37,539 nt of DNA from Gammaproteobacteria bacterium (GTDB taxonomy: Bacteria > Pseudomonadota > Gammaproteobacteria > Xanthomonadales > SZUA-5), in NCBI GenBank assembly GCA_030430155.1, contig JAUIFV010000029.1:1-37539 (forward strand), read 5' to 3'. The translations under genes and the position numbers were made by a program. Below, one piece after another: positions 1 to 37,539 of this stretch. Each line of letters opens with the position of its first letter. Positions within the stretch are counted from its first letter, which is position 1. The notes beneath the pieces were generated by a model. That model was not told where the DNA came from. It made no database searches and worked only from the letters and a program-made list of their open reading frames with translations.

Positions 1-41
1 ACCGGTCATTCAGACAATGACTGACAACAAGGGAGGCCGCC

Positions 42-782
42 ATGCGCGCCCTACTGACCGTGGCACTAGCCCTGATCGGATCGACCGCCGCAGCTGAATC
101 GCTCTGCAGCGCGCATTCCGGCCCACAGCGCACCTCACTGATCGAGCTCTACACCAGCGAAGGCTGCAACTCCTGCCCACCGGCGGATCGCTGGCTGGCC
201 GCATTACCCGCCGACCCGGCCTGGATCGCGCTGGCCTTCCACGTCGACTATTGGGATCAGCTGGGCTGGAAGGACCGCTTCGGCAGTCCGGAATACAGCC
301 AGCGCCAACGGGTCAGCGCGCACAAGCGCGGCAGTCGCAGGGTCTACACGCCGCAGGTGCTGGCCGACGGTCTGGAGCACGTGCGCTGGTACTCCCAGGC
401 TCTGCCTCGCCGCGATCAGAATGATTCACCAGTGATGACGCTGAGCCTGCGCGAATGGGGGACTGGCCAGGCCGAGTTGGAGGTGCTGAGCGACCCCAGC
501 GTCATCGAGCATGCCTTGATCAACGCGGCCATCGTCGAAACCGGATTGTCGACCGACGTGCGCAACGGCGAGAACGGTGGTCGCACTCTGCAACATGCGC
601 ACGTGGTGCGCAGCTGGACATACGGCGACGGCGCGGAACGCGTTCGGCTGCAACTGCCGATTCCAACTGACCTTTCTCAAGCCCACTCATCTGTGGTGGC
701 GTGGATCGAAGAACGCGATAGCGGCGTACCGCTGCAGGCGCTGCGACTGCCGCTGCAGAGCTGTGGATCGAAGCTACCCTGA
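42..782 (+). CDS. DUF1223 family secreted thioredoxin-fold protein
   Basis: A 246-residue protein of the DUF1223 family. Residues 1-18 form a signal peptide (MRALLTVALALIGSTAAA), so it is exported. The family hallmark follows at about residues 33-50: LIELYTSEGCNSCPPADR, with a CxxC pair at C42 and C45, the position of the redox motif in thioredoxin-like folds. The sequence then carries the family's HVDYWDQLGWKDRF segment. The start at the ATG is supported by an AGGGAGG ribosome site 6 bases upstream. The biochemical role of DUF1223 proteins is not established; a periplasmic thiol-redox function is inferred from the fold. It reads in the same direction as the subtilase downstream, 86 bases away, but no functional tie is evident. 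Confidence 0.9.
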   Translation: MRALLTVALALIGSTAAAESLCSAHSGPQRTSLIELYTSEGCNSCPPADRWLAALPADPAWIALAFHVDYWDQLGWKDRFGSPEYSQRQRVSAHKRGSRRVYTPQVLADGLEHVRWYSQALPRRDQNDSPVMTLSLREWGTGQAELEVLSDPSVIEHALINAAIVETGLSTDVRNGENGGRTLQHAHVVRSWTYGDGAERVRLQLPIPTDLSQAHSSVVAWIEERDSGVPLQALRLPLQSCGSKLP

Positions 783-868
783 TTCACCGAATGTTGATCG
801 ATTTGCTGGCCAGCGTGCGCGCTTTGTTGGACACTCCGCCGCGGCCCTAAGACTGAAAGGCTCTGCAC

Positions 869-2308
869 ATGCTGATTACCGCCCTTACCGCCGCCGCCTG
901 GCTGGCGGCGCCTGCCGCCGAAGTGGATGCTCGCCTGCTTGCCTTGGGCAACGAAGACGCACCGGTGCTGGTGGTGCTACGTGAGCAGCCGGACGTCCGC
1001 AACATGCGCTTCATCGCCCGCGGCGACGCCCGCCTCACCGCGGTGGTCAGCACCCTGCGCGACCATGCCAGATCCTCGCAGGCCGAACTGATCGCCGAAC
1101 TGGACGCGCGCGGCATCGAACATCGCAGCTTCTGGGCGATCAACGCAGTCGCCCTGCGTGCCGACAGCCAGACCATCAACTGGCTGCGCCAGCGGCCCGA
1201 AGTGGCCAACCTGGCCTGGGACGGCATGAGCCGGCGTGTTGCAGACGCGGTGGTCGAGCCCATCGTTTCCCAGCCCAAGGCGGTGGAACAAGGATTGACC
1301 CTGATCGGGGCACCGACCGTTTGGGCCCAGGGATTTCGCGGTCAAGGTGTGTTGGTAGCCGGTCAGGACACCGGCTATGAATGGACCCACCCGGCGCTGC
1401 AGGCCAAGTACGCCGGCTGGGATGGCGCCACCGCCGACCACAATTATCACTGGCACGACGCGATCAGCAGCGGCGGCGGCAGCTGTGGCCCCAACACCAC
1501 CGCGCCCTGCGATGACCACAACCACGGCACGCATACCATGGGCACCATGGTGGGCGACGATGGCGGCAGCAATCAGATCGGCGTGGCGCCGGACGCGCGT
1601 TGGATCGGCTGCCGCAACATGAACGTGGGCGACGGCACGCCGTCCACCTACGCCGACTGCTTTCAGTTCTTTCTTGCCCCGACCGATCTGAGCGGCAATA
1701 ACCCCGACCCGATGCGTGCGCCGCACGTGATCAACAACTCCTGGGGCTGCCCTACATCCGAAGGCTGTGTCGATCCCAATGTCATGCAAACCCTGGTTGA
1801 GAACGTCAAGGCCGCGGGAATCATGGTCGTGGTGTCTGCCGGCAATTCGGGCAGCGGCTGCGGCAGCGTCAACACGCCAGCTGCGATCTACGAGGCCAGC
1901 TTCACCGTTGGCAACACCACCTTCAGCGACAACATGGCGGGCAGTTCCAGCCGAGGACCGGTGACCGTAGACGGCAGCAACCGGCTGAAGCCGGAGGTCA
2001 CCGCACCGGGTACCAGCATCCGCTCCAGCATTCGCGGCGGCGGCTATGCGAACTTCACCGGGACCAGCATGGCCGGACCCCACGTCGCCGGCGCTGCGGC
2101 GCTGCTGATGAGCGCCGACGAGTCACTCAAGCGCGATCCGGAACGGGTGGAGGCACTGCTGATGCAGACCGCGGTGCCGGTCAACACCGGGCAAAGCTGC
2201 GGTGGCATTCCCAGCAGCACCATTCCCAATCCGGTGTTCGGACACGGTCGTATCGACGTCTGGGCTGCGTTGCGGACCTTCTACATTCATGACGACGGTT
2301 TTGAATAG
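869..2308 (+). CDS. Secreted S8 (subtilisin-like) serine peptidase with DGFE C-terminus
   Basis: A 479-residue subtilase. A short hydrophobic N-terminus (residues 1-17) suggests export. Residues about 20-115 look like an I9-type propeptide and the peptidase domain covers about 145-470. The catalytic triad is visible: D167 in AGQDTGYEWTHP, H219 in NHGTHTMG and S400 in FTGTSMAGPHVAGAAAL, with the oxyanion Asn near 326 in SAGNSG. It therefore probably hydrolyses extracellular or periplasmic proteins. The protein stops directly after the peptidase domain with the residues FYIHDDGFE; the last four residues, and the His three positions before them, are repeated at the end of the unrelated FG-GAP protein at 11458-12483. 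An AAAGG ribosome site precedes the ATG. Confidence 0.93.
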   Translation: MLITALTAAAWLAAPAAEVDARLLALGNEDAPVLVVLREQPDVRNMRFIARGDARLTAVVSTLRDHARSSQAELIAELDARGIEHRSFWAINAVALRADSQTINWLRQRPEVANLAWDGMSRRVADAVVEPIVSQPKAVEQGLTLIGAPTVWAQGFRGQGVLVAGQDTGYEWTHPALQAKYAGWDGATADHNYHWHDAISSGGGSCGPNTTAPCDDHNHGTHTMGTMVGDDGGSNQIGVAPDARWIGCRNMNVGDGTPSTYADCFQFFLAPTDLSGNNPDPMRAPHVINNSWGCPTSEGCVDPNVMQTLVENVKAAGIMVVVSAGNSGSGCGSVNTPAAIYEASFTVGNTTFSDNMAGSSSRGPVTVDGSNRLKPEVTAPGTSIRSSIRGGGYANFTGTSMAGPHVAGAAALLMSADESLKRDPERVEALLMQTAVPVNTGQSCGGIPSSTIPNPVFGHGRIDVWAALRTFYIHDDGFE

Positions 2309-2406
2309 GCAAGCCATGGTCGACGCTGTAACAATGGCGTCATGAACACTGCCAAGGCCTAGCCCACGCCCTCGAGACGAACACTCATGAAGTATCCGGC
2401 CTAGCC

Positions 2407-3366
2407 ATGGATCGCCTGGAACGAACCGCCAAGCTGCACCGGCGTCTGGCGGCCGCACGCACCGGTGTCAGCTTTGACACGCTGAAAGACGAGTTGGGCT
2501 GCTCGCGGCCTACGCTCTACCGCGATCTGGCCTTTTTGCGCGATGCCCTCGGCGCACCGCTGCTATGTGACCCGGAAACCAAGCGCTGGCGCTATGCGCC
2601 TGAACCCGGCGAGCAGTTCGAACTCCCCGGTCTGTGGCTGAGCGAGGACGAGATCCACGCCTTGCTGGTTGCTCAGCAGACCCTCAGCGCACAGAGCGAC
2701 GGCCTGCTTGCCGAAGCCTTGGGCGACTTGCGGCCGCGATTAAAGAAGGTGCTCGGCGATCGCATCGACCGCCTCAGCCACATCCGCGTACTCAAGCAAG
2801 GGGCGCGCCGGATCGCCGACAACTGCTTTCGGGTCGTCGCCAACGCGGTGCTGGAGCTGCGCGTGCTGCGCTTCGCCTACCGGGCGCGTTCCACCCAGGA
2901 GCAGACCAAGCGCAAGGTCTCGCCGCAGCGGCTGATCCACTACCGTGACAACTGGTATGTGGACGCTTTCGATCATGACCGCAAGGCGCTGCGCAGCTTC
3001 TCGCTGGACCGCATCGCCGGCGTCGAGATCGACGAGGACACCAAGTACGAGGCGCTGCCGGACGAGGAGCTGGATCGGCATCTGGGCGGTGGCTACGGGA
3101 TCTTCTCCGGACCGCCGCGCGCCGTCGCCACGCTGCGCTTTTCGGCGCATGCCGCGCGCTGGGTGGCCGAAGAACGCTGGCACCGCGAACAAGTCGGCCG
3201 CTTTCGCGAGGACGGCACATACGAGCTGCAGCTGCCCTACGCCAATTCGCGCGAGCTGTTGATGGACGTGCTGCGCTTTGGGCCCGACTGTCAGGTCATC
3301 GGCCCAGCCAGCCTGCGCGAAGAAATGCGTTCACTGCTCGCTCTCACCGAGGCCGCCTACCTATGA
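2407..3366 (+). CDS. WYL-domain transcriptional regulator (YafY type)
   Basis: A 319-residue regulator. Residues about 5-55 form a winged helix-turn-helix (LHRRLAAARTGVSFDTLKDE... then CSRPTLYRDLAFL), and residues about 140-215 form a WYL domain with the sequence RLIHYRDNWYVDAFDHDRKALRSF. A C-terminal extension (WCX type) follows. WYL regulators bind DNA and sense ligands, often nucleotides or nucleic-acid fragments; the target here is unknown. The stop codon overlaps the start of the MAPEG gene by four bases (ATGA), which indicates translational coupling and a shared transcript. No defence genes are adjacent. Confidence 0.9.
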   Translation: MDRLERTAKLHRRLAAARTGVSFDTLKDELGCSRPTLYRDLAFLRDALGAPLLCDPETKRWRYAPEPGEQFELPGLWLSEDEIHALLVAQQTLSAQSDGLLAEALGDLRPRLKKVLGDRIDRLSHIRVLKQGARRIADNCFRVVANAVLELRVLRFAYRARSTQEQTKRKVSPQRLIHYRDNWYVDAFDHDRKALRSFSLDRIAGVEIDEDTKYEALPDEELDRHLGGGYGIFSGPPRAVATLRFSAHAARWVAEERWHREQVGRFREDGTYELQLPYANSRELLMDVLRFGPDCQVIGPASLREEMRSLLALTEAAYL

Positions 3367-3767
3367 GCACTGCCCTGCCTGTCAGCTCCATTTATGTGGT
3401 GATCGCCACCATCCTCATCGTCGTCCTGCTGCTGCGTGTGGCGCAGCTGCGCAACGCGCGCAAAATCGGCATCGGCGACGGCGGCGACAAGACTCTGGCC
3501 AAAGCGATACGGGTGCACGCCAACGCGGTCGAATGCCTGCCCATCGCGCTGCTGCTGCTGGTGATGCTGGAGCTCAGCGGCGCTGCGGCCGGCTGGCTGC
3601 ACGGTCTGGGCAGCGGCCTGATCGTTGCCCGTTTGCTGCATGCACACGGTCTGTCGCGGCGCAGCGGCTATTCCTTCGGGCGCTTCTTTGGCACGCTGTT
3701 GACCCTGACCATCATCCTGGTGATGTGCGGCTGGCTGTTGTATCTGAACCTCGCCTCGCCCGCATGA
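3363..3767 (+). CDS. MAPEG family membrane protein
   Basis: A 134-residue membrane protein with about four hydrophobic segments. The family signature appears at about residues 50-70 as RVHANAVECLPIALLLLVML, matching the R..N..E..P pattern of the MAPEG family (membrane-associated eicosanoid and glutathione metabolism proteins). Bacterial members are inner-membrane proteins that may bind or conjugate glutathione; the substrate is not known. It is translationally coupled to the WYL regulator through an ATGA overlap, so the regulator may control it. The length is typical of the family. Confidence 0.88.
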   Translation: MSTALPVSSIYVVIATILIVVLLLRVAQLRNARKIGIGDGGDKTLAKAIRVHANAVECLPIALLLLVMLELSGAAAGWLHGLGSGLIVARLLHAHGLSRRSGYSFGRFFGTLLTLTIILVMCGWLLYLNLASPA

Positions 3768-3794
3768 TCCCGCCCACAACCGGACCCGCCGCCC

Positions 3795-4250
3795 ATGATG
3801 CAAAGACGTAGCGCCCTGGCCTTTCTGCTGTTGCTGTCTGCCTGCGGATATCGACCGAAGAAGCCGCTGGCACCGCCGCGGGTAACGGTGACAGGCCTAC
3901 GCCGGCAGTCTGGTCAGTGGCTGATCAAGCTGCGTCTGCAGAACCTGGTCGACGCCGACATGTGGCTGGACTATCTGGAACTGCAGCTGGAAATCGCCGG
4001 GCAACAGCTGCCGATCCGGATCGGCCCGCCGATGAACATTCTTTCCGCGCTGGCCACCGACGTAGTGGAACAGCCGGTCGCAATCAGCACTACCCAATCC
4101 GCCGCGCTGCAGACCGCCACCGCCAACGGCGGCAGCGCCGAGTACAGCCTGCAAGGCAAAGCCTGGACCTCCGAGCCCAAACGTAGCTTCGAAGTAGAGC
4201 AGCAGGGCTTTCTGTCGGCGGTACCGGGGCGCGAGGGTGAGTATCGATAG
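3795..4250 (+). CDS. LEA14-like (LEA type 2) lipoprotein
   Basis: A 151-residue predicted lipoprotein. The N-terminus ends in a lipobox, LLSAC at residues 13-17, so Cys17 would be lipidated. The rest resembles the LEA type 2/WHy fold: PPRVTVTGLRRQSGQWLIKLRLQN, then a second strand set with DYLELQLEIAGQQLPIR. Such proteins are small beta-sandwiches anchored in the envelope, associated in some cases with stress, but with no defined reaction. It lies 27 bases after the MAPEG gene on the same strand. A stem-loop starts at its stop codon. Confidence 0.75.
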   Translation: MMQRRSALAFLLLLSACGYRPKKPLAPPRVTVTGLRRQSGQWLIKLRLQNLVDADMWLDYLELQLEIAGQQLPIRIGPPMNILSALATDVVEQPVAISTTQSAALQTATANGGSAEYSLQGKAWTSEPKRSFEVEQQGFLSAVPGREGEYR

Positions 4251-4267
4251 CCAGCTAGCGCTGGCTA
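4248..4267. terminator. Stem-loop at the stop codon of the LEA14-like gene
   Basis: TAGCCAGC, a TAGC loop, then GCTGGCTA form a perfect 8-bp stem beginning at the stop codon. There is no T-tract after it, so it is a weak terminator or a transcript-end structure. It abuts the 136-bp inverted-repeat element. Confidence 0.4.
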
Positions 4268-4402
4268 GGGCCCAGGGAATAGGGCCCAGGGCCCAGCAAA
4301 GCCCGGCGCGGTGCGGCACTCCGAATGCGCGGGCGAAGCTTCAGTCCGAAAGACAGCTTCGTCGAAGCCTATCTGGGCCCTGAGCCCTGTGCCCTGGGCC
4401 CT
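4267..4402. repeat. 136-bp element with 30-bp inverted termini made of GCCCTG-type units
   Basis: The left end (4267-4296, GGGCCCAGGG-rich) and the right end (4373-4402, GGGCCCTGAGCCCTG-rich) are inverted copies that match at 27 of 30 positions. Between them lie 76 bases without a plausible gene. The left 30-mer recurs exactly at 13347-13376, and a right-type array recurs at 25363-25426, so this is a dispersed family. The arms consist of near-heptameric NGCCCTG units. It could form a long hairpin in RNA or be a non-autonomous mobile or REP-like unit. Confidence 0.7.
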
Positions 4403-4483
4403 TCAGCCGCAGGCTCCTCCACCCCATACCCACGCGTATCGTGGCAAGATCTGTCCATCGTCAATCGCCAGAGCGAGCAAACC

Positions 4484-6271
4484 ATGGACTATCGCGCCCC
4501 GCAGACCGATATGCGCTTTGTGCTGCACGAAGTGCTCAAGGTGGCAGACCACTATCAGCAGTTCGGAATGGACGATCCGCCCGGCGAGGATCTAATCAAT
4601 GCCGTAGTTGAAGAGGGCGCCAAGTTCTGTGAGCAGGTGCTGCTGCCGCTCAACCGCAGTGGCGACGAAGAAGGCTGCCACATCGAAGACGGGGTAGTCA
4701 CCACGCCGAAGGGTTTCAAGGATGCCTTCGACCAGTTCGTGGAGAACGGCTGGAGCGGTTTGACCTCGCCTACCGAGTTCGGCGGCCAGGGCCTGCCGGA
4801 ATCGGTTGGGGTGGCGATCAAGGAGATGATCGACTCCTGCAATTTGTCCTGGGGCTGCTATCCGCTGCTTTCCCACGGCGCCAGCGAGGCGCTCAAGCAC
4901 CACGGCGAGCCTTGGCAGCGCGAGGCCTTCTTGCGCCCCATTGTCGAGGGCCGCTGGACCGGCACCATGTGCCTGACCGAACCGCACTCGGGCTCGGATT
5001 TGGGCCTGCTGCGGACCAAGGCCGAGCCCCAGGCCGACGGCAGCTACGCAATCACCGGGACCAAGATCTTCATCACCGGCGGCGAGCAGGATCTGTCCGA
5101 GAACATCGTGCATCTGGTGCTGGCGCGGATCAGCGATGCGCCTTCAGGCACCAAGGGCATCAGCATGTTCGTGGTGCCCAAGTTCAAGGTCGACCAGCAG
5201 GGCGCGATGGGTGAGCGCAATGAAGTCAGCTGCGGCTCTATCGAACACAAGATGGGGCTAAAGGCTTCGGCCACCTGCGTGATGAACTTCGACGGCGCCC
5301 AGGGTTGGCTGATCGGGCCGCCGAACAAGGGATTGAACTGCATGTTCACGATGATGAACACGGCGCGCCTGGCCGTGGGCATCCAGGGCCTGGGGCTGAT
5401 CGAGATCACTTACCAGAACGCCCTCGCCTACGCCAAGGACCGCCTGCAGATGCGCTCGCTGTCCGGACCGAAGTACCCCGACAAGCCGGCCGATCCGATC
5501 ATCGTGCACCCGGATATCCGGCGCATGCTGCTGACCCAGCGCGCCTTCGCCGAAGGTGGTCGGGTGCTCAGCTTCGAGGCGGCGCTGCTGGTCGACACCA
5601 GCGAGCGTCATGCGGATGCCGAGGTGCGCGCCGAGGCCGACGCGCAGCTGGGCATCCTGACTCCGATCATCAAGGCGCTGCTCACTGAAATGGCGGTGGA
5701 ATGCACCTACCACGGCGTGCAAACCCTGGGCGGCCACGGCTACATCGCCGAGTGGGGTCAGGAACAGCTGGCACGCGACGCCCGCATCACCACCATCTAC
5801 GAAGGCACTACGCAGATTCAGGCGCTGGACCTGCTCGGCCGCAAGGTGATGGGCGGCAAGGGTCAGGCGCTGGGCACCCTGATCGAAAAGGTCACCGCCA
5901 ACTGCAGTGCCGCCGAAGCACACGAGCCGTTGAAGGCGGCGGCAGCACGGATGCAGGAAACCGCGGCTGATTGGGCGGCGCTGACCCAGGAAGTCGCCAA
6001 ACGGGCGATGGCCGATGCCGACGAAGTGGGCGCGGCTGCTGTCGACTATCTGTTCCTCAGCGGCTACATCCTGGTCGGCGATGCGCTGCTGCGCTCGGCT
6101 CTGGTGGCCCAGCAGGCGCACATCGACGCCAAGCTGCGCGACGGCAAGCAAGCGCTGCTGAACTTCTACGTCGATCGCATCCTGCCCCGAGTCGGTCAGC
6201 ACGCCGCCAGCATTCGCGCCGGCGGCAAGAGCCTGACCGCGCTGCCGGAATCCATGTTTGATGCGGCCTGA
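4484..6271 (+). CDS. Acyl-CoA dehydrogenase, DmdC-like long form
   Basis: A 595-residue FAD-dependent acyl-CoA dehydrogenase of the long family that includes 3-methylmercaptopropionyl-CoA dehydrogenase (DmdC) and related fatty-acid enzymes. The order is N-terminal helical domain, beta domain with MCLTEPHSGSDLGLL (flavin/substrate motif) and KIFITGGEQ, C-terminal helical domain with GGHGYIAEWG and IYEGTTQIQALDLLGRK, and the extra C-terminal segment of about 130 residues typical of this subfamily. The catalytic Glu is in the IYEGT motif. The reaction is alpha,beta-desaturation of an acyl-CoA with electrons passed to ETF. The frame extends upstream of 4484, but that part lies inside the repeat and is not conserved in character; the chosen ATG begins MDYRAPQTDMRFVLHEV, the usual family start. 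Confidence 0.9.
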   Translation: MDYRAPQTDMRFVLHEVLKVADHYQQFGMDDPPGEDLINAVVEEGAKFCEQVLLPLNRSGDEEGCHIEDGVVTTPKGFKDAFDQFVENGWSGLTSPTEFGGQGLPESVGVAIKEMIDSCNLSWGCYPLLSHGASEALKHHGEPWQREAFLRPIVEGRWTGTMCLTEPHSGSDLGLLRTKAEPQADGSYAITGTKIFITGGEQDLSENIVHLVLARISDAPSGTKGISMFVVPKFKVDQQGAMGERNEVSCGSIEHKMGLKASATCVMNFDGAQGWLIGPPNKGLNCMFTMMNTARLAVGIQGLGLIEITYQNALAYAKDRLQMRSLSGPKYPDKPADPIIVHPDIRRMLLTQRAFAEGGRVLSFEAALLVDTSERHADAEVRAEADAQLGILTPIIKALLTEMAVECTYHGVQTLGGHGYIAEWGQEQLARDARITTIYEGTTQIQALDLLGRKVMGGKGQALGTLIEKVTANCSAAEAHEPLKAAAARMQETAADWAALTQEVAKRAMADADEVGAAAVDYLFLSGYILVGDALLRSALVAQQAHIDAKLRDGKQALLNFYVDRILPRVGQHAASIRAGGKSLTALPESMFDAA

Positions 6272-6355
6272 TCGCCGCGCAAGAATTCACCTGCGGGCGA
6301 CACTGAAGCGCAAGATCTGGATGCCAGCAGCGGCAAGGACAGGCGTAGTCTGACA

Positions 6356-6379
6356 GGCACTCACCTACGGGTGGGTGCC
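6356..6379. terminator. Stem-loop with TACG tetraloop between convergent genes
   Basis: GGCACTCACC, loop TACG, GGTGGGTGCC gives a 10-bp stem with one G-T wobble, closed by C(UACG)G, an unusually stable RNA tetraloop. A second stem, CCCGCAT/ATGCGGG with a six-base loop, is at 6436-6455 next to the hydrolase stop. Neither has a T-tract. Their position between convergent genes fits a transcript-end role. Confidence 0.45.
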
Positions 6380-6461
6380 GGCGCCGCAGCTCACAGCGGA
6401 CGGGACACGCGGTGAGCGCGGCGTCGGCGTTCTTACCCGCATTGTTCGATGCGGGCTGACC

Positions 6462-7826
6462 TCAGCGCATATTCGCCGTAAACGCGATCCAGTCTGACAC
6501 TGCCGCGATCAGCTCCTCGTCGACGGTCACTTCGATCGCTCCGTAGCGTGAGGGCGAGCCGTCGTCGGTCGGCTGCAGCATGTGGTTTACCCGCGGCAGC
6601 ACGACCACCTTCAGCGTAGCGGCGTTGGCAATCGGAAGTGCATTGGGCTCTGCCGGCACCTGAACGTCCTTCTCGCCAAAGACCAGCAGCCCCGGCGCGG
6701 TCGTCGCCTTCCAGCTGTGCAGCGGGTCCACCGCAAGCAGGCGGTGATAGCTGGGCGCCCTGAGCATTCCCGCGCCCAGCGTCCCGGTACCGCCGTTGTA
6801 GCGTTGGAACAACTCGCGCTCGACGTCGCTGGCAGCCGACATCAACTCTCCCAAAGCCGCCATTCGCTGCTCCGGATCCGCGTGCTGCGCGGCGAGCGCG
6901 TAGATGCGCCCAGTGAAGGCCTGCAGCGCAGCGGCTTCATCGGCAGTTGCGCCGGCGGCAACCGCCTCGGTGCCATCCTGCAGCGCAAAGAGATCGATGA
7001 GCGGCAGCGTCGGGCCCATCAGCGACACCACTCCAGCCAACGACTGATCTGCAGCCAGCATGGCCGCAACCAACCCACCTTCACTGTGTCCGACCACCAG
7101 CAGCGGTAGCTGCGGATGCAACTCGCGCAGCTTACCCAGCGCCGCCCGCGCGTCGGCGGCGATCGTGTCCAGATCGGTCACGTCGAGACTGCCGCTGCTG
7201 CGATAGACCCCGCGCTTGTCATAGCGCAACGAGGCGATTTGAGCATCCGCCAGCGCCGACCCCAGCACCGCCAGCGGTCGATGGCCAGAGTGATAGCCAT
7301 CGCGCTGCGCGCGACCCGATCCGGCCAGCAGCAGCACCGCGGCTTTGGGCTGGGTCGGCGACACATGTGTCCCAGCCAAGCTTGCACCGGCTGCTGGAAT
7401 ACTGATTTCCGCGCCGGGCCAGGCGGCCAGCGCCGCGACCGACTGCGCTCGCTCGACTTCGGTCATTCCCGCGCTGGGCCGCAACTGCAGCTCGGCGCGG
7501 AACTCGCCTTGCTCGAAATGGGCCAGCCAGGCGCCGTCGGCGCTCAGCTCACCGCTGATGCGCGCGTTGGGTGCAGCGGTCGTCACTGCCAGGGTGTCGT
7601 CGTCCAAAGCAACCGAAGTCACCGACACATAGCGGTTGCCCTGAGCGGGACTGGACATGTTGCCAGAGGGATTACCGGCGGCATCAAGGAAGAATTCCAG
7701 CTCCATGGGTAGCCGGTTGCCATCGGGCAAGGCCAGTTCGCCACGATAGTAGGCACTGGGCGGCAACTCCGCGGCATGGCTCAGCGGCGCCAGCAGTATT
7801 AGCAGGGGGAGAAGAACGGTACGCAT
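6462..7826 (-). CDS. Secreted alpha/beta hydrolase
   Basis: A 454-residue protein with a signal peptide (MRTVLLPLLILLAPLSHAA). A first domain of about 140 residues is beta-rich and not clearly assignable; residues about 145-454 form an alpha/beta hydrolase. The nucleophile elbow is VVGHSEGGLVAAML, with an oxyanion region at LLLAGSGRAQRDGY and a candidate catalytic His in PRVNHMLQP near the C-terminus. This arrangement resembles alpha/beta hydrolases annotated as peptidase- or acyl-esterase-like; the substrate is unknown. The start is set by a GAGGTGAT ribosome site directly upstream; an upstream in-frame ATG would overlap the operator. It is divergent from the PadR gene and probably repressed by it. 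Confidence 0.88.
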   Translation of the reverse strand: MRTVLLPLLILLAPLSHAAELPPSAYYRGELALPDGNRLPMELEFFLDAAGNPSGNMSSPAQGNRYVSVTSVALDDDTLAVTTAAPNARISGELSADGAWLAHFEQGEFRAELQLRPSAGMTEVERAQSVAALAAWPGAEISIPAAGASLAGTHVSPTQPKAAVLLLAGSGRAQRDGYHSGHRPLAVLGSALADAQIASLRYDKRGVYRSSGSLDVTDLDTIAADARAALGKLRELHPQLPLLVVGHSEGGLVAAMLAADQSLAGVVSLMGPTLPLIDLFALQDGTEAVAAGATADEAAALQAFTGRIYALAAQHADPEQRMAALGELMSAASDVERELFQRYNGGTGTLGAGMLRAPSYHRLLAVDPLHSWKATTAPGLLVFGEKDVQVPAEPNALPIANAATLKVVVLPRVNHMLQPTDDGSPSRYGAIEVTVDEELIAAVSDWIAFTANMR

Positions 7827-7845
7827 GATCACCTCGCTTGGGTCA

Positions 7846-7870
7846 GTACATAGTATTGCTATGTACATAG
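7846..7870. promoter_or_regulatory. Inverted-repeat operator, probably for the adjacent PadR regulator
   Basis: GTACATAG, five bases (TATTG), CTATGTAC is a perfect 8-bp inverted repeat at 7846-7866. It overlaps a second perfect palindrome CTATGTACATAG at 7859-7870, giving three half-sites. A fourth CTATGT lies at 7895-7900. The site is between the divergent hydrolase and PadR genes, close to both starts. PadR proteins bind such palindromes containing ATGT/ACAT halves, so repression of both promoters is inferred. Confidence 0.7.
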
Positions 7871-7925
7871 CCTAACCAGGTCAAAAGACCTAAGCTATGT
7901 GCCGGAAGACACGCCAGCGTGATCC

Positions 7926-8267
7926 ATGGAAGCGACCGAACCGGTAATCGAGAAATGGCTGCCGCAGCTGCGCAAGGGACTGCTGGAGATCCTGATTCTG
8001 GAGATCGTGGCGGCGCAGATCAGCTACGGCTATGAGATCGCCAGTCGACTCAAGTTGGCGCTGCGCGCCGAGATCGCCGAAGGAACGCTTTACCCGCTGC
8101 TTAAGCGTCTGCTCCGTGATGAGCTGGTCACCACGCAGTGGGTCACCGATGGCCAAAGCGCGCCGCGCAAGTACTACCGCATCACGCCGCTGGGTGAGGC
8201 GGTGCTGTTGCGCATGCGCGAGGAGTGGGCAACCGCCCACAACGCACTGCAGGAGCTGAGTCAGTGA
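7926..8267 (+). CDS. PadR family transcriptional regulator
   Basis: A 113-residue PadR-family winged-helix regulator. The core reads LRKGLLEILILEIVAAQISYGYEIASRL, then AEIAEGTLYPLLKRLLRDELVTT, the family's G.(L/Y)YP.L.RL signature, followed by the wing with APRKYYRITPLGEAVL. The short length marks the subfamily without a large C-terminal effector domain. It is followed by a HAAS-type membrane protein whose GTG start overlaps its stop (GTGA), the arrangement usual for PadR plus HAAS/DUF1700 pairs. The palindrome upstream is its likely binding site, giving autoregulation and control of the divergent hydrolase. Confidence 0.93.
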   Translation: MEATEPVIEKWLPQLRKGLLEILILEIVAAQISYGYEIASRLKLALRAEIAEGTLYPLLKRLLRDELVTTQWVTDGQSAPRKYYRITPLGEAVLLRMREEWATAHNALQELSQ

Positions 8268-8854
8268 CTAATTCGGCTATCGATCGCAGCGATCCACAGG
8301 TCCGCAAGGCGCTAGCCAACCTGCAGCAGCAGCTCTGCCGCGCGCTACCCGCTGGGGATGAACGCGATGATCTGATCCGCGAACTGCAGGCCCACGTGCT
8401 CGACGCCGCCGAGCGCGGCAACGGCAGTCCTGGCGAGCGTGTGACCCGGGCGATCACCGACCTCGGACCGCTGTCGGCATTCGCGCCTGAGCTCGCGGCA
8501 GAGTTGGCATTGCAGCAGTCCGCCGCCCGTGGCTCACCGCTGGCCATCGCCGGACTGCTGGCCACGCACCTGGGCCGCGACTTGCTCAAGTCCGCCGTGC
8601 TGATGATCTGCGCGCTGGCGATGCTGTTTGCGCTGCTGCTGCTGTGCTGCGCGATTGCCGCACTGTGGCTACCCGATGCCGGGCTGTACTGGAACGGCTG
8701 GAGCGACTTCACGCTGAGTTTCGAGGCCCAGCAGCACGCGCCCAAGGTGGCTACGGCCTGGTTTGTGCCGGGAGCGCTGCTGGTGGCGATCGGCATGTAT
8801 CTGGGGGCATCCCGGATCATGGTTTGGACGCTGCGGCGGACGAAATCGGGATAG
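8264..8854 (+). CDS. HAAS/DUF1700-like membrane protein paired with PadR
   Basis: A 196-residue protein starting at a GTG that overlaps the PadR stop, preceded by AGGAG. Residues about 10-75 form a helical region (QVRKALANLQQQL, then DLIRELQAHVLDAAERG and VTRAITDLGPLSAF) that resembles the HAAS domain found in proteins encoded next to short PadR regulators. Two hydrophobic segments follow: residues about 105-135 (VLMICALAMLFALLLLCCAI) and about 168-188. It is thus probably an inner-membrane protein in a PadR-linked signalling pair; how it affects PadR is not known. The stop codon touches the border of a MITE-like element. Confidence 0.75.
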   Translation: MTNSAIDRSDPQVRKALANLQQQLCRALPAGDERDDLIRELQAHVLDAAERGNGSPGERVTRAITDLGPLSAFAPELAAELALQQSAARGSPLAIAGLLATHLGRDLLKSAVLMICALAMLFALLLLCCAIAALWLPDAGLYWNGWSDFTLSFEAQQHAPKVATAWFVPGALLVAIGMYLGASRIMVWTLRRTKSG

Positions 8855-9020
8855 CTAGTGTGGTGTCCCCAAATTAAGTTGGACTTAGTTCAGATGTATT
8901 TTGGTCTGAGACTAGGCGCGAAGAGCAAGGCATAGCTTTGCCTATGGCTGCGACGAGCAACGACGTATCAGGGCAAAAGACGCTGAAATAAGTCAAGGTA
9001 ATTTGGGGACACCACACTAG
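8855..9020. mobile_element. 166-bp MITE-like element with perfect 22-bp terminal inverted repeats
   Basis: The ends read CTAGTGTGGTGTCCCC... and ...GGGGACACCACACTAG; 8855-8876 and 8999-9020 are exact inverted complements over 22 bases. The symmetry continues imperfectly inward (for instance TTCAG..GT.TTTTG..CTG on both sides), so nearly the whole element could fold as one hairpin. CTAG at both outer edges could be a 4-bp target duplication. No open frame is present. These are the features of a miniature inverted-repeat element moved in trans; a matching transposase was not seen here. Confidence 0.75.
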
Positions 9021-9302
9021 GGACTCCCTGAACACTGCGCGTGGCCGCGACGGCACCTGAGAAGTTCGCCAGTAAGGCGGGCGTCGCAGGTCATAGCCTG
9101 CGCTCTGGGCAAGACGCCCAACGCAGCTGGCGGGCCCATTGCTCAGCAAGACATGGAGGCGTCTTCCCGTAGGTTCTGGAGGCCCAGCGCCTGCTGCGGC
9201 GTTGCAGCCCTCGGGCATAGAATGACTATGCCTGTCGGGACTGCGCCTACCAGCAGACGCTGGACTCGCAACGCGGCTCGCGTGCAGTGTTCAGGGGGTC
9301 CC
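9020..9302. repeat. About 283-bp element with inverted ends, adjoining the MITE
   Basis: The left end, GGGACTCCCTGAACACTGCG (from 9020), is matched by an inverted right end, CAGTGTTCAGGGGGTCCC (to 9302), with one insertion and one substitution. Inside is a perfect stem GGCATAG-AATGA-CTATGCC near 9219-9237. It starts exactly where the upstream MITE stops. No convincing protein is encoded on either strand. It is probably a second non-autonomous repeat; with the remaining bases to 9412 it fills the gap before the DUF2306 gene, where nothing else was recognised. Confidence 0.55.
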
Positions 9303-9412
9303 AAGGACCGGATTCGGCCAACTCGGACCCGAGAAAGGCCGGTACGGCGGATTCGGTCGCCGCCCAGCCCGGCAATCGCGACGCTGAGCTGGTCGCAGCC
9401 AGGATTCCATTC

Positions 9413-10093
9413 ATGCACCGCATCACTACCACCGCAGCCAAGCTGCTCGCAGGGTTGGTGTTCGCCCTCAGCTGTGCGGCCATCGCCGCGCATTCGCTGA
9501 ACTACCTCAGCGTGCAGTTCAACCCGAACAATCCGTTCCACGTCAGCTACGCCAGCGGCGGCTGGCCGGTCCCGGCACACTTCTACTTCGCCGGCGTCGC
9601 GCTGCTGGTGGCGCCAGTCCAGCTCAGCCAAGGACTGCGCCGACGCTGGCCGGCGCTGCATCGCTGCGTCGGCTGGCTTTATGTGGGCTGCGTCACGGTG
9701 GCGGGGTTCGCGGGTGTGGTCCTGGCCTTCGCCGCGCAAGGCGGCTGGTCCACCGGCGCGTCGTTCCTGGCCCTGGCGCTGCTTTGGCTGTACACCACCG
9801 CAATGGCGCTGATTGGCGTGATCGGTGGCGATATCGCCGCGCATCGCCGCTGGATGCTGCGCAGCGTGGCGCTGACCTTCGCTGCGGTGACCCTGCGCAT
9901 CTATCTGGGCTTGGGTTTGGCGGTCTTCGCCCTGCCCTTCCTGCAGGCCTATCTGATCGCCGCCTGGGCGTGTTGGCCGCTCAATCTGATCGCGGTGGAG
10001 TGCTATTTGCGCTGGTCGGCGCGACCGCAACGGCGAGGCGCTATCGAATCTGCCGTCGGCACTGACTCGGCGTTTGCCCGGCGAAGCGCTTGA
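9413..10093 (+). CDS. DUF2306 family membrane protein
   Basis: A 226-residue integral membrane protein with about six to seven hydrophobic segments. It matches the DUF2306 pattern: an N-terminal TM, LSVQFNPNNPFHVSYASGG, a central RWPALHRCVGWLYVGCV with the conserved H-R-x-x-G-x-x-Y type segment, and GGDIAAHRRWMLRSVALTFAAVTLR. The histidines in these segments hint at heme or metal binding, but no function is established. The ATG at 9413 gives the usual N-terminus; upstream in-frame codons lie in repeat-derived DNA. The last 53 bases overlap the 3' end of the convergent AraC gene, and the C-terminal 20 or so residues have no family character. Confidence 0.85.
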   Translation: MHRITTTAAKLLAGLVFALSCAAIAAHSLNYLSVQFNPNNPFHVSYASGGWPVPAHFYFAGVALLVAPVQLSQGLRRRWPALHRCVGWLYVGCVTVAGFAGVVLAFAAQGGWSTGASFLALALLWLYTTAMALIGVIGGDIAAHRRWMLRSVALTFAAVTLRIYLGLGLAVFALPFLQAYLIAAWACWPLNLIAVECYLRWSARPQRRGAIESAVGTDSAFARRSA

Positions 10094-11153
10094 AGGCCGC
10101 GTTGAAGGTGGACTTGGAGCTGAAGCCGCAATCGTAGGCAATCTCCAGGGCGGTGCGGGTGTCCGCAGGGTCGAGCAAATGAGCCTTTGCAGCCTCGACC
10201 CGGTGTCGGTTGACGTAATCCCAGAATGGACAGCCGAAGCGTCGATTGATCACCGCCGAAACCAGGTACTCCGGGTACCCGGAGCGCTTGGCTAGCTGCC
10301 CGATCGATAGCGCGGTTTGTCTGTAGATGCCTTCGGCCATCAGCTGCTCCAAGCGCTGCGCGACATCGTCGAAGCGCTGGTCGTCCTCAGCCGTGTCGGA
10401 CGCGGGCCGGTCTTCGGAATTGTCTTCGGCGCCCTTGACGTCCTCGGCATCACTGGCCAAAGCGGCAGCCGAATTCAGCAGCGACATATAGCCCGCCAGC
10501 AGCACCCAGGCGGCAACCGCAACGTAGATCGCTTCATTGGCCAGCCAACGATTCGGCAACAGCGCTTGCAGCAGAGCCACCAGCCAGATCACGCACTGGC
10601 TGGCCGCGACCACCATCAGCCAGCGCAGCGCCTCCGGGCTGTGGTCAGACTGGGTTTGACGCAGTTCGCGCCGGCGCCGCAGCACCGTCGCCACCGCGTA
10701 GCTGACGTAGCTGAGGCTGTAGCCGAACAGAAAGAAATCCGACCACAGCCCGAAACGCCAGAAGCCCAGGCTCTGGCCGGGCGGCACTAGCCTGAGTGAC
10801 TGCGCATCCATGCTCAACAGCTGGATTGATGCCAACAGTGCCACTGCAAAACCCGCCGTATGGCGCAAATCGCGCCAGCGCAGCGACTGGCCGCTGATCA
10901 AGGTGCGCACATAGAGATAGAAGGCGCTGGCATGCAGAAAGGGAAACAACGACACCAGCCGCATCAGCCTGAAGGTGGTCAGGCTGTGATCGACCTGAGC
11001 CCAGGCGCGCACGCACAGATCCACGCACACCAGCAGCATCCAGCCGGCCAGGAAGCGATTGGCATGGCAATCGGTCGGCCGCCGCCACAGCGCGGCCGCC
11101 AGCAGCAGCGCCTGCGCAGCACCTATTACGTAGATCAGTTGCCAAGCGGTCAT
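10041..11153 (-). CDS. Membrane-anchored AraC family regulator
   Basis: A 370-residue protein. Residues about 1-210 contain around seven hydrophobic segments (WQLIYVIGAAQALLLAAAL, FAVALLASIQLLSM and others), and residues about 270-370 form the AraC DNA-binding domain: LSIGQLAKRSGYPEYLVSAV, then the second helix-turn-helix RTALEIAYDCGFSSKSTFNA and AFKRFAGQTPSQCRR. This 7TM-AraC layout suggests an inner-membrane sensor that acts on DNA directly. Its ligand and targets are unknown. The ATG at 11153 was preferred over a TTG nine bases upstream. It is convergent with the DUF2306 gene and overlaps it by 53 bases; REP-like repeats lie upstream. Confidence 0.9.
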   Translation of the reverse strand: MTAWQLIYVIGAAQALLLAAALWRRPTDCHANRFLAGWMLLVCVDLCVRAWAQVDHSLTTFRLMRLVSLFPFLHASAFYLYVRTLISGQSLRWRDLRHTAGFAVALLASIQLLSMDAQSLRLVPPGQSLGFWRFGLWSDFFLFGYSLSYVSYAVATVLRRRRELRQTQSDHSPEALRWLMVVAASQCVIWLVALLQALLPNRWLANEAIYVAVAAWVLLAGYMSLLNSAAALASDAEDVKGAEDNSEDRPASDTAEDDQRFDDVAQRLEQLMAEGIYRQTALSIGQLAKRSGYPEYLVSAVINRRFGCPFWDYVNRHRVEAAKAHLLDPADTRTALEIAYDCGFSSKSTFNAAFKRFAGQTPSQCRRQIR

Positions 11154-11203
11154 TGAGGGCAAGGTGGCGAGCTGGAAGCGGCATTATCGCCATTCCACCG
11201 CGT

Positions 11204-11427
11204 GCTGCGAGGTCAGGAGCGATGCCGGCGAGACGCCGGCGCTCCGTTTGACTCCAGCGTGTCCACAGCTTCAGCGTCTACTGGCGCTTGGCTCTCGCCT
11301 TGCCGGACGTGCTTGATGAGCCGCATTGCCGACATCCCGTCTTAGGAGCGCCGGTATCCTGCCGGCATGCTCTTGGCTTTCGCTGCGAGATCAGGAACGA
11401 TGCCGGCGAGACGTCGGCGCTCCGTTT
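11204..11427. repeat. Cluster of three REP-like palindromic repeats
   Basis: Two direct copies, 11204-11249 and 11382-11427, match at 43 of 46 positions and contain GATGCCGGCGAGACGCCGGC followed by GCTCCGTTT. Between them, at about 11343-11372, an inverted related copy begins GGAGCGCCGGTATCCTGCCG. Each copy can form a GCCGGC-based hairpin. The cluster occupies the 300-base gap between the 3' end of the FG-GAP gene and the 5' end of the AraC gene, where no gene was found. REP sequences typically sit at such gene borders. Confidence 0.75.
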
Positions 11428-11457
11428 AGAGCACCAACGCCGATGCTACTCCGCCCG

Positions 11458-12483
11458 CTACTCAAAGCCGTCTCGATGCACCACCGAGATCACCACCGCA
11501 TTGGCAACGTAGATCCCGCCCAGGTATTGGCTGTCAAAGGCCAGCACGCTGTCACCGTCACGGCCATCCGGCGACAAGAAGCGAGTCAGCAGCGGCGCCC
11601 CGCCGCTGCCTGGCGCGGTGATGATGTCGGCCATGCCGTCGCCATTGACGTCCCCGGTCGCCACCCGCACACCGCCGGTGAAGTTGTTCGGATATGGGAA
11701 AAAGCCCATCAGCGGCTCGCCGTCCAGCGCACCAAAGACCCGCACTTCTGGCGCCTCATCTGCACCGGAGCCGACGATGATGTCGCCGCGCCGGTCGCCA
11801 TTCCAGTCGCCGACTGCGACAAAGATCCCGCCGCTGAAACTTGGACCGAAGGCGGGGAATTCGTTCAGCTGCGCGCCGTTGGTAGCGTTGAACACCCGCA
11901 CGTGAGGGCCGCCACCAGCGCCCGGCCCGGTGACGATATCGTCGTTGCCGTCACCGTTGACGTCGCCCACGCCAACGCGCACGCCGCCGTTGAAGCCCGG
12001 ATAGGCGACGAAGCTGGTCACCTCGCCCGAGGTGCGTCCATCGAACACCCTTACTTGCGCCGGCGTACCACTGCCGGAACCGGTGATGATGTCGGCCGTT
12101 CCGTCGCCGGTCACATCGCCGGCGGCGACAAAGACACCGCCGGTGAATTGCGGCCCGTAGGGCTCAAAGGTCAGCAGCGGCAGCAGCGTGTTGCCGTCGA
12201 ATACCCGCACCGTGGCCGCGATCCCAGGCCCGCTGCCGGTAATAATGTCGGGTATGCCGTCGCCGGTGATATCGCCCGATGCCACCCGGACCCCGCCGGT
12301 AAAGCCGGTATCGAAGGGAAACAGCGAGCGGCTGTCGCCGCTGACGTCGTATACCCGTACCTCGTCGCCGTTGTCATCCATCGCCGCGACCAGACGCTCT
12401 TGTGCCAAGGCGGCATTTGAAAGCCCGGCCGCAATCAGCACGCTGACCGCCAGTCGGCAGCTACCGCTCAAACGAACACACAT
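11458..12483 (-). CDS. Secreted FG-GAP/VCBS repeat protein with DGFE C-terminus
   Basis: A 341-residue exported protein: signal peptide in residues 1-28 (ending SNAALA), then about six repeats of roughly 49 residues. Each repeat has a FTGGVRVAxGDVxGDG core followed by xxDIITGxGxGxxxxVRVFD, which is the FG-GAP pattern with a D-x-x-G-D-G-x-x-D calcium-binding loop. The repeats would form a beta-propeller on the cell surface or outside the cell; adhesion or ligand binding is a guess. The protein ends SVVHRDGFE, the same final DGFE as the subtilase at 869-2308. The chosen ATG has AGGAG upstream and directly begins the signal peptide; an earlier in-frame ATG lacks this. Confidence 0.88.
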   Translation of the reverse strand: MCVRLSGSCRLAVSVLIAAGLSNAALAQERLVAAMDDNGDEVRVYDVSGDSRSLFPFDTGFTGGVRVASGDITGDGIPDIITGSGPGIAATVRVFDGNTLLPLLTFEPYGPQFTGGVFVAAGDVTGDGTADIITGSGSGTPAQVRVFDGRTSGEVTSFVAYPGFNGGVRVGVGDVNGDGNDDIVTGPGAGGGPHVRVFNATNGAQLNEFPAFGPSFSGGIFVAVGDWNGDRRGDIIVGSGADEAPEVRVFGALDGEPLMGFFPYPNNFTGGVRVATGDVNGDGMADIITAPGSGGAPLLTRFLSPDGRDGDSVLAFDSQYLGGIYVANAVVISVVHRDGFE

Positions 12484-12669
12484 GAACTGCTCCTGGTTGA
12501 TGTCGTTGCTGTTAGGTACGCAGTTTCGTAGCGAAAGCGACATTGGGCACCGGGATGTCCTCGGCGATCCGTCGAATCGCTACCGTTCAAGCGGGTCGCA
12601 GGCCCGCGTCGCGCAAATGAAGCAACTCTGAGCTATGCTCGCCCGGTCTAGCGCGAAAAGAGGTCTGTC

Positions 12670-13272
12670 GTGGCGGAGTTACACACCACGCGCGTTCTGT
12701 CCCTGGACGCCAGCGGTCGCATCCTGGACTGGATCTCCTGGCAGGATGCGGTTTGTTTGTACGTCCGTGAAGCGGTCGCCTGGACGCTGGGCGACCCCTG
12801 CCTGACCATCCACGGTGGCCACTGTCGCGAGACCGGCGAGCAAAGTCAGATCCAGCTCCACCCCATCGTGGCCAGCCGCTCGCGCTCCAGTTCCAAGATG
12901 GGCCACTTCGCCCCGTCGCTCAACAACGCCGCGCTGTTTTCCCGCGACCGCCACCTGTGCCTGTACTGCGGCAAGCACTGCAGCCGCGGCGACGCCACTC
13001 GCGATCACGTGGTACCAATCTCGCAGGGCGGCAAGGACGTGTGGCAGAACGTGGTCACCGCCTGCATTGCCTGCAACACGCGCAAAGGCGGCCGCACTCC
13101 GCAACAGGCTTCCATGCCGCTGTTGGCGGTGCCCTATCGGCCCAGCTGGGTGGAGCATCTGATCCTGAGCAACCGCCACATCCTCACCGATCAGATGGAA
13201 TTCCTGGTCAACCATTTGCCCAAGAAGCGCAAGGACGCGTTGGAAAACGAGTTGGCGTCGCTGAATTCGTGA
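12670..13272 (+). CDS. HNH endonuclease
   Basis: A 200-residue HNH nuclease of the small bacterial type. Residues about 94-140 hold the domain: LCLYCGKHC with a zinc pair C97/C100, then RDHVVPISQGGKDVWQNVVT with H113 and N127, and ACIACNTRKGGRTP with the second pair C132/C135. The N-terminal 90 residues are the usual extension of this family (LSLDASGRILDWISWQDAV). It should cleave or nick DNA with a divalent metal; the biological role of this widespread chromosomal form is unclear and no modification gene is adjacent. The start is a GTG preceded by AGAGG. Confidence 0.93.
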   Translation: MAELHTTRVLSLDASGRILDWISWQDAVCLYVREAVAWTLGDPCLTIHGGHCRETGEQSQIQLHPIVASRSRSSSKMGHFAPSLNNAALFSRDRHLCLYCGKHCSRGDATRDHVVPISQGGKDVWQNVVTACIACNTRKGGRTPQQASMPLLAVPYRPSWVEHLILSNRHILTDQMEFLVNHLPKKRKDALENELASLNS

Positions 13273-13346
13273 CTGCGGGACGGCGGCCCGCTGCTTCGGC
13301 TCCTGGGGGGGTTCGCAGACGCAAGTCTCACGCTCCGGGTGAGGCA

Positions 13347-13376
13347 AGGGCCCAGGGAATAGGGCCCAGGGCCCAG
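13347..13376. repeat. Exact second copy of the GGGCCCAGGG 30-mer
   Basis: This 30-mer is identical to 4267-4296 and sits in the intergenic region between the 3' ends of the convergent HNH gene and porin gene. No inverted partner copy was found next to it, unlike the copy at 4267-4402. The rest of the short gap holds no recognisable gene. Confidence 0.75.
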
Positions 13377-13419
13377 AAAATGAGCTTCGGCGGTCTGGTG
13401 GTCTCGGTGGTCGATCGAG

Positions 13420-14628
13420 TTAAAGCTTGAACTCCACGCTAATCCAGAGTTTGTCCACGTCGACTGAGAAGTCTTGTGCGTCGTAGTGCGCGTACTTGAT
13501 AAACGCATTCCACTTCGGCGCGAAGGCCCAGCTCAGCTGCAGGTTCAGCTCCTGACCGAAATCGGCTGATCCTCGATTGGCGTCGTACTGGTGCCAGCGC
13601 ACGGCATACTTGAGCGGACCTAGCGGGCCGTCCACGCCGAGGTAGAAGTCATCCAGGCCGGCGCTGGGCGTGTTCAGAAAGCGGTCGGCCCAGCCGTTGA
13701 AGGCGTGCAGCGTGGCCAGCGGCGTTTGCAGCGCGCGCCTGCCGTTGCTGCCCAGCGATTCGAAGCCCAGTCGAAACTGATGACCGCGGTAGGCGTAGCC
13801 GCCTTCAGCCAGCCAGTAACTCACATCGCCCAGATCGGGGGCGTCGGCGTAGTCGGACTGGGAGGCATACTCGGCGCTGTAGAACCAGCCACGCTGCTCG
13901 TCTATCGCATGCTTGCCGCCGAAGCGCAGTCCGAAGGTCTTGCTGGAGGTCGCCGGCAGGTCCTGGTTGTCATAGAAGTAGCCATAGCCGATCAGGCTGC
14001 CGAAGGGCAAGGTCCAGGCCAGATTGAACAAGTGCGTGTCCAGATCCTGCTCTGCCGCAATCGGATTGGGGTGGCCGTTGCCGAAGATGCGGTGGGCTTG
14101 GTCCAGATAGGCGTAGCGAAAGCTGACGTTGTCGCCGAGCCTCCAGGCCACCGACAGCGCGTCGAAGGTCTGTTCGTTCTGGCGCCAACCGACGTTACCG
14201 ATGAAGCGGTGGTTGTCCATCGCCAAGCGCTGCCGCCCCAGCGCAAACTGATTGCCGTCGCTACCTTTCCAGCCCAGATAGGCCTGATTCCACTCGCTGC
14301 CTTCAGGATCGACCACCACCGGCCGCGCCACTTCGCCATTGGCGGTGGAGTTGTAGTCCTCGATCAGCGCGCGCACATCTTCCAACTCGGCCAGCACATA
14401 CCAACCGTTGAGCGGCGCGCTCTGCCAGCCCAGGCGGGTGCGCAGGGTCAGCGCGCTGGCATCCTGTGCGAGGGCGTCATCGTCGACCTGTTCCAGGCGC
14501 AGGCGAGTGTCAAAGAGGAGTTTGCCGTTGCTGTACCAGTTGCCCTCGTCGGCCACGACCGGCGACGGCATTGCCATCGCCAAGACGAGTGCGACCGAAA
14601 GACAAGAGACGCGCGAAGTGACTTTCAT
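13420..14628 (-). CDS. Alginate-export-type outer-membrane porin
   Basis: A 402-residue protein with a signal peptide (residues 1-26, ending PVVADEG) and an alternating beta-strand pattern throughout. The motifs RLRLEQVDDD, LTLRTRLGWQS, NQAYLGWKGSDGNQFALGRQRLAMDNHRFIGNVGWRQNEQTFD fit the alginate_export outer-membrane barrel family (AlgE-like). It ends ISVEFKL, a last barrel strand. Family members export polysaccharide or act as general porins; the substrate is not known. It lies 81 bases downstream of nirS on the same strand and is probably co-transcribed, so nitrite entry or NO/nitrite exchange is possible but unproven. Confidence 0.82.
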   Translation of the reverse strand: MKVTSRVSCLSVALVLAMAMPSPVVADEGNWYSNGKLLFDTRLRLEQVDDDALAQDASALTLRTRLGWQSAPLNGWYVLAELEDVRALIEDYNSTANGEVARPVVVDPEGSEWNQAYLGWKGSDGNQFALGRQRLAMDNHRFIGNVGWRQNEQTFDALSVAWRLGDNVSFRYAYLDQAHRIFGNGHPNPIAAEQDLDTHLFNLAWTLPFGSLIGYGYFYDNQDLPATSSKTFGLRFGGKHAIDEQRGWFYSAEYASQSDYADAPDLGDVSYWLAEGGYAYRGHQFRLGFESLGSNGRRALQTPLATLHAFNGWADRFLNTPSAGLDDFYLGVDGPLGPLKYAVRWHQYDANRGSADFGQELNLQLSWAFAPKWNAFIKYAHYDAQDFSVDVDKLWISVEFKL

Positions 14629-14671
14629 CGTCGATATCCAAAGCGAACAGCCGGGGAGAAAGAGGCCCCGA

Positions 14672-14686
14672 CGCCACCGTGTGGCG
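14672..14686. other. Stem-loop between nirS and the porin gene
   Basis: CGCCAC-CGT-GTGGCG gives a perfect 6-bp GC-rich stem in the 81-base gap. With no T-tract it is more likely a processing or mRNA-stability structure within a nirS-porin transcript than a full terminator. Confidence 0.35.
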
Positions 14687-14709
14687 ACGCCGGGATTTGT
14701 CGGCGCCGT

Positions 14710-16818
<2,109 letters not shown>

Positions 16819-16880
16819 CTAGCCTCGCCCCACAGATCGGGCACTGGGTTGAGCTTGCGAGCCTTGCGCTGGCCGGCGCC

Positions 16881-16894
16881 ATGACCTGAATCAA
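16881..16894 (-). promoter_or_regulatory. FNR/Anr-type box upstream of nirS
   Basis: ATGAC-CTGA-ATCAA on the plus strand; on the nirS strand it reads TTGAT-TCAG-GTCAT, 8 of 10 positions of the TTGAT-N4-ATCAA consensus. Its centre is about 81 bases from the nirS ATG, compatible with a class II position near -41.5 and a leader of about 40 bases. The start sites are inferred, not seen. Confidence 0.55.
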
Positions 16895-16927
16895 GGACTG
16901 GCGATCCTGCCGATTTGCTTGTCGGTC

Positions 16928-16941
16928 TTGATCCAGATCAT
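16928..16941 (+). promoter_or_regulatory. FNR/Anr-type box upstream of the TonB-dependent receptor
   Basis: TTGAT-CCAG-ATCAT matches the consensus at 9 of 10 positions. The centre is about 64 bases before the ATG of the receptor, which fits a -41.5 activator site with a short leader. The FNR-type regulator encoded just downstream carries the E..SR recognition residues for this half-site. Confidence 0.65.
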
Positions 16942-16998
16942 CGCCTGACCGGTGATCGCGCAGGCAATGTTTGAGGCAGCAATCCGGGAATCGACTCG

Positions 16999-19173
16999 AT
17001 GATCACATCCAGTTTCGTTCTGGCTCTCATCCTGGCCGCGCAGACGCCGCCATCGCCTACCCCTCTGGAACCGGTGGTCAGCGTCGCGGCTCGCGCCGAG
17101 CAGCCGCTGCGCGAGGTCGCCGGGACTGTGTCGCTGATCGAGTCCGAACGCCTGCAGCAGACCCTGGCCGGCGATCTGGGCGAGGCCCTGCGCTACGAAC
17201 CCGGCGTCAGCGTGCCGCGCGATGCGGTGCGCTTTGGCGCCAGCGGCATCAGCATGCGCGGACTGGGCGGCAATCGGGTTGGCCTGTGGGTGGACGACGT
17301 GCCGGTGGGTGAGGGTTTCGCCATCGGCAGCTTCTCCAACGCTGATCGCGGCAGTCTGGAAACCGCATTCCTGTCCCGAATTGAACTGATGCGCGGGCCG
17401 GCATCCTCGCTGTATGGCTCGGACGCGCTGGCAGGCGTGGTCAGCCTGCGCACCTTCAAGGCTGCAGATCTGCTCGCCGAGGTCGACGGAGGCAGCGCGG
17501 TGCGCACCCGTTTGCTCGCCAGCAGCGCCAACGACAGCTTGCAGAGCAGCGCGCTGGGCGCTTGGCAGCTGGGTCACTTCGACCTGCTTGCCGGCGTAGT
17601 ACACCGCCGCGGTAGCGAGCGCGAGACGCGCCCGCGCAGCGGTGGCCTGGAGGCCAACCCGAGCGACGTGTCCGGCAGTGGCCTGCTGCTGAAAATGGGA
17701 GTGGACCAGGGCTGGGGCGGTCGCCATGAGCTGTCGGTGGAGCGCACCGCCGAGCGCCTGGAGAGCGACTTGCGCTCCTTCGTGGGCGGGCCGGCACAGT
17801 ACGCCACCACCACGCAGATGCTCGGCGACGATGAGTTGGTCCGGCAACGCTGGTCGCTGCAAAGCAGCTTTCCGCTGACCCTTTCAGGGCTGGACAATCT
17901 GCGCTTGAGTCTGTGGCAGGCCGAATCGCGATCAGCGCAGCGCACCCTGCAAACCCGACGCGCCGCCCCGCCACGCACTCCACACTCATTACGTGACCGG
18001 CTGTTTGTGTACAAGGACCGCAGCATCGGTTTGAGCGTGCGTGGCGAGGGCCGCTTCGGTATCGGGGGCTCAGAGCACTGGCAGGTCTTTGGCCTGGATC
18101 TGCGGCGCAGCGACATCAGCGAACTGCGCGACGCGACCGAGACCAACCTCGACACGGGCGCGGTGACCAACGTGCTGATCGGTGAACGCTTTCCGCTGCG
18201 CGACTTCCCGCCCACCCGCAGTGACCAGTTGGGCATCTACTGGCAGGACGAGGTGCAGTTCGGCAACGGCCGGCTGACGCTGATTCCCGGCATCCGCCAC
18301 GATCGAGTGCGGATCGATGCACGCCCCGATCGGCTGTTCATCGAAGACAACCCCAACTTCGCGGCCGCCGATCTGAAAGCGGCACGCACGACGGCCAAGC
18401 TGGGGCTGCGCTGGGCACTATCACCGCACTGGCAGCTCTACAGCCAATATGCGCAGGGTTTCCGCGCACCGCCGGCGTCTGACCTCAATGTCGGCTTCAC
18501 CATTCCCGCCTTCAACTACGTCGCCCTGCCCAATCCTGATCTACGCCCGGAGCGCAGTCAGGGGCTGGAGCTGGGACTGCGCTGGCTGGGCTCGGCCGGC
18601 AGCGCGGAACTGGTGGTCTTTCACAATCGCTACCGGGACTTGATCGAATCGCGGGTCAATCTGGGCCGCGACCCCGACAGCGGCGCGCTGGTCTTTCAGT
18701 CCATCAACCGCGCCGAAGCCACGATCGAGGGCATGGAAGTGCGCGGGGAGTTCGCCCTGCCGCATCCGGACTACTCACTGATCGGCTCGCTGGCTTGGGC
18801 CCGCGGTCAGGACGACGCGCGATCGCTGCCGCTGAACAGCGTCGAACCGGCGCGCTTGGTCGTCGGTATGGTCTACGAGCCCATCGACGGCCGCCAGCGT
18901 GTCGAGCTGACCGCAACTGCGGTCGCCGCCAAACAGCGGATTGACCACTCCGCCGGCGATCTCTTCAGCGCACCGGGCTACGTCGTCATCGATGCCTATT
19001 GGCGGATGGCGCTGAGCCCGCGCGTGGAGATCAACCTGGGCCTGTTCAATCTGACCAACCAGCGCTACTGGCCCTGGTCCAGTGTCGCCGGCCTCGAAGC
19101 CAGCGCGCCCGAAGTCGATCTGTACACGGCGCCGGGCCGCAGCTTCGGTGCGTCCGTGCAGTACCGCTGGTAG
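16999..19173 (+). CDS. TonB-dependent outer-membrane receptor
   Basis: A 724-residue receptor: signal peptide (about residues 1-15), a possible TonB-box region (EPVVSVAARAE), the plug domain at about 35-150 (SLIESERLQQTLAGDLGEAL, SGISMRGLGGNRVGLWVDDVPV, RIELMRGPASSLYGSDALAGVV) and a 22-strand barrel ending in SVQYRW with a terminal aromatic. FRAPP and NPDLRPE are present; in heme receptors these motifs flank a conserved His, which is absent here. The substrate (heme, siderophore, copper or other) is therefore undecided. It is divergent from nirS and next to the FNR gene, with its own FNR-type box, so import under low oxygen of a metal or cofactor needed for denitrification is an inference. 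Confidence 0.9.
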   Translation: MITSSFVLALILAAQTPPSPTPLEPVVSVAARAEQPLREVAGTVSLIESERLQQTLAGDLGEALRYEPGVSVPRDAVRFGASGISMRGLGGNRVGLWVDDVPVGEGFAIGSFSNADRGSLETAFLSRIELMRGPASSLYGSDALAGVVSLRTFKAADLLAEVDGGSAVRTRLLASSANDSLQSSALGAWQLGHFDLLAGVVHRRGSERETRPRSGGLEANPSDVSGSGLLLKMGVDQGWGGRHELSVERTAERLESDLRSFVGGPAQYATTTQMLGDDELVRQRWSLQSSFPLTLSGLDNLRLSLWQAESRSAQRTLQTRRAAPPRTPHSLRDRLFVYKDRSIGLSVRGEGRFGIGGSEHWQVFGLDLRRSDISELRDATETNLDTGAVTNVLIGERFPLRDFPPTRSDQLGIYWQDEVQFGNGRLTLIPGIRHDRVRIDARPDRLFIEDNPNFAAADLKAARTTAKLGLRWALSPHWQLYSQYAQGFRAPPASDLNVGFTIPAFNYVALPNPDLRPERSQGLELGLRWLGSAGSAELVVFHNRYRDLIESRVNLGRDPDSGALVFQSINRAEATIEGMEVRGEFALPHPDYSLIGSLAWARGQDDARSLPLNSVEPARLVVGMVYEPIDGRQRVELTATAVAAKQRIDHSAGDLFSAPGYVVIDAYWRMALSPRVEINLGLFNLTNQRYWPWSSVAGLEASAPEVDLYTAPGRSFGASVQYRW

Positions 19174-19221
19174 CCACAATCGGCTGCCCACCCTGGCCCG
19201 GACCCCTCAAACCAAGGCAAA

Positions 19222-20004
19222 ATGCGGCAGCATTTTGTTGGAGGGATCGCGTTGCTTGGGCAAACCGAAACGCTGTGGCCGGCGTCGCCGGTGGACGATG
19301 GCGACCAGCAGCACTTTTGCAGCACCTGCGTCTTTGGCAACTTGTGCATGCCCAACGGATATAGCAAGGACGCGCTGCGCGAACTGCATTGCCTGGTCGA
19401 GCATGTCGGCCCATTCCGCACCGGAACCGAGATCTTCCGCAGCGGCGGCGAGTTCACCGCGGTCTATTCGGTGCGCGCCGGGGTGGTCAAGACGGTGGTC
19501 CGCGATGATCGCGGCCGCGAGCAGATCCTCGGCTTTCATACCCCGGGTGAACTGGTCGGACTGAACGCCGTCTATGGCGACCGCTACCCCTGCAATGCGG
19601 TCGCCGTCGACACGGTGATGGTTTGCCGTTTCTCTTTTCCGGCCATCGCCACCCTGTCGGCGAAGATCCCCGACCTGCAGCACACCCTGTTCAAGCTGAT
19701 GGCCAAGGACATCGGCACCGCGCAGATGGGCAAGGGCGACTTCAGCGCCGAGGAGCGATTTGCGGCATTCCTGGTCAACTGGTGCGAGCGACTGGCCGAA
19801 CGCGGCTATTCGGACCGCCGGATCTCTTTGCCAATGCCCCGCGGCGACATCGCCAATCACCTCAACCTGGCCCCGGAGACGGTGAGCAGAGTGATCCGAC
19901 GTTTGATCGATGAGGGTGTGCTGGCGGTGGACCGACGCGATGTGGAGGTGCTCAACAAGAGCGCTCTGCGCAGCTACGCCGCATCCTTGCTGCAGCGGGC
20001 CTGA
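19222..20004 (+). CDS. FNR/Anr-type oxygen-responsive Crp family regulator
   Basis: A 260-residue Crp/Fnr regulator. Cysteines C33, C36 and C42 in FCSTCVFGNLCMPN and C135 in DTVMVCRF correspond in spacing and context to C20, C23, C29 and C122 of E. coli FNR, so an oxygen-labile 4Fe-4S cluster is expected. A cyclic-nucleotide-like beta roll spans about 60-150, and the helix-turn-helix contains GDIANHLNLAPETVSRVIRRL, with the E..SR residues that read TTGAT half-sites. It should activate anaerobic genes, here nirS, the TonB receptor, norZ and nnrS through nearby boxes. A TTG at 19252 has a far better ribosome site (GGAGGG, 6 bases before) than the ATG at 19222, so the true protein may lack the first ten residues. 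The cysteines rule out a Dnr-type NO sensor. Confidence 0.93.
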   Translation: MRQHFVGGIALLGQTETLWPASPVDDGDQQHFCSTCVFGNLCMPNGYSKDALRELHCLVEHVGPFRTGTEIFRSGGEFTAVYSVRAGVVKTVVRDDRGREQILGFHTPGELVGLNAVYGDRYPCNAVAVDTVMVCRFSFPAIATLSAKIPDLQHTLFKLMAKDIGTAQMGKGDFSAEERFAAFLVNWCERLAERGYSDRRISLPMPRGDIANHLNLAPETVSRVIRRLIDEGVLAVDRRDVEVLNKSALRSYAASLLQRA

Positions 20005-20058
20005 GCTCAACTCGGAACGGGATTGCGGTGTAGAGGACCGCTGCCCGTCGGCCGGACG

Positions 20059-20466
20059 TCACCCCGCCAGCCAGTTCCGTAGAACGCCGAGGGGATGGTG
20101 TGCGCGGGCGATACTCACCATCAGGCCGATGCAAGCCAGCGCAAGCGTCAAATAGCCAGCCCGTGACCAAGCCGAGCGCTCACCGCGTAGTGCTCTGCTT
20201 CCGGCCAGCACATAGAGCACCAGCAACACCAGTTTGACCGTCAGCCAATGATTGGCGAAAACCGCGCCGGGCAGAATTGCCAGCAGCATCAGCGCAGCGG
20301 TCAGCAGCGTCGTGTCAATGCTGTAGCTGAGGTAGCGAAGCGGTGCCGCCAGCGCAAAGCGCGGCCGGCCCGCCAGCACCAGCACCCCGCGAATGACCAG
20401 CAGCAGCACGCTGGCGAAGACGCAGAGCACGTGCAGGTCTTTGATTTGTGGGTAGAACTGGATCAT
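20059..20466 (-). CDS. SirB2 family membrane protein
   Basis: A 135-residue protein with four hydrophobic segments, beginning MIQFYPQIKDLHVLCVFASVLLLVIRGVL. The HxxxV start, LRYLSYSIDTTLLTAALML and NHWLTVKLVLLVLYVLAGSRAL agree with the SirB2 family. Function is not established; the family resembles small heme-binding or electron-transfer membrane proteins in having conserved histidines. It is 73 bases downstream of norZ and probably on the same transcript, so a role linked to NO or quinol chemistry is possible. The ATG chosen is the family start; upstream residues in the frame overlap the norZ end. Confidence 0.85.
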   Translation of the reverse strand: MIQFYPQIKDLHVLCVFASVLLLVIRGVLVLAGRPRFALAAPLRYLSYSIDTTLLTAALMLLAILPGAVFANHWLTVKLVLLVLYVLAGSRALRGERSAWSRAGYLTLALACIGLMVSIARAHHPLGVLRNWLAG

Positions 20467-20539
20467 TGCCGGACTCTGATGCGCCGAGCTGCGGGGGCAA
20501 GCCCGCAGCTCGGATGGACAACTTGCGGAAAGGGCAAAG

Positions 20540-22804
20540 CTAGCTTCGCTGCTCAACCAGTACCGGCTCGGCTTTGGGTTTCAGCCACAGCCGCAGCGTG
20601 AACCAGGCCAGCATGATCGCCCCAGCGGAGAAGATCGTATCGCCGGGCACACGCATCCAGACCAGCAGTTCGATGATCGGTTTGCCCATGAAGTCCGCCG
20701 AACGGGCATACCAGTAGCCGTGCTCCAGCGCGGCCTGCAGCTGCAATACGCCCATCGGCAGCAGGGTAAGCAGCGCCATCAGCGCCAGTCCGATGTTCAG
20801 ACTCCAGAAGGCACCGCGGAGCAGGCCCGGGTTCCAGACCGTATCCGGCTTCAGGCCACGCAGACAGAACAGCATCAGTCCGATGCCGAGCATGCCATAG
20901 ACGCCAAACAGTGCGGTGTGGCCATGCAGCGGGGTCAAATTCAGACCCTGCATGTAGTAGAGCGCCAGCGGCGTGTTGATCAGAAAGCCGAACAGACCGG
21001 CACCGACCAGATTCCAGAACGAGACCGCCAGGAAGAACATGATCGGCCAGCGGTAGCGGGCCATCCACGGGGTGGCTCGGGAATGACTCCAGGTGTCGTA
21101 GGCTTCCAGCCCGATCAGCGCCAGCGGCACCACCTCCAGCGCCGAGAAGCTGGCGCCCAGCGCCAACACCGCCGTGGTGGTGCCGGTGAAGTACAGGTGG
21201 TGGAAGATTCCCAATACGCCGCCGGCCATGAACACGATGGTGGCGAACAGCACGTTGATGGTCGCGGTCTTGCCGCGGATCAGACCCAGCTTGACGAACA
21301 GGAAGCTGATCACCGCAACGGCGAAGACCTCGAAGAAGCCTTCCACCCAAAGGTGCACTACCCACCAGCGCCAGTATTCGACCATCGCGATATGGGTGTG
21401 CTCACCCCACATCAGGCCGGCGCCGTAGAACATGCCGATGGCCACGGTGGACAGGAATAACAGGCCGACAATGGAGGACATCTCATCGCGCCGCTGCATG
21501 GCCGGCCACAGCGCCCGGCCAACCAGGAACAGCCACAGCATCAGGCCGATGAACAGGAATATCTGCCAGAAGCGGCCGATATCCACATACTCCCAACCCT
21601 GGTGACCAAACCAGAAATTGTGCTCCAGTCCGAGGTTTTGCATCACCGCAAACCACTGGCCGGCAAAGGCGCCGACCACGATGATCAGCAGACACACAAA
21701 CAGCACGTTGACCCCGAGGCGCTGGAACTTCGGCTCCACGCCGGAGATCGCCGGACCGATGTACAGACCCGTGGCCAGCCAGGCGGTGGCGATCCACAGC
21801 ACCGCCAGCTGGGTGTGCCAGCTGCGGGTCAGCGCATAGGGCAGGATCTCGGCCAGCTTGATGCCGTAGGCCTCCTGCCCTTCCACCTGGTAGTGCGCAG
21901 TCGCTGCGCCGAGCACGATCTGCACCAGAAACAGCGCCAGCACCACCCAGAAGTACTTGGCGGTGGCGCGCATCGACGGGGTGATTTTCAGCCCGCGCAG
22001 CGGATCGGTCGCCGGCGGCACCACCGGCTGCTCCCGTCCGTGCCAAACGGCGTAGTGCCAGCCCAGCAGGGCAATACCGGCAATCATGAACAGGATGCTG
22101 AACATGGTCCACATGAAGCTGCTGGCCGTTGGGGTGTTGCCGGCCAGCGGTTCATAGGGCCAGTTCTGGGTGTAGCTGATCGTGCTGCCCGGACGTTCCG
22201 CCGCGGCCGCCCAGGCGGTCCACCAGAAGAAGGCGGTGACCGCCTGCCGGTGCGCCGGGTCGGGGATGGTGTCCTCGCGCATGGCGTAGGATTCGCGCAG
22301 CTCGGCACTGCGCGGATCATCGCCAAAGACGCTCACATAGTGCTCGGCCACGCTGCGCATGGCGGCAGCGCGCAGCGGGGACACGGTGATGGTGGCGCTT
22401 TCCGGATCATAGGTGTTGCTCCTTAGCTCCGGCTGCACTCGGGCAGTCAACGCCGCCTGGGCGGCCGCATCCAAGGCCTCGAAGGACTGCCCATGCTCTT
22501 GCAGGGCCAGCGATTCCAGCATCGCGATGGCTTCCCGATGCAGCCAGTCAGCCGACCAGTCCGGCGCAACCAGCGCGCCGTGACCCCAGATCGAGCCCAG
22601 CTGCTGACCGCCGATGCTCTGCCAGACCTGACGACCCAGCTCCATGTCCGCCCGGGTATACAGCACTTCACCCTGAGTGCTGACCACCTGCTCGGGCAGC
22701 GGTGGCGCCTGTCGATGCACTTCGCCACCCATCCACAGCAGCACCGAGAAGGTGACTACCAACAGCACCGCCAGTCCTATCCATAGTCGCTTGGTGGTAT
22801 CCAC
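20540..22804 (-). CDS. norZ: Quinol-dependent nitric oxide reductase, single-subunit (NorZ type)
   Basis: A 754-residue heme-copper-type membrane enzyme that reduces two NO to N2O using quinol. Its length and N-terminal extension (after the first TM at 9-25: QVVSTQGEVLYTRADMELGRQVWQSIGGQQLGSIWGHGA) are typical of qNor, which has no separate NorC. Fourteen or so TM segments follow, with motifs HNFWFGHQGWEYVDIGRFWQ, VEYWRWWVVHLWVEGFFEVF (active-site His and Glu region) and GIFHHLYFTG (heme-ligand histidines). It starts at GTG with GAGGGAG seven bases upstream. Two FNR-type boxes lie upstream at 22874 and 23039. With NirS it gives nitrite to N2O, and it also detoxifies NO. Confidence 0.96.
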   Translation of the reverse strand: MDTTKRLWIGLAVLLVVTFSVLLWMGGEVHRQAPPLPEQVVSTQGEVLYTRADMELGRQVWQSIGGQQLGSIWGHGALVAPDWSADWLHREAIAMLESLALQEHGQSFEALDAAAQAALTARVQPELRSNTYDPESATITVSPLRAAAMRSVAEHYVSVFGDDPRSAELRESYAMREDTIPDPAHRQAVTAFFWWTAWAAAAERPGSTISYTQNWPYEPLAGNTPTASSFMWTMFSILFMIAGIALLGWHYAVWHGREQPVVPPATDPLRGLKITPSMRATAKYFWVVLALFLVQIVLGAATAHYQVEGQEAYGIKLAEILPYALTRSWHTQLAVLWIATAWLATGLYIGPAISGVEPKFQRLGVNVLFVCLLIIVVGAFAGQWFAVMQNLGLEHNFWFGHQGWEYVDIGRFWQIFLFIGLMLWLFLVGRALWPAMQRRDEMSSIVGLLFLSTVAIGMFYGAGLMWGEHTHIAMVEYWRWWVVHLWVEGFFEVFAVAVISFLFVKLGLIRGKTATINVLFATIVFMAGGVLGIFHHLYFTGTTTAVLALGASFSALEVVPLALIGLEAYDTWSHSRATPWMARYRWPIMFFLAVSFWNLVGAGLFGFLINTPLALYYMQGLNLTPLHGHTALFGVYGMLGIGLMLFCLRGLKPDTVWNPGLLRGAFWSLNIGLALMALLTLLPMGVLQLQAALEHGYWYARSADFMGKPIIELLVWMRVPGDTIFSAGAIMLAWFTLRLWLKPKAEPVLVEQRS

Positions 22805-22873
22805 CTTTGCACTCCCTCATCTGTCTGAAAGTCGATCGATGACAGATGCTGAGCGCTGCTCACGATGCCGCCC

Positions 22874-22887
22874 ATGATCCAGATCAG
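22874..22887 (-). promoter_or_regulatory. Weak FNR-type box near norZ
   Basis: ATGAT-CCAG-ATCAG matches the TTGAT-N4-ATCAA consensus at 8 of 10 positions and shares the CCAG spacer with the TonB-receptor box. Its centre is about 76 bases from the norZ GTG, the distance expected for a -41.5 activator site with a short leader. Confidence 0.45.
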
Positions 22888-23038
22888 GAAAGCCCGATTC
22901 TTTGGCGTCAACTGTCGATGCCAACGCAGATTCTTCGGCAGAGTGCCCGGCGCCCGCACGACCGGGTTGGGAATCGCAATTACCCCCCCCAGCTTCTCGA
23001 CCCAAGGCCGCGGCTGCGACGCGTCTTTCCAATCCCGC

Positions 23039-23052
23039 TTGATACGAATCAA
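23039..23052. promoter_or_regulatory. Perfect FNR/Anr box between norZ and nnrS
   Basis: TTGAT-ACGA-ATCAA is an exact match to the FNR/Anr palindrome. It lies 235 bases from norZ and 179 from nnrS, so it could serve either or both promoters with long leaders. The 426-base region 22805-23230 also has a run of eight C at 22983-22990, a weaker box at 22874 and a 16-bp stem at 23150-23189; no gene was supported in it. Confidence 0.75.
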
Positions 23053-23149
23053 GGCGGGCATTTGCACCAGCTGACAAGCTCACTGCGTGCCGAGTCGCAA
23101 AGTACGGCCTAGCTGCTGCGATCACGCAACTCGGCACATGGCAACGGTA

Positions 23150-23189
23150 AGCGCTCGATGCTGTGCTCTCTCCCACAGCACCGAGCGCT
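23150..23189. promoter_or_regulatory. 16-bp stem-loop in the nnrS leader
   Basis: AGCGCTCGATGCTGTG, an eight-base loop (CTCTCTCC), then CACAGCACCGAGCGCT: 16 paired positions with a single G-T-type mismatch. It ends 41 bases before the nnrS ATG. It could be a protein-binding inverted repeat, a leader RNA structure or a terminator-like block; there is no T-tract. Confidence 0.55.
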
Positions 23190-23230
23190 GATCGCCGTCA
23201 TCCCTCCTCTCAATCACACACTCGTTCACG

Positions 23231-24445
23231 ATGTCACCGCAATCCATCGCTCAACTGTTCGCAGCGGCGCCGCATCGGCTGCTGTTCTTCGGCGGGGTCA
23301 GCGCGCTGCTGCTGTCGATGATCTGGTGGGCGGCGTGGCTGGGCGCGCTGCGTTCCGGCTGGTGGACGATGCCGCTACCGTCCATCCCTGCCGGATGGGC
23401 ACACGCCATCGGTATGCAGTACATGGCGATCCCGCTGTTCATGTTCGGCTTTCTGCTCACCGTCTTTCCGCGCTGGATGAACCTGCCGGCGCTGGGTTTT
23501 CGGGCCTATCTTCCGGTCAGCGGCAGCCTCTTTGTCGGCTACGTGGCTTTCCACCTGGGCCTGCTCGGCTACCCGCTCATCGTCAACGCGAGTTTGCTGG
23601 TGGTGACCATCGGCTGGGCAATTGGCCTGATCGTGTTACTGCGTCTGCTATGGCTGGACGGCGCGCGCACCTACCACGCCAACGCCTGCTGGTTCGCGTT
23701 GGGCATGGGCTTTTTGGGCTTGCTGCTGGTGCTTGGATACCAGGCCAACGGCGACGCTCGCCTGCTCTACGGCGCAATCAAGCTTGGCACTTTCGGGCTG
23801 CTGTTGCCGATCGTCCTCAGCGTTGGCCACCGCATGGTGCCGTTCTTTTCCAGTCTGGTTATCGACAACTATCAGCCCTTCAGACCCGGATGGGTGCTCA
23901 TCGTCCTGCTAGCGCTGAGTCATGCCCATATGCTCTTGGAACTGGTACACGGACAGCGCTGGCTGTGGTTGGTGGACCTGCCGATGACAATCCTGGGTGC
24001 ATGGCTGAGTTGGCGCTGGGGGCTTTTTCGAACAGCGCACAATCGCTTGCTGCTGGTACTCCACCTGAGCTTCGCCTGGTTCCCGATCAGCTTCGCGCTG
24101 TTCGCCCTGCAGAGTCTGATCTACTGCTTTGATGGCAGCTTTGTGATGGGCCGGGCGCCAGTCCACGCCCTGACCATCGGCCTGTTTGGCAGCATCTTGG
24201 TGGCAATGGTGACTCGGGTCACTCAGGGCCATTCCGGACGCCCACTGCAAATGGGTACTGTGCCCTGGCTCAGCTTCCTTTCACTGCAACTGGTGGCAGT
24301 GATACGGGTGCTTGGCGAACTGGGCAGCGATCCGCTGCTGTGGCAGTGCATCGCCGCGCTGGCCTGGGTAATCGCGCTGTTGCCTTGGGCACTGCGCTCG
24401 GCGTGGATCTACCTGACGCCGCGCATTGACGGCAAACCGGGATAG
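23231..24445 (+). CDS. nnrS: NnrS family NO-response membrane protein
   Basis: A 404-residue polytopic protein with about twelve TM segments. It matches the NnrS family: HRLLFFGGVSALLLSMIWW, HAIGMQYMAIPLFMFGFLLTVFPRWMNLP (family signature GFLLT..P.W), GHRMVPFF, and VHALTIGLFGSILVAMVTRVTQGHSGRPL near the C-terminus. NnrS is a heme- and copper-containing inner-membrane protein reported to relieve nitrosative stress by lowering iron-NO complexes, and is usually regulated by NO or oxygen regulators. It is divergent from norZ, sharing a region with a perfect FNR box and a strong stem-loop. Confidence 0.94.
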   Translation: MSPQSIAQLFAAAPHRLLFFGGVSALLLSMIWWAAWLGALRSGWWTMPLPSIPAGWAHAIGMQYMAIPLFMFGFLLTVFPRWMNLPALGFRAYLPVSGSLFVGYVAFHLGLLGYPLIVNASLLVVTIGWAIGLIVLLRLLWLDGARTYHANACWFALGMGFLGLLLVLGYQANGDARLLYGAIKLGTFGLLLPIVLSVGHRMVPFFSSLVIDNYQPFRPGWVLIVLLALSHAHMLLELVHGQRWLWLVDLPMTILGAWLSWRWGLFRTAHNRLLLVLHLSFAWFPISFALFALQSLIYCFDGSFVMGRAPVHALTIGLFGSILVAMVTRVTQGHSGRPLQMGTVPWLSFLSLQLVAVIRVLGELGSDPLLWQCIAALAWVIALLPWALRSAWIYLTPRIDGKPG

Positions 24446-24457
24446 GCACATGTCCCG

Positions 24458-25291
24458 CTAACGCACGGTTCCCGCATCGTTGAGCAACCAGTCGTAGTCC
24501 AAATGGCGAATGCGATAGTCGCCCTTCGCCAATGCGGCGGCTTGCTCGTCATCCAACCCCAAATCATCAGCGTATAGGGCGAGAAACCCGGCCAGGGAAT
24601 CTGCGCCCCTGAAGCCCAGCTCAAAGTCGTCGCCGTACCAGCCGAAGATCTTCGAGACCTGCACCGTCTGCGACTGCACATCGACGCGGTTACGGCCGCG
24701 ATCGGCCAGGAAACGCCGGGTCTGATCCTCCAGCTGGGCTTCCAGCTGTTCAGCCGTGTAGGCCTCCGGACGCAGCGCCGGGCAACCCACCGAGGCGCAA
24801 TTCACCGCGAAATGGATACGTGGATCGTCGTACTCGGCGCTGCCGCGCAGCAGTTCGTGTTCGATCTCATCCAGCGAGCGCTTGGTCCCGAGCAGATCTA
24901 CAAACTCCTGCTTCCAGGGCGAACTGAACCAGCTACCCAGGTCCTTGATCGATTCCAGGTCCGGATACTTGGTCAGGATCAGCTCGATGGTGAAAGCGTT
25001 GTAGGCATTGATCAGAAAGGCCCAGCGCTGCGCCTTGTTCCACCGCTGGTAGGAGTCCACGCTCACCGCCGACAGCGCAGCCAAATACTCACCCAGCTGC
25101 TGTCGATCCTCCGCAAAGCCCGCGTAGTCCACGCCGCTAGCGGTGCCCGCTGCGTTCCAACTCACGTGCTTTGCCAACAGCCCCGTCCACTGGGCCGCAG
25201 CGACATCGCCAGCGCGAGCCGGACTGGCCGATCCCACCAAGCATGCCGCGAACGCCACGATCAGCGCGTAGTACCCAACCACTGTGTTCAT
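24458..25291 (-). CDS. DUF547 domain secreted protein
   Basis: A 277-residue protein with a signal peptide (residues 1-27, ending SPARAG) and a DUF547 domain at about 75-200: RWAFLINAYNAFTIELIL, then IEHELLRGSAEYDDPRIHFAVNCASVGCPALRPEAYTAEQLEAQL, which are the family's two signature blocks. Later residues contain SKIFGWYGDDFE. The function of DUF547 is unknown; the conserved N-x-Y-N and H-F-x-x-N-C-x-S motifs suggest an enzyme with a Cys/His active site. GGGAG precedes the ATG. Its stop is 12 bases from the convergent nnrS stop. Confidence 0.92.
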   Translation of the reverse strand: MNTVVGYYALIVAFAACLVGSASPARAGDVAAAQWTGLLAKHVSWNAAGTASGVDYAGFAEDRQQLGEYLAALSAVSVDSYQRWNKAQRWAFLINAYNAFTIELILTKYPDLESIKDLGSWFSSPWKQEFVDLLGTKRSLDEIEHELLRGSAEYDDPRIHFAVNCASVGCPALRPEAYTAEQLEAQLEDQTRRFLADRGRNRVDVQSQTVQVSKIFGWYGDDFELGFRGADSLAGFLALYADDLGLDDEQAAALAKGDYRIRHLDYDWLLNDAGTVR

Positions 25292-25362
25292 CCCAAGCTC
25301 CCTGCCACGTACCTACCCAGACCGCCCTGCGCGACACATTCTCGCACCGCGCCGCACCCCCA

Positions 25363-25426
25363 CTGGGCCATGAGCCCTGGGCCCTGTGCCCTGAGCATTC
25401 CCTGAGCCCTAGCCCTCAGCCCTGTG
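25363..25426. repeat. Array of degenerate GCCCTG heptamers
   Basis: About eight units of the type NGCCCTG (GAGCCCTG, GGCCCTG, TGCCCTG, AGCCCT...) in a row, related to the right arm of the element at 4373-4402. It is in the 165-base gap between the divergent DUF547 and EamA genes, ending about 31 bases before the EamA ATG, so it may lie in that gene's promoter or leader. Confidence 0.65.
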
Positions 25427-25456
25427 TAAACTGCACCGCCCATTCCAATCCCCCCA

Positions 25457-26362
25457 ATGACCCAACCCACCGACCAGCGATTCCCAATCATCGCCATGCT
25501 GGTCGCGGTTGCCTCGTTCGGCGCAATGGATGCCTTTCTCAAGCTGCTCGCGGCGCACTACCCGCCGCTGCAGATTGCCGCGCTGCGCGGCTGGTCGTCG
25601 CTGCCATTGATTACCCTATGGGTGGCGATGAGTGGCGGCTTTGGGCAGCTACTGCGGGTGCGCTGGGGGCTGCATCTGCTGCGCGGGGTGCTTGGCGTGC
25701 TGATGCTGGCCAGCTTCAGCTACGCCCTGATCAGCCTGCCGCTGACCGAAGCCTATGCGCTGTTTTTCATTGCTCCGCTGCTGATCACCGCCTTGTCGGT
25801 TCCGGTCCTCGGGGAGCAGGTCGGTTGGCGACGCTGGCTAACCATTGCCATCGGCATCCTTGGCGTGGTCTGGGTGCTCCGCCCCAGCGGCGAAGGCATG
25901 GTGTCCTGGGCCGGGCTCGCGGTGCTGCTGGCAGCACTGGGCTACGCCGTTTCGTCACTGATCGTGCGCGTACTCGGCCGCACCGACAGCACCCAGTCCA
26001 TGGTCTTTTGGGTCATGGCGATGCTGAGCGTCTTCGCCACTGCGGCCGCGCTGCCCCATTGGGTCAGCATAGACGCCGCGCACCTGCCTTGGCTCCTGGG
26101 CCTGGCAATAACCGGCGCGCTCGGCCAGTGGGGCGTCACCGAAGCGTTCCGCCGCGGCGAAGCCAGCATCATTGCGCCGCTGGAGTACACCGCGCTGGGC
26201 TGGGGCCTGATCCTGGATTGGTTCATCTGGCAGGTCGCCGCCGAGGCACGCACGCTGTATGGGGCATTGGTCGTTGCCGCCTGCGGCATCTATCTGATTT
26301 ATCGCGAGCAGCAGTTGAAAAGCGCCGACCGGACCCCTGATCAGGATGCTGCCTCGAACTGA
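25457..26362 (+). CDS. DMT superfamily (EamA) transporter
   Basis: A 301-residue inner-membrane protein with ten predicted TM segments arranged as two EamA repeats (residues about 8-140 and 150-285). Features are GAMDAFLKLLAAHYPPLQIAALRGW at the start, TEAYALFFIAPLLITALSVPVLGE at the end of the first repeat and PLEYTALGWGLILDWFIW in the second. Such proteins export or import small metabolites such as amino acids or nucleosides; the substrate cannot be deduced. It reads toward the E1-cyclase fusion 104 bases downstream, with no sign of a shared function. Confidence 0.9.
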   Translation: MTQPTDQRFPIIAMLVAVASFGAMDAFLKLLAAHYPPLQIAALRGWSSLPLITLWVAMSGGFGQLLRVRWGLHLLRGVLGVLMLASFSYALISLPLTEAYALFFIAPLLITALSVPVLGEQVGWRRWLTIAIGILGVVWVLRPSGEGMVSWAGLAVLLAALGYAVSSLIVRVLGRTDSTQSMVFWVMAMLSVFATAAALPHWVSIDAAHLPWLLGLAITGALGQWGVTEAFRRGEASIIAPLEYTALGWGLILDWFIWQVAAEARTLYGALVVAACGIYLIYREQQLKSADRTPDQDAASN

Positions 26363-26465
26363 CCGCAACGGGAACTGAACTAGCCTGCGCATCGGTCGGC
26401 GGTAGCGCCTCGACGCCGCCATTACAGGCTAAACTAGCGGGCTTTCCTCGATCGGTACCCCGACC

Positions 26466-29400
26466 ATGTCGACCGCCCCTACCCTCGCCCGGCAGATCAA
26501 CCGGGCTGAGGTCGTCGACCAGCAGTTTGTGCGCTTTGTCCAGGAGTATGACGGCGCCGTCGCTCCGCAGGCACCCTCAGCTGAGCAGACCCTGCACGCC
26601 CACTCCACGCTAACCGCACAGGCCTTCGAGCGACTCTTCGAGTCGCAGCTGATCTCCCGTCATCTGGACCTGATGGCGCGGGTGCTGCGGGTGCGCAACA
26701 AGGTCTTCTACACCATCGGCAGTTCCGGTCACGAAGGCAATGCAATGGTGGCCAGGGCCAGCCGCCACACCGACCCGGCGTTCTTGCATTACCGTTCCGG
26801 CGCATTCATGGCCGAGCGCTTCCGCAAACTGCCGGGCATGGATCCGATCTACGATTCGGCATTGAGCTTCGCCGCCAGTTGCGAGGATCCAGCCAGCGGT
26901 GGCCGGCACAAAGTCTGGGGCAGCAAGCCGCTGTGGGTGCTGCCGCAGACCTCGACCATCGCCAGCCATCCGCCCAAGGCCTACGGCACCGCCCTGGCTA
27001 TCGAACATGCGCGACGTATCGGCCATCAGCTGCCGATACCGGACGATTCCATAGTGGTATGCAGCTTTGGCGATGCCAGTGCCAATCACTCCACTGGTCA
27101 AGGCACTTTCAACGCCTGCGAATGGGCCGTGCATCAGGGGCTGAAGGTACCGCTGCTGTTCGTCTGCGAAGACAACAATATCGGCATCTCGGTGCGCACC
27201 CCGGCCGGCTGGATCGAAACCAGCTTCGCCAATCGCCCGCATCTGCGCTATTTCCAGGCCGATGGATTGGATCTGGTCCACGGCTGGGATCGTGTTCAGG
27301 CCGCAGTGGACTACTGTCGCCGCGAGCGCAAGCCGGCCTTCCTGCACCTGCGCACCGCGCGGCTGATGGGCCATGCCGGCACCGATTTCGAGGTCGAGTA
27401 CCGGGCGATCGAAGAGATCTGCGCCGATGAGGCCCTGGATCCGCTGCTGAAATCGGCGCGCTGGGCGCTGCAAAGCGGCCTGTACACCCCGCAGGCGCTG
27501 TTGGACAAGTACGAGAGCATCCGCAAAGCCTGTTTCGACGCGGCAGAACGTGCCGACCAAACCGCCAAGATCACCACCCTGGACGAGGTGATGCGGCCGC
27601 TGGCGCCGTACACCGCGACCGCGGTCAATGCCGAGGCCAGCCGCGCCGACTACCAGGACAAGCGTCTGGCCTTGTGGGGCGAAGAGCGCGCCCTACCGGA
27701 AAATCAAGCGCCCAAACATCTGGCTATTCAGATCAATCAGGCTCTGCACGATCTGCTCTTGAAGTACCCCAATTCGCTGATTTTCGGCGAAGATGTGGCC
27801 CGTAAAGGCGGCGTCTACACCGTTACCAAGGGTCTGTTCAAGGCCTTCAAAGGGGCCAGGGTGTTCAACACCCTACTCGACGAGCAAACCATCCTGGGGC
27901 TGGCCCAGGGCTACGCCAATCTGGGCTATCTGCCGATTCCGGAGATCCAGTATCTGGCCTACTACCACAACGCCTGCGATCAGATTCGCGGCGAGGCCTG
28001 CTCGCTGCAGTTCTTCAGCAACAACCAGTACCGCAATCCGATGCTGATGCGGGTCGCCGGACTGGGCTATCAGAAGGGCTTTGGCGGTCATTTCCACAAC
28101 GACAACTCCTTTGCCGCGCTGCGTGACATTCCAGGCCTGATCATTGGCTGCCCCAGCCGCGGTGATGATGCGGCGATGATGCTGCGCACGCTGATGGCGC
28201 TGTGCCAGGTGGATGGGCGGGTCTGTGCCTTTCTCGAGCCCATCGCCCTGTACATGACCAAGGACCTGCACGAAGCTGGCGACGGCCTGTGGAGCTTTGC
28301 CTACCCAGATCCCAGCCAGCACATCGCACTCGGCGAACCGCGCATCTACAACGCAGAAGCCAGCGACCTGCTGATCATCAGCTACGGTAACGGACTGCTG
28401 ATGGGCTTGCGTGCGGCCAAGCAGATCGCCGAAGAGCAGGGACTCTCGGTTCGCGTCATGGATCTGCGCTGGCTGCTGCCGCTCAACGAAGCGGCCATCA
28501 TTGACCAGGCAAAACAATGCAAACGCGTGCTGATTGTTGATGAAGGTCGGCGCTCAGCCAGCGTTGGCGAAGGCATCATGACTGCCCTGGTAGAAGGTGG
28601 TGCTGCTGAGCGTCCAATTGCCCGCGTGGTCGGCGCTGACACCTATACGCCGCTGGCAAGTGCTGCGACACTCGTGTTGCCGTCTGATCTCGAGCCGATC
28701 ACCATCCTGTTCGCCGATATAGCGGGCAGTACCAAGCTGTTTGAGCTGTACGGCGATGTCGGCGCACGGCAGCTGACTTCGCAAGTGCTCGGCGTGCTCA
28801 GCGAAATCACCGTCAAGAACGGCGGGCGGGTGATCAAAACCATCGGCGATGAGCTGATGGTGACCTTCCCCGGACCAATGAACGCAGTGATGGCGGCAAT
28901 GGAGATGCAGCGCCGTGTGGCCGGCGACGCGGAGTGGGCCAAGCAGCATTTGGCCGTCCGTATCGGCCTGCACTACGGCGATGCGCTGCTGGAAGATGGC
29001 GATGTCTATGGCGACGCGGTGAATCTCGCCGCACGAGTGACCGGTCTGGCCAAGCGCGAGCAGATCGTCACCACCGTTACCACCATCGACGCGATCACCA
29101 ACGCCAGCTTCATCCGCACCCGCCATCTGGGTCAGGCCCGGGTGTCTGGCAAGCTGCAGCCGGTCGACATCGTAGACGTCATCTGGCAGGAAGACACCTC
29201 CAACGTCACCATGGTGGCCCGCGCGATCAAACTCGATGACGCGCCCACCGGCCACAAGCTGGTGTTGCGCTTCCGGGGTGAGTTGATCGAGGTTTCTGAT
29301 GTCTCCCCACCCTTCGGTTTGGGCCGTGATCACGGCAATGCCCTGGTAATCGACAACGAGTGGGTGTCGCGCAACCACGCCAGCATCGAGTTCAGCCGCG

Positions 29401-29576
29401 GCTTCTTTGTGGTCACCGACCGATCCACCAACGGCACCTACGTCAAGCTCGGTGACGACGACGAAATCCGCCTGCACCGCGACGAACTGCAGCTGCGCAA
29501 GAGCGGCTCTATCAGCCTGGGCCAACTGGCCGAGCGCAAACCTGAGGATGTGCTGCACTTTCAGTGCACAACCTAG
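26466..29576 (+). CDS. E1 2-oxoacid dehydrogenase (alpha+beta) fused to adenylyl cyclase and FHA domain
   Basis: One uninterrupted 1036-residue frame. Residues about 45-370 are a thiamine-diphosphate E1 alpha domain (GDASANHSTGQGTFN near 200 and EDNNIGISV near 235, the ThDP motif). Residues about 415-738 are E1 beta (FGEDVARKGGVY near 439 with the cofactor-activating Glu, LDEQTILGLAQGYA, EIQYLAYYHNACDQI, VVGADTYTPL). The E1 ends at LVLPSD and, with no linker, a class III cyclase begins: FADIAGST (metal D751), IKTIGDE (adenine-selecting K791, metal D795), D846, N853 and R857 in DVYGDAVNLAAR. K791/D846 indicate ATP as substrate. Residues about 930-1025 are FHA (GR at 953-954, SRNH at 968-971, STNGT), a phosphothreonine reader. 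No E2/E3 genes are adjacent. A real fusion, recent deletion or assembly joint are all possible. Confidence 0.9.
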   Translation: MSTAPTLARQINRAEVVDQQFVRFVQEYDGAVAPQAPSAEQTLHAHSTLTAQAFERLFESQLISRHLDLMARVLRVRNKVFYTIGSSGHEGNAMVARASRHTDPAFLHYRSGAFMAERFRKLPGMDPIYDSALSFAASCEDPASGGRHKVWGSKPLWVLPQTSTIASHPPKAYGTALAIEHARRIGHQLPIPDDSIVVCSFGDASANHSTGQGTFNACEWAVHQGLKVPLLFVCEDNNIGISVRTPAGWIETSFANRPHLRYFQADGLDLVHGWDRVQAAVDYCRRERKPAFLHLRTARLMGHAGTDFEVEYRAIEEICADEALDPLLKSARWALQSGLYTPQALLDKYESIRKACFDAAERADQTAKITTLDEVMRPLAPYTATAVNAEASRADYQDKRLALWGEERALPENQAPKHLAIQINQALHDLLLKYPNSLIFGEDVARKGGVYTVTKGLFKAFKGARVFNTLLDEQTILGLAQGYANLGYLPIPEIQYLAYYHNACDQIRGEACSLQFFSNNQYRNPMLMRVAGLGYQKGFGGHFHNDNSFAALRDIPGLIIGCPSRGDDAAMMLRTLMALCQVDGRVCAFLEPIALYMTKDLHEAGDGLWSFAYPDPSQHIALGEPRIYNAEASDLLIISYGNGLLMGLRAAKQIAEEQGLSVRVMDLRWLLPLNEAAIIDQAKQCKRVLIVDEGRRSASVGEGIMTALVEGGAAERPIARVVGADTYTPLASAATLVLPSDLEPITILFADIAGSTKLFELYGDVGARQLTSQVLGVLSEITVKNGGRVIKTIGDELMVTFPGPMNAVMAAMEMQRRVAGDAEWAKQHLAVRIGLHYGDALLEDGDVYGDAVNLAARVTGLAKREQIVTTVTTIDAITNASFIRTRHLGQARVSGKLQPVDIVDVIWQEDTSNVTMVARAIKLDDAPTGHKLVLRFRGELIEVSDVSPPFGLGRDHGNALVIDNEWVSRNHASIEFSRGFFVVTDRSTNGTYVKLGDDDEIRLHRDELQLRKSGSISLGQLAERKPEDVLHFQCTT

Positions 29577-29596
29577 TGCGGCTGATTCCGTGGTGG

Positions 29597-29621
29597 GTCA
29601 GCGCTATGCGCTGACGCTTTT
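29597..29621 (+). terminator. Rho-independent terminator candidate after the fusion gene
   Basis: GTCAGCGC-TAT-GCGCTGAC forms a perfect 8-bp stem followed by GCTTTT, beginning 20 bases after the stop codon. A second short stem CCGATC-ACA-GATCGG is at 29655-29669. The rest of the gap to 29704 shows nothing else. Confidence 0.65.
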
Positions 29622-29704
29622 GGTCGGGCAAACGCGAGCCGCAGCGTACAGCGTCCGATCACAGATCGGAGCCCAAGACCGGCGCGCCTAGCGAGCCTGC
29701 AGAT

Positions 29705-30022
29705 TCAGCGCCAGCCGTCCGACTGCCCGCGCATCCTGGACCGCGCCGTGCGCTTGGAGGCGGCGCGCAAGTTGACGCCGCAATGGCGACAGATTGCCGG
29801 ACGGCCCGGGTTGATGCCACCGCATTCCGGACAGCTTTTGCCCTGGGCTGACCAGCGCGTGGTCAATAGCCAGCCTATCGGCCCCAGCAGCGCGCCGTAA
29901 ATCAATCCCTTGATGCCCTGCCCCTTGCGCAGCCCAAGCAGGCAGCCGATGACGCCGGCGACGACGAAATAGATGGCGATGCCAGGCGCGTAGCTGATCA
30001 GTAGTGCCTGTAGCTGTTCCAA
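29705..30022 (-). CDS. Small membrane protein with C-terminal zinc ribbon
   Basis: A 105-residue protein with two hydrophobic segments (about residues 12-30, AIYFVVAGVIGCLLG, and 37-53, GLIYGALLGPIGWLLTT) and then a zinc-ribbon-like block CPECGG...CRHCG at about 64-82, followed by a basic tail. It starts at TTG only three bases after the gltX stop, with GAGG eight bases upstream, and is in the same reading frame as gltX (TGA-ACA-TTG). Translational coupling to gltX is therefore very likely. Function unknown; similar short TM plus zinc-ribbon proteins occur as uncharacterised genes. Confidence 0.7.
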   Translation of the reverse strand: MEQLQALLISYAPGIAIYFVVAGVIGCLLGLRKGQGIKGLIYGALLGPIGWLLTTRWSAQGKSCPECGGINPGRPAICRHCGVNLRAASKRTARSRMRGQSDGWR

Positions 30023-30025
30023 TGT

Positions 30026-31426
30026 TCAGGCCTCGATCTTCGCCAGCGCAGCGTCGATCCGCAGCAGCGCCTGATCACGACCTGCGAGGTAGATCGTGTG
30101 GTCTATGGATGGCGACACCTGGGTACCGGTCAGCGCCACGCGCAGTGGTCCGGCAACCTTGCCCAGGCCCAGCCCCAGCGCCTCGCCCACCCCGCGCACG
30201 ACCTGATCAATCTGCGCAGCGCTCCATTCCGACAGGTCTGCAAGCGCTTGACGGACCTGACGCAGCGGTTCGGCTGCTTCGGGCTTGAGATGCTTGGCAA
30301 CCGCCTTGTCGTCATAGTCGCTCAGCGGCTCGAACCAGACCTTGGCCCGCTCAGCCAGTTCCTCCAGCGTATGTACCCGCTCGCGCAGGGCAATCAGCAA
30401 ATCCTCGGCGGCCGGGCCCTGTTCCGGGTCCAGTCCGGCTCGACGCAAATGCCAGCGGATCTCCTCGGCCAGATCAGCAGGCTCCAGAGTTTTCAAATAG
30501 TGCTGGTTGAGCCAGCGCAGTTTGTCGATATCGAAGCGCGAGGCCGACTGATTGACGTCGTCTACGCTGAACAACTGCTCCAACTCGGACATGCTGAAAA
30601 TTTCCTGGTCACCGTGGGACCAGCCCAGCCGCACCAGGTAGTTCAGCATCGCCTCGCGCACAAAACCCAGCTCGCGATACATCATCACGTTGACCGCGCC
30701 GTGCCGTTTGGAGAGCTTGGCGCCGTCCGGGCCCAAAATCATCGGCAGCGATGCGAAGCTGGGCGGAGTCAGGCCCAGCGCCAGATACAGGTTGATCTGC
30801 CTGGGCGTGTTGTTGAGATGGTCGTCGCCGCGAATCACGTCGGTGATGCCCATGTCGCTGTCGTCGACGACCACGGAGAAGTTGTAAGTGGGCGAGTCAT
30901 CCGAGCGCCAGATGATCAGATCGTCCAACTCGGCATTCTCAAACACGACTTTTCCGCGCACACGGTCATTGACCACCACCTGGCCAGAATCGGGATTGCG
31001 GAACCGAATCACCGGATTGACGCCCTCTGGCGGCGGCTCGCTGCGATTGCGACAACGGCCGTCGTAGCGCGGCTTTTCGCCACGCGCTTCGGCCTCGGCG
31101 CGCATCTGGTCCAGCGTCTCACGCGAGCAATAGCAGTGGTAGGCCTTGCCCTCGGCAAGCAGTCTCTGCGCGACTTCGCGATAGCGTTCGAAGCGCTTGG
31201 TCTGAAACACGGCCGGTTCTTGGGACGTCAGCCCCAGCCAATCCAGACCGTCGAATATCGCCTGCACCGCCTCTGGCGTGGAGCGGGTCAGATCGGTGTC
31301 TTCGATGCGCAGCACATACTCGCCGTCGCGCCGCCTTGCCTCCAAGAAGCTGAACAAGGCGGTACGAGCCCCGCCGACGTGCAGGAATCCGGTCGGACTG
31401 GGCGCAAAACGGGTGCGGACGGTCAT
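30026..31426 (-). CDS. gltX: Glutamate--tRNA ligase
   Basis: A 466-residue class I aminoacyl-tRNA synthetase that charges tRNA-Glu with glutamate using ATP. The HIGH-type motif is APSPTGFLHVGGARTALF near the N-terminus, and the KMSKS-type motif KLSKRHG is near residue 237; the length is normal for the enzyme. The start is the ATG giving MTVRTRFAPSPTG, although the frame is open 12 codons further up. It is followed on the same strand by the TM/zinc-ribbon gene, with only three bases between stop and start. Confidence 0.97.
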   Translation of the reverse strand: MTVRTRFAPSPTGFLHVGGARTALFSFLEARRRDGEYVLRIEDTDLTRSTPEAVQAIFDGLDWLGLTSQEPAVFQTKRFERYREVAQRLLAEGKAYHCYCSRETLDQMRAEAEARGEKPRYDGRCRNRSEPPPEGVNPVIRFRNPDSGQVVVNDRVRGKVVFENAELDDLIIWRSDDSPTYNFSVVVDDSDMGITDVIRGDDHLNNTPRQINLYLALGLTPPSFASLPMILGPDGAKLSKRHGAVNVMMYRELGFVREAMLNYLVRLGWSHGDQEIFSMSELEQLFSVDDVNQSASRFDIDKLRWLNQHYLKTLEPADLAEEIRWHLRRAGLDPEQGPAAEDLLIALRERVHTLEELAERAKVWFEPLSDYDDKAVAKHLKPEAAEPLRQVRQALADLSEWSAAQIDQVVRGVGEALGLGLGKVAGPLRVALTGTQVSPSIDHTIYLAGRDQALLRIDAALAKIEA

Positions 31427-31499
31427 AGCAACGCTCGAATCAATACTTGGGGCGCGCACCATAGCAAAGCACGCGCCCGAGTCCGAGTGCGGTGGTCAG

Positions 31500-31925
31500 C
31501 TATTTCACGACCACGGTGATCTTTGCACTGGCAATTACCGGGTCGAAGGGCACGTGCAGGAAATCACCCAGCACCAATTGCAGCGTGTGCTCGCCGGGTT
31601 CCAGACTGATCTTGGCCTCGGTCTGCCCGCCGCCGTAGTGCCGGTGCTGCGCATCGTTGGGCAGCGGCTGGGAGAGATCCTCGGGTAGATCGGCGTTGAT
31701 CAGCAGATGGTGATGACCGGTCTTGTCCAGCTTGATCCCGGCCGGCGCCACGCCCATGCCGCTCAACCCGAAGCGGACTACAAAGTCTCGATCTACCGTC
31801 TGGCCATCCTTCAAGTCGATGAAATAGAGTTCCACGCCCGCCGGCGCTGGCGTTCTGTCCAGTGCACTGACAGTTTCAGCGAAAACCAATCCCGCGGTAA
31901 GCATCGTTGCAAACATCAAGCGCAT
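31500..31925 (-). CDS. DUF4399 domain periplasmic protein
   Basis: A 141-residue protein with a signal peptide (MRLMFATMLTAGLVFAETVSA) and a DUF4399 domain: VELYFIDLKDGQTVDRDFVVRFGLSGMGVAPAG, then KTGHHHLLIN and a C-terminal GEHTLQLVLGDFLHVPFDP. The HHH cluster is typical of the family, and the fold is Ig-like and possibly metal-binding; no reaction is known. The start at 31925 has GGAG six bases upstream; an ATG four codons earlier is also possible. It is 73 bases upstream of gltX on the same strand. Confidence 0.88.
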   Translation of the reverse strand: MRLMFATMLTAGLVFAETVSALDRTPAPAGVELYFIDLKDGQTVDRDFVVRFGLSGMGVAPAGIKLDKTGHHHLLINADLPEDLSQPLPNDAQHRHYGGGQTEAKISLEPGEHTLQLVLGDFLHVPFDPVIASAKITVVVK

Positions 31926-32024
31926 GGCAAACTCCATCCCAGTCCAAGTTTCATACAGTACACCGAGCCGGTGCAGGCGGCGCGAAACCGCGCTGGGTCG
32001 GCAGTGTAAAGTCATTGAGGTGCG

Positions 32025-32573
32025 ATGCCCTATCGTCTGGATCTGGTTACCCTGCTGGCTCGCGATTTGAATGCGGCCAGTGCCCAGTGGACCGAAAGCG
32101 CCGGATTCAGCCGCTGTGCTGCGGGCAAGCTGCCGGCCGAGTTGGCATTGCGGATTGGCCAGCCCGCAATGGCCGGCGCCAACTGGATTGCACTGTCGCA
32201 CGAAGGCATCAATCCGCGCCTACGTCTGATTGAATTCGCCGCTAGCGAGTCTGCCGACGCCGGCTGGGGAGCGATACGGATCTCCCATGAACCCGAGCCA
32301 ACCGCGGCAAGGGTCGTGGTGGACCTGCATGCGAAAGACACGGAGGTCAGCAGCGCCTTCTATCTGGGACTGTTGGGTGCCCGGCGCATCGAGCGCGAAC
32401 TGCGATTGCCGGGCGCCTCGCTGCGCTTGTGCGCCATCGGTGACTGTCCCAGTAGCGCTCCCTTTGCGCTCCGCTTCCAGCGCTACCGAGAATGCAGCGA
32501 AGCTATCGGCACGCTGACTGAGCTGCCGCGCTGCCTGAGTGGACCGCAGGGCGAATACATAGAACTGATATGA
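32025..32573 (+). CDS. Probable VOC (glyoxalase-fold) protein
   Basis: A 182-residue protein with two halves that look like glyoxalase/VOC modules: LDLVTLLARDLNAASAQWTESAGF at the start (a strand then helix with a typical xAxxWxxxxGF end) and VVVDLHAKDTEVSSAFYLGLLGARRIE at about 97-123, with a C-terminal GPQGEYIELI that matches the usual last strand of VOC domains. The metal-ligand pattern is not obvious, so an enzyme activity cannot be assigned. It is divergent from the DUF4399 gene and lies just upstream of a cyclophilin gene. Confidence 0.6.
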   Translation: MPYRLDLVTLLARDLNAASAQWTESAGFSRCAAGKLPAELALRIGQPAMAGANWIALSHEGINPRLRLIEFAASESADAGWGAIRISHEPEPTAARVVVDLHAKDTEVSSAFYLGLLGARRIERELRLPGASLRLCAIGDCPSSAPFALRFQRYRECSEAIGTLTELPRCLSGPQGEYIELI

Positions 32574-32671
32574 TTGCCGGCCGTGATAACAGCGGTTCAC
32601 GCGTCACTGACGCGATCCGCAAAGACCGTCCCAACGCGGTATCCGCGTAGCAACCGAAAGAGGATTAGATC

Positions 32672-33247
32672 ATGCGTGTGCTTGTTAGCCTGCTGCTGGC
32701 GCTGTCTGCATCGTTCGCATTGGCCCAGGATGAAGCCGCCAACCCCAAGGTGGCGCTGAAGACCAACCAGGGCGAGATCGTGATCGAGCTGTATCCGAAG
32801 GAAGCTCCGAAAACGGTGGAGAACTTCCTTGGCTATGTCAATGCGGGTCACTACAACGGCACCATCTTCCACCGGGTGATCGACGGCTTCATGATCCAGG
32901 GCGGTGGCTATGCCTCGGATCTATCCGCCCGCCCCACCGGCGAGCCGATCATGAATGAAGCCGGCAACGGACTGAAGAACGACGTAGGCACCATCGCCAT
33001 GGCGCGTACCGGCGAGCCGCATTCGGCCACCGCGCAGTTCTTCATCAACGTCAACAACAACGCGGCGCTGAACCACCGCAGCCCGGCCAGCGGCGCCACC
33101 TTCGGCTACGCCGTATTCGGCAAGGTCGTCGAGGGCATGGATGTGGTCAACAAGATCAAGGCCATTCCCACCCAGGCGCGCTCGGCGCAGTTTGCCAACC
33201 TGCCGACCACCCCGGTATTGATTGAGAAGGCCTCGGTCGTCGAATAA
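32672..33247 (+). CDS. Exported cyclophilin-type peptidyl-prolyl cis-trans isomerase
   Basis: A 191-residue PPIase with a signal peptide (MRVLVSLLLALSASFALA). The cyclophilin core is clear: VALKTNQGEIVIELYPKEAP, ENFLGYVNAGHYNGTIFHRVIDGFMIQGG (catalytic FHR..FM.Q), GTIAMARTGEPHSATAQFFIN and FGYAVFGKVVEGMDVVNKI. It would speed prolyl isomerisation of proteins folding in the periplasm, as PpiA does. AAAGAGGA lies upstream of the ATG. It is 18 bases before lpxH on the same strand, a common pairing (ppi-lpxH), so a shared transcript is likely. Confidence 0.95.
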   Translation: MRVLVSLLLALSASFALAQDEAANPKVALKTNQGEIVIELYPKEAPKTVENFLGYVNAGHYNGTIFHRVIDGFMIQGGGYASDLSARPTGEPIMNEAGNGLKNDVGTIAMARTGEPHSATAQFFINVNNNAALNHRSPASGATFGYAVFGKVVEGMDVVNKIKAIPTQARSAQFANLPTTPVLIEKASVVE

Positions 33248-33264
33248 CCGAACCGCGTCTCAAC

Positions 33265-34035
33265 ATGAGCGCGTTGTTCATCTCAGACCTGCATATCGAC
33301 GCCCTCAGCGGCGTCGATATGCTGGCGCAAAGTCTGCGCACGCAGCGCGACGCACCGATCAGCGACCTCTACATACTCGGCGATTTGTTTGAGGCCTGGC
33401 TGGGTGACGATGACGATCAGCCCGCGGCGCACGCAGTTGCCAAACTGTTTGACGAGTACCGTCAGCATGGTTGGCGCATCCACTTTCTTCCGGGCAATCG
33501 CGATTTCCTGCTCGGATCGGACTATCTGGAGCGTTTCGGGGGACGACTGCTACCCGACCCCAGCGTCATCGAGCTGAACAATCAGCGCGTGCTGCTGATT
33601 CATGGCGACCGCGAGTGTCTCGCCGACACCCAGTACCAGACCGTTCGTCAGCAGCTGCGTAATCCGGCCTGGCAGCGGCAATTTCTAGCCCAGCCGCTAG
33701 CGGCTCGCCGCCAATTCGCAGCAGCCGCACGCCAGCAGAGCCGCGAGCACACCAGCAGCCAGAGCGCGACCATCATGGACGCCGACGTCGATGAACTGCT
33801 CCGACTGGCCGATGCGCATGCGGCCGACGTGCTGATCCACGGTCATACCCACCGGCCGGCACTGCACGTACTGGACGTGGGCGGCCGCAGCGTGTTGCGT
33901 GCTGTGCTCGGCGATTGGCACCGAGCGCCGAGCTGGCTGCGAGTGGATGAGGATGGGTTCAAGCTGGTTGCCGGGCAGATCGAGTTGCGCTGCCGCTGGC
34001 CCACGCAGCCGTCTGCACAAGGCAATCGCGGCTAG
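33265..34035 (+). CDS. lpxH: UDP-2,3-diacylglucosamine diphosphatase
   Basis: A 256-residue metallophosphoesterase of lipid A synthesis that hydrolyses UDP-2,3-diacylglucosamine to lipid X and UMP at the inner membrane. The metal-site motifs appear in order: ISDLHID (D8, H10), LGDLFEAWLGDDDD, GNRDFLLG, LIHGDRECL and LIHGHTHRPALH. Length and motifs are typical of LpxH rather than LpxI. Its presence indicates an LPS-bearing Gram-negative host. It follows the cyclophilin gene by 18 bases. Confidence 0.95.
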   Translation: MSALFISDLHIDALSGVDMLAQSLRTQRDAPISDLYILGDLFEAWLGDDDDQPAAHAVAKLFDEYRQHGWRIHFLPGNRDFLLGSDYLERFGGRLLPDPSVIELNNQRVLLIHGDRECLADTQYQTVRQQLRNPAWQRQFLAQPLAARRQFAAAARQQSREHTSSQSATIMDADVDELLRLADAHAADVLIHGHTHRPALHVLDVGGRSVLRAVLGDWHRAPSWLRVDEDGFKLVAGQIELRCRWPTQPSAQGNRG

Positions 34036-34210
34036 ACTGGCATCATCTCTCGCAGCTCTATGAATCTACCGCTAGGCCTCCGCGGACCAGCATTCATGAA
34101 CAACGCAGGCTAGCGCTTGCGGCCATTGCTGGCCCGGGCTACTGTCGATATCAAAGCCGCGCGCCAGTTAGCGCCGCGTGCGGTCGCAAAAACCAGCCAA
34201 GGAAGAAACG

Positions 34211-35374
34211 ATGAATTTTCAGTTCACCGACGAGCAGCTGATGCTGCAGGACGTAGCGCGCAAGTTCGCCGCCGAGCAGATTCAACCCATCGCTGCCAAA
34301 CATGACGCTAGCGGAGAGTTTCCGCTGCCGACCATCCGTCAAATGGGCGAGCTCGGCCTGATGGGCATCGAAGTGCCCGGCGAGTACGGCGGTTCGGGTC
34401 TGGACGCAATCAGCTACGTGTTGGCGATGGTCGAGATCTCCGCCGTCGATGCCTCCCACGGCACCATCATGTCGGTCAACAACACGCTCTACTGCAATGG
34501 CCTGCTCAAATACGGCAGCGAAGAGCAGAAACAGGCCTACGTGCGACCGGTCGCCGAAGGCAAGGCCATCGGCGCCTATGCATTGACCGAACCGCAGTCC
34601 GGCTCTGACGCTTCCTCGATGCGTATTCGTGCGGTAAAGAGCGCCGACGGCAGCCACTACGTGATCAACGGCAAAAAGAGCTGGATCACCTCCGGACCGG
34701 TGGCCGACTATGTGATTCTGTTCGCGGTGACCGAACCCGCCGCAGGTTCCAAGGGCATCAGCGCCTTCATCATCGACACCAACAAGGAAGGCTTCCACCG
34801 CGGCAAGTCCGAGCCCAAGCTGGGCATCCGCGCCTCGGCCACCTGCGAGATCGAGTTCACCGACTACCAGTGCCCTGCCGAGAACCTGCTCGGCAAGGAA
34901 GGCGAAGGCTTCAAGATCGCGCTGGGGGTGCTCGATGCCGGCCGCATCGGCATCGCCGCTCAGGCCGTCGGCATCTCCCGTGCCGCCTACGAGGCCGCGG
35001 TAGCCTACGCTGGCGAGCGCAAGGCATTCGGCCAATCCATAGGCAGCTTCCAGATGATTCAGCAGAAGATCGCCGACATGAAGTGCCGGCTGGACGCAGC
35101 CTACCTACTTACGCTTCGCGCCGCCTGGCTCAAGCAGCAGGCGGTCAACAGCGGCGCTCGCTTCACTACCGAAGCCAGCGTTGCCAAGCTCACCGCATCC
35201 GAAACCGCCATGTACATCACCCACCAGGCGGTGCAGATCCACGGCGGCATGGGTTATAGCAAGGAATTGCCGGTCGAACGCTACTTCCGCGATGCCAAGA
35301 TCACCGAGATCTATGAAGGCACCAGCGAGATTCAGCGCATGGTGATTGCGCGGATGGAAACTGGGTTGCGATAG
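34211..35374 (+). CDS. Acyl-CoA dehydrogenase, short/medium-chain type
   Basis: A 387-residue FAD enzyme of the butyryl-/short-chain acyl-CoA dehydrogenase group, which desaturates acyl-CoA for beta-oxidation and passes electrons to ETF. Motifs are FTDEQLMLQDVARKFA, YALTEPQSGSDASSM (flavin/substrate), KSWITSGPVADYVI, RKAFGQSIGSFQMIQ, QIHGGMGYSKELPVERYFRDAKI and IYEGTSEIQRMVIAR; the catalytic Glu is that of IYEGTSE. The ATG has AAGGAAG upstream; the frame is open 11 codons further up but without family residues. The 175-base gap before it, after lpxH, shows no gene or clear signal. Confidence 0.94.
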   Translation: MNFQFTDEQLMLQDVARKFAAEQIQPIAAKHDASGEFPLPTIRQMGELGLMGIEVPGEYGGSGLDAISYVLAMVEISAVDASHGTIMSVNNTLYCNGLLKYGSEEQKQAYVRPVAEGKAIGAYALTEPQSGSDASSMRIRAVKSADGSHYVINGKKSWITSGPVADYVILFAVTEPAAGSKGISAFIIDTNKEGFHRGKSEPKLGIRASATCEIEFTDYQCPAENLLGKEGEGFKIALGVLDAGRIGIAAQAVGISRAAYEAAVAYAGERKAFGQSIGSFQMIQQKIADMKCRLDAAYLLTLRAAWLKQQAVNSGARFTTEASVAKLTASETAMYITHQAVQIHGGMGYSKELPVERYFRDAKITEIYEGTSEIQRMVIARMETGLR

Positions 35375-35391
35375 TTCGCTTGGAGCAAAAC

Positions 35392-35423
35392 GAGATGGCG
35401 ACGATCCTTAGTCGCCATCTCGC
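35392..35423 (-). terminator. Strong terminator of the pilin genes
   Basis: CGAGATGGCGAC, an eight-base loop, GTCGCCATCTCG: a perfect 12-bp stem. On the minus strand it is followed by TTTTG, making a good Rho-independent terminator for the pilY1-pilin transcript; on the plus strand it may also stop the acyl-CoA dehydrogenase message. Confidence 0.8.
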
Positions 35424-35460
35424 CTCTAAAAGCTTGCTAGTCTGAACCTGTTGGTTCCGG

Positions 35461-35919
35461 CTAGCGCGTCCAGCAGCGCTCCGCTTGGGTGCCTGTTGCG
35501 GACTTGTTGCCCAGATTATCGACGGTCAATGTCGTGCAATCAGGATCCTGATGACCGTTCGATGGCGTTAGGGTCAGTACATAACCCCGATTGGCATTGG
35601 TCAGAGCAATCCCCACAGTGAACTTGTTGTTCGGTGCGGTCGATGAACTGAAGCCCAGTCCAGCCGTGCCAGTGCCGGTCATGCTGGCCGAATACACCGA
35701 GTTGTTGGTGTAGAAGCGCTCTTGAGCGGCTTGAACACGCAACAGGAAATTCTTACCTTCGGCTCGATTGGCTCGCAGGATGTAGCCCTGATAGGACGGA
35801 ATCGCGATGCTGAGCAGCAAAGCCAGGATCGCCACGACGATCAGCAACTCGATCATCGTGAAGCCTCTGCTGAGCATGCTAACGCGGTGCTGATCAAGCG
35901 ACCAAGATCTAGAGCTCAT
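35461..35919 (-). CDS. pilE: Type IV pilin, PilE-like
   Basis: A 152-residue pilin. The prepilin signal is RGFTMIELLIVVAILALLLS: cleavage after Gly by PilD-type peptidase leaves Phe at +1 and Glu at +5, followed by the hydrophobic assembly helix. Further features are PSYQGYILRANRAEGKNFLLRVQAAQERFYTNNSVYS and two C-terminal cysteines (DPDCTTLTV and AERCWTR) for the disulfide loop, as in PilE minor pilins. The start at 35919 overlaps the pilY1 stop by 11 bases and has GGTGAG upstream; a shorter form from 35877 gives a more usual leader. It is the last gene of a minor-pilin operon and is followed by a terminator. Confidence 0.93.
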   Translation of the reverse strand: MSSRSWSLDQHRVSMLSRGFTMIELLIVVAILALLLSIAIPSYQGYILRANRAEGKNFLLRVQAAQERFYTNNSVYSASMTGTGTAGLGFSSSTAPNNKFTVGIALTNANRGYVLTLTPSNGHQDPDCTTLTVDNLGNKSATGTQAERCWTR

Positions 35920-37539
35920 TCTCACCCACCTCACGCCACGAGCGACGTCGGAATTGTAGGAAAGGAATCGCATCCAAGCCACCGTTGTTGGCGTTCGAGC
36001 CCGCGCCGCCGCCAATCAACAGCACACCAGCGCCACCGCCCGGCGGCGTCACAACTGGCGGCGGTTGCAGCACTGCAGTATTGACGATCTTGCCTACGAC
36101 CGACGGACTATCACCTTGATCGACCACGCCGTTGCCATTGACATCAAACAGCGGGGTGTCCTCGAGAAAACCACCATTGATGGCGTCCAGGACCATGACC
36201 GCACTACTCAAGCTGGGGTCACATGGGTCTGCACTCGCGGGAATGATGGTGCTAGCGATCAGAACCTTCAATCCGGTCAGCAATCCGGCGATTGACACGT
36301 TGCGCTCACCATTGGCAATCAGGTTGAATCGCCATCCACGCGCGCCAGGAGTAATTGGATTGTCGGTAATCCGGCGAAAACCCTGCAGATCCTGAGAAAG
36401 GGTCTGCCTGACCAGTGTACCCACCGGAACCGGATAAGACGCCGCCGCCGACCCGCAGGCCAATCGACCAGACTCGCGAATGCCGTAATAGGCCTGCTGA
36501 TCATTGGTCACCTTATCGGCCTGAGTCAGATAACGCCCCGTTCCGAACGTCACGATGAAGTTGTTGCCGAAGTCCCACGGATCGCTGCCACCTAGCGTAC
36601 CCAACTCATCCAGGACCAGACGAGGCGTGACAGTAATCGCCTGCGTACCGGGAGTCTGGAACATCAGATCAGAGCACCAACTGGACGGGGTGGGAGATTC
36701 CAGATTGAATCTAAACAGCTTTCCAGTCAGATCACCTGCAAACCCGACCTCATAGCTGATGTCACCGTCATAATCGCCCAGATTGACGCCGACCAATCCC
36801 TGGGTACCAGCCCCTAGATCGAACTTCTTAAGCACAGTACCAGTCGCGACGTCAATCGCAAACAAGACACTTCGTCCAGAGCCTACGACCCCATCCGATT
36901 CATCACTGTTATATCCGGCCGACACGAACACCGCGTACTGCCCGTTGTTCATACGTCCGATCTGCGGCAATCCGTAGGTGTATCCGAGATCACGGTCACC
37001 CGGCGCTGAGCGGTCCGTGAACTCCCACAGCACTTTTGCAGCCAGAGTCGATTCAGAAGCACCAAAGCCTGGATCGGTCACATCAAGCAGGCTGACGCTC
37101 TGCCCGCCACCGCGTAGCGTAACGGCCGCGACCGTTCTCCAACGTCCGTTGAGGAAAACATCGCGCGGAATGATCTCTTGGTCAACGAACGGATTGAACT
37201 GGAAGTTTGTATCCGTCAACTCTCCCAGATTCGGATACACCGCACCCGGAATATAGGCCCAAACCTCTTCGCCACTGTCTGCGTCAAACGCATGCAGCAT
37301 TCCGTCGTTGCCGCCGACGTACACCATCGGACGCCGTTGAGTCAGACTGCCGCAATTGAGTCCTGCCGCGGCTGCGCTATCCCGCTGATCCGACAAACAA
37401 AGCGCGAAGGTGTTGTAACAGACCCCCGGATTGCTGGTGCACGCGTACTCCGCGTCAGTCGGTTGCCAAACACCATCGGAGTAACCATCGAATGGCGCCT
37501 CGATGAATACCGCTTGCGAGGAAATGACCGCGCCCAGCA
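35909..37539 (-). CDS. pilY1: PilY1-type pilus assembly/adhesion protein, C-terminal part
   Basis: Open to the right edge; 542 residues are visible and the start lies outside. The sequence is the PilC/PilY1 beta-propeller: LGAVISSQAVFIEAPFDGY, VYVGGNDGMLHAFDADSGEEVWAYIPGAVYPNL, LLDVTDPGF, ISAGYNSDES-like blades, and LGDYDGDISYEVGFAGDLTGKLFRFNL, which holds a D-x-D-x-D type calcium loop. The C-terminus has a Pro/Gly-rich linker and ends RRRSWREVGENEL, a usual PilY1 ending. PilY1 sits at the pilus tip, supports extension and adhesion, and is encoded with minor pilins as here. The region is slightly less GC-rich than the rest of the window. Confidence 0.93.
   Translation of the reverse strand, partial: LGAVISSQAVFIEAPFDGYSDGVWQPTDAEYACTSNPGVCYNTFALCLSDQRDSAAAAGLNCGSLTQRRPMVYVGGNDGMLHAFDADSGEEVWAYIPGAVYPNLGELTDTNFQFNPFVDQEIIPRDVFLNGRWRTVAAVTLRGGGQSVSLLDVTDPGFGASESTLAAKVLWEFTDRSAPGDRDLGYTYGLPQIGRMNNGQYAVFVSAGYNSDESDGVVGSGRSVLFAIDVATGTVLKKFDLGAGTQGLVGVNLGDYDGDISYEVGFAGDLTGKLFRFNLESPTPSSWCSDLMFQTPGTQAITVTPRLVLDELGTLGGSDPWDFGNNFIVTFGTGRYLTQADKVTNDQQAYYGIRESGRLACGSAAASYPVPVGTLVRQTLSQDLQGFRRITDNPITPGARGWRFNLIANGERNVSIAGLLTGLKVLIASTIIPASADPCDPSLSSAVMVLDAINGGFLEDTPLFDVNGNGVVDQGDSPSVVGKIVNTAVLQPPPVVTPPGGGAGVLLIGGGAGSNANNGGLDAIPFLQFRRRSWREVGENEL

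Follow-up and report, generated by a model that had tools for sequence, protein, structure and literature searches.

A predicted 2-oxoacid dehydrogenase E1, adenylyl cyclase and FHA domain in a single reading frame, at the site of an old gene pair

Does a reading frame that unites an enzyme of 2-oxoacid oxidation with a signaling cyclase encode a metabolic sensor, or does it record the joining of two neighboring genes? The frame that raises this question lies at 26466–29576 (+) of a 37,539-nt stretch of DNA (the window), in contig C246 of a 5.06-Mb gammaproteobacterial genome (G000) that is 96.6% complete in 287 contigs. A preliminary description, made from the sequence alone, had favored a metabolic sensor-cyclase and named an in-frame deletion or an assembly joint as the alternative. 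We consider it quite probable that a deletion of ~94 nt in one lineage fused an old pair of adjacent genes, one for an E1 enzyme and one for an adenylyl cyclase with an FHA domain (AC-FHA), and that its product most likely retains the functions of the two separate proteins.

The fused reading frame and its domains

The frame runs from ATG to TAG through 3108 nt free of stops and frameshifts and encodes 1036 residues. Five Pfam domains scored above their curated cut-offs: an E1 alpha-like domain (E1_dh, residues 62–368, 26649–27569, 4.7e-20), the E1 beta pyrimidine-binding domain (Transket_pyr, residues 423–590, 27732–28235, 5.3e-16), the E1 beta C-terminal domain (Transketolase_C, residues 631–733, 28356–28664, 3.5e-19, with a confident fold in the second structural model described below), a class III adenylyl cyclase catalytic domain (Guanylate_cyc, residues 742–897, 28689–29156, 3.6e-15), and an FHA domain (residues 952–999, 29319–29462, 2.4e-10), all on the forward strand. 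The first three stand in the order of an alpha/beta-type E1. The single E1/cyclase/FHA frame of the preliminary description is thus borne out by the open reading frame and its five domains. The 13 NCBIfam matches each fell below their cut-offs, so that no NCBIfam model names the fused protein.

The residues expected of each activity are in place. The thiamine diphosphate (ThDP) motif of an E1 usually begins GDG; here it reads GDAS at residue 202 and EDNN at 235 (residues 202–238, 27069–27179), and GDAS is the consensus among aligned relatives, i.e., a variant shared by the family. Cyclase residues D751, K791, D795, D846, N853, and R857 are invariant across 16 aligned AC-FHA sequences; we take them to be the two metal-binding aspartates, the Lys/Asp substrate pair, and the transition-state Asn and Arg. 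The FHA domain has GRD at 953, SRNH at 968, and TNG at 988, corresponding to the intact GR, SxxH, and NG phosphothreonine-contact motifs as defined in the passages available from PMC1262709. The ThDP motif, the six cyclase residues at these very positions, and the FHA contacts had all been listed in the preliminary description. By its sequence, then, the protein is a predicted alpha/beta 2-oxoacid dehydrogenase E1 followed by a class III adenylyl cyclase and an FHA domain.

Sequence relatives of known structure are pyruvate dehydrogenase (PDH) and branched-chain E1 chains and class III cyclases. The alpha and beta modules are homologous by sequence to those of two-subunit E1 enzymes (PDB 3duf and 1w85, PDH E1 beta; 1um9, alpha + beta), in which, however, alpha and beta are separate chains and carry neither cyclase nor FHA domain. 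The cyclase catalytic domain is likewise homologous by sequence to those of Ma1120, LipJ, and Rv1264, which have other partner domains. Closer still in layout are stand-alone AC-FHA proteins of Gammaproteobacteria (~300 residues), which by match extent have the cyclase and then the FHA domain as in the fused protein, with the catalytic residues common to the 16 aligned, but no E1 ahead of them.

The full-length match to the fused protein is unique in its genome, and its E1 is the sole E1 copy there. Three other matches were found: a distant E1 beta (30% identity) and two weak matches to the cyclase region on contigs C244 and C284, which were rejected as copies of the locus because they are ordinary cyclase domains.

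A gene pair in relatives and a deletion at the junction

A query spanning the junction was searched against 398 genomes from the order and 369 from the class, G000 being counted in both; in the order survey ~4 candidates were scored per genome, with any fused match expected at the top. Only G000 matched without a break across the junction, both among the matches listed for the order and in the class, so that a conserved three-part sensor-cyclase was not upheld: no second genome with this architecture was seen. Open frames of more than 1100 residues at cyclase matches in G038, G213, G109, G385, and G370 were set aside as fusions because each has a stop between the genes, as were matches past the junction in G009, G201, G302, and G536, which the match listing indicates to be read-through alignments with an internal stop. 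Open-access literature, judged by titles and the openings of abstracts, yielded no description of the E1/AC-FHA pair or fusion. Within the reach of these searches the fused architecture is new; it is seen in one lineage and is made of known parts, probably by a simple deletion.

What relatives do have is the unfused pair. Among the matches listed in the order survey, 82 genomes including G000 have a clear AC-FHA ortholog (the weakest ~6e-53), and in 55 of these, from eight of 12 families, it lies on the same strand no more than 1.4 kb downstream of E1. Checked base by base, 52 of the 55 pairs all have an E1 stop; in the other three (G041, G047, and G053) the coordinates place the genes in different frames. 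One genome, G000, is fused. The remaining 26 showed no pair: the genes are unlinked or further off (3.3 and 6.0 kb in two), E1 has no ortholog, or, in G034, pairing could not be judged because E1 is at a contig end. The tandem order is old and far above chance, although the 55 cases, related by descent, are not independent events. Several genomes of family f9 have the E1 stop at or within the start of the cyclase match, and in L183–L194 and L201–L202 of that family E1 and AC-FHA abut or overlap by a few bases, an arrangement that suggests translational coupling.

These counts bear on the proposed sensor, in which the ThDP or substrate state of E1 would allosterically control the cyclase and the FHA domain would link it to Ser/Thr kinases. 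The intact catalytic motifs fit such a protein, as do the tandem order in eight families, with its abutting or overlapping ends in f9, and the 17 matches to cyclic-nucleotide-binding domains in the genome; together with two E2 loci, neither of them beside the fused gene, these matches mean that partners for both activities could exist. On the other hand, the fusion occurs in just one genome of the two surveys, pairing is not seen in 26 of the 82 AC-FHA genomes listed, and of 48 genomes in which E1 has a clear ortholog, 22 have none for AC-FHA among the matches listed, which argues that E1 does not depend on the cyclase. We regard an allosteric sensor of this kind as very unlikely. The broader idea that E1 and cyclase work together keeps indirect support from the tandem pair in eight families: gene fusions indicate proteins that work together, and the pair standing side by side in relatives hints at this here.

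The congener shows what was lost. Same-genus genome G002 was taken to be record L037 (QIMA01000137.1), with which it agrees in coordinates and identities. It has the same domains in the same order but in two separate, adjacent genes, with E1 86.6% and AC-FHA 93.2% identical to the fused halves. Its E1 continues past LVLPSD for 17 residues, which hold the last helix, to a TGA; 31 nt then precede the cyclase ATG. In the fused frame D741 is followed directly by L742 (28685–28688, +), and 94 nt are missing relative to L037: 51 of E1 tail, 3 of stop, 31 of spacer, and 9 that encode the first three cyclase residues, the only ones of the congener's free cyclase that the fused half lacks. The LVLPSD-LEPITILFAD junction without the final E1 helix was therefore read correctly at the outset, and the alternative then offered, an in-frame deletion joining neighbors, matches the separate genes of relatives. 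The same description had named separate genes in relatives, with E1 tail and cyclase start in place, as the pattern that would speak against its sensor, and the relatives read have this pattern. In the other same-genus genome (G001, 84% complete) neither E1 nor AC-FHA was detectable. The remaining six genomes of the family have AC-FHA and E1 on different contigs, with no E1 ortholog found in G006.

Separate genes in relatives and the lack of another fused match in the order and class surveys support the favored reading. Once this lineage had parted from that of the sequenced congener, it would have lost a stretch of ~94 nt that ran from the last E1 helix through the stop codon and spacer to the cyclase start, and this would have left E1 and AC-FHA in one frame. 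The junction could possibly derive instead from a chimeric read or from minority-strain sequence. That the cells carry two genes and the 94-nt loss exists in the contig alone would explain why the fusion turns up in just one draft genome, itself in 287 contigs, when all relatives read have separate genes. We nevertheless judge this improbable, because the deletion ends have 2–4 nt in common insofar as L037 represents the ancestor, which would be far less than an assembler overlap and too little for k-mer collapse; because no second version of the locus was found in the assembly, where the junction DNA is single-copy; and because the join is in frame, as a random join would be one time in three.

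The E1 tail, the predicted fold and selection

The missing tail is a near-constant feature of the family. Among 127 distinct E1 ends, a count that leaves out four loci with incomplete ends or partial matches, 126 have at least 10 residues after the LVLPSD position, and in 125 the tail is 10–31 residues long; in the fused protein the cyclase follows directly and the C-terminal helix of the E1 family is absent. The E1 ortholog at L076 has an acidic C-terminal extension of 132 residues. Loss of a tail that all other E1s read have kept might harm the E1, of which this genome has no other copy. An early pseudogene disabled by helix loss, or a gene of which only the cyclase half works, would accord with this conservation. 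The same frame is free of stops and frameshifts over its 3108 nt, its branch shows no clear excess of amino-acid change, and a fold is predicted for the E1 C-terminal domain even without the helix; a gene in decay consequently strikes us as a doubtful explanation.

The structural prediction comes from a second model of the fused protein, built on an alignment of 29 rows (mean pLDDT 77.0, pTM 0.61). A first model (mean pLDDT 79.2) was dropped over residues 625–741, where the E1 C-terminal domains of relatives had been misaligned onto the cyclase half; the second is worse than the first at 442–547, where it has low confidence. In the second model, block means are 70–95 for the E1 C-terminal domain (611–720, without the helix) and 65–93 for the cyclase, so that both look foldable in the fused chain as modeled; at a pTM of 0.61 domain placement is unreliable, and a single-chain model cannot show a dimer. 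Residues 725–740 have pLDDT below 50, from which the last segment of E1 itself probably acts as a loose tether. The preliminary description's join "without linker" is accordingly not fully accurate. A low-confidence tether of this kind in the model, rather than a defined signaling linker, also tells against allosteric control of the cyclase by E1.

Comparison with the congener by the NG86 method gave dN 0.092 and dS 1.18 for E1 and dN 0.043 and dS 1.01 for AC-FHA, the dS values near 1 being close to saturation. Changes were polarized by unanimous family outgroups. For E1, six fell on the branch of the fused gene and 10 on the sister branch (7 third-state and 70 unpolarized changes were unused); for AC-FHA the figures were four and three (5 third-state and 7 unpolarized unused). 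The AC-FHA half of the fused gene is slightly less outgroup-like than its congener's in five of six comparisons, by at most 1.4 points. Both halves have been under purifying selection with no clear excess of change on the fused branch, although most of the divergence time predates the deletion, so that these figures tell little of the fused form.

On the deletion reading, both activities would most likely carry over from the separate proteins. The E1 would decarboxylate a 2-oxoacid with ThDP, probably 2-oxoadipate to give glutaryl-CoA, and pass the acyl group on to a lipoyl E2 whose gene lies elsewhere. The cyclase would form cAMP as a dimer, and the FHA domain would bind a protein carrying phosphothreonine. 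What the fusion would add is co-localization, E1 oligomers keeping two cyclase domains close together on a loose tether.

Upstream neighbors, the E1 substrate and other genes of the window

The assignment of a substrate draws on the genes beside E1 in relatives. An upstream cluster common to 37 E1 loci belongs to the acyl-CoA dehydrogenase family. The member beside E1 in L171 best matches solved glutaryl-CoA dehydrogenases (2eba at 1e-141, then 3swo and 3sf6), with another, 1sir, ranking after a plain acyl-CoA dehydrogenase, and it has in common with the solved glutaryl-CoA dehydrogenases the segments TYEGT and RS..SVQSSL, which presumably have catalytic roles. NCBIfam matches to five such upstream proteins were non-specific and below cut-off. 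Upstream sequence of 2.5 kb is available for 61 distinct E1 loci, and in 48 of them the same strand encodes, upstream of E1, a protein with 69% or more identity to that of L171; the distance is more than 1 kb in 40 of the 48. Examples are at L171:32–1192, L183:601–1764, and L091:3290–4483. At 26 distinct loci the glutaryl-CoA dehydrogenase (GcdH) gene ends within 150 nt of E1, and AC-FHA is next downstream in 22 of these. No such gene was found upstream in 12 of the 61 loci, including the near relatives L037, L038, L039, L056, L088, and L098, and L096, the thirteenth, has a match that is weaker and lies downstream. Neither the window nor the 3.1 kb available from the congener has one upstream of E1; the ortholog in this genome (81%) is on contig C237. 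An acyl-CoA dehydrogenase gene at 34178–35374 of the window encodes a different, short-chain-like member of the family. The EamA transporter gene upstream was rejected as a conserved neighbor because the search of E1 loci turned it up in this window alone.

The upstream glutaryl-CoA dehydrogenase of relatives suggests that E1 supplies glutaryl-CoA, i.e., that it uses 2-oxoadipate, and this neighborhood favors 2-oxoadipate over pyruvate or branched-chain acids as substrate. The E1 may thus be a 2-oxoadipate dehydrogenase of the alpha/beta type, although the failure to find such a gene next to E1 in the window, in the congener, and in several near relatives counts against this substrate for the present organism. 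The human enzyme DHTKD1 is of the OGDH type rather than the alpha/beta type. According to the part of PMC9367764 consulted, DHTKD1 converts 2-oxoadipate to glutaryl-CoA, the same reaction as that proposed from gene neighbors for this E1 family. Passages of PMC7645780 report that Agrobacterium tumefaciens derives a biotin precursor from either lysine or 2-oxoadipate by way of glutaryl-CoA; these passages do not name the enzyme.

The fusion is seemingly a single event, yet it falls exactly on a pair that is adjacent in eight families and often led by glutaryl-CoA dehydrogenase. A tentative, rather speculative extension is that GcdH, E1, and AC-FHA form one unit in Lysobacterales, in which a single-chain 2-oxoadipate E1 binds or controls an FHA-type cyclase, so that cAMP output would be set by lysine or tryptophan breakdown through glutaryl-CoA and, as another input, by threonine phosphorylation. 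If this were true, the fused gene would amount to a natural experiment in which the contact has been made permanent. Two predictions are testable: that the E1 makes glutaryl-CoA, and that it binds or regulates the FHA-type adenylyl cyclase.

Elsewhere in the window, 14710–24445 holds a denitrification-type cluster with a TonB receptor, a Crp/FNR-type regulator, NnrS, and a NorB-type nitric oxide reductase with a cytochrome c-like domain. The cytochrome cd1-type protein of this cluster (698 residues, minus strand) has two cytochrome c-type domain matches before its D1 domain; an extra cytochrome c domain on a cd1 protein seems unusual. A 1034-residue open frame antisense to the cd1 gene (13705–16809, +) is probably a by-product of codon bias.
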